64,000 nt of DNA from Nakamurella panacisegetis (GTDB lineage: Bacteria > Actinomycetota > Actinomycetes > Mycobacteriales > Nakamurellaceae): assembly GCF_900104535.1 (NCBI RefSeq), contig NZ_LT629710.1, positions 3,941,501 to 4,005,500 on the forward strand. Reading direction: 5' to 3'. Positions 1 to 64,000 of this stretch are shown here, piece by piece. Each line of letters opens with the position of its first letter. The first letter of the stretch is position 1. A model generated the notes under the pieces. It made no database searches. It was given only the letters and a program-made list of their open reading frames with translations, and had not been told where the DNA came from. The position numbers and the translations under genes were made by a program.

Positions 1-659
1 ACCCTCAGGTGCGCGATGCACAGGTTCGGCTCGACGAACGGGTCGAGCCGTTCCACGGCGACACCGTCGGTCAATGCTGTCATCGCTCCTTGCATGAGGC
101 CCAGGTGCAGGGCACAGATGATGTCGCCGTGATCGCCGACCAGGTCCAGGAACGGACAATGTCGCAGACGTATCTGATTGACCGGGGGACTGCTCGTGGT
201 GTCCGGGTCGAATCCGAGTTCATCGAGCAGGGCTGTCAATCGGGCGACGGCCGCGCTGCTGCTTGTCGTGCTGGCGGGCGCGGATGGGCCGATCAAGTAG
301 GGCCCCCAGTTTCTGCCCAGTTCCGTCGCGGTTGCGGCGGCCGTGCTTCCGGTTGCGGCGAGGTGGCTGGTCAGCATGGTGGCGAGCAGTTTGTAGTTCG
401 ACGGTCCGGTTCGGTCCATGTCACGGCGGCCCCGATACAGGATTGGTGGCCGTCCCGGACCGGCGATATCGCCGAGGACTTTCTCTACGCGCCCGGCAGC
501 AGTCAGGGCGTCGAGGTGAAAACGGATCGTGTTGACATGCACGCCGAGATGCTGGGCGATGACCGGGATGCTCAGCGGGGTGGCCGAGGCCCGGACCATG
601 TCCAGGATCAGTTGGCGGCGGTCCGGTCGGCGATCCTGGCCTGGCTTCGGCGGCTCCAT
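1..659 (-). CDS. COG2345/SufR-type helix-turn-helix regulator (3' end outside window)
   Basis: Predicted DNA-binding regulator. The first ~75 residues form a winged helix-turn-helix (HLGVHVNTIRFHLDALTAAG, then a GRPP wing). The C-terminal domain carries Cys residues in HCPF, IICALH and NLCIAH, spaced C-x13-C-x31-C, as in the paralogue at 17878-18576 and close to the one at 1363-2070. SufR-type members of this family hold an Fe-S cluster on C-terminal cysteines; cluster binding here is inference. The ATG at 659 has no clear ribosome-binding site, but a TAAACT hexamer lies 6 nt upstream (666-671), which suggests a leaderless transcript. It is divergent from the DUF2249-cupin gene, its likely target. 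The stop lies left of base 1; about 219 codons are visible. Confidence 0.8.
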   Translation of the reverse strand, partial: MEPPKPGQDRRPDRRQLILDMVRASATPLSIPVIAQHLGVHVNTIRFHLDALTAAGRVEKVLGDIAGPGRPPILYRGRRDMDRTGPSNYKLLATMLTSHLAATGSTAAATATELGRNWGPYLIGPSAPASTTSSSAAVARLTALLDELGFDPDTTSSPPVNQIRLRHCPFLDLVGDHGDIICALHLGLMQGAMTALTDGVAVERLDPFVEPNLCIAHLR

Positions 660-721
660 GGTGGTAGTTTACACAAAATGCACATGTAGGAATAGTCAAA
701 TGACGAGGGAAGGTCAGGGCG
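660..721. promoter_or_regulatory. Divergent promoter region between regulator and DUF2249-cupin gene
   Basis: Only 62 bp separate the two divergent starts. On the minus strand TAAACT (666-671) is a plausible -10 for a leaderless regulator mRNA. A loose inverted repeat TACA-N11-TGTA lies at about 670-688 and could be an operator. On the plus strand GGGAAGG (706-712) with GGTCAGGG supplies the ribosome-binding region for the ATG at 722. Operator assignment is inference. Confidence 0.4.
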
Positions 722-1333
722 ATGACCATGGTCGAGTTGGATGTGCGGCAGGTTCCGAAGCCGCAACGGCACGGGCAGATCTTCGAAGAATTCGCGGCGC
801 TCCCGGTCGCTGAATCGTTCGTACTCATCAACGGCCACGATCCCCGGCATTTGAGGCAGGAGTTCGACCGTGATCATCCTGAGTCCTACGGGTGGGAATA
901 TCTCGAATCCGGTCCGGTGTGGCGCATCCGAATCACCAAACTCAGCTCCACCGATCTGCCACGAAAGCTGTGCGACGTTCGAGCGGTGGTGACCAACGCG
1001 ACGGCAGCCGATGCTGGCGGGGCCGTGTGGAGGCTGGAGGTCGGTGAGCGGCAACTGGATGCGAACGTCGTCCATCTGCCGCCCGGGGATCAGATCGCCC
1101 AACACATCGGACCTGATCTGGACGTCCTCATCGTGATCGTGGAAGGCGACGGAGAATTGCTGACCGAGACCGGCACCGTGCCTTTGGTTGTCGACGCACT
1201 GGTGTGGCTGCCGCGCCGGTCGCAGCGATCCATCACAGCGGGCGCACTCGGGTTGAGCTACTTCTCGGTGCATCAGCGGCGTCCTGCGCTGAGCATCGGC
1301 AGTGCCCCGAGCCGGCAGCGAACACCGGGGTGA
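722..1333 (+). CDS. DUF2249-cupin fusion protein
   Basis: 203 aa. Residues ~10-75 match DUF2249: a LINGHDPRHL segment and then YLESGPVWRIRITK, the usual ending of this small fold, which often accompanies hemerythrin or nitrogen-oxide genes. Residues ~105-185 look like a cupin barrel (HLPPGDQIAQH, later VEGDGELL and LVWLPRRSQRSI). The ligand is unknown; the single early His is a candidate metal ligand. No signal peptide is visible, so it is probably cytoplasmic. ATG 722 is preceded by AGG-rich sequence; an internal ATG at 728 is possible. It is divergent from one COG2345 regulator and convergent with another, which suggests control by one of them. The exact role is unknown. Confidence 0.7.
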   Translation: MTMVELDVRQVPKPQRHGQIFEEFAALPVAESFVLINGHDPRHLRQEFDRDHPESYGWEYLESGPVWRIRITKLSSTDLPRKLCDVRAVVTNATAADAGGAVWRLEVGERQLDANVVHLPPGDQIAQHIGPDLDVLIVIVEGDGELLTETGTVPLVVDALVWLPRRSQRSITAGALGLSYFSVHQRRPALSIGSAPSRQRTPG

Positions 1334-1362
1334 GCGGCGACCGCACCGGTTCCGGTCGTTTG

Positions 1363-2070
1363 TCAGGCGGCTGGTCCGGTGTCCAGCACCACGCAGCAGC
1401 GGCCGGCGGCCGGGTCAAGCCTCGCGGTCAGGGTGGCCGCGCTGTGTCGTGCTGTGGCATCGAGCAGCGCCAGGTTCATCCCGCAGACCAGTTTGGTGTG
1501 TTCACGGGCGAGTGCGTCGAACGGGCAATTGACCAGCGTGATGATTCCGGGTCCGCGCCGAGGCTCGTAGCCGTAGTGAGCAAGGGCAGCGCACATCGAC
1601 GTGACCACCTGCGCCTCGGTGGGTGTCGGGCCGGCCTCCGCGCGGACCGTCTGGGCCACGGTGACCCCAAGGTCGGCGGCGGCCCGGTGCAGCGACCCGA
1701 CGACGGCAGTCCCGTCGCGGGTGGAGTCGTCGATCGCCCGCGCCATCAGCTGGCCGGCGAGGTCGTAGCGACGTTCGGGTAGCGACACCGACACCTGGTG
1801 CGCCGACCGCTTGTACAGCTTGGTGGGCCGCCCGGCGCCGGGCCCCGTCCGCCCGGACAGCCGCTTGAACTCGGTGGCCAACAACCCTTGCTCGACCAAC
1901 TTGTCCAGGTGGAACTTCACCGTCGGGCGCGGCACTCCCACCCCGGCGGAGGCCGCATCCCGGCTGACCGGTTCGGGTTGGCCGGCCACATACAGATAGA
2001 GGTCACGACGGATCGGGTCGGCGAGGGCCGCCACCCCCGACACTCGCTCCGCGAAGTCGTCCGGATCCAC
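1363..2070 (-). CDS. COG2345/SufR-type helix-turn-helix regulator
   Basis: 235 aa, GTG start with GGGGTGAG upstream. The N-terminal winged helix-turn-helix covers residues ~15-90 (ALADPIRRDLYLYV, then RPTVKFHLDKLVEQGLLA and a GRPTKLYKR wing). The C-terminal half ends with NCPF, KLVCGM and GRCCVV, giving C-x13-C-x28-C. This is the second of three paralogues in the window. The Cys pattern fits an Fe-S or thiol-based sensor, although no cluster can be proven from sequence. It is divergent from the DoxX-folE genes; an inverted repeat in the shared 90-bp intergenic region is the likely operator. Confidence 0.82.
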   Translation of the reverse strand: MDPDDFAERVSGVAALADPIRRDLYLYVAGQPEPVSRDAASAGVGVPRPTVKFHLDKLVEQGLLATEFKRLSGRTGPGAGRPTKLYKRSAHQVSVSLPERRYDLAGQLMARAIDDSTRDGTAVVGSLHRAAADLGVTVAQTVRAEAGPTPTEAQVVTSMCAALAHYGYEPRRGPGIITLVNCPFDALAREHTKLVCGMNLALLDATARHSAATLTARLDPAAGRCCVVLDTGPAA

Positions 2071-2099
2071 CGCTCACCCCTCTCTAACGGAAACAGCAC

Positions 2100-2140
2100 T
2101 TGACTTAAGAAGGTTAGCCTTCTAACGTCAGTCATACTAT
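2100..2140 (+). promoter_or_regulatory. Promoter and nested inverted repeats ahead of DoxX-folE operon
   Basis: TTGACT (2100-2105) and TAACGT (2123-2128) are spaced 17 bp and form a reasonable sigma-A-type promoter. The spacer contains two interlocked inverted repeats: AGAAGG-N4-CCTTCT (2108-2123) and GTTAG-N4-CTAAC (2113-2126). A repressor bound here would cover the promoter. The natural candidate is the divergent regulator at 1363-2070. The repeats are seen directly; the binding protein is inferred. Confidence 0.55.
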
Positions 2141-2161
2141 CCCTTACACGTGGAGGCAACG

Positions 2162-2629
2162 ATGCACACCCACACGATCACCACCGCGCCGACGACCCGG
2201 CCGGTTGACCGACACGATCCCACCTTCCAGGCGTTCCTGTTGCTGCGTACGGTGTTCACCGTCGCGCCGGTGGTGTTCGGCCTCGACAAGTTCTTCAACG
2301 TGCTCACCAACTGGGAGCACTATCTCGCCCCGAGAATCGATGACCTGGTCCCGGGCAACGCGCACCAGGCGATGCTCGTGGTCGGAGTGGTGGAGATCGT
2401 CGCCGGACTACTGGTCGCGGTCAGGCCGCTCATCGGCGGGTATGTCGTCGCAGCGTGGCTGGCCGGCATCATCGTCAACATGTTGCTGCTGCCCGGTTTC
2501 TACGACGTCGCCCTGCGCGATTTCGGCCTGTTCATCGCAGCCCTCGCGCTGGCCCGGCTGGCGTCTGCTTTCCGCCCGGCCCGTCGCAGCGCCAACAACC
2601 CCGCCGAAATTGGGGAAGGGACCCGGTGA
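2162..2629 (+). CDS. DoxX/MauE-like membrane protein
   Basis: 155 aa with about four hydrophobic segments (near residues 25-45, 65-90, 93-113 and 120-138) and a conserved-looking FGLDKFFNVLTNWEHYL stretch after the first, typical of small DoxX-type integral membrane proteins linked to quinone or thiosulfate redox. ATG 2162 is chosen because GGAGG sits 5 nt upstream (2152-2156); a GTG at 2150 would overlap that site. The stop codon overlaps the folE start (GTGA), so the two are translationally coupled. The substrate cannot be deduced. Confidence 0.65.
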   Translation: MHTHTITTAPTTRPVDRHDPTFQAFLLLRTVFTVAPVVFGLDKFFNVLTNWEHYLAPRIDDLVPGNAHQAMLVVGVVEIVAGLLVAVRPLIGGYVVAAWLAGIIVNMLLLPGFYDVALRDFGLFIAALALARLASAFRPARRSANNPAEIGEGTR

Positions 2630-3279
2630 CATCCGCGCAGCTGGACGTTGCAGCGACTGGCGGCGGACGACGCGTTCCGTTGCGGGTCGTCCACCCCCCG
2701 GCGCACGTTGACCTGGCCGCCGCGGAGCGGGCCGCCACGGACTTCCTGACCGCGCTCGGAGTGGACCTGGCCACCGAAGGCCGGCGGGACACGGCACGCC
2801 GCATGGCGCAGGCATACTCAGAGTTGTTCCGGCCGAGGCCGTTCGACCTCACCACCTTCCCCAACGACGAAAACTACGACGAACTCGTCGTCGTCCGTGA
2901 CGTCCCGGTCCACTCGGTCTGCGAGCATCACGTGCTGCCGTTCGTCGGCGTCGCCCACCTGGCCTACCTTCCCGGCGCGCACATTCTTGGCCTGTCCAAG
3001 CTGGCCAGGGTCGTCGAACTGTTCGCCCGCCGCCCCCAGGTCCAGGAACGGTTGACCCAACAGGTCGCCGACTGGCTGTTCGTGAACCTCAACCCCCGCG
3101 GCGTCGGCGTGATCATCGAGGCCGAGCACCTGTGCATGACGATCCGGGGGGTGCAGGCCGCCGGTACGAGGACGACCACCTCGGCACTTCGAGGTCAACT
3201 CCGAGAAGACGCCGCCTCCCGCGCTGAATTCTTCGCCCTCGCCGTGCCACGCCCCTCCTCCGGGGGCCGCCATGGCTAA
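2626..3279 (+). CDS. folE: GTP cyclohydrolase I
   Basis: 217 aa. Converts GTP to 7,8-dihydroneopterin triphosphate, the first step of folate and tetrahydrobiopterin synthesis. The zinc ligands are visible: Cys and His in SVCEHHVLPF and the second Cys in AEHLCMTIRG. The GLSKLARVVELFARRPQ helix is typical of the family. GTG 2626 overlaps the preceding stop and follows GGGGAAGGGA. The N-terminal ~25 residues are extra and variable. Its place in a regulator-controlled stress operon suggests a second, condition-specific FolE rather than the housekeeping copy; that is inference. Confidence 0.93.
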   Translation: MTSAQLDVAATGGGRRVPLRVVHPPAHVDLAAAERAATDFLTALGVDLATEGRRDTARRMAQAYSELFRPRPFDLTTFPNDENYDELVVVRDVPVHSVCEHHVLPFVGVAHLAYLPGAHILGLSKLARVVELFARRPQVQERLTQQVADWLFVNLNPRGVGVIIEAEHLCMTIRGVQAAGTRTTTSALRGQLREDAASRAEFFALAVPRPSSGGRHG

Positions 3280-3367
3280 CCGCTCACCGAGGGGCGAGAG
3301 TGCCGACCCACCTTCCTGTCCGTCTGCCGCTGGGTCCTGTTCCACCCTGAGCTTGAAGGGATAAGTC

Positions 3368-4501
3368 ATGAATTCAGACCCGTTGTCGAAGCTGAACAAC
3401 GCGGGTGTTTCCATCTGGTTGGACGACCTGAGCCGGCACCGCCTCGAGTCGGGCAGCTTGGCGACGTTGGTCCGCACCTGCCACGTGGTGGGAGTGACGA
3501 CCAATCCGACGATCTTTGCCTCGGCGATCGCCGATGGGGAGACCTACGACTCACAGATCCACGACTTGTCGGTCCGCGGCGTGGGCGTTGCCGAGGCGCT
3601 GCGGGCGTTGACCACCTCCGATGTGCGCCGGGCCTGCGATGTCCTGCGACCGGTATTTGAGGCCACCGAGGGCCTGGACGGGCGGGTGTCGATCGAGGTG
3701 GATCCCCGGCTGGCCTACGACACCGAAGCGACCATCGCCGAGGCGCGGGCGTTGTGGTGGCTGGTGGACCGGCCCAATCTGTTCATCAAGATTCCCTCAG
3801 CCAGACAGGGGATTCCGGCCATCTCGGCGTGCTTGGCCGAGGGGATCAGCATCAACGTCACCTTGATCTTTTCGCTGGACCGTTACGACCAGGTCATGGC
3901 AGCGTTCCTCGACGGGCTGGAAGCGGCTCATCTGGCCGGGCGTGATCTGTCCCAGATCGCGTCGGTGGCCTCATTTTTCGTCAGCCGCGTGGACACCGAG
4001 GTGGACCGGCGGCTGGAGCGCATCGGCTCCGCAGCGGCAGCTCGACTGCGAGGTAGGGCGGCGATCGCGAACGCCCGGGTCGCCTACGCACGCTACGAGC
4101 AGGTCTTCTCCTCGCCGCGGTGGCAGGCGTTGGCTGCCGCCGGTGCCCGCCCGCAACGTCCGCTGTGGGCCTCGACGTCGGTGAAGGACCCGACCTACCC
4201 CGACACCCGCTACGTCGTCGAGCTGGTCGCTCCGGGCGTGGTCAACACGATGCCGGAGCGCACCCTGCGTGCAGTGGCCGATCACGGTGAGGTACCTGCG
4301 GATTCGATACATCCCTACGGCGACGCCGCCCAAAAGACGTTGGACAGCCTGCGCAGCGTCGGGATCGACTACGACGACGTGGTGCAGACCCTGGAGGACC
4401 AGGCCGTCGCCGCCTTCGACACGAGTTGGAGTGCACTGGGCCACCAACTGGGCCGTGCGCTGCAGCTTCAAGACCCTGCCGCCGACTCAAAGGAGAGCTG
4501 A
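3368..4501 (+). CDS. tal: Transaldolase
   Basis: 377 aa, the length of the long actinobacterial/cyanobacterial transaldolases. Moves a dihydroxyacetone unit between sugar phosphates in the non-oxidative pentose phosphate pathway. Visible motifs: [13 protein letters not shown] near residue 42, the Schiff-base lysine in [11 protein letters not shown], then [14 protein letters not shown], and [17 protein letters not shown] near residue 275. The family usually has KIPAT where this protein has KIPSA, a mild change. It lies in a plus-strand run with folE and the following reductase, whose start is only 3 nt after its stop. Confidence 0.93.
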
Positions 4502-4503
4502 CC

Positions 4504-5739
4504 ATGGCCACAGAGGAAAGGTTTGTGATCGTCGGGGCGAGCCAGGCCGGCACCGGCGCCGCGCAGACCCTTCGTGAGGAAGGCTTTCCCGGACGGATCG
4601 TGTTGATCGGCGACGAGATCGAGTTCCCCTATCAACGGCCCCCGCTGTCCAAGGACTACCTGCTGGGCAACGCCGCCCGTGAAACGGTCTACCTGCACCC
4701 ACGGCAGTGGTACCTCGACAACAATATCGACCTGCGCCTCGACCTTGCCGCGGTGGGCATCGACCGGGACGCCCACCGGGTATCGCTGGCCGACGGCAGC
4801 CAGGTCCGGTACGCCAAGCTGCTGCTGACCACCGGGTCCTCACCGCGGCGGCTGCCACTTCCTGGTGTCGAGCTCCACGGGGTGCACTACCTGCGCCGGA
4901 TGAGGGACAGCGATTCGATCAAAACGATGCTGCAGACCACCGGCCGGGTCGCTGTCATCGGCGCCGGGTGGATCGGGCTGGAAACCGCCGCGGCCGCGCG
5001 TGCCGCAGATGTGCACGTCACCGTCCTGGACAGCGCGCCGCTTCCGCTGCTACGTGTGCTCGGCGCCGAAGTGGCGCAGGTCTTCGCCGACCTCCACCTC
5101 GACCACGGTGTTGACCTACGCCTCGGCGTCCAGATCGCCGAGATCACCGGCCACCACGGCCACGTGGACGGCATCCGCCTGTCAGACGGGACCCGGATCG
5201 AGGCCGAGTCAGTCATCATCGGAGCCGGCATCGCCCCCAACACCGCACTGGCCCTTCAGTCCGGACTGACCGTCGACAACGGGATCCTGGTCGATGAGCA
5301 TTTGCAGACCTCCGATCCCGACATCTACGCCGCCGGCGACGTCGCCAACGCCTTCCATCCGTTGCTCGGCAAACACATTCGGGTCGAACACTGGGCCAAT
5401 GCACTGCACCAACCACAGGTTGCGGCCAAGGCGATGCTCGGCCAGCACGTCTCCTACGACCGCATACCGTACTTCTACACGGACCAATACGACCTCGGTA
5501 TGGAGTACGTGGGCTACGTCGAACCCGACGGCTATGACCAGGTCGTCTTCCGGGGAGATGTCGCGCAGCGGCAATTCCTCGCGTTCTGGCTCCGCGAAGG
5601 CCGAGTACTGGCCGGGATGAACGTGAACATCTGGGACGTCACCGACCAGATCCAGGCGCTGATCCGCGCCGGAGCACCCGTCCTACCCGATCACCTGGCC
5701 GATCCCGGCAGACCACTGGAATCATTCATCGCCCAATGA
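4504..5739 (+). CDS. FAD-dependent ferredoxin/rubredoxin reductase
   Basis: 411 aa. Two Rossmann folds: FVIVGASQAGTGAAQTL near the N-terminus binds FAD, and VAVIGAGWIGLETAAAA near residue 145 binds NAD(P)H. DIYAAGDVA near residue 275 is the second FAD contact. The C-terminal domain resembles reductases of dioxygenase and P450 ferredoxin chains (BphA4/HcaD type). Likely transfers electrons from NAD(P)H to a ferredoxin; the fdxA product (17537-17881) is a possible partner, by inference. ATG 4504 follows AAGGAGAG. It is immediately downstream of tal and probably co-transcribed with folE-tal. Confidence 0.88.
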   Translation: MATEERFVIVGASQAGTGAAQTLREEGFPGRIVLIGDEIEFPYQRPPLSKDYLLGNAARETVYLHPRQWYLDNNIDLRLDLAAVGIDRDAHRVSLADGSQVRYAKLLLTTGSSPRRLPLPGVELHGVHYLRRMRDSDSIKTMLQTTGRVAVIGAGWIGLETAAAARAADVHVTVLDSAPLPLLRVLGAEVAQVFADLHLDHGVDLRLGVQIAEITGHHGHVDGIRLSDGTRIEAESVIIGAGIAPNTALALQSGLTVDNGILVDEHLQTSDPDIYAAGDVANAFHPLLGKHIRVEHWANALHQPQVAAKAMLGQHVSYDRIPYFYTDQYDLGMEYVGYVEPDGYDQVVFRGDVAQRQFLAFWLREGRVLAGMNVNIWDVTDQIQALIRAGAPVLPDHLADPGRPLESFIAQ

Positions 5740-6011
5740 CGCACGAAACACCGGACACAGGAACCCTTCTCAACCCGAGTAGGCGTTGCCTTCTTGCTTG
5801 CGGCCGATCTGTGAGCTGACCGTCCTGACGTTGCCAGCCGTGCCCGAAGACCTACTAGATGTCTGTTCCGCAGCCGCGGAACTGTTGGTTGTGACCTCCT
5901 GGGTAGGCCCTGGACGCATCACCGAATCCGCATCCCGAAGTGCGCGGCAGTCGGATCGGCGCACCGGGCGTATCCCGCGCGGTCACAGTGAATTCGCGAA
6001 GGAGAGTTCTC
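5740..6011 (+). other. Intergenic region upstream of metE
   Basis: 272 bp between the reductase and metE. I looked for a cobalamin riboswitch, which precedes metE in some actinobacteria, and found no B12-box-like GCCACTG in the region. No strong SAM-riboswitch-like architecture was recognised. GAAGGAGAG just before 6012 is the metE ribosome-binding site. Confidence 0.4.
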
Positions 6012-8351
6012 GTGTCAGAAAACCCGACCGCTACCCGCAGCCGCAGCGGCAGCACCGCGACGGTGTACGGCTATCCCCGGCAAGGCCCGCACCGGCAACT
6101 GAAAAAGGCGGTGGAGGCCTACTGGGCCGGCCGCAGCAACGCCGACACTCTGCTCGCCGCGGCCCGCGACCTGCGTCTCCAACGCCTCACCGACATGCGT
6201 GAGGCCGGGCTCGACGAAGTTCCCAGCAACGACTTCTCCCTGTACGACCACGTTCTGGACACTGCCTGGATGCTGGGAGCCATTCCCCGCCGGCACGTCG
6301 ACGCCGTGCCTGATGTGAGGACACCGGCCGGTCGGCTGGACCGTTACTTCGCGATGGCCCGCGGTGCCGCCATCGTCGCTCCGCTGGAAATGACGAAGTG
6401 GTTCGACACCAACTACCACTACCTCGTCCCCGAGCTGGGCGAAGACACCGTGTTCGTCCTCGACCCGAGCAAGCCGCTCGCCGAATTTTTGGAGGCCAAA
6501 ACCGCCGGAGTCATCACCCGGCCGGTCATCCTCGGCCCTCTCACCTTCCTGCAACTGGCGAAAGCCGCACCCGGCCGGAACGCCCAGTTCGATCCACTGA
6601 CCCTGCTGGAGCGGATTGTCCCGTTGTACGCCGAGCTCCTGGGCCGTCTGCACCAGGCTGGTGCGCAGTGGGTACAGATCGACGAACCCATCCTGGTCAT
6701 CGACCAACCGGCGGCGGTCCTGGCGCAGGTCGATCACGTCTACCGCACTCTCGCCGCCATCAAGGACCGCCCGAAGCTGCTCCTGGCCACCTACTTCGAC
6801 CAGCTCGGCGACGCACTCCCGGTGCTGGCTGCCACCGAGATCGACGGTTTGGCAATGGACTTCACCGGACCTGCAGCCGCGAACTTGATCCATCTCACCG
6901 CGATCGGCGGTCTACCGGGTAAACGGCTGGTCGCCGGCATCATCGACGGACGCAACATCTGGCGAACCGACCTGACCGAGGCCTTCAACACCCTCGCCGC
7001 TCTCCGCGGGCTGGCCGACCAGGTCGACGTCGCCGCATCGTGCTCGCTGTTGCACGTCCCCATCGACCTCGCCCTGGAACGAAACCTCGACCCGCAGATC
7101 GGCACCTGGTTGGCCTTCGCCCGGCAGAAGCTCGACGAGATCACCCTTCTCGCCGCCGGCTTTGACGCTGCCCGTCGCACCACCGTCGCCGAGCTCATGG
7201 CCAGCGAAACCCGGTTGGTCGAGCGGGCTCACTCGCCGATCGTCTTCGTCGACGCGGTCCGCCGCCGCGCCGCCGCTGTCACCGACGCGGACCTGCACCG
7301 CACAGGCCGCTACCCGCAGCGACACATCGCGCAACAGAGCCACCTGGTCTTGCCGGCCCTGCCGACCACCACCATCGGATCCTTCCCGCAGACCAGCGAG
7401 CTACGAAGAGCCCGTGCCTTGCTGCGGTCCGGTCAGATCGATGCGAACACCTACGACGAGGCCATGCGCGCCGAAATCCGATCCGTCATAGCACAGCAGA
7501 CCGATCTGGGATTGGACGTGCTGGTCCACGGCGAACCGGAGCGCAACGATATGGTGCAATACTTCGCCGAGCAGCTGACCGGGTTCCTTGCCACCACCGA
7601 CGGGTGGGTGCAGTCCTACGGCACCCGCTACATCAGACCCCCGATCATCGTCGGCGACGTCTCCCGACCGGCACCCATGACCGTCCAATGGGCCACCTAC
7701 GCGCAAAGCCTCACCGCCGCACCGGTCAAAGGGATGCTGACCGGTCCGGTCACCATGCTGGCCTGGTCGTTCGTCCGCGACGACCTGCCCCTGGCGGACA
7801 CCGCGCGGCAGGTCGCCCTCGCGTTGCGGGACGAAGTCCAGGATCTGCAGGCGGCCGGGATCACCGTGATCCAGGTCGATGAACCAGCACTCCGCGAAAC
7901 CCTGCCGCTACGGGCCGCCGGCCGCGCCGAATACCTCAAGTGGGCGGTAGAGGCGTTCCGGCTCACCACCTCCGGTGCCGACGACGAAACCCAGATTCAT
8001 ACCCACATGTGCTACGCCGAATTCGACGACATCCTGCCGACCATCGCCGAGATGGACGCCGACGTCATCAGCCTGGAAGCCGCCCGATCAGACATGGCCA
8101 TCGTGAAAAACTTCGCCGCAGCCGGTTATCCCAACGACATCGGGCCGGGCGTGTGGGACATCCACTCCCCACGAGTGCCCGCAACGGAAGAAATCGCCGC
8201 CCGACTTGCACGCATCGTCAAAGAGTTTCCACCAGAAAGGCTCTGGGTCAACCCCGACTGCGGCCTCAAGACCCGCGGATACCGCGAAGTACAAGCAAGC
8301 CTGAGCAACATGGTCGCCGCGACCACCACAGTTCGAACGCAGCTCGGGTAA
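6012..8351 (+). CDS. metE: Cobalamin-independent methionine synthase
   Basis: 779 aa, full length for MetE. Transfers the methyl group of 5-methyltetrahydropteroyl-polyglutamate to homocysteine to make methionine without B12. The N-terminal half begins VYGYPRQGPHRQLKKAVE (usually GYPRIGPNRELKKA). The catalytic zinc ligands are in the C-terminal barrel: His and Cys in HTHMCYAEF, Glu in SLEAARSDM, Cys in NPDCGLKTR. TTTIGSFPQT marks the start of the second domain. GTG 6012 is preceded by GAAGGAGAG at optimal spacing. It stands alone and ends at a strong hairpin. Confidence 0.97.
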   Translation: MSENPTATRSRSGSTATVYGYPRQGPHRQLKKAVEAYWAGRSNADTLLAAARDLRLQRLTDMREAGLDEVPSNDFSLYDHVLDTAWMLGAIPRRHVDAVPDVRTPAGRLDRYFAMARGAAIVAPLEMTKWFDTNYHYLVPELGEDTVFVLDPSKPLAEFLEAKTAGVITRPVILGPLTFLQLAKAAPGRNAQFDPLTLLERIVPLYAELLGRLHQAGAQWVQIDEPILVIDQPAAVLAQVDHVYRTLAAIKDRPKLLLATYFDQLGDALPVLAATEIDGLAMDFTGPAAANLIHLTAIGGLPGKRLVAGIIDGRNIWRTDLTEAFNTLAALRGLADQVDVAASCSLLHVPIDLALERNLDPQIGTWLAFARQKLDEITLLAAGFDAARRTTVAELMASETRLVERAHSPIVFVDAVRRRAAAVTDADLHRTGRYPQRHIAQQSHLVLPALPTTTIGSFPQTSELRRARALLRSGQIDANTYDEAMRAEIRSVIAQQTDLGLDVLVHGEPERNDMVQYFAEQLTGFLATTDGWVQSYGTRYIRPPIIVGDVSRPAPMTVQWATYAQSLTAAPVKGMLTGPVTMLAWSFVRDDLPLADTARQVALALRDEVQDLQAAGITVIQVDEPALRETLPLRAAGRAEYLKWAVEAFRLTTSGADDETQIHTHMCYAEFDDILPTIAEMDADVISLEAARSDMAIVKNFAAAGYPNDIGPGVWDIHSPRVPATEEIAARLARIVKEFPPERLWVNPDCGLKTRGYREVQASLSNMVAATTTVRTQLG

Positions 8352-8357
8352 GTCAGC

Positions 8358-8399
8358 TCTGGGTGTGCGTGGCAAGGGGTTCCTCCACGCACACCCAGA
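8358..8399 (+). terminator. Hairpin terminator after metE
   Basis: A perfect 15-bp stem (TCTGGGTGTGCGTGG with its complement at 8385-8399) and a 12-nt loop lie 7 nt after the metE stop. There is no U-tract, as is common in actinobacteria. Confidence 0.75.
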
Positions 8400-9075
8400 A
8401 GACCAGCCGGACTCGGGGCAGACCCGATGCGCCGTTCGTCCCCGGTGACTTGACTGCGACTGCGGTCAACCGTCACCCTCGACGCTGCGGCCGACACTCT
8501 TGGGCCGTTTGATGGGCGGGGTGCGCCTTCGGGCGCTGCCGGGGGCGCGGCTGCCGCCGAGGGCACCGCACCAGCAATCCGTCGCGGCTGTCATGGTCTA
8601 TGCCTTCTGGGTCGCGAAAAGAGAACCAGTGGGAGCCATCGTCCGGCGAGGCTCGCCGTCAAGCGATTCTCGGAGGACGAAACAGTACTGCTGGCAACGG
8701 CCTTCACCGACGCACTTGGTATCTGCTTGCCGATCGCCAGCGCGCCGGCGGGCGGTGTGGCCGGCGGTGCCCTGGCAGCCGAGAGCGGACGGTCGCCCGT
8801 CCGGTAGGTCGGGGGGAGGAGGTCGAGGTGCAGGACCTCGGGCCCTTTCCAACGGGCGCCAACGCGGCCGGGGTCTCGCTGACCCGCGCATCGCCCAGGA
8901 CCGCGAGCGTACAACGACCTCAGCGGAGCTGTGCGGAGAACGACACGAGGGTGTCTCCAGGGGGAACGACGGAGGCAACATCCCGTCCCTAGGGTGACCG
9001 CAGTTGCACAACAACTGCGGAACCACCGGAATAGCAATCCACCCTCAGAGCCATCGCAAGAGAGTCGGGCAAACT
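8400..9075. other. Gene-poor stretch between metE and haemoglobin pseudogene
   Basis: About 680 bp with only overlapping open frames of poor protein character. One short frame at about 8665-8810 (plus strand) reads like a real protein fragment (RFSEDETVLLATAFTDAL) before a stop, so a decayed gene is possible. No RNA gene or repeat was recognised. Confidence 0.3.
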
Positions 9076-9454
9076 ATGAGCATTTATGAGAACATCGGCG
9101 GCGCGTCGGCCGTCCGCGCAGCGGTCGACGACTTCTACGTTCGCATCCTCGCAGACCCCAACTGGCACCGTTCCTTTCGGAGATCGACATGCACAAGCTC
9201 AAGTCGCATCAACGGCGATTCATCGCTGCCGCGGCCGGGGCGCCGAGCCGTACGTAGGACGTGACATGGCTTCCGTACACGCCGGACTCCACATCGCCGA
9301 CGCTGACTTCGATGCTGTGGTCAACCATATCGTTGACACCCTCGCCGGTCTGGGCGTGCCCGCCAAGTTCATCGATCAAATCGGGGCCACCCTTGCTCCG
9401 CTCCGGGCGGAGATCGTCACCGAGGTCGCGGTGAAGCAGCCCAGCTCAATCTGA
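9076..9454 (+). pseudogene. Group I truncated haemoglobin, frameshifted twice
   Basis: The start MSIYENIGGASAVRAAVDDF and the end (VGRDMASVHAGLHI, then ADADFDAVVNHIVDTLAGLG) are classic TrHbN sequence, a haem protein that in other bacteria dioxygenates NO to nitrate. The three parts lie in three frames: 9076 to ~9162, then APFLSEIDMHKLKSHQRRF to ~9240, then EPYVGRDMA to the stop at 9452-9454. Each junction is explained by one missing base. The proximal His is probably the one in ASVHAGL. Two independent single-base losses mean a pseudogene, or assembly error in GC runs. Confidence 0.8.
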
Positions 9455-9562
9455 CCGTTCGTCAGGCCACCACATCAAGTGCCAAGCGGACTGCAGACCG
9501 TGATGAAGTCGAGCGGATCGTCCCCCATGGGCCAATCAGGGCGCGGTGCGAATCTCGGTCGA

Positions 9563-9604
9563 CCGTGGGTGCACCGGCCGGCCTTCCAGCCGGCGCACCC
9601 ACGG
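9563..9604. terminator. Bidirectional hairpin between convergent genes
   Basis: An inverted repeat with a 15-bp stem (CCGTGGGTGC arm plus CCGGC, one internal A/C mismatch) around a 10-nt loop. It lies between the plus-strand haemoglobin pseudogene and the minus-strand DUF488 gene, so it probably terminates both transcripts. Confidence 0.65.
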
Positions 9605-9657
9605 TGGCGGCCGGGGTGGCTGTTGCCGGCCAGGGTACAGTCAACTCGCAGCGTCAT

Positions 9658-10194
9658 TTATTGGGGTGCGTCGTTTCTGCTGGGACGTGGGGGTGCGGTA
9701 GAACGCGGCGGAGGGCAATTGGTTGAGGTACTCGCCGGCCTGGTCGATTGACCGTTGGATGCTGGCGAAAACGTGTTCGGGGCTGCGGCCGGCAATCGCT
9801 CCGGCGGCCGGTTGGGGGGAGTGGTTGTGGTGGGTTGTGAGGTCAACAGGTCGGCCAGCACGGCGGCCTCACTGATGGCGGGAAGCTTCGACGCGGTGAG
9901 CAACGTCAGCGGTTGCTGGGCCAAGTCCCGCAGGTGGGCCAGGGCGTCAGCCCGTTCGGGTTCGCCCAGTTCTTCTCGGTACCGGCTGGCGAACTCGAAG
10001 AACTTGGCCGGGTCGTGCCGATACCAGGTGCGCAACTGCGTGGAGGGAGCGACCTGCTGGCACCATTCGTCCAGATGCGCTTTTGACTTGCTGATGCCTC
10101 GTGGCCACAGCCTGTCCACGAGTACTCGGACGCCGTCGTCGCTTGCAGGTTCGGCGTAGATCCGGCGTACCTGCACCGTGGGGTGGACGCTCAT
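9658..10194 (-). CDS. DUF488 family protein, probable frameshift in C-terminal part
   Basis: 178 aa as an open frame. Residues 1-~120 match DUF488: VRRIYAEPASDDGVRVLVDRLWPRG, then DEWCQQVAPSTQLRTWY and LTLLTASKLPAISEAAVLADL. Biochemical role unknown. ATG 10194 has AGGAGGT upstream. The last ~55 residues are Pro/Thr/Ser-rich and unlike the family. In the neighbouring frame the same DNA reads EHVFASIQRSIDQAGEYLNQ with clearly more G/C at third positions (about 32 of 39 codons against about 24 of 39, counted by eye), ending at 9641. A one-base frameshift, or an overlapping gene lacking a normal start, is likely. Confidence 0.75.
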   Translation of the reverse strand: MSVHPTVQVRRIYAEPASDDGVRVLVDRLWPRGISKSKAHLDEWCQQVAPSTQLRTWYRHDPAKFFEFASRYREELGEPERADALAHLRDLAQQPLTLLTASKLPAISEAAVLADLLTSQPTTTTPPNRPPERLPAAAPNTFSPASNGQSTRPASTSTNCPPPRSTAPPRPSRNDAPQ

Positions 10195-10228
10195 CGATGA
10201 ACCTCCTGTTTGTGATGGAGTGCCGCGG

Positions 10229-10417
10229 TCAGGCAAGGCGCTCGCCGCAGCGTGGGCAGATCTCGGGTGGGTCCGCGCCGACGAATGCGCCGCATTCTTG
10301 GCAGGTCCATGCCAGCCAGCACGCCGGGTCGCCACCCTCGTCGCGGGCGGTACGGCCGGCCCGGTGCTGGGCCAGCCGGGGATCGGCGCAGCTGGGCGCG
10401 TCGCGTTCGAGGTTCAC
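10229..10417 (-). CDS. Small zinc-ribbon (rubredoxin-like) protein
   Basis: 62 aa. The C-terminus holds two CxxC knuckles (WTCQECGAFVGADPPEICPRCGERLA region), the pattern of a single zinc- or iron-binding ribbon. GTG 10417 is chosen because GGTGAG lies just upstream; an in-frame ATG at 10525 would add 36 poorly conserved-looking residues and overlap the aconitase end. It lies between DUF488 and aconitase on the same strand, so the three may form one transcript. Function unknown; metal storage, electron transfer or protein contact are all possible. Confidence 0.65.
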   Translation of the reverse strand: MNLERDAPSCADPRLAQHRAGRTARDEGGDPACWLAWTCQECGAFVGADPPEICPRCGERLA

Positions 10418-10521
10418 ATTCTCACCGCCCTTGTTTGGGGTATGAACTTTCACGGTAGGGAGCGCTGTTTCTGGCTGATCGTGGAGGGTGTGCCGCCGGG
10501 TGAAGACGAGATTCGTGACGG

Positions 10522-12522
10522 TCAAACTGATGTCGGTGTGCTGCTACTGGGCTCCTCGAAAGCGCCCCCTTTCTGTTGTCGCAGCCAGGGCAGCAGCCCG
10601 CCGGCCAGGACCATCGCGATTTGCCGATCGGAGAGCCGGTGCCTGACTGTGTAGTGCTGGTCACGGGTTGCGTTGTGCACGTTGATGGCGGTGTCGCCGG
10701 AGCGCAGCGCTGACCTGATGTCCTGAAGGATCAGGACGTCGCCGGCGGCGATTTTCTGGTAGTCGCCGGGGTCGAGGAATTCCAGGGCGAGGACTCCGAA
10801 GTTCGTCAGGTTCTGCCAGTGGATGCGGGCGAACGACACCGCCAGTACGGCGCGCAGACCGAGGTAACGGGGGGTGATCGCGGCGTGTTCCCGGGAGGAT
10901 CCCTGCCCGTAGTTTGCGCCGCCGACCACGATATGGCCGCTACCGTCCCTGGTGGCCTTCATCCTGCTCGGGTAGGTGTCATCCAGTGCGCCGAATGTGA
11001 ATTCGGCCAGTTTGAGGATGTTGCTGCGGTAGGGCAGGACCCGAGCTCCGGCCGGCAGTATCTCGTCGGTGGACACGTCGTCGCCGACCTTGAGGCCGAC
11101 GGGCGCTTCGATCCGGTCGGGCAACGGCCCGAAGGAGGGCAAGGACGAGACGTTCGGGCCCTTCACCAGGGCGACAAGTCCGATCTGGGATTCCGTCGGT
11201 GGCTCGAGCATGGCCGTGTTGACGCTGGACTGGGTGGGCAGGTCAAGGTGCGGATACGCGATGCCAAGCAGCCGCGGAAGGTCGCGAGGGTCGGTGATGT
11301 ACCCGGTGACGGCGGCGGCGGCGGCGGTCTCGGGTGAGCACAGGTAGACAGAGTCGTCGACCGTCCCGGAGCGGCCGAGGAAGTTGCGGGGGACGGTGCG
11401 CAGGCTGTTGCCGCCGACGGTGGGGGCTTGGCCCATGCCGATACAGCCCATACACCCGGATTGGTGCAGCCGGGCGCCGGCGGCCAGCAGATCGAAGGTG
11501 GCACCCATTCTTGTCAGCTCCTGCAGGGTCTGCCGGGAAGAGGGGTTGACGTCGAATGACACGTCGTGGTGGGTCTGCCGCCCGCGGACGATGGCGGCGA
11601 CGACGGCGAAATCGCGCAAGCCCGGGTTGGCCGACGAACCGATCACGACCTGGGCCACCTTGCGGCCGTCGACCTCGCGGACCGGGACGACATTGCCGGG
11701 TGAGCTGGGCAACGCGATCAGCGGTTCCAACTGCGCCAGATCGATCTCGTCGTCGGCGTCGTAGGTGGCGTCCGCGTCGGCGAGTATTTCCACGAAGTCG
11801 TGCTCGCGTTGTTCGGCCCTCAGAAACGCTCGAACCTGGTCATCGGCCGGGAAAACCGTGGTGGTGGCACCCAATTCGGCGCCCATGTTCGCGATCACAT
11901 GCCGGTCCATGGCGGTGAGCCCGGCCAGGCCGGGCCCGTAGTATTCGATGATGCGGTTCACGCCGCCTTTGACGCCGTGCCTGCGCAGCATCTCCAGGAT
12001 GACGTCTTTGGCGCTCACCCAGGGTGGCAGCACGCCGGTCAGCCGCACGCCCCAGATGGTGGGCATCTGCAGGTAGATCGGTTCGCCGGCCATCGCGGTG
12101 GCGACCTCCAAGCCGCCGAGACCGATCGCCAGCATGCCCAGCGAGCCCGCGGCCGGGGTGTGGCTGTCGGAACCGGCCAGGGATTTGCCTGGGACCCCAA
12201 AGCGTTGCATGTGGGTGGGGTGGGAAACCCCGTTGCCCGGCTTGGAGTACCATAGTCCGAAACGTTGGCACGCCGATTGTAGGAACGCGTGGTCCTCGGC
12301 GTTTTTGCTGTCGGTCTGCAGCAAGTTGTGGTCGACGTATTGCACGGACACCTCGGTGCGGACGCGGTCCAGCCCCATGGCCTCCAGTTCGAGCATCACC
12401 AGGGTGCCGGTGGCGTCCTGGGTGAGGGTCTGATCGATCCGCAGCCCGATCTCCTGACCCACTGTCATCTGACCCGAGACCAGGTGTGCGCCGATCAGTT
12501 TCCGAGCGAGATTTTGTCCCAT
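10522..12522 (-). CDS. Aconitate hydratase, compact 'Aquifex-type' subfamily
   Basis: 666 aa. Interconverts citrate and isocitrate in the TCA cycle. The large domain (LVMLELEAMGLDRVRTEVSV, GSDSHTPAAGSLGMLAIG) is followed by the swivel domain (GDDVSTDEILPAGARVLPYR, GGANYGQGSSREHAAITPRYLG). Two cluster cysteines are present in SGCMGCIGMG. The position that usually reads GSCTN reads GSSANPG, so the first [4Fe-4S] ligand is Ser here. The length is well short of the ~900-residue AcnA. I recall this compact group as largely uncharacterised. Start ATG 12522 follows GGAGATGAACC. Alternative: another member of the 3-isopropylmalate/homoaconitate dehydratase superfamily. Confidence 0.85.
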   Translation of the reverse strand: MGQNLARKLIGAHLVSGQMTVGQEIGLRIDQTLTQDATGTLVMLELEAMGLDRVRTEVSVQYVDHNLLQTDSKNAEDHAFLQSACQRFGLWYSKPGNGVSHPTHMQRFGVPGKSLAGSDSHTPAAGSLGMLAIGLGGLEVATAMAGEPIYLQMPTIWGVRLTGVLPPWVSAKDVILEMLRRHGVKGGVNRIIEYYGPGLAGLTAMDRHVIANMGAELGATTTVFPADDQVRAFLRAEQREHDFVEILADADATYDADDEIDLAQLEPLIALPSSPGNVVPVREVDGRKVAQVVIGSSANPGLRDFAVVAAIVRGRQTHHDVSFDVNPSSRQTLQELTRMGATFDLLAAGARLHQSGCMGCIGMGQAPTVGGNSLRTVPRNFLGRSGTVDDSVYLCSPETAAAAAVTGYITDPRDLPRLLGIAYPHLDLPTQSSVNTAMLEPPTESQIGLVALVKGPNVSSLPSFGPLPDRIEAPVGLKVGDDVSTDEILPAGARVLPYRSNILKLAEFTFGALDDTYPSRMKATRDGSGHIVVGGANYGQGSSREHAAITPRYLGLRAVLAVSFARIHWQNLTNFGVLALEFLDPGDYQKIAAGDVLILQDIRSALRSGDTAINVHNATRDQHYTVRHRLSDRQIAMVLAGGLLPWLRQQKGGAFEEPSSSTPTSV

Positions 12523-12673
12523 GGTTCATCTCCGATGAGTTCGGTGCCATTCGGGGGGCAGGGCGAGAATCGATCTGGCTTGCTGAAGTCCGGGCGACGG
12601 TGAGGAGCCACGGCGTGCGGCGCTGGGGCGAGTCCGCGGGCCGTGGCGCGGGTGGCGATGTAGCCGGTCGGGG

Positions 12674-12880
12674 CTACCAGCCGGCCGCGATGTCAGTGGT
12701 TTGCTGTTCGGCGAGGCTCCGGCGTCGGGCCAACTCGGTGATGTGAGCTGGTGAGATCGGCGGTGTCGGGCCTGACTCTCGGAGGGCCGATCGGGGGGAC
12801 GGTATCCATGGGGCGCCGGTTCTGCGTTCGACCTTCACGGCCCGTCGATGGGCCCGTGCGCTCGATGCTGTCTGAACCAT
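12674..12880 (-). CDS. Small hypothetical protein
   Basis: 68 aa (MVQTASSARAHRRAVKVERR at the start), basic N-terminal half, no recognised domain. ATG 12880 has AAAGGTGA 7 nt upstream; another in-frame ATG lies at 12898. It sits 151 bp ahead of the aconitase start on the same strand and may be the first gene of that transcript. The good ribosome-binding site is the main support. Confidence 0.4.
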   Translation of the reverse strand: MVQTASSARAHRRAVKVERRTGAPWIPSPRSALRESGPTPPISPAHITELARRRSLAEQQTTDIAAGW

Positions 12881-12898
12881 GATCGCATCACCTTTCAT

Positions 12899-13193
12899 GT
12901 TCTAGCCATGCTCTTGCTGTTACAAAATGTTGAGCCTGCCGAGTCGGTATTTCTGGATTGCTGAAAGCGTCGCGGACGGAATCGGAGAGCACGAGTGTTT
13001 CTCCGCACCAGCGCTCGGAATGTGGTCACGGTGAGGGACCATTTCCGCCTTTTCTACTTTCTTTGCTGCGTTTCTGGATCGGCTGAGCCGCTGCTCGTTC
13101 AGCAGTCGCCGTACCGGAGCAATTCGGCCGTCACGATGCGCCCCTGCCCGTCGATGGACGCACCCGGGCGTGGACAATCCGGTGGGTGCGGTG
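12899..13193. other. Intergenic stretch, nothing recognised
   Basis: Noticeably less GC-rich than the surroundings (for example near 12910-12990 and 13045-13070). No convincing gene, RNA or repeat was seen. It is a plausible promoter region for the minus-strand small gene and aconitase. Confidence 0.3.
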
Positions 13194-13337
13194 CTATCGG
13201 CACACCACCCGACTACCTTGGGTCGCGAAGACTCCGCCGGTGCCCGCCGCTGGCCCTGATGGTCTTTCGGCGGGTGGCGTTCCGGTGCACTCGAGGACGA
13301 ATGTGCCTGATTCGTTGGCTTTCGATGGTGCTGTCAT
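13194..13337 (-). CDS. Small ORF with strong ribosome-binding site
   Basis: 47 aa, MTAPSKANESGTFVLECTGT at the start, two cysteines, no recognised family. AAAGGA lies 7 nt before ATG 13337. Composition is sensible and the frame closes cleanly at TAG 13194-13196. The ORF is too short to be certain, but the translation start is better than in most shadow frames around it. Confidence 0.35.
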   Translation of the reverse strand: MTAPSKANESGTFVLECTGTPPAERPSGPAAGTGGVFATQGSRVVCR

Positions 13338-13552
13338 GTCGTTTCCTTTACACTGGCCCGGGTGTTGCGGTCGCTGCTGAGGCGATGGGGTGGCTGGGTG
13401 CCCCCCGGACCGGGGTTACCGGAACGGGGGGCGGGCAGGCGGGGCGGGCGTGCAACGTGGTGGTGGCTGCAGCTTGCACGTGTCGTTCCCGGCGCGCGAG
13501 GTGATACGGGGACGCTCTGCTGCGGTGATTTCGCAACAGTCGAGCAGTCCGT

Positions 13553-13580
13553 CTAGGTATTTACTATCACTATACCTTAG
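13553..13580. repeat. Inverted repeat, candidate operator
   Basis: AGGTAT (13555-13560) and ATACCT (13572-13577) are separated by 11 bp in an AT-rich patch, with outer CTA/TAG bases extending the symmetry imperfectly. It lies in a gene-free gap downstream of the USP/DUF3040 frames and upstream, on the minus strand, of the 47-aa ORF, so it could be an operator or promoter element. Confidence 0.4.
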
Positions 13581-13609
13581 TCGGCAGCTTTCCGTCGTTC
13601 GGATCGGGG

Positions 13610-14785
13610 TTACCGTAATCGCCTACTCAGTTCCGCGTGGGAGCGCGCGAAAGTGTAGCGTCGTGTCGGCACGACCGGATTTTCGATGGTCTGAAAGTAC
13701 TGGTTCCCGCCTTCTTGTCGCTGGCCGAACGCGGCGAAAGTGGACGCGGCTGTCGGGTCCATCGCCGCAAACACCATCTGGCTGTCGACATTCCCCGGAG
13801 ATCCCCGTCGACTGCCGATCGGTCGGGTGCTTCCGATGACCCGTTGTCCGACCGGACACAGCGCGCCGGAGGTCATGTCCGGCCGCTGTCGGTGTGCCGA
13901 TCGGATGCCGGTCCCGGATCGGCGGGTCCGGAGCACAGCAGATAGAGGGCACTGCCCAGCAGTAGCCGTCCGCTGGCGCTGGCGAGGGCACCCAGCACTG
14001 TGGCGATGGGGACCATGCTGGGCAGGAGTGTGATTGGCAGTAGTCCGAGCAGCAGCGGGGACGGGTGCGCAGAGGTACGTCCCGGTCGGCGGGTCAGGGC
14101 TGGCCCGGCGGACGGTCGGCGGTCGGTGAATACCAGTTCGAGCTGGTCGAGGATTCCTCGCTCGTGCGCGGAGAGCCATACAGCTGCCGGGTCCCGGGTC
14201 AACTCGTCGAAGTGAGTCATCGTCAACCCTGATGGGGCTGGCGGTTGGTGCTCGTGGCCGGCCAGCAGGTTTCGGTCGACGGTGATGAATGACGACCACT
14301 GGGCAGGTGGCGTGCGCGACGACGCGTTTCCTCACCGATTGCGACAGGATGCGGAGCAGCGCGCCGAGCCGCCGTGTGCCGACGACCAGCAGATCGGCTC
14401 CGGCGGCGGCCTGGAGCAGGACGTCCACGGGAGGGCCGCGCACAACCCGCGTGATGACGCAGCAGCCGGCATTGAGAGCTTGCGAGACGGCGAGGCCCAG
14501 CGCTTCGCGGGCGGTACCGGCCCAGTCGACTTCGGCCGCGCCGAACTCGGCGCCGTAGAGGGGCAGCTGCCAACTGATCACCGATTCGACCGTGCCTCCG
14601 GTGAGCTCTGCCCGTCGCGCTGCCCAGCGCAGCGCGTCGATCGACGCGGCCGAACCGTCCACCCCTACCACGATCCGCGGCGGGCGGGCAGCTCCTGTGA
14701 TTCCTTGCATCTCAACGCGCGGCGTCCAGGCGACTGGTCGCTCCTCGCGCGGGGGCATCTGCGACCTGTAGTCGCGTCGTTTCAT
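13610..14785 (-). CDS. Universal stress protein with non-homologous C-terminal read-through
   Basis: As an open frame 391 aa, but only residues ~35-168 are recognisable: [20 protein letters not shown] is the first strand and P-loop-like start of the USP fold, VVGTRRLGALLRILSQSVRK the ATP-binding loop, and HATCPVVVI the last strand. Proteins of this type act as nucleotide-binding stress or hypoxia factors. ATG 14785 follows GGAAAGGAC. After ~14285 this frame has no USP character and crosses a DUF3040-like gene in another frame. A single-base loss would shift it to a stop at 14223-14225, directly before that gene, so a frameshift is likely. Treat the true product as about 185 aa. Confidence 0.6.
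   Translation of the reverse strand: MKRRDYRSQMPPREERPVAWTPRVEMQGITGAARPPRIVVGVDGSAASIDALRWAARRAELTGGTVESVISWQLPLYGAEFGAAEVDWAGTAREALGLAVSQALNAGCCVITRVVRGPPVDVLLQAAAGADLLVVGTRRLGALLRILSQSVRKRVVAHATCPVVVIHHRRPKPAGRPRAPTASPIRVDDDSLRRVDPGPGSCMALRARARNPRPARTGIHRPPTVRRASPDPPTGTYLCAPVPAAARTTANHTPAQHGPHRHSAGCPRQRQRTATAGQCPLSAVLRTRRSGTGIRSAHRQRPDMTSGALCPVGQRVIGSTRPIGSRRGSPGNVDSQMVFAAMDPTAASTFAAFGQRQEGGNQYFQTIENPVVPTRRYTFARSHAELSRRLR
13873..14220 (-). CDS. DUF3040-like small membrane protein
   Basis: 115 aa from ATG 14220 (TTG 14226 also possible). It carries the DUF3040 signature WLSAHERGILDQLELVF near residue 16 and then two hydrophobic segments (SPLLLGLLPITLLPSMVPIA and ASGRLLLGSALYLLC). The family is small actinobacterial membrane proteins of unknown role, often near stress genes. 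It overlaps the C-terminal run of the USP frame; the domain match supports this frame in the overlap. Its stop (ATGA at 13873-13876) overlaps an ATG that could start an 88-aa ORF to 13610 (MTSGALCPVG), which I do not recognise. Confidence 0.55.
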   Translation of the reverse strand: MTHFDELTRDPAAVWLSAHERGILDQLELVFTDRRPSAGPALTRRPGRTSAHPSPLLLGLLPITLLPSMVPIATVLGALASASGRLLLGSALYLLCSGPADPGPASDRHTDSGRT

Positions 14786-14851
14786 CTTCGTGTCCTTTCC
14801 TGCGGGGCCTCGGGCTGAAAGCCGTGAGTGGATTTCGGGACGTGGAGTGGG

Positions 14852-16615
14852 TCAAGCCGTCGGTGAGGTGGCGTCGATCGTGGGTTCGATGCCCTGAACA
14901 GGAGTGCTGGATTCGAGGTCCTGCAGGCCGTGCCAGTCCCGGTGGGGGTGGGCTTCACTGCGGAGCCGGGCGACCATGTGCGGGTGGTGCAGTTCGAACG
15001 CCGGGCGTTCGGAGCGGATCCGGGGCAAGGAGGTGAAGTTGTGCCGCGACGGCGGCGAACTGGTGGCCCATTCCAGGGAGTTGCCGTACCCCCACGGGTC
15101 ATCGGCGGTGGTCACCTCTCCGTAGCGTACGGAGCGCAGCACGTTCCAGACGAACGGCAGCATCGAGGAACCCAGCACAAACGACCCGATAGTGGAGATG
15201 GTGTTGAGCATGGTGAACCCGTCGGTGGGCAGATAGTCCGGGTAGCGACGCGGCATGCCCATGTTGCCCAGCCAATGCTGGATCAAGAAGGTGGTGTGAA
15301 AGCCGACGAACGTCAGCCAGAAATGCAGCTTTCCCAACGGCTCGTCCAAAAAGCGGCCGGTCATCTTCGGGAACCAGAAGTAGATCCCGGAGAAGGTGGC
15401 GAACACGATGGTGCCAAACAGCACGTAGTGGAAATGGGCAACGACGAAATAGGTGTCGGTGACGTGAAAGTCCAAGGCGGGGGAGGCCAGGATCACGCCG
15501 GTCAGTCCGCCGAACAGGAAGGTGACCATGAACCCGGCGGCGAACAGCATCGGTGTCTCGAAGGTGATCTGCCCTTTCCACATGGTGCCGATCCAGTTGA
15601 AAAATTTGATGCCGGTGGGGATGGCGATCATGAAACTCATGAACGAGAAGAACGGCAGCAGCACCGCGCCGGTGGCGAACATGTGGTGCGCCCACACCGC
15701 AGAAGACAACGCTGCGATGGACAGGGTGGCGTAGATCATGCCGCGGTAGCCAAAAACGGGTTTCCGGGAAAACACCGGGATGACTTCGGTGATGATGCCG
15801 AAGAACGGGATCGCCACGATATAGACCTCGGGGTGGCCGAAGAACCAGAAGAGATGCTGCCACAAGATGGCTCCGCCGTTGGCCGGGTCGAACACGTGGG
15901 ATCCGAACTTTCGGTCAGCCTCCAACCCGAGCAGGGCCGCGGTCAGGACCGGGAACGCGATCAGCGTCAAGATCGCGGTGACCAGCACGTTCCACGTGAA
16001 GATGGGCATCCGCCACATCGTCATCCCCGGGCACCGCAGGCAAATCACCGTGGTGATCATGTTCACCGCACCCAGGATGGTGCCGAGCCCGGAAATGGCG
16101 ACACCCATGATCCACAGGTCGCCGCCGACGCCCGGGGAGTTCACCGCGTTCGACAGTGGTGTGTATGCGGTCCACCCGAACGCCGCCGCTCCGCCGGGCG
16201 TGACGAACCCGGTCAGCGCGGTCAACGCGCCGAACAAATACAACCAGTAGGAGAACGCATTCAACCGTGGGAAAGCCACGTCCGGGGCGCCGATCTGCAG
16301 CGGCAGCACATAGTTGGCGAATCCGAACACGATCGGGGTGGCGTAGAACAGCAACATGATCGTGCCGTGCATGGTGAACAATTGGTTGTATTGCTCCTGC
16401 GTCAAAAACTGCAGGCCGGGCCGGGCCAGCTCGGCCCGCATCAGCAACGCCATCACCCCACCGACCATGAAAAAGACGATCGAGGTGCTGATGTACATCA
16501 CCCCGATCACCTTCGGATCGGTGGTCTTCAGATAGCCCAATAGCTTCTTCCCCGGGGGTGTCCGGCCGCCCGGATACACACGAGATACCACCGGACGCGG
16601 TGCCACAGCGGTCAT
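14852..16615 (-). CDS. ctaD: Cytochrome c oxidase subunit I (aa3-type)
   Basis: 587 aa, about 12 membrane helices. Catalytic subunit that reduces O2 at a haem-copper centre and pumps protons. Visible: the haem a His in [10 protein letters not shown], the CuB His and cross-linked Tyr in [12 protein letters not shown], the His pair in WAHHMFATG, and the last haem ligands in [12 protein letters not shown] 16615 has GGAAGGA upstream. The C-terminal ~30 residues are His/Arg-rich. No ctaC, ctaE or ctaF is nearby, so this is an orphan, probably alternative, subunit I. Lying between two universal stress genes suggests induction under low oxygen (inference). Confidence 0.95.
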
Positions 16616-16790
16616 CTCGTATCCTTCCGTTCGCCCGCGATCGGGGCGATGCTTCCCGCGACGAAGCGGGGGCTCGGCGGCAATGGCCAGGGTGGCCAGA
16701 ACGGGCCGGTGGTGAGGCAGTCGGCGACGTGCGAGTGCAGGAGCCCGCGCTCTCTGTGCTCCAGGGTTTGTTGGTCCCCTCCGGACAGGC

Positions 16791-17357
16791 TCATCGGTGG
16801 GCCGGCCACACCGTGTACTCCCACGACTCCAACAGGCCATCGCGCTCGTCCGGGCCGGAATGGAACCGCAGGTGCGCGCAGCGCACGATCACCACGGGGC
16901 ACAACGAGTGCGCAACCAGGTGGCCGCCGATGGAATCGGAAATGAACCTGTCGTTTCGGGCGCGTTCGGAAGAGCCGACGACCAGCATGTTCGCCCCAGC
17001 CGCGGCATCGAGTAGCACTTCGCTCGGCGACCCCTGGGCGACTCGCACCTCGACCGTGTCTGCACGGGCACCCAATGCGTGGTCAAGGGTGATGCTCACC
17101 GTGTCGCGGGCATCCGCGGCCGGGTCGCTCTCGGGCCCGAGCGGCGAGGTCTCAACGGTGCCGGGGCTCCAGCTCATCACGGCCTGCAGTTGCGCTCCGA
17201 TGACCTGGCAATGGTGCGCGGCCCATCGCACCGCTTCGATCGAGGAAGGGGAGCCGTCGACTCCGACCACGATCCGCGACCCGGACCGACGCGGATTGGT
17301 GCACGCTCGATGTCCGACACCGGTGCGAGTTCCCTGTCGGGGGACTTTGGTAGCCAT
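16791..17357 (-). CDS. Universal stress protein
   Basis: 188 aa, one USP domain: [20 protein letters not shown] at residue ~28, [20 protein letters not shown] as the nucleotide loop, [10 protein letters not shown] as the final strand. The loop lacks the second Gly of the textbook G-x2-G-x9-G(S/T) pattern, so ATP binding is uncertain. About 20 extra residues follow the domain. ATG 17357 has GGAGGAACGG just upstream, a strong ribosome-binding site. It is divergent from fdxA across a 179-bp region with a palindrome, and upstream of ctaD on the same strand. Confidence 0.9.
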
Positions 17358-17468
17358 CCGTTCCTCCAGCTGTATCCGGCCGGCCGGCCCATGGGTGGCG
17401 TTGGATGCGATACGTGAAGGGAAGCCGGCCGCATGCTTTCATCACGACGACGTCGCGAGCTAATATTC

Positions 17469-17489
17469 AGGAGCGCGCTCCTCTAAACT
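17469..17489 (+). promoter_or_regulatory. Palindrome abutting the -10 element of fdxA
   Basis: AGGAGCGCGCTCCT (17469-17482) is a perfect 14-bp palindrome immediately upstream of TAAACT (17484-17489), a likely -10; the same hexamer precedes the regulator at 1-659. Bound protein would block the promoter. The regulator encoded in the same operon (17878-18576) is the simplest candidate for autoregulation. Confidence 0.5.
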
Positions 17490-17536
17490 ATGCTGGACGA
17501 CGACCCTCGTCAATGACCGTGGAAGGAAGTGACCGT

Positions 17537-17881
17537 GTGGCCTACGTCATCGCAGAACCCTGCATCGATGTCCTGGACCGGGCCTGTGTAGAGGAGTGCC
17601 CGGTCGACTGCATCTACGAGGGAGACCGGGCCCTGTACATCCACCCCGACGAGTGCGTCGACTGCGGTGCCTGCGAACCGGTATGCCCGGTCGACGCGAT
17701 CTTCTACGAAGACGACGTCCCGCCTGAATGGTCGGCCTTCATCGCGGACAACACCCACTTCTTCGAAAAGCCACTCCCCGGACAGACCGAAGCGTTCGGA
17801 TCCCCAGGCGGAGCTACGAAGGTGGGACGCCTTGCCGTCGACACCCCGCTGGTGGCCCGCTATCCGCCACCGAGCGCATGA
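17537..17881 (+). CDS. fdxA: 7Fe ferredoxin, FdxA type
   Basis: 114 aa. Electron carrier with one [3Fe-4S] and one [4Fe-4S] cluster: cysteines in [16 protein letters not shown], then [27 protein letters not shown] at the start is the standard N-terminus, so GTG 17537 is chosen; GGAAGGA lies 9 nt before it. An ATG at 17513 has no good site. In Mycobacterium the homologous fdxA is in the hypoxia (DosR) regulon, which fits the stress context here. Its stop overlaps the start of the next regulator gene (ATGA). Confidence 0.95.
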
Positions 17882-18576
17882 CCGCCGGGCCCGGCAGCAT
17901 TGAAGGCGGGCAGATCACTTCCGCACCGCGGCGGCGAGTACTGCAACTGCTCCGCGACAGCCCCGCAGCGCTGGACGGGTACGAACTGGGCGAGGCCACC
18001 GGCCTGCACGTCACCACTGTCCGCTTCCATCTCGAACAGCTCCTGACCGCAGGGCTGATCGTCGCCGCGACCCAGCCGCGCAGCACCCCGGGCAGGCCCC
18101 GCACGGTATACACCGCCGTGCCCCTGCCGGACACCGGCAAGGATGGCTATCAGCCGTTAGCCGCCCTGCTCGCTGCACACCTCGGCGGGTCCACGCAGGT
18201 CCGCCGCCGCCGAGCGGAGAAGGCCGGCCGTCAGTGGGCGGCCAGGCTGATCCCACCGACCAGCGGTGCCGTCGACCACGCTGACGCCACCCGCCAGGTC
18301 ACCGCAATGCTGACCGCCATGAGTTTCCAACCGGAACCCATCGAATCCGTGGGAAAGACCCAGGAGATCAGACTCCGCGGCTGCCCCTACCGCGACGTCG
18401 CCCGGCAGCAACCCGATGTGGTGTGTGGGATCCATCTTGGACTGCTACGTGGCGCGTTCACCCAACTCGGCGGACCGCCTACCGAGGTCACCTTGACACC
18501 GTTCGTCGAACCTGAGCTGTGCGCCATCCACCTCAGCGTTCCATCACCACCCACGTCCGCAACTGAGGTGAAATGA
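17878..18576 (+). CDS. COG2345/SufR-type helix-turn-helix regulator
   Basis: 232 aa. Winged helix-turn-helix at residues ~15-80 ([31 protein letters not shown] wing). C-terminal cysteines in [17 protein letters not shown] and PELCAIHL give C-x13-C-x31-C, identical in spacing to the regulator at 1-659. It is coupled to fdxA by an ATGA overlap and followed after 3 nt by a membrane protein gene, so it is probably the operon's own Fe-S or redox sensor. Cluster binding is inferred from the SufR relatives, not shown. Confidence 0.85.
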
Positions 18577-18579
18577 CAG

Positions 18580-19002
18580 ATGTGGCAGCTCATCGCCATC
18601 GCCGCAACGTTCACCTGGTTGGGGATGGTGCTGGCCATTTCCTTTCTCGAGACGCCGTTGAAGTTCCAGGCACCGGGCATCACCCTGCCGCTGGGCCTCG
18701 GCATCGGCCGGATCGTGTTCCGCGCCCTGAACATCGCCGAGATCGCGCTGGCCATCGTGGTCCTCGGGTCCGTGGCAATACTCGGCACCGATCCGGCGGG
18801 GTGGATACTGCTCGGCGTCGTCGCAGCAGTCCTGTCCGTCCAGCTCGGCATGCTCCGCCCGCGCCTAGACCGCCGCACCCAGCAGATGATAGCCGGGCGC
18901 CCCGTGCCATCCTCACGGCTGCACCTGAGCTACATCGCCCTCGAATGCACCAAGGTCGCCACGCTAATGACGCTCGGCGCAGTTCTGAACGCGGTGCCTT
19001 GA
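18580..19002 (+). CDS. Small four-helix membrane protein
   Basis: 140 aa with hydrophobic segments near residues 2-20, 45-67, 72-88 and 118-137. Contains AISFLETPLKFQAPGITLPL and LGIGRIVFRALNIAEI, which look conserved, but I cannot name a family with certainty. ATG 18580 is preceded by GAGGTGA. It is last in the fdxA-regulator operon. Beyond it the sequence turns into IS debris. Confidence 0.7.
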   Translation: MWQLIAIAATFTWLGMVLAISFLETPLKFQAPGITLPLGLGIGRIVFRALNIAEIALAIVVLGSVAILGTDPAGWILLGVVAAVLSVQLGMLRPRLDRRTQQMIAGRPVPSSRLHLSYIALECTKVATLMTLGAVLNAVP

Positions 19003-19136
19003 CCAGCGACAAGTCCGAATCGCGTCAGCAATCGCACCCATCGCCACCGCCATCCGGCAGTAGTTGGAGTTCGGCGTTCCAGAGTTGCGATCAACTATCG
19101 ATGCCTTGTCGCTGGTGGCGTTACCCCGGTCGTCGG

Positions 19137-19333
19137 TTCGAACAGCCGGGTCGCCACGCTGGTGGACCGCCGGTCCCGGTTCCTCATCCTGGTCAAGCTG
19201 CCCAGGCGGCACACCACTGCTGTGTGGTGCCCGCTGTGATCGAGGTCTACTCCCGTCCGGATCCCTCCTTACGCCGAGCGTTGACCTGGGACCGCGGGAT
19301 GGAACTGGCCGCCCACAAGGCTCTCACCGGGCG
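19137..19333 (+). pseudogene. IS30-family transposase fragment
   Basis: The DNA reads SRVATLVDRRSRFLILVKLP, the first catalytic-Asp region of IS30 transposases, then after a stop and a frameshift RRALTWDRGMELAAHKALT, the second IS30 block. Both ends are missing. It abuts an IS256 fragment on the opposite strand. Confidence 0.7.
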
Positions 19334-19760
19334 TTGAGCGATTCGATGGCGTTGGTCGAGCAGATGACGGTGCGGATCTCTACGTCGTAGTTCCAGGAAC
19401 TCCGATGAACTCCGCCCAGGCGTTGTCCCACAGCCGGATCAACGCTGGGTACCGCTTGCCCCACCGCTCCGCCAGGTCGTCCAACGCCGCTCTGGCCGCG
19501 GCGGCGTTCACCGCGGTGTAGATGGGTTTCACATCCCGCCTCAGCGCATCCCAGTCCTTCCGGGAAGCCAGGCGGAACGTGTTGCGGATCAGGTGGATGA
19601 TGCATGTCTGGACCGCGGTCAGCGGCCACACGCTCCCAACGACCTCTGGTAGGCCCTTCAGGCCGTCGCAGACCAGGAAGAACACGTCCTTCACGCCGCG
19701 GTTGCGGACGTCGGTGAGCACGCCCATCGGAGAACTTGGCGCCGCCGCGACACTGGCTGA
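19324..19760 (-). pseudogene. IS256-family (Mutator) transposase fragment
   Basis: MGVLTDVRNRGVKDVFFLVC, CDGLKGLPEVV and TCIIHLIRNTFRLASRKDWD are the central IS256 block. After about WAEFIG the match continues in another frame (NYDVEIRTVICSTNAIESLN), so there is a frameshift near 19395. The gene is truncated at both ends. Weak homology (GAKF) continues to ~19760 into the start of the GIY-YIG frame. Confidence 0.8.
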
Positions 19761-20389
19761 TCTTCATGGCCGACGGCGGTCGACGGTCCCGGCTGCTTGT
19801 CGCCTACGAAAACCATGGCGAGGTGCTGTCCGAGCGCACCAGCACCTCCAGGTACTTCGACCTGCAGCCGTCCGGACTGCTGTCGGCTCTGATCGGCCGA
19901 CTGGTCGTGGAGTGGTCGACCGACACCATCAACTGGCGCAAGAGCGGGCACGCCGCGGCAGTGCTGCCCATCATCGAGATCGCCGACCCGAAAGTGGTCT
20001 TGTTCCCAGGGTTCGACCGGGTGCTCATCACCTACGCCGAACTGCAGTCGGTGATCTCAGACGCCCGATATGGCGGGTGGCGCACTGCCCTTGGCTCCGT
20101 GCAGGGGATCTACCTGATTGCCGACACCAGCACCGGGCAGCTCTACGTCGGCAAGGCCGACGGGGGAGAGAGGATCCTTGGCCGCTGGTCGGCGTACGCC
20201 CGAGATGGCCACGGCGGCAACATCGCACTCAAGGAGCTGACTGGGCTGAACTCCGCGCACGCTGCCCATTTTCAATTCAGCATCCTGCGGGTCTTCGGGC
20301 CGAGCGTGCCTTCCGCAGAGATCGACGAGGCGGAGTCCCATTTCAAAGATGCGCTGTTGACCCGTCGGTACGGGCTGAACCGGAACTAG
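19736..20389 (+). CDS. GIY-YIG nuclease family protein, probably 5'-truncated
   Basis: 217 aa. The C-terminal half is a GIY-YIG domain: GIYLIADTSTGQLYVGKADG, then GRWSAYARDGHGGN, and a likely catalytic Glu in EIDEAESHF. The N-terminal half (YENHGEVLSERT, FDLQPSGLLSALIGRLVVEW) is typical of a group of uncharacterised actinobacterial proteins and seems to begin abruptly at the IS256 fragment, so the original start is probably lost. ATG 19736 or 19766 could still start translation. Role unknown; phage defence or DNA repair are possible but unsupported. Confidence 0.7.
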   Translation: MAPPRHWLIFMADGGRRSRLLVAYENHGEVLSERTSTSRYFDLQPSGLLSALIGRLVVEWSTDTINWRKSGHAAAVLPIIEIADPKVVLFPGFDRVLITYAELQSVISDARYGGWRTALGSVQGIYLIADTSTGQLYVGKADGGERILGRWSAYARDGHGGNIALKELTGLNSAHAAHFQFSILRVFGPSVPSAEIDEAESHFKDALLTRRYGLNRN

Positions 20390-20680
20390 GAGCCATCGGA
20401 CGCCCGTCGCCACAGGACGCGGCCGGAGGGCCGATCCGGTAGCGGGCCGCCTGTGAAGGCCTGAGCGGTATGCGCTGGCGTGTCACCACACTTGGGACCG
20501 AAGCGCACTTGGCTATCAAGACGATCCTGTCCTCGGTCAAGGCCGGAGACGCGTGCGGGTCTCGGATAGCCGAAACGGGCCCGCCTTGCCGAGGTGGGGG
20601 CTGTTGACTAGATCTGGCCCCGTGCGCCGCCGCTGACGGACCCGGACAACGGCTGATACGAGTGACCCGAGCGTCCTCGG
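20390..20680. other. Intergenic stretch, nothing recognised
   Basis: 291 bp between the GIY-YIG frame and the 3' end of the interrupted small gene. No convincing ORF, hairpin or repeat. Confidence 0.3.
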
Positions 20681-20880
20681 TCAGCCGCCGTCTTCGTCTA
20701 GAGCCGAGCGTAGCTCTCTCAGGTCCTGCTCCAGCTGCGCCACCCTAACGGGATTGCGATCGCCCACCGGCACCCCCAGTACGGCGTTGGCCTGGGACGT
20801 ATCGAATACCAATGGCGGTCTGGCCAAAGCCCTCAACAGCTCGTCACGCTCCGAGTAGGTCCAAACGGCCTGATCAACTA

Positions 20881-22003
20881 GTGTCGCGTTAGCGATATGG
20901 CTTTACTTATTGGTGGGTTTCTGGGAGAATGGCGCATGCCCAGAAACCCGGTCCCGGTGGTGTCCGACTCTGATCGTGCGGTGATGGAATCCTGGCTGCG
21001 AGCACCCAGCACGCCGGCGGGTCTGGTCAGGCGAGCCCGGATCGTGTTGCTGGCCGCCGAGGGCCTGGGCACCAACGACATCGTGGAGCGGGTCGGGGCC
21101 ACGAAGCCGACGGTGATCGCGTGGCGGAACCGCTATCTGGCTGAGGGTTTGGCCGGTCTGGACGATCGGGACAAGCCCGGCCGGCCCGCCCAGATCGACG
21201 ATTTGGACATCGTCAACGCCACCCTGGCGCCGCCGCCGGCGGAGCTGGGCATCACCCACTGGTCCAGCCGGATCCTGGGCAAACAGCTGGGCATCTCCAA
21301 CGTCACCGTCGCCAAGATCTGGAAGCGGTGGGGCCTCAAACCGTGGAAGTTGGAGACGTTCAAGTTCTCCACCGACCCGGAACTGGAGGCCAAGGTCCGC
21401 GACGTCGTCGGGCTGTATCTCGACCCGCCGGAGAAGGCCGTCGTTCTCTCCATTGACGAGAAGTCGCAGATCCAAGCACTGGACCGGACCGCGCCGATGC
21501 TGCCGATCCGACCAGACCTGGCCCAGCGGTGGACCCACGACTACAAACGCAACGGCACCACCACCTTGTTCGCCGCGTTGGAGATCGCCACCGGCAAGGT
21601 CACTCAAGCCTGCTATCCCCGCCATCGCTCCGATGAGTTCCTGCTGTTTTTGAAGAAGGTCGTCAAGGCCTACCCCCGGATCGATCTGCACATCGTGGTC
21701 GACAACTACGCCACTCACAAACATCCAACCGTGAACGCCTGGCTGGCCAAGAACCCGCGCGTGACACTGCATTTCACCCCGACCTCCGGATCGTGGATGA
21801 ACATGGTCGAGATCTTCTTCGGCATCATCACCCGCCAAGCCATCCGCCGCGGCGTCTTCCACTCCGTCACCGAACTCCAAGCCGCCATCACCAGATTCAT
21901 CGACGCGTGGAACGAGAACTGCCACCCGTTCACCTGGACCAAAACCGCAGACGAAATCCTGCCCCACGCCACCGGAGGTCAAAGAACATCATTCACGCGA
22001 CAC
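20881..22003 (+). mobile_element. Complete IS630-family element
   Basis: 1123 bp bounded by terminal inverted repeats starting GTGTCGCGT and flanked by TA at 20879-20880 and 22004-22005. IS630 elements duplicate TA, preferably within CTAG; the empty site reconstructs to CTAG. The transposase is intact, so the insertion looks recent. Confidence 0.92.
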
Positions 22004-22006
22004 TAG
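20936..22006 (+). CDS. IS630-family transposase
   Basis: 356 aa, complete. The N-terminal helix-turn-helix (GTNDIVERVGATKPTVIAWR) binds the ends; the DDE catalytic domain has Asp in SIDEKSQIQAL, Asp in VVDNYATHK and Glu in SWMNMVEIFF. ATG 20936 follows GGGAGA; an in-frame ATG at 20897 has a weaker context. The last sense codon is CAC at the element's end, and the stop TAG is TA (target copy) plus the flanking G, so termination depends on the insertion site. Confidence 0.93.
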   Translation: MPRNPVPVVSDSDRAVMESWLRAPSTPAGLVRRARIVLLAAEGLGTNDIVERVGATKPTVIAWRNRYLAEGLAGLDDRDKPGRPAQIDDLDIVNATLAPPPAELGITHWSSRILGKQLGISNVTVAKIWKRWGLKPWKLETFKFSTDPELEAKVRDVVGLYLDPPEKAVVLSIDEKSQIQALDRTAPMLPIRPDLAQRWTHDYKRNGTTTLFAALEIATGKVTQACYPRHRSDEFLLFLKKVVKAYPRIDLHIVVDNYATHKHPTVNAWLAKNPRVTLHFTPTSGSWMNMVEIFFGIITRQAIRRGVFHSVTELQAAITRFIDAWNENCHPFTWTKTADEILPHATGGQRTSFTRH

Positions 22007-22226
22007 ATCCCGGTATTGGATTCCGCGGAGGACTGCCTCCAGCAAGCCAAGTCGGAGCAGATTTTGGCTACTCTGATTCATGTTCCTCATCTGTCAACTA
22101 TAGGTGGCCAGTCAAGACGCAACCAGGTGCTCGACCCGCAGTAGGGACCGTCGGATACATTGACACGCGTACGTCTGAGTCACCCCGGCATGTCCGGACA
22201 CTCCTCTTGTTAGGAAAGATGGAGTC

Positions 22227-22549
22227 ATGGCGAGTACGTCGAAGCGGTACCCGGCCGAGTTGAAGGACCGGGCGGTGCGGATGGTGGCGGAGATCCGGTC
22301 CGATCATGGGTCGGAGTGGGCGGCGGTGGAGTCGGTCGCGGCGAAGTTGGGGATCGGGACTGCGCAGACGGTGCAGAACTGGGTCCGCCGCGCCGAGGTC
22401 GATGCCGGCAAACGGCGGGGGTGTCCTCCGAGGCGGCGGAGGAGCTGCGGAAGTTGCGGGCGGAGAACCGAGAGTTGAAGCGGGCCAACGAGATATTGAA
22501 GTCGGCGTCAACTTTTTTCGCGGCGGAGCTCGACCGCCGACAGAAGTGA
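22227..22549 (+). pseudogene. IS3 orfA with single-base frameshift
   Basis: Encodes the helix-turn-helix part ([38 protein letters not shown]). The frame breaks in a run of five G at 22417-22421; adding one G restores [20 protein letters not shown] and the leucine-zipper tail to the TGA at 22547-22549. TTTTTTC (22513-22519) is the expected slippery site for the orfA-orfB fusion. Confidence 0.8.
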
Positions 22550-23475
22550 TCATCAGCTACATCGATCAGCACAAGGCGGAATACGGCGTCGGGACGATCT
22601 GCCGGGTGCTCACCGAGCACGGCTGCAAGATCGCGTCGTCCACCTACTACGACCGCACCCACCAGCAGCCCTCCGCCCGCGCTGTCCGGGACGAGGCGCT
22701 GTCCGCGCAGGTCAGTGCGGTGCATGCGGAGAACTACGGCGTCTACGGGGCGCGGAAGGTGTGGTTGACGCTGAACCGGGAAGGCACCGCGGTGGCCCGG
22801 TGCACGGTGGAGCGGCTGATGCGCCGGCTCGGTCTGGTCGGGGCTCGTCGGGGCAAGGTCAAACGCACCACTATCGCCGACCCGCAAGCGCAACGGGCCA
22901 GTGATCTGGTGGATCGTCATTTCGACCCGGAGGCGCCAGATCGCCTATGGGTGGCCGACTTCACGTATGTTTCGACGTGGTCCGGGTGGGTGTACGTGGC
23001 GTTCGTGATCGATGCCTACTCCCGTCGGATCGTGGGGTGGCGATCGGCGACCACGATGACCGCGCAACTCGTCCTGGACGCCATCGAGCACGCGATCTGG
23101 ACCCGGCAACGTGAAGGGGTGCAGGACCTTTCGGGGCTGATTCACCACAACGACCGCGGATCTCAATATACGTCTGTGGCGTTCACCGAGCGGCTGGCCG
23201 ACGCCGGCATCGACGCCTCCGTTGGTCGCACCGGGGATAGTTTCGACAATGCTCTGGCCGAGACGATCAACGGGCTCTACAAGACCGAGCTGATCAAGCC
23301 CCGCGGCCCGTGGCGGACCGTCGAGCAGGTCGAAGTCGCCACCCTGGAATGGGTCGACTGGTTCAACCACCGCCGCCTGTACGAGCACAACGGCGACCTC
23401 CCACCGGTCGAACTCGAGCAGGCCCACTACGCTCAAATCAGAGCCCAGCAAACCGCTGCGCTCTCAAACCCGTAG
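22546..23475 (+). CDS. IS3-family transposase orfB (DDE integrase core)
   Basis: 309 aa from GTG 22546, which overlaps the orfA stop; normally made as a -1 frameshift fusion at TTTTTTC. Catalytic residues: Asp in [11 protein letters not shown], Asp in [11 protein letters not shown], Glu in [17 protein letters not shown]. The HTH_21-like block [17 protein letters not shown] precedes them. The catalytic frame is intact, but with orfA broken the fusion protein cannot be made from this copy unless the G-run is a sequencing error. Confidence 0.9.
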
Positions 23476-23496
23476 GTGTCCGGACATGCCGGGGTG

Positions 23497-24530
23497 GTTC
23501 AAGGACCTCAGCCGCCGAACTAGCGGGTTCATCAACCGAGCCAACGCCGCCGACGGGGCCGACCGCCGGTTCTACGACCGCGCCGCGCAGGTCGACTGCA
23601 GCGGTAACGTCCGGCACAAGCCCCCGAGCCACCAGCGGTGGAAGTTCGGTGACCGCCGCACCAGCGGACACACTGCAGGCGGGGAGCCGGACCGCGCTGG
23701 TGGTGCTGGCACAGTTGAAGGTCAAGGGGCGGGCCCCGATGACCGGCTACAGCCGGACGCAGTTCGGTGCCGCGTGGACGGACGCGAACGATGATCTTCT
23801 GGGCCACAACGGGTGCGACACCCGCAATGACATCCTGGGACGGGACCTCACCGGCGTCGTCTACAAGGCGGGCACCCGGAACTGCACAGTGCTGACCGGG
23901 ACTCTCACCGATCCCTACACATCCCGGATGATCCCGTTCATCCGCGGCGCCGGCACCTCCACCGCCATCCAAATCGACCACGTGGTGCCGCTGGGGGACG
24001 CCTGGCAGACGGGGGCGCAGAGTCTGACTGTTCGGGTCCGCACTGATCTGGCCAACGATCCGTTGGAGTTGCTGGCCGTGGACGGGCCGACCAATGAGGC
24101 GAAGGGCGACGGGGACGCGGCTACGTGGCTGCCGCCGAACAAGGCGTACCGGTGTGCGTACGTGGCGCGGCAGGTCGCGGTCAAGGCCCGTTACGGTCTC
24201 TGGGTCACCTCGGCCGAGCACGACGCCATCGCTGGGGTATTGAGTAGCTGTCCCGCGCAAACGGTGCCGGCCGAGGCTGGTGCCCCGCCGACGGCGACGG
24301 TGGCCGCGACTTCGTCGCGGCCCAGCACCACACCGCCCCCGTCCACCACGGTTGCCCCGCCGCCCGCGCCACGAGTGAGCTCATCCGCAGCCGCCCCCAC
24401 ACCGACGCCGACCCTGCCGGAGGCCCCCGCTGGGGCAACGGCGAAATGCAACGACGGGACGTACTCGTTTGCCGCGCACCACCAAGGTGCATGCTCGCAC
24501 CACGGCGGCGTCGCCATCTTCTACAAGTAA
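23497..24530 (+). CDS. HNH (DUF1524-type) nuclease with DUF3761 tail, 5'-truncated by IS3
   Basis: About 345 codons remain. A Ser/Thr/Pro/Ala-rich linker is followed by the nuclease domain: MTGYSRTQFGAAW, GCDTRNDILGRDL, then IQIDHVVPLGDAW with the catalytic His and NDPLELLAVDGPTNEAKGD. A second Pro/Thr-rich linker leads to a C-terminal DUF3761-like module (CNDGTYSFAAHHQGACSHHG). Homologues are secreted, so a signal peptide was probably encoded where IS3 now sits. The first in-frame start after the IS is a GTG near 23649. Export is therefore doubtful in this copy. Confidence 0.82.
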
Positions 24531-24716
24531 GAACCGGACGCGTCCCGTGCGCGAGCCGCTGTTCTCGAGTACGCCCCCGCGAAGGATCACCCATCCTTGT
24601 CGCCAGGGCCAGTAGCTAGCTGCCTGAACTCAACCTTCCCGGTACCCGCCGGTGGCAGCAGGGCTGTGCAGGGGGACGGATGGGGATCCGGCCCCCGGGG
24701 GGGGTATTCACCGACC
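24531..24716. other. Short gap, nothing recognised
   Basis: 186 bp between the nuclease and the excisionase-like ORFs; no hairpin terminator or promoter was convincing. Confidence 0.25.
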
Positions 24717-24887
24717 ATGGAGCACGTCCACCACTGGGCCGCGCCCGCCGTCCGGTTCCTGACGTTGGCCGATGCGGCCGAGATTATGTCCAGTCGTCGA
24801 GGCGATCAGGGCTGGGACCTGCTGCTGCGTGTGCTGGACATGTCGTCGACGGGACCCGTTGTGACTGAGACGGGAGTGCTGGCGTGA
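24717..24887 (+). CDS. Small ORF with excisionase-like N-terminal motif
   Basis: 56 aa. VRFLTLADAAEIM is the usual beginning of MerR/excisionase-type helix-turn-helix domains, but the rest is unlike the family. Its stop overlaps GTG 24884, where a second short frame starts with DRFLTLADVPRRR and closes after ~45 codons. Probably decayed copies of a small DNA-binding protein gene. Confidence 0.3.
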   Translation: MEHVHHWAAPAVRFLTLADAAEIMSSRRGDQGWDLLLRVLDMSSTGPVVTETGVLA

Positions 24888-25005
24888 CTGCGGATCGATT
24901 CTTGACGCTGGCGGACGTACCTCGCCGGCGTCACGCGGTGGCTGATCCGTCATACGGAGCATCATGCCCGCCCGGCCCTGAGGGCAGCCACAGAATTGGC
25001 CGCCC

Positions 25006-25305
25006 GTGCCGACGACACTGAAGATAATGGGCTCAGAATCCCTCTCGAAAGAGCAAATCGGTGCGTGGGCTATGTGCCGGACATGCTCGGGAGGGTTGGA
25101 GATAACCGCGGAGCTGAACAATTCCCTGTCGCAGGCCTACGCGTTGGTGCGGTGCGGGGACCTGCAGGGTATCCAGATCGGTGGCCGCAACCAGTGGCGG
25201 GTGGAACGGAGTCGCCTGGAGTGCTACATCGAGCAGGCCTACCAGCGGACTGCCGCGTCGCTGGGTGATCTGCCCCGTGATCTACCCGCCGAGCAGCAGC
25301 CCTGA
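25006..25305 (+). CDS. Excisionase/MerR-type helix-turn-helix protein, degenerate N-terminus
   Basis: 99 aa. LEITAELNNSLSQAYALVR, then CGDLQGIQIGGRNQWRVERS and LECYIEQAYQRT match the small DNA-binding proteins (excisionase- or BldC-like) of actinobacteria. The first ~25 residues do not match and contain an odd CRTC; the expected FLTLADVAE start is found out of frame upstream (24884). The start is uncertain (ATG 25006 or 25030). It may still bind DNA; no target is evident. Confidence 0.5.
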   Translation: MPTTLKIMGSESLSKEQIGAWAMCRTCSGGLEITAELNNSLSQAYALVRCGDLQGIQIGGRNQWRVERSRLECYIEQAYQRTAASLGDLPRDLPAEQQP

Positions 25306-25441
25306 CCAGGTCGCCGCGTCGCTGGCGGCCCAGGGGGCCGCTGCACGGTGAGCGACTGACCTAGTGACTGACGGATGACCGAGAGCTAACGAGTTGCTGG
25401 TGGCCATGGGTGCACTTTGGTTCACTCGACGAGGCGCGAGC

Positions 25442-25455
25442 GATCACCCGTGATC
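25442..25455. repeat. Short perfect inverted repeat
   Basis: GATCAC-CC-GTGATC, followed by another GATCAC at 25472-25477. It lies in the 190-bp gap before the IS481 element. Operator or chance; nothing assigns a protein. Confidence 0.3.
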
Positions 25456-25495
25456 ATGACCGATCACCAGCCACAAGAGACCTTCATTGTTCACG

Positions 25496-26620
25496 TCTAG
25501 ATGTTGTACCCCCGGAGGTTGGTGACACGCCGAGGTGACGGGGTTCCGGGGATGGGTGAGGGTCCCCTGGTGTGGTGTGAAGCGACCAAGCAATACACCA
25601 GAACCACGCAGGAGACCCTCGTGTCCCACCGTAACGCCCCGCTGACCGCGGAAGGCCGCCGACGCCTGTGCGAGCGCGTCGATTCTGGCCGGCCGATCTG
25701 CCACGTCGCCGCCGAAGCCGGCATCGCCCGGCAAACCCTGGCGAAGTGGCATGCCCGGTGGCGGGAATGCGGCCTCGACGGTCTGCACGACCGGTCCTCC
25801 CGCCCTGCGTCGTGTCCGGGACAGACCGACCCGCAGATCGAAGACTTGGTCGAGTACCTGCGGCGTAGCATGAAGCTCGGGCCGGTGATGCTGACCGCGG
25901 AGCTCGCCGAGTTCGGCATCACGATGCACGCCTGGACGGTGCACCGGATCTTGGTGCGGCGGGGCGTGTCCCGGCTGGCGGACCTGGACGTCACCGGAGC
26001 CGACCTGCGGCAGCAGCCCAAAAACCGGTACGAGCATCCGTTGGCCGGTGACCTGGTGCACCTGGACGTGAAGAAGGTCGGCCGGATCCCCGACGGCGGC
26101 TGGTGGGCGCACGGCCGCGGCAGCGTCGGACACAAGAAGTCCCAGCGCCGTCCGCGGATCGGGTACTGCTACCTGCACACCGCGATCGACGACCACTCCC
26201 GGCTGGCCTACACCGAGGCACTCGACGACGAGAAGGCCGTCACCGCAGTCGGTTTCTGGCTGCGGGCAAAGGCGTTCTTCGCCGCCCACGGCATCGAGAC
26301 GATCCGCCGGGTGCTGAGCGACAACGGCTCCTGCTACCGCTCCCGCATCTTCAACGCCGCCCTGGCCGACGATGCGATCACCCACAAGTACACCCGGCCC
26401 TACCGGCCGCAAACCAACGGCAAGGTCGAGCGGTTCAACCGCACCCTGGCCCAGGAATGCCTCTACGCCCGCGCCTGGAACAACGACCAGGAGCGGATCG
26501 CGGCGATACCGGGGTTCCTGCATCGCTATAACTACCATCGACCGCACACCGCACTACGAGGCCTCCCGCCGATCCGCCGGACTCAGGTCGTCACCAACCT
26601 GTCGGGGTTCAACATCTAGA
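25496..26620 (+). mobile_element. Complete IS481-family element with TCTAGA target duplication
   Basis: The element is 25502-26614 (1113 bp); ends TGTTGtACCCC and, inverted, TGTTGaACCCC, each followed at the same spacing by GGTTGGTGAC. TCTAGA flanks it on both sides (25496-25501, 26615-26620), matching the 6-bp NCTAGN duplication known for IS481. Confidence 0.93.
25621..26619 (+). CDS. IS481-family transposase
   Basis: 332 aa, intact. Two N-terminal helix-turn-helix units (HVAAEAGIARQTLAKWHARW, HAWTVHRILVRRGVSRL) and an integrase core with Asp in LVHLDVKKVGRI, Asp in VLSDNGSCYRS and Glu in TNGKVERFNRTLAQE. GTG 25621 follows AGGAGA. The final codons are AAC ATC TAG, with the stop lying in the TCTAGA target duplication, not in the element. 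Confidence 0.93.
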   Translation: MSHRNAPLTAEGRRRLCERVDSGRPICHVAAEAGIARQTLAKWHARWRECGLDGLHDRSSRPASCPGQTDPQIEDLVEYLRRSMKLGPVMLTAELAEFGITMHAWTVHRILVRRGVSRLADLDVTGADLRQQPKNRYEHPLAGDLVHLDVKKVGRIPDGGWWAHGRGSVGHKKSQRRPRIGYCYLHTAIDDHSRLAYTEALDDEKAVTAVGFWLRAKAFFAAHGIETIRRVLSDNGSCYRSRIFNAALADDAITHKYTRPYRPQTNGKVERFNRTLAQECLYARAWNNDQERIAAIPGFLHRYNYHRPHTALRGLPPIRRTQVVTNLSGFNI

Positions 26621-26797
26621 CCGATTCTCAAGCATTGCTTCTGTGCCGTCCCGCGTGGGTGCATGGACCTGGCCCGGTCTAGCAAGGCCGCGGACGTGCC
26701 ACTACCGGGGGATTCCTGGTGATCGGTGGACACCTGCAGGTCGGAGCGGGATACCGTCTGGACGACTCCGATGGGCGGGGCCACGAAGGAGCTCCCA

Positions 26798-28033
26798 ATG
26801 CGTTCAACCCGTGCCATCAGAGCCCTCGTCGCAGGGGTTCTCGGGCTGACGATGCTTGGAGCATGCTCGACCACGGAGACAGGAATGTCGGCTCGGGCAG
26901 CAGCACCCATTGACGCCGCATCTTCCCTGGTCAGGGCTACGTCGACCACCACCTCTTTGATGGTCTCAGCCAAGGTTCCCCCGGCGCGCATCACGCAGCC
27001 GCACTCGGCTGCAACACAGAAGCCGCCGAACCCGGCAACCGCTACCTATACCCAACCTCCGCAGAACCAGGCTTCCATCGGAGGTTGGGTGGCGCACTTC
27101 AGCAACGGAGCGAAGTTTCTTGGGTGGACGGTCACCGGCGAGACGGTGGCGGGGACCTACAGCGAGACCCTGCTCCTGCCCGGAGCGACGACGCTCACGA
27201 CCGATTCGGCATCGTTCAGCGGAACGATCAGCGGGTCCTCGGTGACCTTGACCTTCTCCCATGGTTTTGGATCAACTGTCTCCGGCGAGCTGGTAGGGGA
27301 GACCCTCAGCCTCTCGATCCCGCAGACGGACGGGACCCTGCAGGTCGAGGTGTACCGGCCAGGGACGACGGCCGACTACAACGCCGGCGTGCAGGCCGTA
27401 CAGGCCAGTGCAGCCCAGCTGCAGCAGGAGTCAGCATCAAACGCCTCGGTGGCCGCGGAGCAAGCGGCCTCCGCGGCAGCTGCCGCTGCAGCGGAGCAGC
27501 AGATCTCCCGTGATCAGCAGGCTGAACAGAACGCAATCACCGCGCTCGCCCAGGACGCCGTCTTCGTCGATGACCTCTCAAGGCTCGCGGACGACGTCAA
27601 GACGACAGCGGCGGATCTGGCGCAGACCCGCACCGACGCAAAGGCCGGCGGCGGAGACAATTGCACAAACGCCAGCTCCACCGTCTACAACGATGCAGCG
27701 ACCACCGTCTACAACGACGCGCAAACCACTGTGTACAACGATGTGAGCACGACGCTGATGAACGACATCGGCCTGGCGCAGAGGGACATCGAAGACCTGA
27801 AACGTGCTGACCTGCAACTGGCCACAGACGGCGTCGCGGCGTCCGGCGATGCAGCCAGTTCCATCAGCGCTGCTCAGAGCGCCATAGCGGCAGCCAAGAC
27901 GACGGCAAACTCGGCCGTCGATGTCGTGAACAAGGCAGTGGCGTCTGCCTACGCCGTGGCCAACAGCATCGCGACCGGCCCCTGCGCAGGCATGGGGCCG
28001 GGAGACGTCCCCACCCCGGTCGCCCACATCTGA
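26798..28033 (+). CDS. Lipoprotein with VYND repeats
   Basis: 411 aa. Signal peptide MRSTRAIRALVAGVLGLTML ends in the lipobox LGAC, so it is probably anchored to the outer face of the membrane. Residues ~95-190 are a beta-rich domain (WVAHFSNGAKFLGWTVTGET; TLLLPG; VTLTFSHGF). The rest is Ala/Gln/Asp-rich and probably helical, with a run of four ~9-residue repeats around residue 290 (TVYNDAATTVYNDAQ...). ATG 26798 has AAGGAG 7 nt upstream. No named family. It is intact amid IS debris and may be passenger DNA. Confidence 0.72.
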   Translation: MRSTRAIRALVAGVLGLTMLGACSTTETGMSARAAAPIDAASSLVRATSTTTSLMVSAKVPPARITQPHSAATQKPPNPATATYTQPPQNQASIGGWVAHFSNGAKFLGWTVTGETVAGTYSETLLLPGATTLTTDSASFSGTISGSSVTLTFSHGFGSTVSGELVGETLSLSIPQTDGTLQVEVYRPGTTADYNAGVQAVQASAAQLQQESASNASVAAEQAASAAAAAAAEQQISRDQQAEQNAITALAQDAVFVDDLSRLADDVKTTAADLAQTRTDAKAGGGDNCTNASSTVYNDAATTVYNDAQTTVYNDVSTTLMNDIGLAQRDIEDLKRADLQLATDGVAASGDAASSISAAQSAIAAAKTTANSAVDVVNKAVASAYAVANSIATGPCAGMGPGDVPTPVAHI

Positions 28034-28146
28034 TCAAGCCGGCCCGCGCCCTGAACATGACGTCAGTCGTCGGGTTTCGTGGCTAGTAGCGAAGATCGTC
28101 CGGAGACGTTGGTCCTCCGGGTGGTCCCTTCTCAGTCGATCACGGT

Positions 28147-28778
28147 CATGGGTGTAATTCTGTTCCCTCGACGAGGCACCGGAGTTCAGACCCACCGTGC
28201 TGGACGCACTGCGGCAGCCGATGGAATCGGGGACGGTGATGCTGGCCCGGGCATCGGGCGCGGTGCGATACCCCGCGCGGTTCCAACTGGTGCTGGCCGC
28301 GAATCCATGCCCGTGCGCCGCGGCGAAGGACGTGGACTGCAGTTGCGCCTCGGGCGTACGGCGGCGGTACCTGGCGAGGCTGTCCGGGCCGCTGATGGAC
28401 CGGGTCGACATCCGGGTGGATCTGGCCGCCCTTGACCCGCGGGCGCTGGTTGCCTCCCACGAGGACCAGGAGAGTTCGGCAGTGATCGCAGAGCGGGTGG
28501 CGCAGGCCCGGCAGCGGGCCCGACATCGCTGGCGAGGCAGCCGGTTCGCCACGAACGCGGAAGTGCCGGGGCCGACCATTCGCCGACTCTGGCGCCCCGG
28601 ACGCGGGGAGGCCGACCTGTTGGACCGGGCGGTGCGCGCCGGGAGGTTGACCGGCCGGGGGTACGACCGGGTGTTGCGGCTGGCGTTGACCAGCGCCGAT
28701 CTGGCCGGGCGGGAGCGGCCGACGGCTTTCGATGTGAATCGGGCTCTGTCGTTGCGAGTTGGGGAGAACATGTGGTGA
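28147..28778 (+). pseudogene. comM: ComM/YifB Mg-chelatase-like ATPase, C-terminal remnant
   Basis: Homology begins abruptly at GVILF (28148) and, after one extra C near 28166, continues in frame as LDEAPEFRPTVLDALRQPME, then LVLAANPCPCA and RLSGPLMDRVDIRVDL, to the stop overlapping dprA. The Lon-like N-terminal domain and the Walker A ATP site are missing. ComM is a branch-migration helicase used in natural transformation. The gene normally sits directly before dprA, so the insertion island replaced its 5' two thirds. Confidence 0.88.
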
Positions 28779-30073
28779 AACACGATGGCTCGCAGCAGGA
28801 TCCGGTCCTGCTTTCGGGCCGGGACGTGACGACGGAGATCGGAACGAGTCGCCGGCCGCCGGAGGCGGAGGAAGAGTTGCGTCGCAGTTGGGCCGGGTTG
28901 CTGCGGGCCTACGAGCCGCCGGATGCGGCCCTGGCCGGCTATGTGGAGCGGGTGGGGGCCCGGGCCGCCTGGACGGCGATCCGGGATCGTCGGGCGCCGC
29001 GGTCGGTCCTGTTGCCGACGGCCGCGCGGACCGAGCAGTTCATCGCGGCCGAGCTGGAAGCGTTGATCGACACCGACCTGGCGGCGGCCGAAGCCGTTGG
29101 CGCGCGCCTGATCGGGGCCGGCGACCCGGAATGGCCGGAGGCGGCCTTCGTGTCCTTCCTGATGGCCGCGAGCAACGCGGTGAAGAACGCTGCACCACCG
29201 GTGGCGTTGTACGTGCGAGGGCGGCGGTTGACGAACCTGCCCGCCGATGCGTTGTCGATCGTGGGCTCCCGGGCCAACACCGCATACGGCCAGCGGGTCG
29301 CGGCGGACATCGCGATGGGCGCCGCCGACGCGGGATTGACGGTGATCTCCGGGGCTGCGTTCGGGATCGACACGGTTGCCCATCGGGGTGCCATGGCCTA
29401 TGACCGGGAGTCCCCGACGATCGCGGTGCTGGCCTGTGGGATCGACCGGGCCTACCCGGTGGCCAACGCCGCACTGATCGACCGGATCGCGCAGGTCGGT
29501 TCGGTGATCAGTGAGTACCCGCCCGGGTTCTCGCCGGCGCGGCACCGGTTCCTGGTGCGCAATCGACTGATCGCGGCGCTGTCGGCCGGGACGGTGGTGG
29601 TGGAGGCCGGACGGCGGTCTGGAACGTTGTCCACGGCCGGCGCCGCGGACGGTCTCGGCCGGGTCCTGATGGCGGTGCCGGGGCCGGTCACCTCGGCGTT
29701 GTCAGTGGGGTGCCATCTGCTGCTGGCCTCCGGGAAGGCACTGCTGGTGACCAGTGCCGAGGATGTGCTGGCGACGCTGGGGGAGCGGGAGCGCGTCGAG
29801 GCGTTCAACCGGCACGTCGGGCTCGAGCCGCTGATGCTCCCGACTGAGCCCCCTCGTCCGACCGAACGGCACCCCACGGACGGTCTGGAGCCCGGGATCG
29901 CCAAGGTGTACGACGCGCTGCCGGCCAGGGCCGCGCGCACCGTCACCCAGCTGTCCGTCGAATCGGCCATCCCATCCGGTGACGTCATCGCGGCGCTGAC
30001 CGTGCTCGAGCTCCACGATCTGGTCCGGCGGCAGAACGGTGCATGGCGGCGCAAACGACAATCCGATCAATGA
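28772..30073 (+). CDS. dprA: DNA-processing protein DprA
   Basis: 433 aa. Binds incoming single-stranded DNA and loads RecA in transformation. The Rossmann-like core is complete: LSIVGSRANTAYGQRVAADI, TVISGAAFGIDTVAHRGAM, ISEYPPGFSPARHRFLVRNR, VVVEAGRRSGTLSTAGAA. A C-terminal winged-helix-like segment follows (LPARAARTVTQLSVES). Two adjacent GTG codons (28772 and 28775) follow GGGGAG; either works. It overlaps the comM remnant's stop. The gene looks intact although comM is broken. Confidence 0.93.
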   Translation: MVKHDGSQQDPVLLSGRDVTTEIGTSRRPPEAEEELRRSWAGLLRAYEPPDAALAGYVERVGARAAWTAIRDRRAPRSVLLPTAARTEQFIAAELEALIDTDLAAAEAVGARLIGAGDPEWPEAAFVSFLMAASNAVKNAAPPVALYVRGRRLTNLPADALSIVGSRANTAYGQRVAADIAMGAADAGLTVISGAAFGIDTVAHRGAMAYDRESPTIAVLACGIDRAYPVANAALIDRIAQVGSVISEYPPGFSPARHRFLVRNRLIAALSAGTVVVEAGRRSGTLSTAGAADGLGRVLMAVPGPVTSALSVGCHLLLASGKALLVTSAEDVLATLGERERVEAFNRHVGLEPLMLPTEPPRPTERHPTDGLEPGIAKVYDALPARAARTVTQLSVESAIPSGDVIAALTVLELHDLVRRQNGAWRRKRQSDQ

Positions 30074-30519
30074 ATGGGTTCCGCCCGGGATGACGGGCCG
30101 GGCAATTGACACACCAATCCGGCCACAATGACGAACGACGATTCAGCCGACGGCAATGAGAGCCCCATGGCCGCCGCTCCGGTCACTGGCCGGGGCCAGA
30201 GGAAGGTCGGCGGCACAAGTGGCCACGAGCCGGCGTCGTGGCCGACACTCGTCGCACGTCGGGGTTTCCCGGCCCGCCGTACGCCCAGTTCGGCCCGGGT
30301 GGACGGGATCGGGATGGCGCGGGCCGTGCCCGGCGGGCTTCGCCCCGGGCGCGTTGGCGGGCCGGTGGACGCTCCCCGTCCTGAGGCTGCCGCCCGGGAA
30401 CACCCGGCGCGTCGCCGCAATAGTTACTTCTGATTTGCTTTGTCGGGTGGCCCGATGGCGACACAATTGATCGTGTTAGTGTCGGACAGACTTGATCTTC
30501 ATTCACGACAGGAGTCCCG
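30074..30519 (+). other. Intergenic region before lsr2-like gene
   Basis: 446 bp. A possible 101-aa frame starts at ATG 30128 (MTNDDSADGNE) but has no ribosome-binding site and its composition drifts to Arg/Pro/Gly, so I do not call it. The last 90 bp are less GC-rich and probably carry the lsr2-like promoter (TTGATC near 30469). Confidence 0.35.
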
Positions 30520-31020
30520 GTGGCCCGCAGGCGCGTAGAAATCATCAGCAGCGACTTGACCGGCAAGGAGATCGCCAAAGCCGAGGAAGTCGCCGAGTTG
30601 CGCGTGCTCCAGCATCCGCTCATCGACGCTCCGGTCCGGCTCGATGCGTACGTGCTGGAAGTCGCCGGGCTGGAGAACACCGCCCGCGAGCTGGTGACCA
30701 TCGAGCTGGCGTTGCCCAACACCCCGGCCGAGCGGATCGTGCTCGACCGGGAGGAGTTCGACAAGCTGTTCACGAACGACGTGTCCGAGGTGCTGGCCGG
30801 CGCCGAGGCCTACCAGCGGGCCGACGGCTCGACCGAGCCGAAGCGGCGCGGGCGCCCGGCCGGAAGCTCCAACAAGGCGTTCTCCGCCACCCCGAGCGTC
30901 GGCCGCGAACAGCGCGAGGCGATCCGGACCTGGGCCAATGCGAACGGGTACACCGTCGGCGATCGGGGCCGGATCGCCGCCGCCATCATCGAGGCGTTCG
31001 ACGCGGCCCACCGCTCCTGA
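30520..31020 (+). CDS. Lsr2-like nucleoid-associated protein with added AT-hook
   Basis: 166 aa. The C-terminal ~40 residues (REQREAIRTWANANGYTVGD, RGRIAAAIIEAFDAA) match the Lsr2 DNA-binding domain, including the minor-groove RGR. The N-terminus is a beta-rich oligomerisation-type region (RRRVEIISSDLTGKEI). Between them KRRGRPAGS is a classical AT-hook, so it may grip AT-rich DNA twice. Lsr2 silences horizontally acquired DNA. GTG 30520 follows AGGAG. It lies beside an IS-rich island, where such silencing would matter (inference). Confidence 0.8.
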   Translation: MARRRVEIISSDLTGKEIAKAEEVAELRVLQHPLIDAPVRLDAYVLEVAGLENTARELVTIELALPNTPAERIVLDREEFDKLFTNDVSEVLAGAEAYQRADGSTEPKRRGRPAGSSNKAFSATPSVGREQREAIRTWANANGYTVGDRGRIAAAIIEAFDAAHRS

Positions 31021-31211
31021 CCGCCGGCGTTCAGCTGTTGTTCACCCTCCCGTCACCGGGATGTGCTGGGGAACACAGGTCGGTGAACGCAAACCCGGGA
31101 CGATCCAGACGTCTGACTTGTTGTCAGCAGATGCCGATGATCGTCCGCCGCCCGAGCCCGGGCGCCGGGTCCCGCGAACACCTCGCACCAGAGCACGAAG
31201 GATTACCCGCA

Positions 31212-31358
31212 ATGTCCAGCGTCTTGAAGTCCCTGTCCGCCCGTCGTGAGACCGCCCGTCGCGAGCGCAACATGTGGCGGATGATCAACAACTCCACCTC
31301 CTCGATGCGCAACGAGCTCATCGAGATGCGCGACCGGCAGCTGTCCGGACACCGCTGA
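31212..31358 (+). CDS. Small basic protein downstream of lsr2-like gene
   Basis: 48 aa (MSSVLKSLSARRETARRERN at the start), strongly basic N-terminal half and a helical, Met/Asn-rich middle (MWRMINNSTSSMRNELIEMR). GAAGGA lies 10 nt upstream of ATG 31212. No family recognised; probably a DNA-, RNA- or membrane-surface-binding helix. Confidence 0.5.
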   Translation: MSSVLKSLSARRETARRERNMWRMINNSTSSMRNELIEMRDRQLSGHR

Positions 31359-31411
31359 GCTACTGCGGGCCGTTCCAGCAGGGCCTCACCTCGGGACCTC
31401 CCGTCAGAGCC

Positions 31412-33982
31412 TCATGGCGGGAACGGTCGCGCCGAGACCCGCGTCCCGGTCGCTACATCAGGCGAGCCGCTGGCCTGCGTCGGGACCGGATTTCTCGACC
31501 GGGGTAGCGACGGTGTCAACGCAGCGATGGCCGCGTCCCAGTTCGGGTCGAGGAAGTATCCGCTGTGTCGCAACATGATCGGCGCTTCCCCGAGCGGGCC
31601 GATGGCCGGATCGAGCAGGCGCCATTCGTCGCCGCAGACGCGGACGCCACCCGGCGCGCCACGGTCCGGGTGGTCCAGGATCTCGCCGTCGTTGTCGAGC
31701 CGGTCCGATCGGGGTTCGCCGGACATGGTCCGGCGATCGCTCAGCACCTGCCCGCCGACCGGATCGGTCTCACGCATGAGGTTCAGCCAACGGAATTCCT
31801 GCGCCCGGAGAGCGACCAACTCACGTAGCAGGTCGACGTTCACGTACCGCGGAAAGCCCCGAGCGTAGGCGAACTGCAACTGCGAACCGAAGGTGAGCAG
31901 CCCGATCTCGCCCGGACGGATCCCATCGTCGGGGTCCTTGCTTCCGGTGGCCCACCGCAGTTCGGCCAGGGCGGCCACCGCCAGCAGACTGCCTTGACTG
32001 TGAGCGGCCAGCAGCACGTTGTCCACCGGCGCGGCGGCCTTCGGACATGTGCATGGTTGGCCGGCGTGAGCAGCGGGATCGGCGCACCGACCCAGGTAGA
32101 AGTAGAGCCGCGCCCGCAGGCGATCCAGGGCGACCGCCGTGTACGGCGGCGGCACCAGCGGATGCGCCGCCCGCGGCCAGAACGCGACGACGTCCCAGAC
32201 CACGTTGGCACTGCGCCGCCAATGGCTGTTGCGCACGGATTTCCACCCTAGGTACCCCAGGCCGACCGCCACCGCTATCAGCGTCACGGTCCCGATCACC
32301 ACCAGCGCCGATCCGGACTGGGCGCCGCAGGGCACAGCGGATCCGAGGGTGGCCACCGCGGGGGATTGCGTGCTGCAGCCCGCCGACCCGGTGTTGATTG
32401 CGGCGTTCACGGCCAGTCCGCTCAGTACCAACCCGACCGCCGCGAACACGCAGAACATCCACTGGACGTGCATCTTGACGCGCGCGGCCCACCAGGCAAA
32501 CGCGATCCGGCGGATGGCGGTCGAACCCACCGGGGGTCCCGGCGGCCGCGGTTCGACGTTGTGGGCGAGCCGCACGGCCTCCTGGAACCGCTTGCGCCGG
32601 AACAACCAGAGCAGCAACAGGACCAGAGCGGCGAGCAGACCCTGACCCAGGTTCAGCGCCCAGGCCCCGGCGATTCGCGGATACAGCGACGGGAGTTCCA
32701 CCGATGCGCCGCTGGGCAGCGCGAGTTCCACCATCCACTTGACGGTCAGGACCACCGCGGCACCGAACCCGACTCCCAGCAACGTTCCCACGCTGGCCAG
32801 CACCGGACTGGTCAGGCCGAACAAGTACCGCCGCCACGGTCCCCGGCCGGCCAGGGACCGACCGGCGGCGGCCATCGCCGCACAGGCCAGGGTGAGCACA
32901 GCAATCGCGCCGACGCTGCTGAACAGGGCGATCCGGGTCAGGGCGTCGATGCCGGGCAACGACGAGCGCCGGTTGGCCGGCGAGATGTCGACGGCCAACA
33001 GGGTGTACGCGCCGAACAGCCACCCGGCTGCCCCCACCGTTGCGCCCACCCAGCCGACCGCTCGCACGGCGACCGCACGCCAGCGGACGGCATCGCGGTG
33101 GGGGTTCCCGATCAGCAGGACGGCGGCGGCGATGGCCACCGCGGTCCACGCGCAGATGACCGCCCCATGGGTGCGGATCCAGCCGCCGGAGACCGGGTCG
33201 CCGTCGAGATCGGACCAGGCGGTGAAACACAGCCAGCCCAGCATGGCTCCGACCGCCCCGAGATGCAGGCGGGTCAACGACGGGATGTCCGGGTCACCCA
33301 ACTCGAATTCCGCGGCGGCCAGGCCGGTGTGCCTGGCCAGCGGATTCATCGACGACGGGGGTGCCAACGACGCTCGTCGGGTGCGCCCCCGGGCCCCGAA
33401 CAAAAACACCAGGACCGCGACCAGGCCGGTCAGCACGACGGCGGTCAACAACCACGCGCGGTCACCCTTGGCCTGCCACGCCACCAGGTCGATGAGCGCC
33501 TCGGCCACGGCCAGGGCGAACACCAGCGTCTGAACCAGGCCGAGCATTCGGAGTGCGGCCTCCGCGACCACCTGTGACACACGACCCACCGACCATTCGT
33601 CGTCCGCGCGAGCGGAGCGACGGGAGTCGGGTGCCGGGCCAGTGGGGGAACGGTGCGCCTCCCTGGCCGGTGGTTCGCTGCTTCGGTATCGCGGGAGCAT
33701 GAAGTGTGCCGCGTTCACCAGCCCGAACGGCACCAACAGCAGCCAGAGGCCCTTGACCCACGTTCCGGACGTCAGGGAGGACCAGTTGTAGGCCTCCAGC
33801 ACGTGATCCGGCCCGTAGGGCGGATCCTTGCGCTGGTAGAAGGCGACCACCGGGTCGGTGTCGACCCGGACCACGTCGTCCGCGGTCAGGCTCCGCCCGC
33901 GTTCGGTCTGCAGCATCTCCTCCGGGGGCGTGCCGCTGACCCCGTGAATGCGCAGTTCGAGGATCCTGCTCACCGTCGTCAC
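31412..33982 (-). CDS. Large membrane protein with alpha/beta-hydrolase elements
   Basis: 856 aa. It starts with a soluble [17 protein letters not shown] segment followed by a first helix, has about ten further membrane helices through the middle, and ends in a soluble domain carrying [19 protein letters not shown], a nucleophile elbow (AHSQG) as in lipases and esterases. HGVSGTPP resembles the oxyanion-hole segment of the same fold, so the hydrolase may be split by the membrane region. GTG 33982 follows AAGGACG. Substrate unknown. Divergent from xerC. Confidence 0.65.
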
Positions 33983-34098
33983 CGTCCTTGCTGCTCAGGT
34001 CCGGAAACACCTCTCTGACAGGACGTGATGAAACGGCCCCTGATACCTCGCGGCGCGGCGGGTTGACGCGCGTGCGGCCGGTCGCGCACGGTGGACCG

Positions 34099-35070
34099 GT
34101 GGCCCGCCGCAGCACCGAATCGACGATCCGCGAGCTGCCGCCGGCGCTGTCCGCGGCACTGGCGCAGTACACCCGTCATCTCCGGTCCGAGCGGAACCTC
34201 TCGTCGGCGACGGTGGCCGGGTACACGGCGGACGTCGCCGCGCTGCTGGAACACCTCTCCCGGCTTTGCGCGCAGACCGATCCGACCGTCGCCGAGCTCG
34301 ATCTCGCCGCCCTCCGCAGTTGGCTGGCCCGGTTGCGCAGTACCGGGGCCGCCCGGACGTCACTGGCCCGTCGCGCCGCAGCCGCCCGGTCCTTCACCGC
34401 CTGGTCCGTGCGCGCCGGACTGGCCGAGCATGACCCCGGCACGCGCCTGTCCTCTCCCCGGGCCACGCGATCCCTGCCGCCGATCCTGCAGCCCGAGCAG
34501 GCCGAGGCCATGCTCGATCCATCCGCGAACGCGGCGCCGGAGGACCAGTCACCGGAAGCCACTGCTCTGCGGGAACGGGACCAGGCCGTACTGGAAGTGC
34601 TGTACGGCACCATGATCCGGGTGTCCGAACTGACCGGGTTGAACCTGACTGACATCGACCGGCGCCGACGGGTGCTACGGGTCCTGGGCAAGGGAGCCAA
34701 GGAACGCACGGTGCCCTACGGGGTGCCGGCCGACCGGGCGTTGGCCCAGTGGCTCGACCACGGCCGACTGGTGCTGGCCGGGGTGGGATCGGGATCTGCC
34801 GTCTTCCTGGGCGTTCGCGGGGGCCGGATGGATCCGCGCGCCGTCCGCACGCTGACCCATGCCCGCACGGCGCAGGTTCCGGGCGCCCCGGACATCGGAC
34901 CGCACGGACTGCGACACAGCGGTGCCACCCACCTGCTGGACGGCGGAGCCGACCTGCGCGCTGTGCAGGAGATGCTCGGGCACGCCAGCCTGGCCACCAC
35001 GCAGATCTACACCCACATCTCCTCCGACCGGCTCGCCGCGGTCTACCGACAGGCGCACCCGCGGGCCTGA
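34099..35070 (+). CDS. xerC: Tyrosine recombinase XerC
   Basis: 323 aa. Resolves chromosome dimers at dif with XerD. The N-terminal SAM-like domain ([20 protein letters not shown]) is followed by the catalytic domain: Arg in [12 protein letters not shown], Lys in [27 protein letters not shown], then [15 protein letters not shown] with the active-site Tyr. GTG 34099 is chosen because it starts just before the conserved core; GTG 34072 is an alternative. Its position before the M23 peptidase and rpsB is the usual actinobacterial arrangement. Confidence 0.9.
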
Positions 35071-35087
35071 TCGGCTGGAGCTCGGCG

Positions 35088-35130
35088 ATCCCGCCACGGC
35101 CCCCTCGACGGCGGCGACCAAGGGCGGGAT
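35088..35130. terminator. Weak hairpin between convergent xerC and M23 peptidase
   Basis: ATCCCGCC (35088-35095) and GGCGGGAT (35123-35130) form an 8-bp stem with a 27-nt loop in the short convergent gap. Confidence 0.35.
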
Positions 35131-35147
35131 GCGACCGTGCCGCGCAA

Positions 35148-35693
35148 CTACGGATCCCACGGCTTCAGTCGCACCCGGAGGCCGGTGATCAGCCCCATCG
35201 GGTCGATGTAGGACCCATCGGGCAACCGAGCGCCCCAGTGCAGGCACGAGACCGGTTCGCACGATGCATGACCGGCCTCGAGCGTTCCGATCACCGACCC
35301 GCCGGTGACGTGCCGGCCGGCGGTCACCACCGCGGCGACCGGTTCGTAGGTGGTCCGCAGCCCGATCGGATGGTCGATCGACACCACGCCGCGGCCGGCC
35401 AGGCTCCTGGCGAAGACAACCGTGCCATCGCCGGCCGCCCGGATCGGCGACCCGACCGTGCCGGCGAGGTCGACCCCGCGGTGTCCGCGGCCGTACCGGG
35501 TGGCCGGCGGCCGGAACGGCGTGCGGATGTCCGCCGGCCCGGGCGTCGGGAGTACGAAACCGGGGGTGCTGTCCGCCACCCGGTGCCTCGGTGGCGCGTC
35601 GGCCGACGGCGTATCGGCGGCCACCGGTGTGGTGATGACCGGAAGGACCAGGACCAGCAGGACGAGTCCCGTCAGGGTTCGACGACGGCGCAT
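35148..35693 (-). CDS. Secreted M23-family metallopeptidase
   Basis: 181 aa. The N-terminal signal segment [20 protein letters not shown] directs it to the cell surface; the rest is a LytM/M23 domain with zinc ligands in HRGVDLAG and LHWGARL. Likely cuts peptidoglycan cross-links. ATG 35693 is preferred because the signal peptide begins there; an upstream start at 35801 is possible. This gene conventionally lies between xerC and rpsB in actinobacteria. Confidence 0.85.
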
Positions 35694-36056
35694 GCCGTGA
35701 GCCTGGTCCGAACTTCCCGTTTCGCCCAAGGACGACGCCCAGGATGTGGACAACCGACGGGTGTGTGGACAGCCGCCAGGGGTCCGGGGGCGACGATTCA
35801 CACCTGTCCAGCCCCATCACGTACGCTGGACGGGCGACCGATGTTCTCATCGGCCGACTACGCACGCCCTTTTGCCCCCGTCGGGAGAACTTTCCGACAC
35901 CGGCCGGCATGCACCGTGGTCCCGCTCCGGCGGGTGGTGCCCACCGAGGACGTCAGGGCGCCCGACCGCCGGTCGAGCGCGACAACCGAAACCGCGCACC
36001 GCAGAACTCCCTCGTCCGCGAGGAGCTGTGGGTGCGCCGAGCACGAGAGGACGGCC
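35694..36056 (+). promoter_or_regulatory. Promoter/leader region of rpsB
   Basis: 363 bp without a gene. It contains the divergent promoters of the M23 gene and rpsB. An imperfect hairpin (CGACCGATG/CATCGGCCG, 35835-35856) lies in the presumed rpsB leader and could be the autoregulatory S2 site, although I see no specific match. Confidence 0.4.
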
Positions 36057-36965
36057 ATGGCTGTCGTCACCATGCGCCAGCTGCTGGACGCTGGTGTCCA
36101 CTTCGGACACCAGACCCGGCGCTGGAACCCGAAGATGAAGCGATTCATCTTCACCGAGCGCAACGGCAACTACGTCATCGATCTTCAGCAGACGCTGACG
36201 TACATCGACAAGGCGTACGAGTTCATCAAGGAGACCGTCGCCCACGGCGGAACGGTCTTGTTCATCGGCACCAAGCGCCAGGCCCAGGAGGCGATCGCCG
36301 AGCAGGCGACCCGCGTCTCGATGCCGTATGTCAACCAGCGCTGGCTCGGTGGCATGCTCACCAACTTCCAGACGGTGCACAAGCGTCTGCTCCGCCTCAA
36401 GGACCTCGAGTCCATGGAGGAGACCGGCGGATTCACCGGGTTCACCAAGAAGGAAATCCTTCTGATGACCCGCGAGAAGGACAAGCTGGCCAAGACGCTG
36501 GGCGGCATTCGCGACATGACCCGCGTGCCGTCGGCCGTGTGGATCGTGGACACGAAGAAGGAGCACATCGCCGTCGGCGAGGCTCGGAAGCTGAACATCC
36601 CGGTCGTTGCGGTGCTGGACACCAACTGCGACCCGGACGAGGTCGACTACCCGGTGCCGGGTAACGACGACGCCATCCGGTCGGCCGCGCTGCTGACCAA
36701 GGTCGTCGCCGAGGCCGTCGCCGAGGGCCTGCTGGCCCGTTCCGGTGGCGCCGCCGTCGCCGCCGGCGAGGAGCCCCTGGCCGAGTGGGAGCGCGAGTTG
36801 CTCGAGACCCACGAGGCAGCTGCTCCGGCGGCCGACGCCGCCGAAGCGCCGGTTGCGCCGGCCGCTGCTGAAGCGCCGGTTGCTCCGGTCGCTGCGGTTG
36901 CTCCGGCCGCGGCGGAAGCTCCGGTCGAGCCGGTCGCGGTCGCCGTGGATCCGACTCAGAACTGA
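36057..36965 (+). CDS. rpsB: 30S ribosomal protein S2
   Basis: 302 aa. [32 protein letters not shown], then [16 protein letters not shown] are diagnostic. The C-terminal ~50 residues are an Ala/Pro/Val repeat tail ([15 protein letters not shown]), longer than in E. coli but common in high-GC actinobacteria. ATG 36057 follows GAGAGGA. Ends at a strong terminator before tsf. Confidence 0.97.
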
Positions 36966-36972
36966 TTTTCCA

Positions 36973-37017
36973 CCCGCCCGCGCTGCCGTTCACGCCAGTG
37001 GACGCAGCGCGGGCGGG
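36973..37017 (+). terminator. Rho-independent terminator after rpsB
   Basis: CCCGCCCGCGCTGC pairs with its exact complement at 37004-37017 (14 bp) around a 17-nt loop and is followed by TTT. It starts 7 nt after the rpsB stop and will attenuate transcription into tsf. Confidence 0.85.
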
Positions 37018-37178
37018 TTTCTGCGTGAAGCACCCCCAGAGGATCACTCACAGCTGATCCAGCGAGACCGGGCTGCGGCCCGGGACGTGATCAGTGCAGG
37101 CGGCAGCGGTTGGTGACGTGTCTACTACGGTGAATGATCCGGTCATTGAATGAGCACAGGAAAGGATTGCGCCCCAAG

Positions 37179-37997
37179 ATGGCGAACTACAGCGCTGCCG
37201 ACGTCAAGAAGCTCCGGGAACTGACCGGAGCCGGATTCATGGACTGCAAGAAGGCTCTGGAGGAGAACGACGGCGACTTCGACAAGGCCATCGAATTCCT
37301 CCGGATCAAGAACGCGAAGAACGCGTCCAAGCGGGCCGAGCGGACCACCGCCGAAGGCATGGTCGCCGCTGCGGGCAACGCTCTGATCGAGCTGAACTCC
37401 GAGACCGACTTCGTGGCCAAGAACGAGGACTTCCAGGACCTGGCCAACCGGATCGCTGCGGCGGCCGACGCCCTGACCGGCGACGTCACCGTCGAGGCCG
37501 TGCTGGCCGCCGCCATGGGCCGGGGCACCGTCGAGGACGAGATCGCCGACGCCGCTGGGCGTCTGGGCGAGAAGCTGGTGCTCAACCGGGTCGCCAAGTT
37601 CGACGGCCAGACCACGGTCTACCTGCACAAGCGGTCGGCGGACCTGCCGGCCGCCATCGGCGTGCTGGTCCAGTACACGGGTGACGACGCGGAGGCCGCT
37701 CGCGGCGCCGCGATGCAGGTCTCGGCCCTGAGCGCGAAGTACGTCTCGCGCGAGGAGATCCCGGCCGAGGTCATCGAGCAGGAGAAGCGCATCGCCGAGG
37801 GTGTCGCCCGCGAAGAGGGCAAGCCGGAAGCCGCACTGCCGCGCATCGTCGAAGGTCGCGTCAGCGGCTTCTACAAGGCGGCCGTGCTCGGCGAGCAGAA
37901 GTCGGTCCGCGACTCGGACAAGACCGTCGCCCAGGTCCTCGAGGCCGCTGGGGTCGACGTCACGGCGTTCGTCCGGTTCGAGGTCGGCACCGCCTGA
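37179..37997 (+). CDS. tsf: Elongation factor Ts
   Basis: 272 aa. Exchanges GDP for GTP on EF-Tu. UBA-like N-terminus [20 protein letters not shown] and core [18 protein letters not shown] are signature segments. AAAGGA lies upstream of ATG 37179. Own promoter expected after the rpsB terminator. Confidence 0.97.
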
Positions 37998-38009
37998 CCT
38001 GCATCGCTG

Positions 38010-38085
38010 CCGGACCCTCGGTCCGGCGTGGTCTAGTAGTACCCAGTCGGGGCCGGTGGCCGTTCCACGTGACCGGCCCCGACTG
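38010..38085 (+). terminator. Tandem hairpins between tsf and pyrH
   Basis: First hairpin CCGGACC-CTC-GGTCCGG (38010-38026). Second: CAGTCGGGGCCGGT (38044-38057) with its exact 14-bp complement at 38072-38085 around a 14-nt loop. Neither has a U-tract. The second ends 46 nt before pyrH and may be a terminator or an attenuator. Confidence 0.7.
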
Positions 38086-38131
38086 CAACACCTCAGCACG
38101 TGATGATTCGCCGGTGGAAGAAGGGCCCACG

Positions 38132-38896
38132 ATGACGCAGACCGAATCCGAAGTCCCGGAGACTCTCAGCGATCGCCGGCCGTTCCGCCGCGTGTTGTTG
38201 AAGCTCGGCGGTGAGATGTTCGGCGGTGGCCAGGTCGGAGTCGATCCGGACGTGGTGTCGGCGGTCGCCCGGCAGATCGCCGAGGTCGTCGGCGACGGCG
38301 TGCAGGTGGCGGTGGTGATCGGCGGAGGGAACTTCTTCCGCGGGGCCGAACTGAACCGCCGCGGCATGGACCGGGCCAGGGCCGACTACATGGGAATGCT
38401 CGGCACCGTGATGAACTGTCTCGCCCTGCAGGACTTCCTGGAGCGGGAACACCATCTCGACACCCGCGTGCAGACCGCCATCACCATGGGTCAGGTCGCC
38501 GAACCGTACATTCCGCGCCGCGCGGAGCGGCATCTGGAGAAGGGCCGCGTCGTCATCTTCGGCGCCGGAGTCGGCATGCCCTACTTCTCCACCGACACCA
38601 CGGCCGCCCAGCGCGCGCTGGAGATCAGCGCCGAGGTGGTCCTGATGGCCAAGGCGGTCGACGGCGTCTACGACGCCGACCCGCGGGTCGTCCCCGACGC
38701 CAGGATGTTCGCCGAGATCACCCACCGCGAGGTGCTCGAACGCGGCCTGCAGGTCGCCGACGCGACCGCCTTCAGCCTCTGCATGGACAACGCGATGCCG
38801 ATCATCGTTTTCAACCTGCTCACAGACGGCAACATCGGCAAGGCGGTCCGGGGCGAGCCCATCGGCACCCTGGTGTCCACTCCGCGGACCAAGTAA
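38132..38896 (+). CDS. pyrH: UMP kinase
   Basis: 254 aa. Phosphorylates UMP to [53 protein letters not shown] and [10 protein letters not shown] are the family motifs. ATG 38132 follows AAGAAGG. Upstream of frr, as in most bacteria. Confidence 0.97.
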
Positions 38897-38938
38897 GTCA
38901 CCCCAGCGGTCAGCAGCAGCAACGGAAAGGCACGTCAG

Positions 38939-39496
38939 ATGATCGACGAGACACTCTTCGACGCCGAGGAAAAGATGGAGAAGGCGGTGTCGGTCGCCAA
39001 GGAGGATCTGGCCACGCTGCGCACCGGCCGGGCCAACCCGAACACGTTCAGCCGCATCGTCATCGACTACTACGGTGCCCCCACCCCGCTGCAGCAGATG
39101 GCCTCGATCACCATCCCGGAGGCGCGGATGGCGGTGATCAAGCCCTACGACATGAGCCAGCTCGGCTCGATCGAACGCGCGATCCGGGACTCCGACCTGG
39201 GCGTCAACCCCAGCAACGACGGCAGCATCATCCGTATCATCTTCCCGCAGCTGACCGAGCAGCGTCGCCGTGAGCTCGGCAAGACCGCGCGGGCCAAGGG
39301 CGAGGACGCCAAGGTCTCGGTCCGCAACATCCGCCGCAAGGCCAAGGAAGCACTCGACAAGATGGTCAAGGACGGCGAAGCGGGGGAGGACGACGGCGCA
39401 CGGGCGGAGAAGGAACTGCAGTCCGTCACCGATCGTTACGTGTCGCAGATCGACGAACTCGTCAAACACAAGGAAGCCGAGTTGCTCGAGGTCTGA
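38939..39496 (+). CDS. frr: Ribosome recycling factor
   Basis: 185 aa, exact family length. Splits post-termination ribosomes with [37 protein letters not shown] and [16 protein letters not shown] are characteristic. GGAAAGG lies upstream of ATG 38939. Its stop overlaps the cdsA start (TGATG). Confidence 0.97.
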
Positions 39497-40359
39497 TGAG
39501 TGGCTCGACATCACCGGAGGTTGCCGTGACCGCACCGGCGGCGTCCCGGGCCGGGCGCAACCTGCCGATGGCCATCGCCGTCGGGCTGGGACTCGGCGTC
39601 GTCATCGTCGCCTGCCTGCTGTTGCTGCGGCAGTTGTTCGTCGTCATCATCATCGCCGCCGTGGTCGCGTCGATCTGGGAGATGCGCTCAACGCTGGCCA
39701 AGGCCCGCGGCATCACCCTGGCCTGGATCCCGATGGCCGTCGGTGCGGCGGCCACGATCGCGTTCGCCTGGTGGTACGGCCACGACGCCCAGGTCGTCGG
39801 GATCGCGCTGACCGCCCTGGCCGTGATGGCCTGGCGGTTCGCCAAGGGGGCCGAGGGCTACCTCGGCGACGTCAGCGCATCCGTCTTCCTGGGCGTCTAC
39901 CTCGGTCTGTTCGCCTCGTTCGCCACGTTGCTGGTCGCCCCGCACGACGGCCACGCCCGGGTGTTGGCCTTCCTGATCATGGTGGTCGCGTCGGACACCG
40001 GCGGCTACGCCGCCGGGGCGCTGCTGGGTCGGCACCCGATGGCCCCGACGATCTCACCCAAGAAGTCCTGGGAGGGCTTCGGCGGTTCGGTGGTCGCCGC
40101 GATGGCCGGCGGGGCACTGTCCGTCTCGTTGATGCCGGCTCTGCACCACCCGTGGTGGCAGGGACTGATCGTGGGCGGCGTACTCGCGCTGGTGGCGACC
40201 ATGGGGGATCTGGCCGAATCGCTGATCAAGCGGGACCTGGGGGTCAAGGACATGGGCACGTTGCTGCCCGGTCACGGCGGCGTGATGGACCGGATGGACT
40301 CGCTTCTTCCCTCGGCGGTCGTCGCCTGGGTGCTGCTCACGCTGTTCATCCCGGTCTGA
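39496..40359 (+). CDS. cdsA: Phosphatidate cytidylyltransferase
   Basis: 287 aa integral membrane enzyme with ~7 helices. Makes CDP-diacylglycerol for phospholipid synthesis. The PROSITE-type signature is intact: SLIKRDLGVKDMGTLLPGHG, then GVMDRMDSLL. The ATG overlaps the frr stop. rlmN and dxr, often next in actinobacteria, are absent here; the following gene is on the other strand. Confidence 0.95.
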   Translation: MSGSTSPEVAVTAPAASRAGRNLPMAIAVGLGLGVVIVACLLLLRQLFVVIIIAAVVASIWEMRSTLAKARGITLAWIPMAVGAAATIAFAWWYGHDAQVVGIALTALAVMAWRFAKGAEGYLGDVSASVFLGVYLGLFASFATLLVAPHDGHARVLAFLIMVVASDTGGYAAGALLGRHPMAPTISPKKSWEGFGGSVVAAMAGGALSVSLMPALHHPWWQGLIVGGVLALVATMGDLAESLIKRDLGVKDMGTLLPGHGGVMDRMDSLLPSAVVAWVLLTLFIPV

Positions 40360-40386
40360 TCGCCCGGGTCATCCCGGTCTGATCGC
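40346..40386. repeat. 18-bp direct repeat at cdsA stop
   Basis: TCATCCCGGTCTGATCGC occurs at 40346-40363 (covering the last cdsA codons and stop) and at 40369-40386, 5 bp later. A small tandem duplication. Confidence 0.7.
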
Positions 40387-40402
40387 TCCCGACGACTGAG
40401 CG

Positions 40403-41170
40403 TCAGGCCACCGGGCGCCAGCGGTCCATGCTCGGTCCGGCGGCGCGGCAGGCATAGGACCGACCGTCCACGCCGATCCCTCTCATCTGCTGGTTCAGGC
40501 ACCCGCCGTTGTTGACGACGGCCCGCCAGGCCAGAGTGCCGGTGGTGAAGTTGCGCTGGCAGAACACGTTGTAGCCGGCCGACGTCGTGCCCTTCGCCCC
40601 GAGCGGAGAACATGGCTGCCCAGGGGTCGGTGACCCGGCCGGGGCGGTGCCGGAGGAAGTAGTCGGCTTCGTGGTGCTCGCGGTGGTCGGTGCGGTGGTG
40701 CGGGTGGTCGGTGTCGTCGGGCTCGGCTTCGTTGTCGTCCGCGGTGGGGCGGTGGCCTTGGTGGCCGCTGTGGTTCTCGGTATCACTGTCGTCTTCGGTA
40801 CCGCCGCGGTGGTCGTCGGGAGCCGACTGGTCCGCGGGGTGATCGTGACGTTGGCACTCTTGGTCGCCGGTGTGACCGCCGGGACCGAGGCGGACGTCGG
40901 TGCCACCGAGATGGCCGGCGTGACCGGCCCGGAGTCGGCCGGGCTCGGCGTGAGGACGTTCGAATCGAACTCTCCGCTGCCTGAGGATGCCGGGTCGGCC
41001 AAGGACGAGAGCGGCAGGTCGGACGAGAACGGGGCCGAGGACGCGGCCGGTGGATCGGCGTAGGACTGGGTACGGGCGTTCTTCCCGACGGTGACGACGG
41101 CGCCGATCAGCACTCCGACCGTGATGCTCAGGGCAGCCGAGGTCAGGGCCAAGCCAGTTCGTCTCTGCAC
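40403..41170 (-). CDS. Membrane-anchored Thr/Pro-rich surface protein
   Basis: 255 aa. One N-terminal membrane segment (LALTSAALSITVGVLIGAVV) then a long Ser/Thr/Pro/Ala linker (~residues 45-190; PTTTAAVPKTTVIPRTTAAT) and a small C-terminal module with four cysteines (PCSPLGAKGTTSAGYNVFCQ; GGCLNQQ; SYACR). Looks like an O-glycosylated wall stalk presenting a disulfide domain. GTG 41170 has GGAGGGGG upstream, better than the upstream in-frame start. Function unknown. Confidence 0.7.
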   Translation of the reverse strand: MQRRTGLALTSAALSITVGVLIGAVVTVGKNARTQSYADPPAASSAPFSSDLPLSSLADPASSGSGEFDSNVLTPSPADSGPVTPAISVAPTSASVPAVTPATKSANVTITPRTSRLPTTTAAVPKTTVIPRTTAATKATAPPRTTTKPSPTTPTTRTTAPTTASTTKPTTSSGTAPAGSPTPGQPCSPLGAKGTTSAGYNVFCQRNFTTGTLAWRAVVNNGGCLNQQMRGIGVDGRSYACRAAGPSMDRWRPVA

Positions 41171-41231
41171 CGTGCCCCCTCCTTCGTGGTGACCCGCGAT
41201 CGTCACTGTCGCACACGGGTACCGTTTCCCG

Positions 41232-41540
41232 GTGCCACGACGCTCCGACCGACCCCGCGGATCCTCCCGCGAACCCCGTCCCGGCGGAGCCGGCTGGGCT
41301 AGCCGTCAGTCGACACGTGACGGTGAATTCCTGGTCAGGACGGTGACCGGCGCGGCAGCGGTGAAGGCGTATCGATGCCCCGGATGTCAGCAGCTGATCC
41401 CGCCGGGCACCCCCCACCTGGTGGTCTGGCCGGAGTGGGTGGCCGACGACGTCGGTGGCGTCTCCGACCGGCGGCACTGGCACACGGCCTGCTGGCAGCG
41501 GCGGGTCGGACGTGGCGGACCGCGCCCGGTCGGCTGGTAG
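41232..41540 (+). CDS. Small zinc-binding protein
   Basis: 102 aa. The C-terminal half YRCPGCQQLIPPGTPHLVVW and HWHTACWQRR forms a Cys2-His-Cys-type zinc site typical of a small conserved actinobacterial protein whose role I do not know. The N-terminal third is Arg/Ser/Gly-rich and may be shorter in reality. GTG 41232 is the called start. Divergent from the surface protein gene. Confidence 0.6.
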   Translation: MPRRSDRPRGSSREPRPGGAGWASRQSTRDGEFLVRTVTGAAAVKAYRCPGCQQLIPPGTPHLVVWPEWVADDVGGVSDRRHWHTACWQRRVGRGGPRPVGW

Positions 41541-41681
41541 TGCGGTCGCGACCGGCCGGTGTCGCGGTGGGCCACGCCGGTGCGTGACCCGGGACGAACT
41601 CCCACCGGCGGGTTCTGCGCGATGACGGCGGGGTGTGGCAGGGTCGATGGGAGAAACTGGAATCGACACGGGGAGATGACG

Positions 41682-42527
41682 ATGACGACCGGACCGCCGA
41701 CCGACCGGATCGCGGTCGTGCCCAGCTATCCACGGCCGGACGCGATCCTGGCCGAGGTCGGCGGGCAGGCGCTGGCGATCCGGGGGCTGACCAAGATCTA
41801 CGACGGGCGGGCTGTGGTGGATCACATCGACCTGGACGTCCCGATCGGCTCCTTCTTCGGGCTGGTCGGCCCGAACGGGGCCGGCAAGACCACCACCCTT
41901 TCGATGGTGACCGGGCTGCTCCGCCCGGACGGCGGCCGGGTGATCATGGCCGGGGTCGACGTGTGGGCGGATCCGGTCGCGGCCAAGACCAAGATGGGCG
42001 TACTGCCCGACGGACTGCGCCTTTTCGAGCGGCTGTCCGGTCCGGAACTGCTGTCCTACCTCGGCCGCCTACGCGGGCTACCGGCCGCCACGGTGGACGC
42101 GCGGGCGGCCGAACTGATGACCGTGCTCGATCTGGACGAGGCCGGATCCAAGCTGGTCGCCGACTACTCGACCGGGATGCGGAAGAAGATCACGCTGGCC
42201 GCGGCCCTGCTGCACGCACCGCCGATCCTCCTCCTGGACGAGCCCCTGGAAGCCGTCGACCCGGTGTCGGCCCGGGTGATCCGGACGGTGCTGACCCGCT
42301 ACACGGCCGGCGGCGGAACCGTGATCTTCTCATCGCACGTCATGGCCCTGGTCGAGAGCCTGTCCAGCCACGTCGCGGTGATGAACAAGGGCCGGATCGT
42401 CGCCAACGGACCGCTGGCTCAGGTCCGCGGCGAGGCGGCCAGCCTGGACGATGCATTCATGCACCTGGTCGGGGCGGACGACATCGGAACGGGGGGTCTG
42501 GAGTGGTTGGGGTCTTCGCCGGCCTGA
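41682..42527 (+). CDS. ABC transporter ATP-binding protein
   Basis: 281 aa. Walker A GPNGAGKTTTLSM, signature YSTGMRKKITLAAALL, Walker B ILLLDEPLEAVDP, switch His in IFSSHVMAL. The LSGGQ-type motif is the YSTGM variant found in exporter ATPases of the ABC-2/Nod type. ATG 41682 has GGGGAG 6 nt upstream; ATG 41676 is in frame. The end overlaps the permease start by 25 nt, so they are coupled and form one exporter. Substrate unknown. Confidence 0.92.
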   Translation: MTTGPPTDRIAVVPSYPRPDAILAEVGGQALAIRGLTKIYDGRAVVDHIDLDVPIGSFFGLVGPNGAGKTTTLSMVTGLLRPDGGRVIMAGVDVWADPVAAKTKMGVLPDGLRLFERLSGPELLSYLGRLRGLPAATVDARAAELMTVLDLDEAGSKLVADYSTGMRKKITLAAALLHAPPILLLDEPLEAVDPVSARVIRTVLTRYTAGGGTVIFSSHVMALVESLSSHVAVMNKGRIVANGPLAQVRGEAASLDDAFMHLVGADDIGTGGLEWLGSSPA

Positions 42528-44116
42528 AATGGCATCTGGTCAGCAGCCGGTTCCGGCGTGCCTCCGGGGCCATGAAGGCCTGGATGATCGTCGGTTGGTG
42601 CGCGGCCGTGGTCGCGCTGGCCGCCGTCGTCGTCGGCCTGGTCTCCCTGCGCGGCCAACCGGACGTGGCACGCACCCTGGCCGTGTCGCTGTTCACCGTC
42701 CAGATGGTGTCCTGGGTGTTGGCGCCGTTGGTGGCCTTCGGTGTGGACGAGACGGTCGACCCGGCGATGTTCGCGCTGCTGCCTCTGAGTACGGCGACTC
42801 TGCAGCGGGGCCTGCTGGTGACCTCCGTGATCGGGTACCTGCCGGTGGCCAACGTCGTGGTGCTGATCGGAACGGCGGTCGCGCTGTCCTCGACCTGGGC
42901 TCTGCTTCCGATCGCCCTGATCGCCGCGGGCGCCCAGTTGCTGCTGTGCGTGGTGATCTCCCGGGCTGCGTCGGCGGCGATGTCCGGCTTGATGTCCGGG
43001 CGCCGGGGCCGTGATCTGGGTATGGTCCTCGGATCGCTGATCTTTCTGGTCTACTTCGGCTTCTCGCTGGCCCTGAACCGGGCGTCGGTGTCAGGGACCG
43101 AGGGAGCCCGGGGATCGAGCATCGGGAACGGGGCCCGCGTCGTGTCGCGCGCCCTGGAATGGGGTCCGAACGGCGCCCTCGCCGCCCTGCCGTCCTTCGT
43201 GCACGACGGGAACGTCGGCCGGCTGCTAGCTGGGCTGGTCACGGCAGCAGTGGGGATCGGCCTCGGCTGGTGGTGGTGGAACCGGGCCCTGCGCACCAGC
43301 CTCACCACGACGCCCTCGACGTCGGAGGGGTCGGCCCCCGTCCGCCGGACCGACGGCCGCAAAGCCGTGGCCAGTTCCCTGCGCGGCATGATCTTGTTGA
43401 TCATGGCGCGTGACCGGCGGCTGACGTGGCGCGATCCGATGCGGCGCATCCCCTGGGTGACGGTGGCCGCGCTGGCCGTCGTCTGGCCGCTGCTGGTGGT
43501 ACCCGGACACGGATCGCTCTTCGCGGTGGCGTTTCCCGCGGCGATGATCGGAATGCAGGCCGGGAACCAGTACGCCGTCGAGGGCACCGGACTGTGGCTG
43601 CACATGGTGGCCTTCGCCGACCGGACAAGAGCGCGCGGCGAGGTGCTGGGGCACTCGCTGTTCGCCATCGTGCCGGGGACGGTCGTGGTGGTGGCCGCCG
43701 TCATCGTGCAGGCCGTGATCCGGCACGACCTGCAGTGGGTGCCTCCGGCCATCGGCGTCTGTCTGGCCCTGATGTGCGGGTCGGTGGCCAGCGCCGGCTA
43801 CACCTCGGCCCGGCTGCCCTACGCAATGCGGCAGAGCCGAAAGTCCATGTTCGCCAACAGCATCCCCGGACAGAAGGCCCGGACGACGGGGTCCGTCCTG
43901 GCGGCCGTCGGCGGAGCGGCGGTGATCGCCCTGCCCTCGGCCGCGCTGGTGGTGCTCGCGGTGAAGGTGTCACCGGCGTTCGGATGGGCGGCCCTGCTCG
44001 TCGGACCACTGACCGGCGCCGTCGCCATCGTCCTGCTCTCCGCGCGAGCGGCGAGCATCTATCTGGCTCGCATGCCCGAGATACTGGCCACGGTGGCCGT
44101 GGGCGATCGGAGCTGA
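42503..44116 (+). CDS. ABC-2-type exporter permease
   Basis: 537 aa with about 12 hydrophobic segments in two halves. No nucleotide-binding motif. GTG 42503 lies after GGGGGGTCTGGA and inside the ATPase gene end. Works with the product of 41682-42527. No accessory gene hints at a substrate; multidrug, lipid or heme export are all possible. Confidence 0.85.
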   Translation: MVGVFAGLKWHLVSSRFRRASGAMKAWMIVGWCAAVVALAAVVVGLVSLRGQPDVARTLAVSLFTVQMVSWVLAPLVAFGVDETVDPAMFALLPLSTATLQRGLLVTSVIGYLPVANVVVLIGTAVALSSTWALLPIALIAAGAQLLLCVVISRAASAAMSGLMSGRRGRDLGMVLGSLIFLVYFGFSLALNRASVSGTEGARGSSIGNGARVVSRALEWGPNGALAALPSFVHDGNVGRLLAGLVTAAVGIGLGWWWWNRALRTSLTTTPSTSEGSAPVRRTDGRKAVASSLRGMILLIMARDRRLTWRDPMRRIPWVTVAALAVVWPLLVVPGHGSLFAVAFPAAMIGMQAGNQYAVEGTGLWLHMVAFADRTRARGEVLGHSLFAIVPGTVVVVAAVIVQAVIRHDLQWVPPAIGVCLALMCGSVASAGYTSARLPYAMRQSRKSMFANSIPGQKARTTGSVLAAVGGAAVIALPSAALVVLAVKVSPAFGWAALLVGPLTGAVAIVLLSARAASIYLARMPEILATVAVGDRS

Positions 44117-44150
44117 GTTCCGCGGCTGTGGGGTCGGCGCGCCCGATAGG

Positions 44151-45713
44151 TCAGCGCCGGCCGCGGCTCCTCAAGCGACCGCGATGCGTGGCGTCGGGGC
44201 TCCCGGACGATTCGTCACCGGACGGCTGGCCGTTGGCCGGCGACGGGTGGGCCACGGGACGGGGATCCGATGGGGTCAGGGCATCCGCGTCCGGGTTGGC
44301 GGCGGTCGTGACGGTGTGGGGCGCCGATGACGCGTCGGCATCGACGACGGTGTCCGTCGCGCCCGATTCTCGGACCCCGGAGCTTTCGGCGCCCAGGTCC
44401 GACGTTTCCGCGGCCGGAGCTGCTTCGGATGGCTCCGCGTCGGCCGGCTCTACCTCCGCTGCGGCCGCCGTCGCGCTGGGACCTGCTTCCGCTGTGGGCG
44501 CGTCGCCGCCCAGCACCGGCATCGGGACATCGACGGGCGTGGGACGACCGGCCGGGTCGAGCGGGAACTGGCCGGTCACCGGCCGGTCGTGTTCGACCGA
44601 CGGCGGCGTGATGATGGCCGGGGCAGACCCGGCCAGCTCGCGGATGTGATCCAGGTGGCCGGCCAGCGAGTTCAGCTGGTCGGTCAGCCGGTCACGCAGG
44701 CTCTGCAGGGCCAGGACCGCGTCGTCGGCGTCGGCGACCCGCTGGTGCGACTCCGCGGCGGCCCGATTGACCAGCGCATTCGAGTAGGTGGTGGCCTGCT
44801 GCATGAGCCTCTCGGCCTCCGCGGTGGCGGCCGCCACCAGGGCTTCGGCGTGGGCCTTGGCGTCAGCGATCAGGGTGCGGGCGGTGGCGGTCGACGCTTC
44901 TTCGCGTTCGGTGATGACGCGGTGCGCATCCCGGCGCCGGTCGGCGATGGTGATCTCGAAGTCCTCGTTCACCTCGGTGCGGTGAGCCAGGGACTCGGCG
45001 TCGAGGCGCTCGCGTTCGGCCGCCGTTTCGGCGGTCAGCCGCTCGGCGGCGGTGGTCGCGTCGGCGACGCGTCGCTGTGCCTCCGTCTGGGCCGCGGCCA
45101 GTTCGGCCTCGGCCGCTGCGTGAGCCTGGTCCACGGTCTGCTGGGCATGCTCCCGGGCGGCGGTGATCGTGCGGTCGGCCTCGGCGTTGGCCTCCTGCAT
45201 CAATCGGGCTGCCTCCTCCTGGGCGGTGCTGGTCGTCTCCTCCGCCTCCGTCGTGGCCTCGGCGATCAACCCGTGGACCTGTTCGGCCAGCTGCCGCCGG
45301 GTGTGTTCGCGCTCCGAGTCGAAAGCGGCCCGCGCGGCGGCGGCCTCGGACAGGGAGGTCTCCAGCTGGCCCCGCAGCCGATCGGCGTCGGCTTCGGCGC
45401 GTGCCCGGATCTCGGAAGCCTCCTCCTCGGCCAGCCGGATCATCCGCTGCATACGGTCCGACAGGTTGGCCATCGACACCGGCTCCAGCGCGCTGCGGTC
45501 CAGCTGCGCGCGGAGTGTGTCCGCCTCGGCCTGGGCGGCGGCCAGCTGCGCGCCGAGCTCGCTGAGCCGCTGGTTGGTGGCGTCGCGGTTGGCCGTGGTG
45601 ATGCGCAGGTCGTATTCCAGCCGCTCGAGGTGGGCCGTCACCTGCTCGGGTGAGTAGCCGCGGCGCACGAGATCGAACGGTGCCTGTGCGGGGAGCCAGT
45701 CGCCAGAAGTCAT
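44151..45713 (-). CDS. Coiled-coil cytoskeletal polarity protein (Scy/FilP-like)
   Basis: 520 aa. DivIVA-like N-terminus (LVRRGYSPEQVTAHLERLEY) followed by ~350 residues of heptad coiled coil rich in Ala/Glu/Arg (for example RLMQEANAEADRTITAAREH), and an acidic/Pro-rich C-terminal tail. In Streptomyces, Scy and FilP are encoded beside methylmalonyl-CoA epimerase and thiolase, exactly the neighbours here, so homology to that pair is likely. Such proteins organise polar growth with DivIVA. ATG 45713 is the called start. Only one such gene is present, so I cannot separate Scy from FilP. Confidence 0.75.
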   Translation of the reverse strand: MTSGDWLPAQAPFDLVRRGYSPEQVTAHLERLEYDLRITTANRDATNQRLSELGAQLAAAQAEADTLRAQLDRSALEPVSMANLSDRMQRMIRLAEEEASEIRARAEADADRLRGQLETSLSEAAAARAAFDSEREHTRRQLAEQVHGLIAEATTEAEETTSTAQEEAARLMQEANAEADRTITAAREHAQQTVDQAHAAAEAELAAAQTEAQRRVADATTAAERLTAETAAERERLDAESLAHRTEVNEDFEITIADRRRDAHRVITEREEASTATARTLIADAKAHAEALVAAATAEAERLMQQATTYSNALVNRAAAESHQRVADADDAVLALQSLRDRLTDQLNSLAGHLDHIRELAGSAPAIITPPSVEHDRPVTGQFPLDPAGRPTPVDVPMPVLGGDAPTAEAGPSATAAAAEVEPADAEPSEAAPAAETSDLGAESSGVRESGATDTVVDADASSAPHTVTTAANPDADALTPSDPRPVAHPSPANGQPSGDESSGSPDATHRGRLRSRGRR

Positions 45714-45778
45714 GCCCTCAGTCTCCCATCTGTGGCGGCGTGGACGACGGACGCGGCGGTGATGTTCACGTGAGGTGC

Positions 45779-46243
45779 TCAGGTAGGCCGGTGGGTCGCC
45801 CCCGCCGCCGGCTCGACCAGCTCGACCAGCACACCGCCGGTGTCCTTCGGGTGGACGAAGTTGATCCGTGAATCGGCCGTGCCCAGCCGCGGCGCCGGAT
45901 ACAGCAGGCGCAGACCGGCGGCCCGGAGCCGGGACGAGACAGCTTCGATGTCGATCACCCGGTAGGCGAGCTGCTGCAGGCCAGGCCCGTTGCGTCCGAT
46001 GAACTTCGCGATCGTCGATTCCGGGGTCAGCGGGGCGAGCAGTTGGATCTGGGCCCCCGAGCCGTACGAGATCATCGCCTCCTCGACACCCTGGTCCACG
46101 TTGGTCTCGCGATGGCTCAGCACCCCGCCAAGGGGACCCGTGTGCAACGCGATCGCGACGTCGAGGTCGGGAACGGCCAGGCCCACGTGGTCGACGCCGA
46201 TGATGTCGGCGCCGGCGAGCGGAGAGGTGGGTTCGTCGGACAT
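45779..46243 (-). CDS. mce: Methylmalonyl-CoA epimerase
   Basis: 154 aa, VOC fold. Interconverts (2S)- and (2R)-methylmalonyl-CoA between propionyl-CoA carboxylase and mutase. [15 protein letters not shown] supplies the first metal His, AQIQLLAPL and [11 protein letters not shown] follow, and GVLVELVEP supplies the Glu near the C-terminus. ATG 46243 chosen at the usual N-terminus. Divergent from the thiolase. Confidence 0.92.
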
Positions 46244-46317
46244 GCCCAGAACGGTATCGCCCGATGCCGTCACCACACCCGGCAGTGGGCCCCGGGCGAC
46301 GCGGTAGCGTTTGCGGC

Positions 46318-47502
46318 ATGGGATCAACGGTGATCATTGCCGGCGCTCGCACGCCGATGGGACGACTTTCCTCCGCACTGGCCGGGGCCACCGCGGTCCA
46401 GCTCGGGGGCGCGGCGATCGCCGGCGCCCTGGCCCGGAGCCAGGTCCCGGCCGGGGATGTCGAGTACGTGATCATGGGACAGGTGCTGCAGGCCGGGTGC
46501 GGACAGATCCCGGCCCGTCAGGCCGCCGTGGCCGGCGGGATCGGCATGGACGTGCCCGCCCTCACCGTGAACAAGGTGTGCCTGTCCGGACTGGAGGCCA
46601 TCGCGCTGGCCGACCAATTGATCCGGGCCGGCGAGTTCGAAGTGGTGGTGGCCGGCGGCATGGAGTCGATGACCAACGCGCCGCACCTGCTCCCCGGATC
46701 CCGCGCCGGGTACAAGTTCGGCGAGGTCACGCTGCTCGACCACACCGACTTCGACGGACTGCGTGACGCCTTCACCGACCAGGCCATGGGGGCGCTGACC
46801 GAGCAGCGCAACGACCGGGAACCGTTGACCAGGCTGGAGCAGGACGAGTTCGCGGCCCGGTCGCATCGGCGCGCCGCCGCCGCGGCCGAATCCGGGTTGT
46901 TCGCGCAGGAGATCATTCCGGTGACCATCCACGGCCGCCGGGGGGACGTGGTGGTCGACTCCGACGAGGGGATCCGGCCCGAGACCACGGTCGAGGTCCT
47001 TGGCCGCCTGCGGCCGGCCTTCCGGGCGGACGGGACCATCACCGCGGGATCCGCCTCCCCGATCTCCGACGGCGCGGCCGCGGTCGTGGTGATGAGCAAG
47101 GAGCGGGCCCAGCGGGCCGGGCTGCGGTGGATCGCCGAGATCGAGGCACACGGGGTCGTGGCCGGTCCCGACTCGTCGCTGCAGCTGCAGCCGGCCAACG
47201 CGATCCGGGCCGCCGCCCGGAAGGCGGGCGTCGATGTTGCCGACCTGGACCTGATCGAGATCAACGAGGCGTTCGCGGCGGTCGGCATCGCCTCCGCCCG
47301 GGATCTGCAGGTGTCGGAGGACCGGGTGAACGTCAACGGCGGAGCCATCGCGCTCGGGCACCCGATCGGCACCTCCGGCGCGCGGCTCGTCCTGCATCTG
47401 GCCCTGGAACTGGGCCGCCGCGGTGGCGGTCTGGGCGCGGCCGCGCTGTGTGGCGGTGGGGGTCAGGGTGATGCGCTGATCATCTCCGTACCCGGCCGGT
47501 GA
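46318..47502 (+). CDS. Acetyl-CoA C-acetyltransferase (thiolase)
   Basis: 394 aa. Condenses or cleaves acetoacetyl-CoA. Catalytic Cys in NKVCLSG, His in [11 protein letters not shown], second Cys in [12 protein letters not shown] 46318. Its stop overlaps the meaB start (GTGA), so the two are coupled. In the Streptomyces equivalent this gene also sits beside mce. Confidence 0.94.
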
Positions 47503-48470
47503 CCTCGGCGCCGGAGCTCGTGACGGCCGCCCTGGGCGGATCGGTGCGGGCGGTGGCCCGACTGATCAGCCGGGTCGAGTCGGGCGGGCGGTCGGCCCGG
47601 GAGGTGTCGACAGCGCTGGCCGGCCGGCCGCGGGAGGCGGCGGTCTGGGGCCTGACCGGGCCGCCGGGCGTCGGGAAGTCGACCATCACCGCGGCCCTGA
47701 TCGGGCAGTTGCGCCGCTCCGGCCGGACGGTCGCGGTGTTGGCGATCGATCCGTCGAGCCCGTTCAGCGGGGGAGCCTTGCTCGGTGACCGGGTCAGGAT
47801 GACCGAACACGTCACCGACCCGGGGGTGTTCATCCGCTCGATGTCGAGTCGTGGGCACCTCGGCGGTCTCTCCTCGGCCACTCCGGGCGCGGTCGATCTG
47901 CTGTCGGCCCTCGGCTTCGACGTGGTGCTGGTGGAGACGGTCGGCGTCGGCCAGAACGAGGTCGACGTGCTCCGGCTGGCCGACACCGTGGTGGTGGTGG
48001 TCGCGCCCGGAGCCGGCGACGGCATCCAGGCGGCGAAGGCGGGCATCCTGGAGATCGCCGACCTGTTGGTGGTGAACAAGGGAGACCGGGAAGGCGCGGC
48101 GGCCACCGTCCGGGAACTGAAGTCCATGATTGCCCTCGGCCGCGCCCGAACGGCCCGACGCGGAGATTGGCGCATTCCGGTGTTGACGACCACGGCCACC
48201 GCCGACATCGGCATTCCGGAATTGCTGGTCCAGATCCGTGCACATTCAACGTTCTCGGCGGAGACCGGTCTGCGGGAGCGAAGGCGATCAGATCGGGCTG
48301 CGGTGGCGATCGAAACGGTCGTGCTGGACCATGTGCACCGGCTTCTGGCTGGACCGAACGGTCGAGCCGAGCTCGAGAACGGTGCGGCCCGAATGGCGGA
48401 ACAGGGCGATGACGCGCACTCCGGCGCGGCGGTCCTGTGGGCCTGGATCGCCGGGCAGCCATTTGTCTGA
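47499..48470 (+). CDS. meaB: MeaB/ArgK-type G3E GTPase chaperone of acyl-CoA mutase
   Basis: 323 aa. Loads and protects B12-dependent methylmalonyl-CoA or isobutyryl-CoA mutase. Walker [49 protein letters not shown] and [10 protein letters not shown] (NKxD) are diagnostic. GTG 47499 overlaps the thiolase stop. Its mutase partner may be the gene at 51139-52902. Confidence 0.93.
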
Positions 48471-48509
48471 GCCTTGTGTCGTACGGGTCGCCATCGCTTA
48501 GATGTGGGC

Positions 48510-49412
48510 ATGATCGACGCGATCGTCGTGCGAGACCTCGTCAAGACCTATCAGGATCTGCGCGCGGTCGATTCGGTGTCGTTCTCCGTCCGACACGGGG
48601 AGTTCTTCGGCATCCTCGGGCCGAACGGGGCGGGAAAGACGACCCTGCTGGAGATCATCGAGGGCCTCCGCGAGCCGGACTCCGGACAGGCGCAACTGCT
48701 CGGCCACAACTCGTGGCCGCGGAACCTGGCGGTGCTGCCGCGGATCGGGGTGCAGCTGCAGGCCACGTCCTTCTTCGAGCGCCTCACCGCGGCCGAGCAA
48801 CTGTCGACCTTCGCGGCGCTGTACGGACTGCCGTCCTCCCGAACGGCCGACATGCTGGAGCTGGTCGGCATGACCGAGAGCGCCGGAGTGCGAGCGGAGA
48901 AGCTGTCCGGCGGCCAGGCGCAACGACTGTCGATCGCCTGCGCCCTGGTCCACGATCCGGACGTCGTCTTCCTCGACGAACCGACAGCCGCGCTTGACCC
49001 GCAGGCCCGACGCAATCTCTGGGACCTGTTGCGCGCCATCAACGACCGGGGCAAGACGGTCGTGCTGACCACTCACTACATGGACGAGGCCGAGTCGCTC
49101 TGCGATCGGGTGGCCATCATGGATCGCGGGCGCATCCTGCGGATGGGCCGTCCGGCCGTCCTGGTCCGTCAGCTGAACGCCCCGGTTCGCATCTCGGTGG
49201 ACACCTCCGCCCTGACGCCGGACAAGTTGGCCCTCGTTCCGCACGTCGAGCGGGCCGAACAGGACGGCCAGTGGACTGTCGTCACCACCTGGCGGCCCGG
49301 TCCGGTCCTCGCGGCCCTGGCCGATGTCGACGCCCTGAGCGGCCTGCAGGTGCGTGGCGCCACCCTGGAAGACGTCTTCCTCGACCTCACCGGACGGGAG
49401 TACCGAGCGTGA
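48510..49412 (+). CDS. ABC transporter ATP-binding protein (DrrA-like)
   Basis: 300 aa. Walker A GPNGAGKTTLLEI, signature LSGGQAQRLSIA, Walker B DVVFLDEPTAALDP, His switch TTHYMDEAE. The C-terminal extension after ~220 residues is typical of drug-exporter ATPases. ATG 48510. Stop overlaps the permease start (GTGA). Confidence 0.93.
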   Translation: MIDAIVVRDLVKTYQDLRAVDSVSFSVRHGEFFGILGPNGAGKTTLLEIIEGLREPDSGQAQLLGHNSWPRNLAVLPRIGVQLQATSFFERLTAAEQLSTFAALYGLPSSRTADMLELVGMTESAGVRAEKLSGGQAQRLSIACALVHDPDVVFLDEPTAALDPQARRNLWDLLRAINDRGKTVVLTTHYMDEAESLCDRVAIMDRGRILRMGRPAVLVRQLNAPVRISVDTSALTPDKLALVPHVERAEQDGQWTVVTTWRPGPVLAALADVDALSGLQVRGATLEDVFLDLTGREYRA

Positions 49413-50473
49413 CCGCCTTCAGAGCCCTGTCGGCCGCGATGTTCAAGGGGTTCATCCGGGACCGCATGACCGTGTTCTTCACGATCTTGTTCCCGATGTT
49501 CTTCATCATCATCTTCGGGCTCGTCTTCACCAGCAGCGGGTCGTCCAAGGCGAAGGTGGTCGAGGTCGGCCCCGTCCCGGTGATCGATTCGCTGCCCGCG
49601 GCGGCCAGGAGCGCGCTGGGTCAGACGGTGACCCTGACCAGGTCGTCGTCGATCGATGACGCGCTGGCGGCCGTCCGGAAGGGGGACATCACGGCGGCCG
49701 TCGAGCAGCAGGGCAACCGGCTGGTGCTGCACTACTCGAACGCCGACCAGGTCGCGTCGGCCACCGTGCAGGGGATCTTCTCCGCCTTCATCAACCAGAC
49801 CAACCTGGCCGTCACGGGTGTCCCGGCCCGGTACGAGTTGGCGACGGCCCAGGTCGAGGACCTGTCGTTGAAGGCGATCCAGTACATCGCACCGCAGATG
49901 ATCGCCTACGGCGTCTCCGTCGGGGCGGTGTTCGGGGCGGCGATGACCCTGATCACCTGGCGCGAGAAGAAGGTGTTGCGCCGGCTGCGGCTGGCCCCGC
50001 TGAGGACCTCGACCGTGATCGGTTCCCGGGTGGCCGTCTCGCTGGCGGTTGCGGTGCTGCAACTGATCATCTTCGTCGGGTTCTCCATGCTGCCGTTCCT
50101 CGGTCTGCAGCTCCGGGGCGCCTGGTACATGTCGGTGCCGCTCGTGCTGGCCGGAACCATGGCCTTCCTGTCGATCGGCCTGTTCGTCGGGGCGGTGGCC
50201 AAGACAGCGGAGGGCGGTAGCGGACTGGCCAACCTCATCACGTTGCCGATGGCGTTCCTGTCCGGTGCGTTCATCCCGATCGAATCGGCGCCCGGCTGGT
50301 TGGTGACGGTGTCGAAGTTCATGCCGTTGGGCTATCTGGTGACCGGGATGAAGGACGTGATGGTCCGCGGCCAGGGTCCGGCGTCGGCTCTGGTCCCGAT
50401 CGCGATCCTGCTGGCCTTCGCGGTCGTGGTCACGGCGCTGGCCAGCCGGCTGTTCCGGTGGGACAGCGCCTGA
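49409..50473 (+). CDS. ABC-2-type permease (DrrB-like)
   Basis: 354 aa. One N-terminal helix (FFTILFPMFFIIIFGLVF), an ~150-residue extracytoplasmic domain and five C-terminal helices, the usual YhgE/DrrB layout. GTG 49409 is coupled to the ATPase. Followed convergently by a MarR gene that may regulate it. Substrate unknown. Confidence 0.9.
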   Translation: MTAFRALSAAMFKGFIRDRMTVFFTILFPMFFIIIFGLVFTSSGSSKAKVVEVGPVPVIDSLPAAARSALGQTVTLTRSSSIDDALAAVRKGDITAAVEQQGNRLVLHYSNADQVASATVQGIFSAFINQTNLAVTGVPARYELATAQVEDLSLKAIQYIAPQMIAYGVSVGAVFGAAMTLITWREKKVLRRLRLAPLRTSTVIGSRVAVSLAVAVLQLIIFVGFSMLPFLGLQLRGAWYMSVPLVLAGTMAFLSIGLFVGAVAKTAEGGSGLANLITLPMAFLSGAFIPIESAPGWLVTVSKFMPLGYLVTGMKDVMVRGQGPASALVPIAILLAFAVVVTALASRLFRWDSA

Positions 50474-50482
50474 TCCTGGCCG

Positions 50483-50995
50483 TCAGGCGAAATCCCCGGC
50501 CGAGCGGCGCACCTTGGTGAGCAACTCGGACAGCGCCGCGGACTCCTCCGGCTCCAGCCCGAAGAGGCCGAAGTTGGCCGACGTGACGGCGGTGGTGGCC
50601 CCGCCGAGACGCTCGCGCCCGGCGTCGGTGAGCTCGACCAGCGTGGTGCGGCGATCACTCGGGTGCGGCAGCCGCCGGGCCAGGCCGTCGGCTTCCAGGC
50701 GGTCGACGATGTTGGTGATGGAGGTCGGGTGCAGCTGCAGCCGCTCACCCATCATCCGCATCGGCAGGGATCCGCGGCGGGAGAACGACAGCAGCACCAG
50801 GGCTTCGTAGCGGGCGAACGTCAGCCCGTGGGGCTTGAGCGCCTCGTCCACGCTGGCCTGCAGGATCTGCTGGACCCGCATGATGTTGGTCACCGCGGCC
50901 ATCGCGCCGTTCGGGCCGATCCGTTCGGCCCAGGTCTGTGCCGCCTTCGCGATGGGGTCGAAGGGCAGTGCGCGCGACGGGGCGTTCGAGGTCAT
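50483..50995 (-). CDS. MarR-family transcriptional regulator
   Basis: 170 aa. Winged helix-turn-helix: LTFARYEALVLLSFSRRGSL, GERLQLHPTSITNIVDRLEA, then wing SDRRTTLVELTDAG. Ligand unknown. ATG 50995 lacks an obvious ribosome-binding site. Convergent with the ABC exporter and divergent from the mutase gene, so either could be its target. Confidence 0.88.
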   Translation of the reverse strand: MTSNAPSRALPFDPIAKAAQTWAERIGPNGAMAAVTNIMRVQQILQASVDEALKPHGLTFARYEALVLLSFSRRGSLPMRMMGERLQLHPTSITNIVDRLEADGLARRLPHPSDRRTTLVELTDAGRERLGGATTAVTSANFGLFGLEPEESAALSELLTKVRRSAGDFA

Positions 50996-51138
50996 GCAGG
51001 CGACGGTAGCAAGACGACCCTCCGCCCGGCATCGCTGGCCGCCCCGACGGCAATGCTTGGATCTCCGACAGTCGGATATCCTTGTGACTGCTGGCGGATC
51101 GATGTCGATCCGCCCGGTCCGCGGGAGAGGCGGCAGTC

Positions 51139-52902
51139 GTGAACGGCGCAGTGGTGACAACCGGTACCGACCCCACGACGAGGGAGACCCGCCCGACGGA
51201 TTCGATCGCCGCCGGACGCCGGAGGTGGCAGGCCCGGTTCGACGCGGCCGCGCAGGCCGGCCGGGTCCGCGACGCGGACTTCACCACCTTGTCCGGGCTC
51301 GAGGTGCAACCGGTGTACGGGCCGGCCGACTCCGATTCGATCGCCGGCTTCGACCGGATCGGCTGGCCGGGTGAGTTCCCGTTCACCCGCGGGCTGCATG
51401 CCACCGGCTACCGGGGCAAGGCGTGGACGATCCGCCAGTTCGCCGGCTTCGGCAACGCGGCCGACACCAACGAGCGCTACCGGATGATCCTCGCCGAAGG
51501 CGGGGGAGGTCTCTCGGTCGCCTTCGACATGCCGACTCTGATGGGCCGTGATTCCGACGACCCGCGGGCGGTCGGCGAGGTCGGTCACTGCGGCGTCGCC
51601 ATCGACTCCGCGGCCGACATGGAGCGACTCTTCCAGGGCATCGATCTCGGCCAGGTCAGCACCTCGATGACCATCTCCGGGCCGGCCGTGCCCATCTTCT
51701 GCATGTACCTGGTCGCCGCCCAGCGGCAGGGGGTCGACCTGCGCCGCCTCGACGGGACGCTACAGACCGACATCTTCAAGGAGTACATCGCGCAGAAGGA
51801 ATGGATCTTCGCGCCCGAGCCGCATCTGCGGCTGATCGGCGACCTGATGGAGTACTGCCTGGCCGAGATCCCGGCCTACAAGCCGATCTCGGTCTCCGGC
51901 TACCACATCCGGGAGGCCGGATCCACGGCCGCACAGGAGCTGGCCTTCACCCTGGCCGACGGATTCGCCTACGTGGAGCTCGGCCTGTCCCGAGGGTTGG
52001 ACGTCAACGCCTTCGCCCCTGGTCTGAGCTTCTTCTTCGACGCCCACGTCGACTTCTTCGAGGAGATCGCCAAGTTCCGGGCCGCCCGCCGCATCTGGGC
52101 CCGCTGGATGCGTGATCGGTTCGGCGCCGACGACCCGCGGGCCCAGTGGCTGCGGTTCCACACCCAGACGGCCGGGGTGTCGCTCACCGCACAGCAGCCC
52201 GACAACAACGTGGTCCGCACCGCGATCGAGGCCCTCAGCGCGGTGCTCGGCGGGACGAACTCGTTGCACACCAACGCCTTGGACGAGGTTCTGGCCCTGC
52301 CCAGCGCGAAGGCGGCCCAGATCGCGCTTCGCACCCAGCAGGTGATCATGCAGGAGTCCGGGGTGGCCAACGTCGCTGATCCGCTCGGCGGAAGCTGGTA
52401 CGTGGAGGCCCTGACGGACCGGATGGAGGCCGAGGCCGAGGCCATCTTCGCCGGGATCCGCGAACGGGCGGCCAAGGCCGTTCCGTCCGGCTCGTACCCG
52501 ATCGGCGAGATGACCAGCGGCATCCTGGCCGGTATCGAGGACGGCTACTTCACCGGCGCCATCGCCGACGCCGCGTTCGACTTCGCGATGGCGGTCGAGG
52601 ACGGCCGCAAGAAGATGGTCGGTGTCAACACGTTGACCGGCGGCGTCGGTGACGATCTGGAAATCCTGCGCATCTCCGACCAGGTCGAGGTGGAGCAGCG
52701 GGCCGAACTGGCCCGACGGCGCGCCGCCCGGGACCAGGACGCGGTCGACACGGCCCTGCGCGACCTGGTGACGGCCGCGTCCGGCCGCACGAATCTGATT
52801 CCGCCCATGCTGATCGCGGCCCAGGCCGAGGCCACCCTGGGCGAGATCTGCGATGCCCTGCGCGGTGTGTGGGGGACCTACACGGAGCCGGCCCGCATCT
52901 GA
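51139..52902 (+). CDS. Acyl-CoA mutase large subunit (methylmalonyl-/isobutyryl-CoA mutase type)
   Basis: 587 aa: only the TIM-barrel substrate domain; the C-terminal B12-binding domain of MutB is absent, as in IcmA. GWPGEFPFTRGLHATGYRGK, AWTIRQFAGFGNAADTNERY, then SISG-like VSGYHIREAGSTAAQEL with the catalytic His. Rearranges a branched acyl-CoA carbon skeleton with adenosylcobalamin supplied by a separate small subunit. Residues typical of substrate carboxylate binding are partly conserved, so methylmalonyl versus isobutyryl specificity is open. GTG 51139. No small-subunit gene is in the window. meaB upstream is a likely partner. Confidence 0.88.
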   Translation: MNGAVVTTGTDPTTRETRPTDSIAAGRRRWQARFDAAAQAGRVRDADFTTLSGLEVQPVYGPADSDSIAGFDRIGWPGEFPFTRGLHATGYRGKAWTIRQFAGFGNAADTNERYRMILAEGGGGLSVAFDMPTLMGRDSDDPRAVGEVGHCGVAIDSAADMERLFQGIDLGQVSTSMTISGPAVPIFCMYLVAAQRQGVDLRRLDGTLQTDIFKEYIAQKEWIFAPEPHLRLIGDLMEYCLAEIPAYKPISVSGYHIREAGSTAAQELAFTLADGFAYVELGLSRGLDVNAFAPGLSFFFDAHVDFFEEIAKFRAARRIWARWMRDRFGADDPRAQWLRFHTQTAGVSLTAQQPDNNVVRTAIEALSAVLGGTNSLHTNALDEVLALPSAKAAQIALRTQQVIMQESGVANVADPLGGSWYVEALTDRMEAEAEAIFAGIRERAAKAVPSGSYPIGEMTSGILAGIEDGYFTGAIADAAFDFAMAVEDGRKKMVGVNTLTGGVGDDLEILRISDQVEVEQRAELARRRAARDQDAVDTALRDLVTAASGRTNLIPPMLIAAQAEATLGEICDALRGVWGTYTEPARI

Positions 52903-53110
52903 TCGGCCGGCGCGCCCGCCCCGGTGCCGCTCGGTCGGGGGGCGTCCGCTCGGCCGGGGGGCCGGGTGGGGACGCCCCGGTGTCGTTCACCTCGTCTGTC
53001 GGGGGCCACGCGTAACGTCCAGCCCATCAGCGGGGCCGAGCGTTCGCACCGCTGCGGGCCGGGCAGCCGCCCGATCCGACCAGCGGGTACCAGCGACGGC
53101 GAGGCGTGAG

Positions 53111-53992
53111 ATGAGCGGCGAGGATCCCTTCGCGCAGGGCCCGGCGTGGCATGCGGGCACGCTCGTCGGATTCGACCTGGAGACCACCGGCGTCGACACC
53201 ACCACCGATCGCATCGTGACCGCGGCCGTGGTGCACGTCGGGCCGGACGGCCGCGTGCAGCGCTCCATGAGCTGGCTCGTCGATCCGGGCGTTCCGATCC
53301 CGCCGGCGGCTACCGCCGTCCACGGAGTGACCACCGGTCAGGCCAGGGCGTCCGGCCAGGCGTCGTCCGTGGCCGTGGCCGAGATCATCGGCGAGCTGGA
53401 GGCCGCGTGGCGGTCCGGTTCGCCGGTGGTCATCTTCAACGCTCCCTACGACCTGACGTTGCTCGATGCCGAGGCGGCGCGATCGCGACTGCCGCGTCTG
53501 GCCACCCGGACGTGGTGGACCGACGCGCACGTGGTCGACCCGCTGGTCATGGACCGCGGCCTTGACCGATTCCGGGCCGGCAAGCGGACGCTCGGCGCCA
53601 CCGCCGAGCACTACCGGGCCGAGGCCCGCGACGCCCATTCCGCGCTGGGAGATGCCATCGCCGCCGTCTCGGTGGCCCGGGCCATCGCCGAGCGGCACCG
53701 GCTGATCGAGGCGGCCGACGCCCACACCATGCACAGCGCCCAGGTCGGATGGCATTTCGACTGGGCGGTGCACCTGCAGGCGCACCTGCGATCGAAGGGC
53801 CGGGCCGATGTGGAGATCGACCGTTCGTGGCCTCTGCGCCGGCCGGTCGTCGGCCGGCACCGCGCGCCCGAGCCGGCCGGTCGGCACCGCGCGCCCGAGC
53901 CGACGGCGGCGGCCACAGTGGTCCACGACCCGTTCCTCGGGCTGACCGGGATGTCGGGCCGAAGCCCGGCACATGTGAAAATGCTTGTATGA
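53111..53992 (+). CDS. DnaQ-like 3'-5' exonuclease
   Basis: 293 aa. DEDDh nuclease: Asp/Glu in GFDLETTGVD, Asp in NAPYDLTLLD, His and Asp in DAHSALGDAIA. The C-terminal tail contains a perfect duplication of GRHRAPEP. ATG 53111. Its stop overlaps the thioredoxin-like gene start (ATGA). Probably a repair or polymerase-editing nuclease; it is smaller than DNA polymerase III epsilon of E. coli plus tail, so role is inferred. Confidence 0.85.
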   Translation: MSGEDPFAQGPAWHAGTLVGFDLETTGVDTTTDRIVTAAVVHVGPDGRVQRSMSWLVDPGVPIPPAATAVHGVTTGQARASGQASSVAVAEIIGELEAAWRSGSPVVIFNAPYDLTLLDAEAARSRLPRLATRTWWTDAHVVDPLVMDRGLDRFRAGKRTLGATAEHYRAEARDAHSALGDAIAAVSVARAIAERHRLIEAADAHTMHSAQVGWHFDWAVHLQAHLRSKGRADVEIDRSWPLRRPVVGRHRAPEPAGRHRAPEPTAAATVVHDPFLGLTGMSGRSPAHVKMLV

Positions 53993-54930
53993 CCCGTCCG
54001 GATCGTCGCCAGCAAGCAGCCCTGTCCACGGCCTTCGCCGGTGCCATCGACCTGTCCGCGCTGGCCAACCGCCCCGCTCCGGGCGCCGCGCCCGCGCCCG
54101 ATGCGAAGCCGCCGTCGAAGTACAACATCGACGTCACCGAGGCCACCTTCGGAGAGGTCGTGCAGGCCTCGACCGAGGTACTGGTCGTATTCGATCTGTG
54201 GTCGGCCCGATCCGCGCTGTCGGCGTCGTTGTCGGCCATCCTGAATGACGTCGTCGACGGTGGTCACGGTGCGTGGGTGCTGGCCCGGATCGATGTCGAC
54301 ACCAACCCGAGGGTGGCCCAGGCCTTCCAGGCTCGCGAGATCCCCACCATCATCGCCGTGGCCGGCGGCCAGCCGGTCGACGCCTACGCCGGCCCGGCCG
54401 ACGAGAAGTCGGTGCGGACCTGGATCACCGGCCTGTTGGACGCGCTGCGGGACCGGCTGCCCGGGATCAAGGCCGCGGAGGATGCCGCCGGGATCGAACC
54501 GGGACCAGCCGCGCCGGAGGAGGACCCTCGATTCCTGGCGGCCGAGGATGCCCTGATGGTGGCCGACTACGAGACGGCGCGCACGGAGCTGGAACAGATC
54601 CTGGCCGAGGAGCCGGGCAACGAGCGGGCCACGGCGGCCCTGGCCCAGACCCTGTTCCTGGCCCATACCGACGCCCTCCCGGCAGACACCGTCGCGGCCG
54701 CCGACGCCGATCCGGACAACGTTCCGCTGCAGTGCGATGCGGCCGACATCCAGGTCTCCGCGGGCGAGGTGCAGGCGGCTTTCGATCGCCTGATCGGCGT
54801 CGTGAAGAGGACCGCCGGGGACGAGCGAACGGCCGCTCGCGAGCATCTCCTTTCCCTGTTCGGGTTGTTCGCGGTCGACGACGACCAGGTCAAGCAGGCG
54901 CGACGCGCGCTGGCCGCGGCGTTGTACTGA
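53989..54930 (+). CDS. YbbN-like thioredoxin-fold co-chaperone
   Basis: 313 aa. Thioredoxin domain at residues ~45-150 (VLVVFDLWSARSALSASLSA; AREIPTIIAVAGGQPVDAYA) in which the CxxC is replaced by SARS, so it has no disulfide activity. A C-terminal TPR-like helical region follows (ALMVADYETARTELEQILAE). Related YbbN/CnoX proteins hold unfolded clients for DnaK or GroEL. ATG 53989 overlaps the exonuclease stop. Confidence 0.85.
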   Translation: MTRPDRRQQAALSTAFAGAIDLSALANRPAPGAAPAPDAKPPSKYNIDVTEATFGEVVQASTEVLVVFDLWSARSALSASLSAILNDVVDGGHGAWVLARIDVDTNPRVAQAFQAREIPTIIAVAGGQPVDAYAGPADEKSVRTWITGLLDALRDRLPGIKAAEDAAGIEPGPAAPEEDPRFLAAEDALMVADYETARTELEQILAEEPGNERATAALAQTLFLAHTDALPADTVAAADADPDNVPLQCDAADIQVSAGEVQAAFDRLIGVVKRTAGDERTAAREHLLSLFGLFAVDDDQVKQARRALAAALY

Positions 54931-54972
54931 TCACCGGACGGGCGGATTCGCCGAGCCGCGGTTGGCCGGCCC

Positions 54973-56199
54973 TCAGGCGATAGCCCGGCCGACCGCCGCG
55001 GCCAGCGCCACGGCCAGCCCGATCGGGACGAGCAGGGCCAGACCCGTGCCGCTCAGTTCCATGACCAGCACGACCGCGCACAGTGGGGCCCGCTGGGCCG
55101 CGGCCAGGACGGCCGCCGCGCCGATCAGTGCGCAGGCGGCGATCGGGGAGCCCGGCCAGAGCTGGGTGAGGCCCTCGCCGCCCAGCGCCCCGAGTACCGC
55201 TCCGGTGGCCAGCGCGGGGGTGAGCAGTCCGCCGTTCGCTCCAGTGGCCAGCATCGCCCCGGTGACCGCCGGCTTCAGGATCAGCAACACGACGGCCGCC
55301 GAGATGGCCAGCTGACCGTCGAAGGCCAGCTGGGCCAGGCCCTTGCCGTTGCCCAGCAACGCCGGGTAGGCGATGGCCGCCACTCCGAGCAGACCGAAGC
55401 CGACCGTTACCACCAGCGGCAGCCCCCACCCGGATGGTGCCCATCGCCGGCAGGCGGCCGCGTAGGCCCGGAGGCCGCCGCCGACCAGTCCGGCCACCGG
55501 ACCGAGAATCACGGCCAGGAGCAACTCCGGGGTGTGCAGGCTCTGCCCAGGCACGGCGTAGGTCGGATCGTCGCCGAGCAGTGGCCATCCGATGGCGGTG
55601 GCCACGGCGGCGCTCAGCAGCGCCGGGAGGACGTCGGCGGCGGCGGCGGAGACCAGCAGCACCTCCAGGGTGAACACGGCGCCGCCCAGCGGCACGTTGT
55701 AGACGCAGGCCAGGCCGGCTCCGGCCCCGCAGGCCAGGATGGTGCGCCGTTGCCGCGCGGGGAGCCGCATCAGGTCGGCCAGCCACCCGGCCAGAGCCGC
55801 GCCGACCAGGCGGGGGGCTCCCTCCCGGCCCAACGAGGCGCCGAACCCGACGGCGGCGATCTGCAGCACCCCCTCGGCGGTGGTGCGGCCGATGGCCGGG
55901 CGCCCGCCGGCCTCCAGGATCTTCTCGACCGGGTCGACCGGCGGTTGCCAGCGTCGCAGCGCCCACCACCCACTGCCGACGACGACGCCGCCGATGGTCA
56001 GGGCGAGGATGCGGCGGAGGTTCGAGGCGCGTTCGACTCCGGTCAGGAACGTCGCCTCCGTGTAACCGAAGGCCAGGTGTTGAACCAGGTGCAGGAGCAG
56101 GGTGAGCAGCACCCCGCCGACCCCGGCCAACGCGCCGGCGAGAGTGGCGACCACCAGCAGACGGGGGGTGAGCCGGGCAGCGGTAGTCGGGTCGGCCAC
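54973..56199 (-). CDS. ClC-type chloride channel/transporter
   Basis: 408 aa with ~10 membrane helices. GREGAP (variant of GREGP) and PLGGAVFTLEVLL are ClC motifs; the N-terminal anion-binding GSGIP motif is less clear. Moves chloride, possibly coupled to protons. GTG 56199 is the called start. Convergent with ybbN. Confidence 0.88.
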   Translation of the reverse strand: MADPTTAARLTPRLLVVATLAGALAGVGGVLLTLLLHLVQHLAFGYTEATFLTGVERASNLRRILALTIGGVVVGSGWWALRRWQPPVDPVEKILEAGGRPAIGRTTAEGVLQIAAVGFGASLGREGAPRLVGAALAGWLADLMRLPARQRRTILACGAGAGLACVYNVPLGGAVFTLEVLLVSAAAADVLPALLSAAVATAIGWPLLGDDPTYAVPGQSLHTPELLLAVILGPVAGLVGGGLRAYAAACRRWAPSGWGLPLVVTVGFGLLGVAAIAYPALLGNGKGLAQLAFDGQLAISAAVVLLILKPAVTGAMLATGANGGLLTPALATGAVLGALGGEGLTQLWPGSPIAACALIGAAAVLAAAQRAPLCAVVLVMELSGTGLALLVPIGLAVALAAAVGRAIA

Positions 56200-56323
56200 C
56201 CGAGGACGGTACCCCGGACGCCGGAGGTGGAACTGGGCGCGTCGGACGACCGCCGGCGGCCGGTGCGCACCGGCGGAGGACGCCGGCCGTCCTCGGGACG
56301 CGTCGATGGCGCCGGCCCGGCGG

Positions 56324-57592
56324 TCACCGGCAGGCGGCGAGTCCCCGGGCGAAGCCATCGGCGAAACCGGCCAGCTCACCGATGGTGGCGTCCGGCCGGG
56401 CGCGAAGCATGTTCAGCGCCTCGTCGGCGTCACCACCCCACGAGCCGAGGGCGCCGTCTGCCGCGTGTCCGAACACCGACGCGGTCCAGGCACCAGCGAA
56501 GCAGGCGGCGCCCACGGCGGTGCCCTTGGTCGCACGTCCGATGGACAGGGCCAGAGCGGCGGCCGCGGCGAACTGCCCGTACGGCGCGGCCGCGGCCAGA
56601 TCGGCGGCCGAGGGGGTGGCCGCGGCCGCGGAACCCGCTGCGGCCGGGAGCCGGGCTGCGAGCGCCAGCATGGCCGGCCGGCCGGCGGCCAGCGCCGCGG
56701 CGGTGGAGGCGAATCGATGCGGTCGTGGGGTGTCGGTCAGACCGGCCCGCCCGAGAGTGGGATGCAGGGCTCCTCTGGTCAGGGCATGGCAGGCCGCGGC
56801 GCCGGATCGGTAGCCGTCGAGAACGGCGGTCAGCCGATCCAGGGCGAGGCCATGAGCGGTCGGATCGTCGACGCGGACGGTCACCGGGTCGGCGAAGTCC
56901 AGCAGCGGAGCGACGGCGCGCACCATCGACGGCTCGGGCAGACGCACGTGGGCGGTCCGGCCGGCCACCGCCTCGGCCAGGAAGGCCCCGGCGAAGCAGT
57001 CGCCCTGGGCCTCGATCAGCAGGCTCGGGTACTTGGTCGGGTCGGCGGTGCGCTGGGCGGCGGTCGGCCCGATCCGGGCCTGGATGGCATGGCCGAACTC
57101 GTGGGCGAAGGAAGCGGTGAGCCCGGCTGCTCCGTAGTGACCCAGCAGAACCGGGACGAGCCCGGCCGAGTCGTAGACGATCGCATCACCGGTGGGGCAG
57201 TAGTAGGCGTTCCCGGCGATCTGGGACGGCGACGTGATGCACCACGACCGGCCGGCGTCCGCCGACGAGTCGATCGACACGTAGCCACCGGTCAGCGGGG
57301 CGAACTCGTGCCCGAAGGCGGTCGGCAGGGTGGCCGACCAATAGGTGTTCAAGTCGGTCAGTACGCCGGCCACCACGGCGTCGTCGCCGCTGCCGGCGGG
57401 GGTCACCGGACCGACGTGGCGCACGGCCAGCGGGGTCGCGCCCTCGAAGCCGACCACGGTCTCGGCCGGAAGCGCCGACCCGGCCAGCGATCCGGGGGAG
57501 GGCAGCGCGATCGCCGCTAGCAGGGCCAGCGTCGCCGACAGCGCCGCGCCCAGCCAGAAGGCCGGGCGCGGCGCTGAGCGTCTGGTCGTCAG
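56324..57592 (-). CDS. Secreted neutral zinc metallopeptidase, unusual start
   Basis: 377 aa from GTG 57457, or 422 aa if an upstream CTG at 57592 is used. Active-site HEFGHAIQARIG (HExxH) near residue 118 of the short form; Cys in CITSPS and GDCFAGAF. Between 57592 and 57457 the frame encodes a perfect-looking signal peptide (TTRRSAPRPAFWLGAALSAT, then LALLAAIALPSPGSLAG) with no ATG, GTG or TTG before it; a strong hairpin lies in the same DNA. Without that segment the enzyme would not be exported, so a rare CTG start or a sequence error is likely. Confidence 0.75.
   Translation of the reverse strand: MTTRRSAPRPAFWLGAALSATLALLAAIALPSPGSLAGSALPAETVVGFEGATPLAVRHVGPVTPAGSGDDAVVAGVLTDLNTYWSATLPTAFGHEFAPLTGGYVSIDSSADAGRSWCITSPSQIAGNAYYCPTGDAIVYDSAGLVPVLLGHYGAAGLTASFAHEFGHAIQARIGPTAAQRTADPTKYPSLLIEAQGDCFAGAFLAEAVAGRTAHVRLPEPSMVRAVAPLLDFADPVTVRVDDPTAHGLALDRLTAVLDGYRSGAAACHALTRGALHPTLGRAGLTDTPRPHRFASTAAALAAGRPAMLALAARLPAAAGSAAAATPSAADLAAAAPYGQFAAAAALALSIGRATKGTAVGAACFAGAWTASVFGHAADGALGSWGGDADEALNMLRARPDATIGELAGFADGFARGLAACR
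57539..57576 (-). terminator. Hairpin inside the peptidase signal-peptide region
   Basis: CAGCGCCGCGCCC pairs with its exact 13-bp complement at 57564-57576 around a 12-nt loop. It lies 33 nt downstream of the glgB stop and could terminate that operon, while overlapping the proposed signal-peptide codons of the next gene. Confidence 0.55.
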
Positions 57593-57608
57593 GAGGCAGG
57601 ACCCGGGA

Positions 57609-59870
57609 TCACCCGTGCGGCGCCGACTCCGGCACCAGCCAGAGCGCGCCGAGCGGCGGGACGGTCAGCGTGGCCGAGCTGGGCAGACCATGCCAGGGCT
57701 GGTCGGAGGCGACGACCGCGCCCATGTTGCCGGCACCGGACCCGCCGTAGATCGCGGAGTCGGTGTTGACCGCCTCGCGCCAGACCCCGCTGAACGGGAG
57801 TCCGACCCGGTAGCCCGCGTGCGGCTGGGGGGAGAAGTTGACCACGCAGACCAGGGAGGACCCGTCCGATCCCCAGCGGAGGAAGGCCAGCACGTTTCCG
57901 TCCCGGTCGTTAGCGTCGATCCACCGGAAACCCTCGGGCTTGAAGTCCTGGGTGTACAGCGCGGGGGTGGCCTTGTAGGTGCGGTTCAGGTCGCCGACCA
58001 GGCTGCGGATGCCGTTGTGGATCGGGTAGTCCTTGAGCTGCCACGGCACCTGGACCGTCTCGCTCCACTCCCAGGGGGTGCCGAGCTCCTGGCCCATGAA
58101 CAGCAGCTGCTTGCCCGGGTGGGCCCACATGTAGGCGTAGTAGGCCCGGAGCGTGGCCGCCTTCTGCCACTCGTCGCCGGGGATCTTGCCCCACAGGGAA
58201 CTCTTGCCGTGCACCACCTCGTCGTGCGAGATCGGGAGGACGAACTGCTCCGTGTAGGCGTACATCATCGAGAACGTCAACTCGTTGTGGTGCCACGCCC
58301 GGTAGATCGGGTCCCGGGCGATGTAGCCCAGGGTGTCGTGCATCCAGCCCATGTTCCACTTCAGGTGGAATCCGAGGCCGCCCAGGTACGTCGGCCGGGT
58401 CACGCCCGGCCACGCCGTCGATTCCTCGGCGATCATCATCGCGCCGGGGACGCGCTTGCCGACCGTCGCGTTGGTCTCCTGGATGAAGGCGACTGCGTCC
58501 AGGTTCTCCCGCCCGCCGTAGACGTTGGGCAGCCACTCGCCGGCGTTGCGGGAGTAGTCCAGGTAGAGCATCGAGGCCACCGCGTCGACCCGCAGGCCGT
58601 CCAGGTGGAACTCCTCCAGCCAGTACAGCGCATTGGCGACCAGGAAGTTACGCACCTCCCGACGGCCGAAGTCGAAGACGAAGGTGCCCCAGTCGGGCTG
58701 CTCGCCGCGGCGGGGGTCGGCGTGCTCGTAGAGCGAGGTGCCGTCGAACCGGCCGAGGGCCCATTCGTCCTTGGGGAAGTGAGCCGGCACCCAGTCCAGG
58801 ATCACGCCGATGCCCGCCTGATGCAGCCGATCCACCAGGTACCGGAAGTCGTCGGGCGACCCGAACCGCGGGTCGGGGGCGTAGTAGGAGGTGACCTGGT
58901 AACCCCAGGAACCGCCGAACGGATGCCCGGCCAACGGCAGGAACTCGAGGTGGGTGAAGCCCGTCTCGGCCAGGTCGGCGACCAGGGCGTCGGCCATCTC
59001 CCGATAGCCGATGTCGGTGCGCCAGGAACCGGCGTGGATCTCGTAGATGGACATCGGGCCGGCCAGATGGTCCGCCGCACGGCGTTGCTCCATCCAGGCG
59101 TCGTCGGTCCAGGTGTAGCTGCTCGTGGTGACCACCGAAGCGGTGGCCGGGGGAATCTCGGCGCCGAAGGCCATCGGGTCGGCCTTCTCCCGCCAGACCC
59201 CGTCCTGGCCCAGGATCTGGAACTTGTAGCGGGTGCCGGCCCCGACGTCGGGCAGGAACACCTCCCACACACCGGACGAGCCGAGCGAACGCATCGGCTG
59301 CCCGGCCCCGGACCAGTGGTCGAAGTCGCCGGTGACCCGCACACCGCGGGCGCTGGGGGCCCACACCGCGAACGAGGTGCCGGTGACGCTCCCGATCGGC
59401 GTGTCGTAGCTGCGGACATGCGCGCCGAGGACGGTCCAGAGGAATTCGTGGCGGCCCTCGCCGATCAGGTGCAGGTCGATGTCGCCCAGGGTCGGCAGCC
59501 AGCGGTACGGGTCGTCGACCTCGTACGAGATGTCACCGTCGGGACCGGCGTAGACCACCCGCAACCGGTAGTCGGTCGGCGGCCCGGGAACGGTGACCGC
59601 GAAGACGCCGCCGTGCACGTGCTCCAGCGGGGTCTCGGTTCCCTCGGTCAGCAGGGTCACCGACTTGGCGTGGTGGCGCAGGGTCCGGATGACGGTGCTG
59701 CCGTCCGGCTGCGGATGAGCGCCCAGGATGCCGTGCGGATTGTGGGTGTCCCCGCCGATCAACTTCTCGTACTCGTCGATGCTCGGGCCGATCGGCGCCG
59801 CCGGGGTGACCGGCGGCGTTGACACGACCGGCGGAACCCCCGGCTCGCTCGAGGTGCTGGGACTGCTCAC
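57609..59870 (-). CDS. glgB: 1,4-alpha-glucan branching enzyme
   Basis: 753 aa. Adds alpha-1,6 branches to linear glucan. CBM48-like N-terminus ([14 protein letters not shown]), then GH13 motifs: [18 protein letters not shown] (nucleophile Asp), IAEESTAW (acid Glu) and [13 protein letters not shown]. Start GTG 59870 follows GGAGGTCAGAA and overlaps the mak stop (GTGA). Last gene of the glgE-treS-mak-glgB operon. Confidence 0.97.
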
Positions 59871-61303
59871 TTCTGACCTCCGGTATTGATGAGTCTGACG
59901 ACTGCTTGGAGCGGGATCGGTTCCCAGCTGGGCCGGTGTCCGTGTTCGTAGGCGACCTCGTAGATCGCCTTGTCGAGTTCGAACGCCGCCAGCAACGAAC
60001 CCATGTCGCGCGGATCCTCTCCGGACACGGCGGCGTACCCGTCGCAGAATGCGGAGCGGTTACGGGCCGCCCACTCCTGCGCACGGTAGGCGTGCTGGGA
60101 GTCCGACGCACCTCCGGAGTGGTTCGCGGCGTAGTCGAAGGACCGCAACATGCCGGCGATGTCCCGCAGCGGCGAGTGCATCGCCCGACGGACGGCCAGC
60201 GGCTTGGACGGCTCACCCTCGAAATCGATGATGGCCCAACCGGTCAGGGTCCGGAGCGTCTGACCGAGCTGCAGATCACCGTGGATCCGTTGGACCCGGA
60301 CACCGCCGGAGGCGCGATCGGCCCGGCTGAAGGCAGTCCGGATCTCCGGCAGCAACTCGCCGATGGACGGGACATGGGCGCCGACCGCCTCCGCGCTGGC
60401 CACCATCGACCCGATCAGCTCGGCCACCTGGTCGGCATCGAGCTCCGCCGTCCCGAAGGCGCGGGCCAGGTCCTGGTGCACCTCGGCGATGGCCCGTCCC
60501 AGCCGCAGCGATTCCGCGGCGAAGTCGCCGCCGACCTCGTCGGCCCGCAGATCACCCTCGGCCATCAGGTCGCGCACGCTGGCCGTGGCCATGGCCCAGC
60601 CCTCCGCGCTGTTGGCGAAGAATCCGGTCAGCAGGGCCAGCGTGGTGCGTTCACCGGCCACCGGCCCTTCGATCACGCCCAGCGCGGGCGCGATGTGCGA
60701 CGACCCGGCGGCCTGCAGCGCCCGGTGTACCTCGGCGTCGGGATTGAGGCCCGGCTCCAACCGCCGGAACACCTTCAGAATGCTGGAGCTGCCGTACACG
60801 ATCGACGTGTTGGACTGTTCGGCCCCGATGACCAGCCCGCCGACCGAGGTGTCGATCGTCGCGCCGGGCTCCGGAACGAAGTCGATGTCGCCGAGGCTGA
60901 CGCCGTCCGCGATGTTCTGCAGGACAGCGCCGGACACGTCGGCGTCGTGCAGGGCGTCGAAGGCGAACAGGCCGTCGACCTCGCCGATCAGCACGTGCGC
61001 GAACCGCTCCGGGTGGTGCTGAGCCCAGCCGACCCAGAGTTGGTACAGCTGGGGTCCGCCGGGGGAGGGCACCGTGAACAGAACCTGCTCCACCTCGCGG
61101 GAGTCGAACTGCCCGATGGGGGTCCTTGATTCGATGGTGACCGCGGTGAGCGCCTCGCCCTTGTGGGCGAACCACCGCTGGCCGGGCAACCATTGGGCCA
61201 GCAGGAGGGCCAGCCCGTCGGCGCCTCCTCCGACGTGCTGTTCGGGGTCCCGATATTCGGTGGCGGTCGCGGTCGGGTGGTTGCCAGGTGCCTCGTCATT
61301 CAT
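59867..61303 (-). CDS. mak: Maltokinase (Mak/Pep2)
   Basis: 478 aa. Phosphorylates maltose to maltose 1-phosphate with ATP. Aminoglycoside-kinase-like fold: [17 protein letters not shown] at the N-terminus, [14 protein letters not shown] (catalytic loop) and [18 protein letters not shown] (DFEGEP metal site). ATG 61303 has GGAGGT 11 nt upstream. 4 nt separate it from the treS stop. Confidence 0.95.
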
Positions 61304-61307
61304 CGAC

Positions 61308-63104
61308 TCAGGACACCTCCTGTCCGTTGTATTCGGGTTCGCCATACGGGTTGGAGTCCGGCCGCGTGATGTCGAACCAGTAGAAGCCGTGCCCGGGAAG
61401 GGTCAGCAGGTAGGGCAGTTCACCGATGGCCGGGAACGGGGTCCCACCGGTCAGTTCGACCGGGACGGCGCCGTTGTACTCCCGCAGATCCAATTCCACC
61501 GGCTGCGGGAAACGGGAGAGGTTGTTGACGCACAGCACGGTGCCGGCCTCGCCGGTCGGTCCGTCCGCGTCCGTCGGGGCGTAGGTGCGGATGTAGGACA
61601 ACACCGTCGGGTTGGAGCCGCCGAGGTCGGAGAACTCGCCCAGGGCGAAGGCGGGGTGCCGCTTGCGGATCTCGAGCATCCGGCGGGTCCAGTGCAGCAG
61701 GGATGCCGTGCTGTTCATCTGGGCCTCGACGTTGACCGTCTGGAACCCGTAGATCGGATCCATGATGGCCGGCAGGTACAGCCGGGCCGGATCGGACCGG
61801 GAGAAGCCGGCGTTGCGGTCGGGGGACCACTGCATCGGCGTGCGGACGCCGTCCCGGTCGCCGAGCCAGATGTTGTCGCCCATGCCGATCTCGTCCCCGT
61901 AGTACAGGCAGGGGGATCCGGGCAGGCTGAACAGCATGGCGGTGAACAGCTCCTGGGAATTCCGGTCGCCGTCCAGGAGCGGGGCCAGGCGGCGGCGGAT
62001 GCCGATGTTGGCCTTCATCCGGGGATCGCGGGCGTACTCGTTCCACATGTAGTCGCGGTCCTCGTCGCTCACCATCTCCAGGGTGAGCTCGTCGTGGTTC
62101 CGCAGGAAGATCCCCCACTGGGCCGAGGACGGGATCGGCGGCGTCTGGGCCAGGATCTCCGAGATCGGGAACCGCGACTCCCGGCGCGCGGCCATGAAGA
62201 TGCGCGGCATCAGCGGGAAGTGGAAGCACATGTGGCACTCGTCGCCGCCCACGGCCGGGTCGCCGTAGTAGTCGACGACGTCCGACGGCCACTGGTTGGC
62301 CTCGGCCAGCAGGATGCGGCCGGGATACTCGTCCTCCACCACCTTGCGGCAGCGCTTCAGGAACGCGTGCGTCTCCGGCAGGTTCTCGCCGTTGGTGCCC
62401 TCACGGACGTAGAGGTAGGGCACGGCGTCCAACCGGAACCCGTCAACGCCCAGGTCGAGCCAGAAGCGCATGACGTCGATCATGGCGTCGCCGACGGCCG
62501 GGCAGTCGAAGTTGAGATCGGGTTGATGAGCGAAGAAGCGGTGCCAGAAATACTGTTTGCGGACCGGGTCGAACGTCCAGTTGCTGGGCTCGGTGTCCAC
62601 GAAGATCACCCGGGCGTCCGGGTAGCCCGCGTCGTGGTCGGCCCAGACGTAGTAGTCGCCGAACGGACCGTCGGGATCGTTGCGCGACTCCTGGAACCAG
62701 GTGTGGCTGTCGCTGGTGTGGTTCATCACGAGGTCGGTGATGATCCGGATGCCGCGCTCGTGACAGGCCTGGATCAGCGCCGCGAAGTCCTGCACCGTCC
62801 CGAATTCGGGCAGCACCTTGCGGTAGTCGCGGATGTCGTACCCGCCGTCCCGCAACGGTGAGTCGTAGAACGGCGGGATCCACAGGCAGTCGACCCCGAG
62901 CCAGGCCAGGTAGTCGAGCTTCTCGATGAGGCCGCGGATGTCGCCGGTGCCGTCGCCGTTGGAGTCGAAGAAGGTGCGGACCAGCACCTCGTAGAAGACG
63001 GCCCGCTTGTACCACTCCGGGTCGGTCGACAGGGCGCTGTGGCCGGGGTCGGGACCCGGTTGGTGATCAGTGTGCGCTACGGCGCGTCCGACGGACTCGG
63101 TCAT
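61308..63104 (-). CDS. treS: Trehalose synthase
   Basis: 598 aa. Isomerises trehalose and maltose. GH13 motifs: TDLVMNHTSDSHTWFQ, DGFRLDAVPYLYVRE (nucleophile Asp), LLAEANQWPSDVV (Glu), LRNHDELTLEMV. Typical actinobacterial length. ATG 63104 follows AAGGAAGGT. Coupled in an operon with mak and glgE; it supplies maltose to the kinase. Confidence 0.97.
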   Translation of the reverse strand: MTESVGRAVAHTDHQPGPDPGHSALSTDPEWYKRAVFYEVLVRTFFDSNGDGTGDIRGLIEKLDYLAWLGVDCLWIPPFYDSPLRDGGYDIRDYRKVLPEFGTVQDFAALIQACHERGIRIITDLVMNHTSDSHTWFQESRNDPDGPFGDYYVWADHDAGYPDARVIFVDTEPSNWTFDPVRKQYFWHRFFAHQPDLNFDCPAVGDAMIDVMRFWLDLGVDGFRLDAVPYLYVREGTNGENLPETHAFLKRCRKVVEDEYPGRILLAEANQWPSDVVDYYGDPAVGGDECHMCFHFPLMPRIFMAARRESRFPISEILAQTPPIPSSAQWGIFLRNHDELTLEMVSDEDRDYMWNEYARDPRMKANIGIRRRLAPLLDGDRNSQELFTAMLFSLPGSPCLYYGDEIGMGDNIWLGDRDGVRTPMQWSPDRNAGFSRSDPARLYLPAIMDPIYGFQTVNVEAQMNSTASLLHWTRRMLEIRKRHPAFALGEFSDLGGSNPTVLSYIRTYAPTDADGPTGEAGTVLCVNNLSRFPQPVELDLREYNGAVPVELTGGTPFPAIGELPYLLTLPGHGFYWFDITRPDSNPYGEPEYNGQEVS

Positions 63105-63199
63105 GCCCACCTTCCTTGATGCGTTGCCTGCGGACGTGCGGCGGTTTTGTTCGAGCAGTACCCAGGACAGCCGGGGGGCAACCGGGTCGGAGGAAGCGG

Positions 63200-64000
63200 T
63201 CAGTATCGCCGCACCGTGAGAATGTGGGCCACGCGGCTGGCCGGCTCCAGACCGACTGTGTCGCGCCCCGTCCAGTGGTACACGTCGCCGGAGAGCTGGT
63301 CGACCACCTGGAAGCTCTCGCCCCAGTTCAGACCGAGTGCCGGAAGGTGCAGATCGGTTTGGCCCCAATGCGATCCGGTCGAGACCAGACAGACCACGAC
63401 CAGGATCACGTCGTCGGTCGCCTCGTCCCGTCGGGAATAGCAGAGCAGCGAGTCGTTGGAGACGCCGTGGAACCACAGGCCCCGCAGGTGCTGGAGTGAG
63501 CGATGTTCCCGGCGTATCTCGTTCAGCCGCTGGATCAACGGCTCGAGCGACTCGCCGCGGTCGAGCGCGGCCTGGTAATCACGCGGACGCAGCTCGTACT
63601 TCTCCGAGTGCAGGAACTCCTCGCTGCCCGGCCGCACCGCCTCGTGCTCGAACAACTCGTACCCGGAGTAGCAGCCCCAGCTGGGCGACATGGTGGCGGC
63701 CAGCACGGCCCGGATGGCGAACATGGCCTGGCCGCCGAACTGCAACGACGCGTGCAGGATGTCGGGGGTGGTGGGAAAGAAGTTGGGCCGCATGTGATCG
63801 GCCGAGTTGACCAGTTCGACGCCGTAGTCGGTGAGTTCCTGCTTGCCGGTCCGCCAGGTGAAGTACGTGTACGACTGGGTGAACCCGATCCGGCCGAGTT
63901 CGTGCATCATGGCCGGCTTGGTGAAGGCCTCGGCCAGGAAGATCACCTCGGGGTGGTCGGCGTGCACCTGGCCGATCAGCCACTCCCAGAAGTTGATCGG
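63200..64000 (-). CDS. glgE: Alpha-1,4-glucan:maltose-1-phosphate maltosyltransferase, C-terminal part
   Basis: 267 codons; the 5' end lies right of the window. Extends glucan using maltose 1-phosphate. VIFLAEAFTKPAMMHELGRI carries the general acid Glu. Then YTYFTWRTGKQELTDYGVEL, NSADHMRPNFFPTTPDILH and a C-terminal beta domain. First gene of the glgE-treS-mak-glgB set, 95 bp upstream of treS. Confidence 0.95.
   Translation of the reverse strand, partial: PINFWEWLIGQVHADHPEVIFLAEAFTKPAMMHELGRIGFTQSYTYFTWRTGKQELTDYGVELVNSADHMRPNFFPTTPDILHASLQFGGQAMFAIRAVLAATMSPSWGCYSGYELFEHEAVRPGSEEFLHSEKYELRPRDYQAALDRGESLEPLIQRLNEIRREHRSLQHLRGLWFHGVSNDSLLCYSRRDEATDDVILVVVCLVSTGSHWGQTDLHLPALGLNWGESFQVVDQLSGDVYHWTGRDTVGLEPASRVAHILTVRRY

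Follow-up and report, generated by a model that had tools for sequence, protein, structure and literature searches.

An IS630-Family Insertion Most Likely Inactivated a Gene for a Putative Free-Standing GyrA C-Gate in Nakamurella panacisegetis

In the genome of Nakamurella panacisegetis, an insertion sequence of the IS630 family interrupts what is, with high probability, a small gene for an orphan homologue of the GyrA C-gate, and the resulting allele is most likely null. As reconstructed here, a cut-and-paste element would have entered a CTAG site, duplicated the TA and split a 91-codon gene on the minus strand after codon 26. All positions are given in the window, that is, the whole stretch of 64,000 nucleotides that was analysed.

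Structure of the Insertion and Its Target Site

The element, its transposase gene and the two halves of the target site were located as follows.

20881-22003, plus strand: IS630-family insertion sequence of 1123 bp with the ends GTGTCGCGT.../...ACGCGACAC, defined by terminal inverted repeats and by NF033545 and DDE_3 in its open reading frame
20939-22006, plus strand: transposase of 355 aa from the likely start MPRNPVPVV (369 aa from 20897), placed by the list of open reading frames, by tblastn and by a CAC/TAG end as in four relatives
20878-20880, no strand: left half of the target site, C plus the target TA (20879-20880), read from the sequence
22004-22006, no strand: right half of the target site, the second TA (22004-22005) plus G, read from the sequence

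The element is complete, and it sits in a CTAG site of which the TA is duplicated. Its termini consist of nine perfect bases, GTGTCGCGT, followed by an imperfect continuation; the inverted repeats characteristic of the IS630 family were found as 19-nt arms that are 84% complementary when the CTA flank is counted in. The characteristic target was found as well, with CTA before the element and TAG after it. The transposase is of the IS630 DDE type, as indicated by the match to NF033545 (E 3.5e-75, score 253 against a cut-off of 100) and by the PF13358 DDE_3 domain (E 7.7e-19). The NF033545 match and the CTAG/TA target bear out the original prediction of an IS630 insertion. The transposase frame lacks its own stop and is closed by the TAG at 22004-22006, made up of the duplicated TA and the target's G. 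All four plasmid relatives examined have the same CAC/TAG end, and their left end carries CTA. Among plasmids, the closest relatives are IS630 elements of Rhodococcus/Dietzia, with about 57-60% protein identity over 96-98% of the length in tblastn. In the complete 5.01-Mb genome the element is present in a single copy, and the next best matches are 73% identical.

Excision of 20881-22003 together with one TA joins 22081-22004 (26 codons) to 20878-20681 (65 codons and the stop) on the minus strand, and the joined frame runs without interruption for 91 codons from ATG to TGA (94 codons from an alternative start three codons upstream). The predicted coordinates of this excision were thus found to be exact. 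The target duplication can be read as TA or as CTAG (4 bp), and the empty site, which before the insertion would have read ...AACTAGATCC..., is identical under both readings.

The Disrupted Gene

The two pieces of the gene flank the element.

22004-22081, minus strand: N-terminal 26 codons (MNQSSQNLLRLGLLEAVLRGIQYRDL) with the start ATG at 22081-22079, assigned from the joined frame and the homologue alignment
20681-20878, minus strand: C-terminal 65 codons and stop of the disrupted orphan C-gate gene (VDQAVWTYSERDELL...DEDGG), assigned from the joined frame and its match to the Nakamurella aerolata homologue beyond the joint

The joined protein, MNQSSQNLLRLGLLEAVLRGIQYRDL followed by VDQAVWTYSERDELLRALARPPLVFDTSQANAVLGVPVGDRNPVRVAQLEQDLRELRSALDEDGG, has 91 residues and is split after residue 26. 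An open frame of this kind is not significant by itself, since about a third of random flanks carry one: of 400 random sequences generated with matching first-order composition, 33.5% had a frame of 91 codons or more that began with ATG and ran across the joint. The frame could therefore be accidental and its 91 codons meaningless, if the element had struck DNA that was non-coding or out of frame, and the third-position GC of 0.67, which is moderately above the whole-gene mean of 0.60, would also fit such an origin. The intact homologue makes this very improbable and in practice refutes it. A database search with the 91-residue protein, proposed along with the original prediction, returned an uninterrupted 89-aa protein of N. 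aerolata that is 36% identical over its full length (E 9.1e-11 in the genome search and 9e-13 in tblastn). Both pieces match, and no gap interrupts the alignment between the third and the penultimate column; at the joint, YRDL/VDQ of the window protein (the slash marks the joint) stands opposite YRTLVDD of N. aerolata. Because an intact homologue spans the joint without a gap, the joined frame is more than chance, and the claim that excision exactly restores a real gene is upheld. The N. aerolata protein also belongs to a wider structural family, described below. It lies at another, non-syntenic place, and it is from this homologue that we infer the ancestral state at the locus.

A relative as close as that of N. 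aerolata was absent from all other genomes of the genus that were searched, and the scan of the genome contigs with the 91-aa protein gave N. aerolata as the sole match. In plasmids, phages and viral contigs, the same search gave no relative.

Relationship to the GyrA C-Gate

The window protein itself has no GyrA match in Pfam or NCBIfam, so its link to the C-gate runs through the N. aerolata relative. The latter matches positions 332-408 of PF00521, in the C-terminal part of the GyrA/ParC family, weakly (E 0.09). A profile built from the two proteins was compared by hhalign with a profile of the C-gate family, composed of GyrA C-gates, GNAT-fused C-gates and other small orphans. The score was 45.2 (E 3.8e-8); 150 column shuffles reached at most 17.3, and the reversed profile scored 15.8. 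With GyrA as the only target, the score was 24.0 and the shuffle maximum 17.5. A PDB sequence search with the two-row profile gave no match.

The AlphaFold model of the N. aerolata homologue, calculated from the single sequence, has a pLDDT of 84.9. In its entirety it can be superposed on GyrA C-gates (TM 0.82-0.86 and rmsd 1.6-1.8 Å for the best matches) with a VIA Z of about 13 on GyrA residues about 367-466, values that are to be read with the fact that helical folds easily give middling Z and that the Foldseek E-values of the model do not fall below 0.001 (best 0.045). All of the PDB matches listed for this model are GyrA/ParC, and the identity of the homologue to gyrase A chains is only about 16-22%. 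The matched region of GyrA comprises the C-gate and the adjoining coiled coil, that is, the helical exit gate of the enzyme (PMC6078968, PMC6286129). The sequence profile and the fold of the modelled homologue support the assignment of the disrupted gene product as a free-standing homologue of the GyrA/ParC C-gate, the helical domain that sits at the tip of the coiled coil and mediates dimerisation. The assignment applies to this domain and not to whole GyrA: the protein has about 90 aa and contains no winged-helix catalytic core, tower or C-terminal domain. The original prediction had noticed a faint GyrA/ParC likeness in the C-terminal charged helix. The likeness holds and is much stronger by profile and fold, whereas its restriction to that helix does not, since the whole protein corresponds to a C-gate domain.

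Distribution of Orphan C-Gate Proteins

Orphan C-gate proteins occur patchily in related bacteria. Besides N. aerolata, similar orphans of 85-97 aa were found in three genomes of the genus (G001, G003 and G013) and, outside the genus, in three more (G044, G017 and G406). In the four orphans that were scanned, GyrA models match only at positions about 364-445 and far below cut-off. Among the NCBIfam and Pfam models searched, none is specific to this family. No conserved neighbour was seen beside those orphan genes that were inspected, and the literature search found no paper on orphan C-gate proteins, which is not proof that none exists.

In mycobacterial-type genomes (family f7 of the order; loci L018 and L035-L051), a GyrA C-gate domain stands in front of a GNAT acetyltransferase-like domain. 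In the phylogenetic tree, the window and N. aerolata proteins are grouped with support of 98/96, apart from gyrA, which forms a single group (99/96). The deep branching order is poorly supported, and the window protein has a long branch (2.13 vs 0.8 for its relative). Order-wide matches of the two-row profile had E-values of 0.0006-0.008, and those that were read mostly look like chance, with the exception of the GNAT-fused C-gate at L018. A further match in G011 (E 3.5e-6, in a 232-aa frame) is doubtful as a member of the family.

Genomic Neighbourhood

A second insertion sequence lies next to the disrupted gene and is not part of the IS630 event.

22176-23501, plus strand: IS3-family element with rve and HTH_21 domains, present in 7 genome copies

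This element is situated 94 bp upstream of the start codon of the disrupted gene, and it may cut off the promoter. Six of its seven copies are about 100% identical, and near-identical copies point to recent transposition in this genome. Elsewhere in the genome, a truncated IS630 relative (L004, G000:C1:3919279-3919692) abuts an IS3 copy exactly and was apparently cut by it.

The stretch of the window from 19 to 27 kb is a transposon-rich island. It also contains a remnant of a Mutator/IS256-type transposase at 19380-19727 (minus strand) and a complete IS481-type transposase at 25501-26619 (plus strand). Two other genes were observed in this stretch: 19736-20389 (plus strand) encodes a 217-aa protein with a weak match to GIY-YIG nucleases (E 0.013), and 23640-24530 (plus strand) encodes a protein with GmrSD_C (restriction endonuclease C-terminal) and DUF3761 domains.

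Effect and Age of the Insertion

The N-terminal piece of the gene now runs four codons beyond the joint and then stops (RDLVSRE and a stop codon), which gives a stub of 30 residues. Apart from an internal TTG, the C-terminal piece lacks a start upstream. Since only these two remnants of the gene are left, the insertion would most likely have inactivated the orphan C-gate gene.

The gene might already have been a decaying pseudogene when the IS630 element arrived. The long branch of the window protein is compatible with this, as are the nearby IS3 copy, the transposon remnants that fill the neighbourhood and the lack of a close relative in most genomes of the genus. However, the 91 codons contain no stop or frameshift, the length agrees with that of the other orphans, and the protein pairs with an intact orphan of another species and not with gyrA. 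We regard prior decay as improbable.

The event had also been predicted to be recent. As judged from the sequence, it probably is, and this fits an element that is undamaged, ends included, an intact target duplication and two gene halves that carry no further stop or frameshift; the open frame, which had been taken as a sign of recent insertion, is not itself evidence of age. The insertion is not datable, because no strain with an empty site was found and because a cut-and-paste element leaves no sister copy for comparison.

Possible Role of the Intact Protein

The intact orphan may mimic a C-gate by dimerising. It could do so as a dimerisation module put to new use, or it could contact GyrA or the ligands that the gyrase C-gate binds; for this last step of the mechanism the odds are well below even. 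One possibility, to which we assign rather less than an even chance, is that the C-gate was reused as a dimerisation module for a purpose that has no connection with gyrase, on the pattern of the GNAT fusions. The occurrence of the C-gate domain in front of an acetyltransferase-like domain in mycobacterial-type genomes favours such reuse, although the window and N. aerolata proteins lack a second domain that could be dimerised. A role as decoy or antagonist of gyrase, in which the orphan would pair with the GyrA C-gate or bind its ligands, such as CcdB-type poisons, is conceivable since GyrA14, the isolated C-gate fragment of E. coli, binds CcdB (PMC8814602; complex with CcdB, PMC6078968). The C-gate fold of the N. 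aerolata model is in line with this role. However, no toxin or defence partner was seen beside the orphan genes inspected, and the low identity of the homologue to gyrase A chains makes heterodimerisation doubtful. We consider the decoy role unlikely, and plain reuse of the dimerisation module is at least as likely.

More speculatively, free-standing C-gates could form a patchy actinobacterial family whose members modulate gyrase or protect it against C-gate poisons, and of which the copy described here would have been lost recently to a transposon; we think this broader proposal rather improbable. The insertion is routine. It uncovers, in the orphans, a family of small proteins that correspond to the gyrase exit gate and nothing else. 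An essential antibiotic target would have natural regulators in the orphans if these pair with GyrA or bind poisons of gyrase; otherwise, a part of a topoisomerase would have been reused as a dimerisation module.

Comparison with Known Systems

The element is an ordinary member of the IS630 family within the IS630-Tc1/mariner superfamily. It shares with IS630 of Shigella sonnei and with ISY100 a single DDE transposase, short terminal inverted repeats, TA duplication and a preference for CTAG, which is credited for IS630 to Tenzen & Ohtsubo 1991 as cited in PMC2170065, and it shows no essential difference from the family. The supply of the transposase stop by the TA and G of the target is also already known, from IS870, a different element; according to the title of Fournier et al. 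1993, as cited in PMC6471742, its stop codon is generated by the CTAG target.

The GNAT-fused proteins of mycobacterial-type genomes resemble the orphans in having a C-gate domain outside gyrase, but their domain is joined to an acetyltransferase-like one and they occupy a separate branch of the tree. Compared with GyrA/ParC, the orphan is free-standing, has low sequence identity and lacks the winged-helix, catalytic tyrosine, tower and C-terminal wrapping domains. Its likeness is to GyrA14 and the ParC C-gate, which the profile matches and on which the N. aerolata homologue superposes as a whole.
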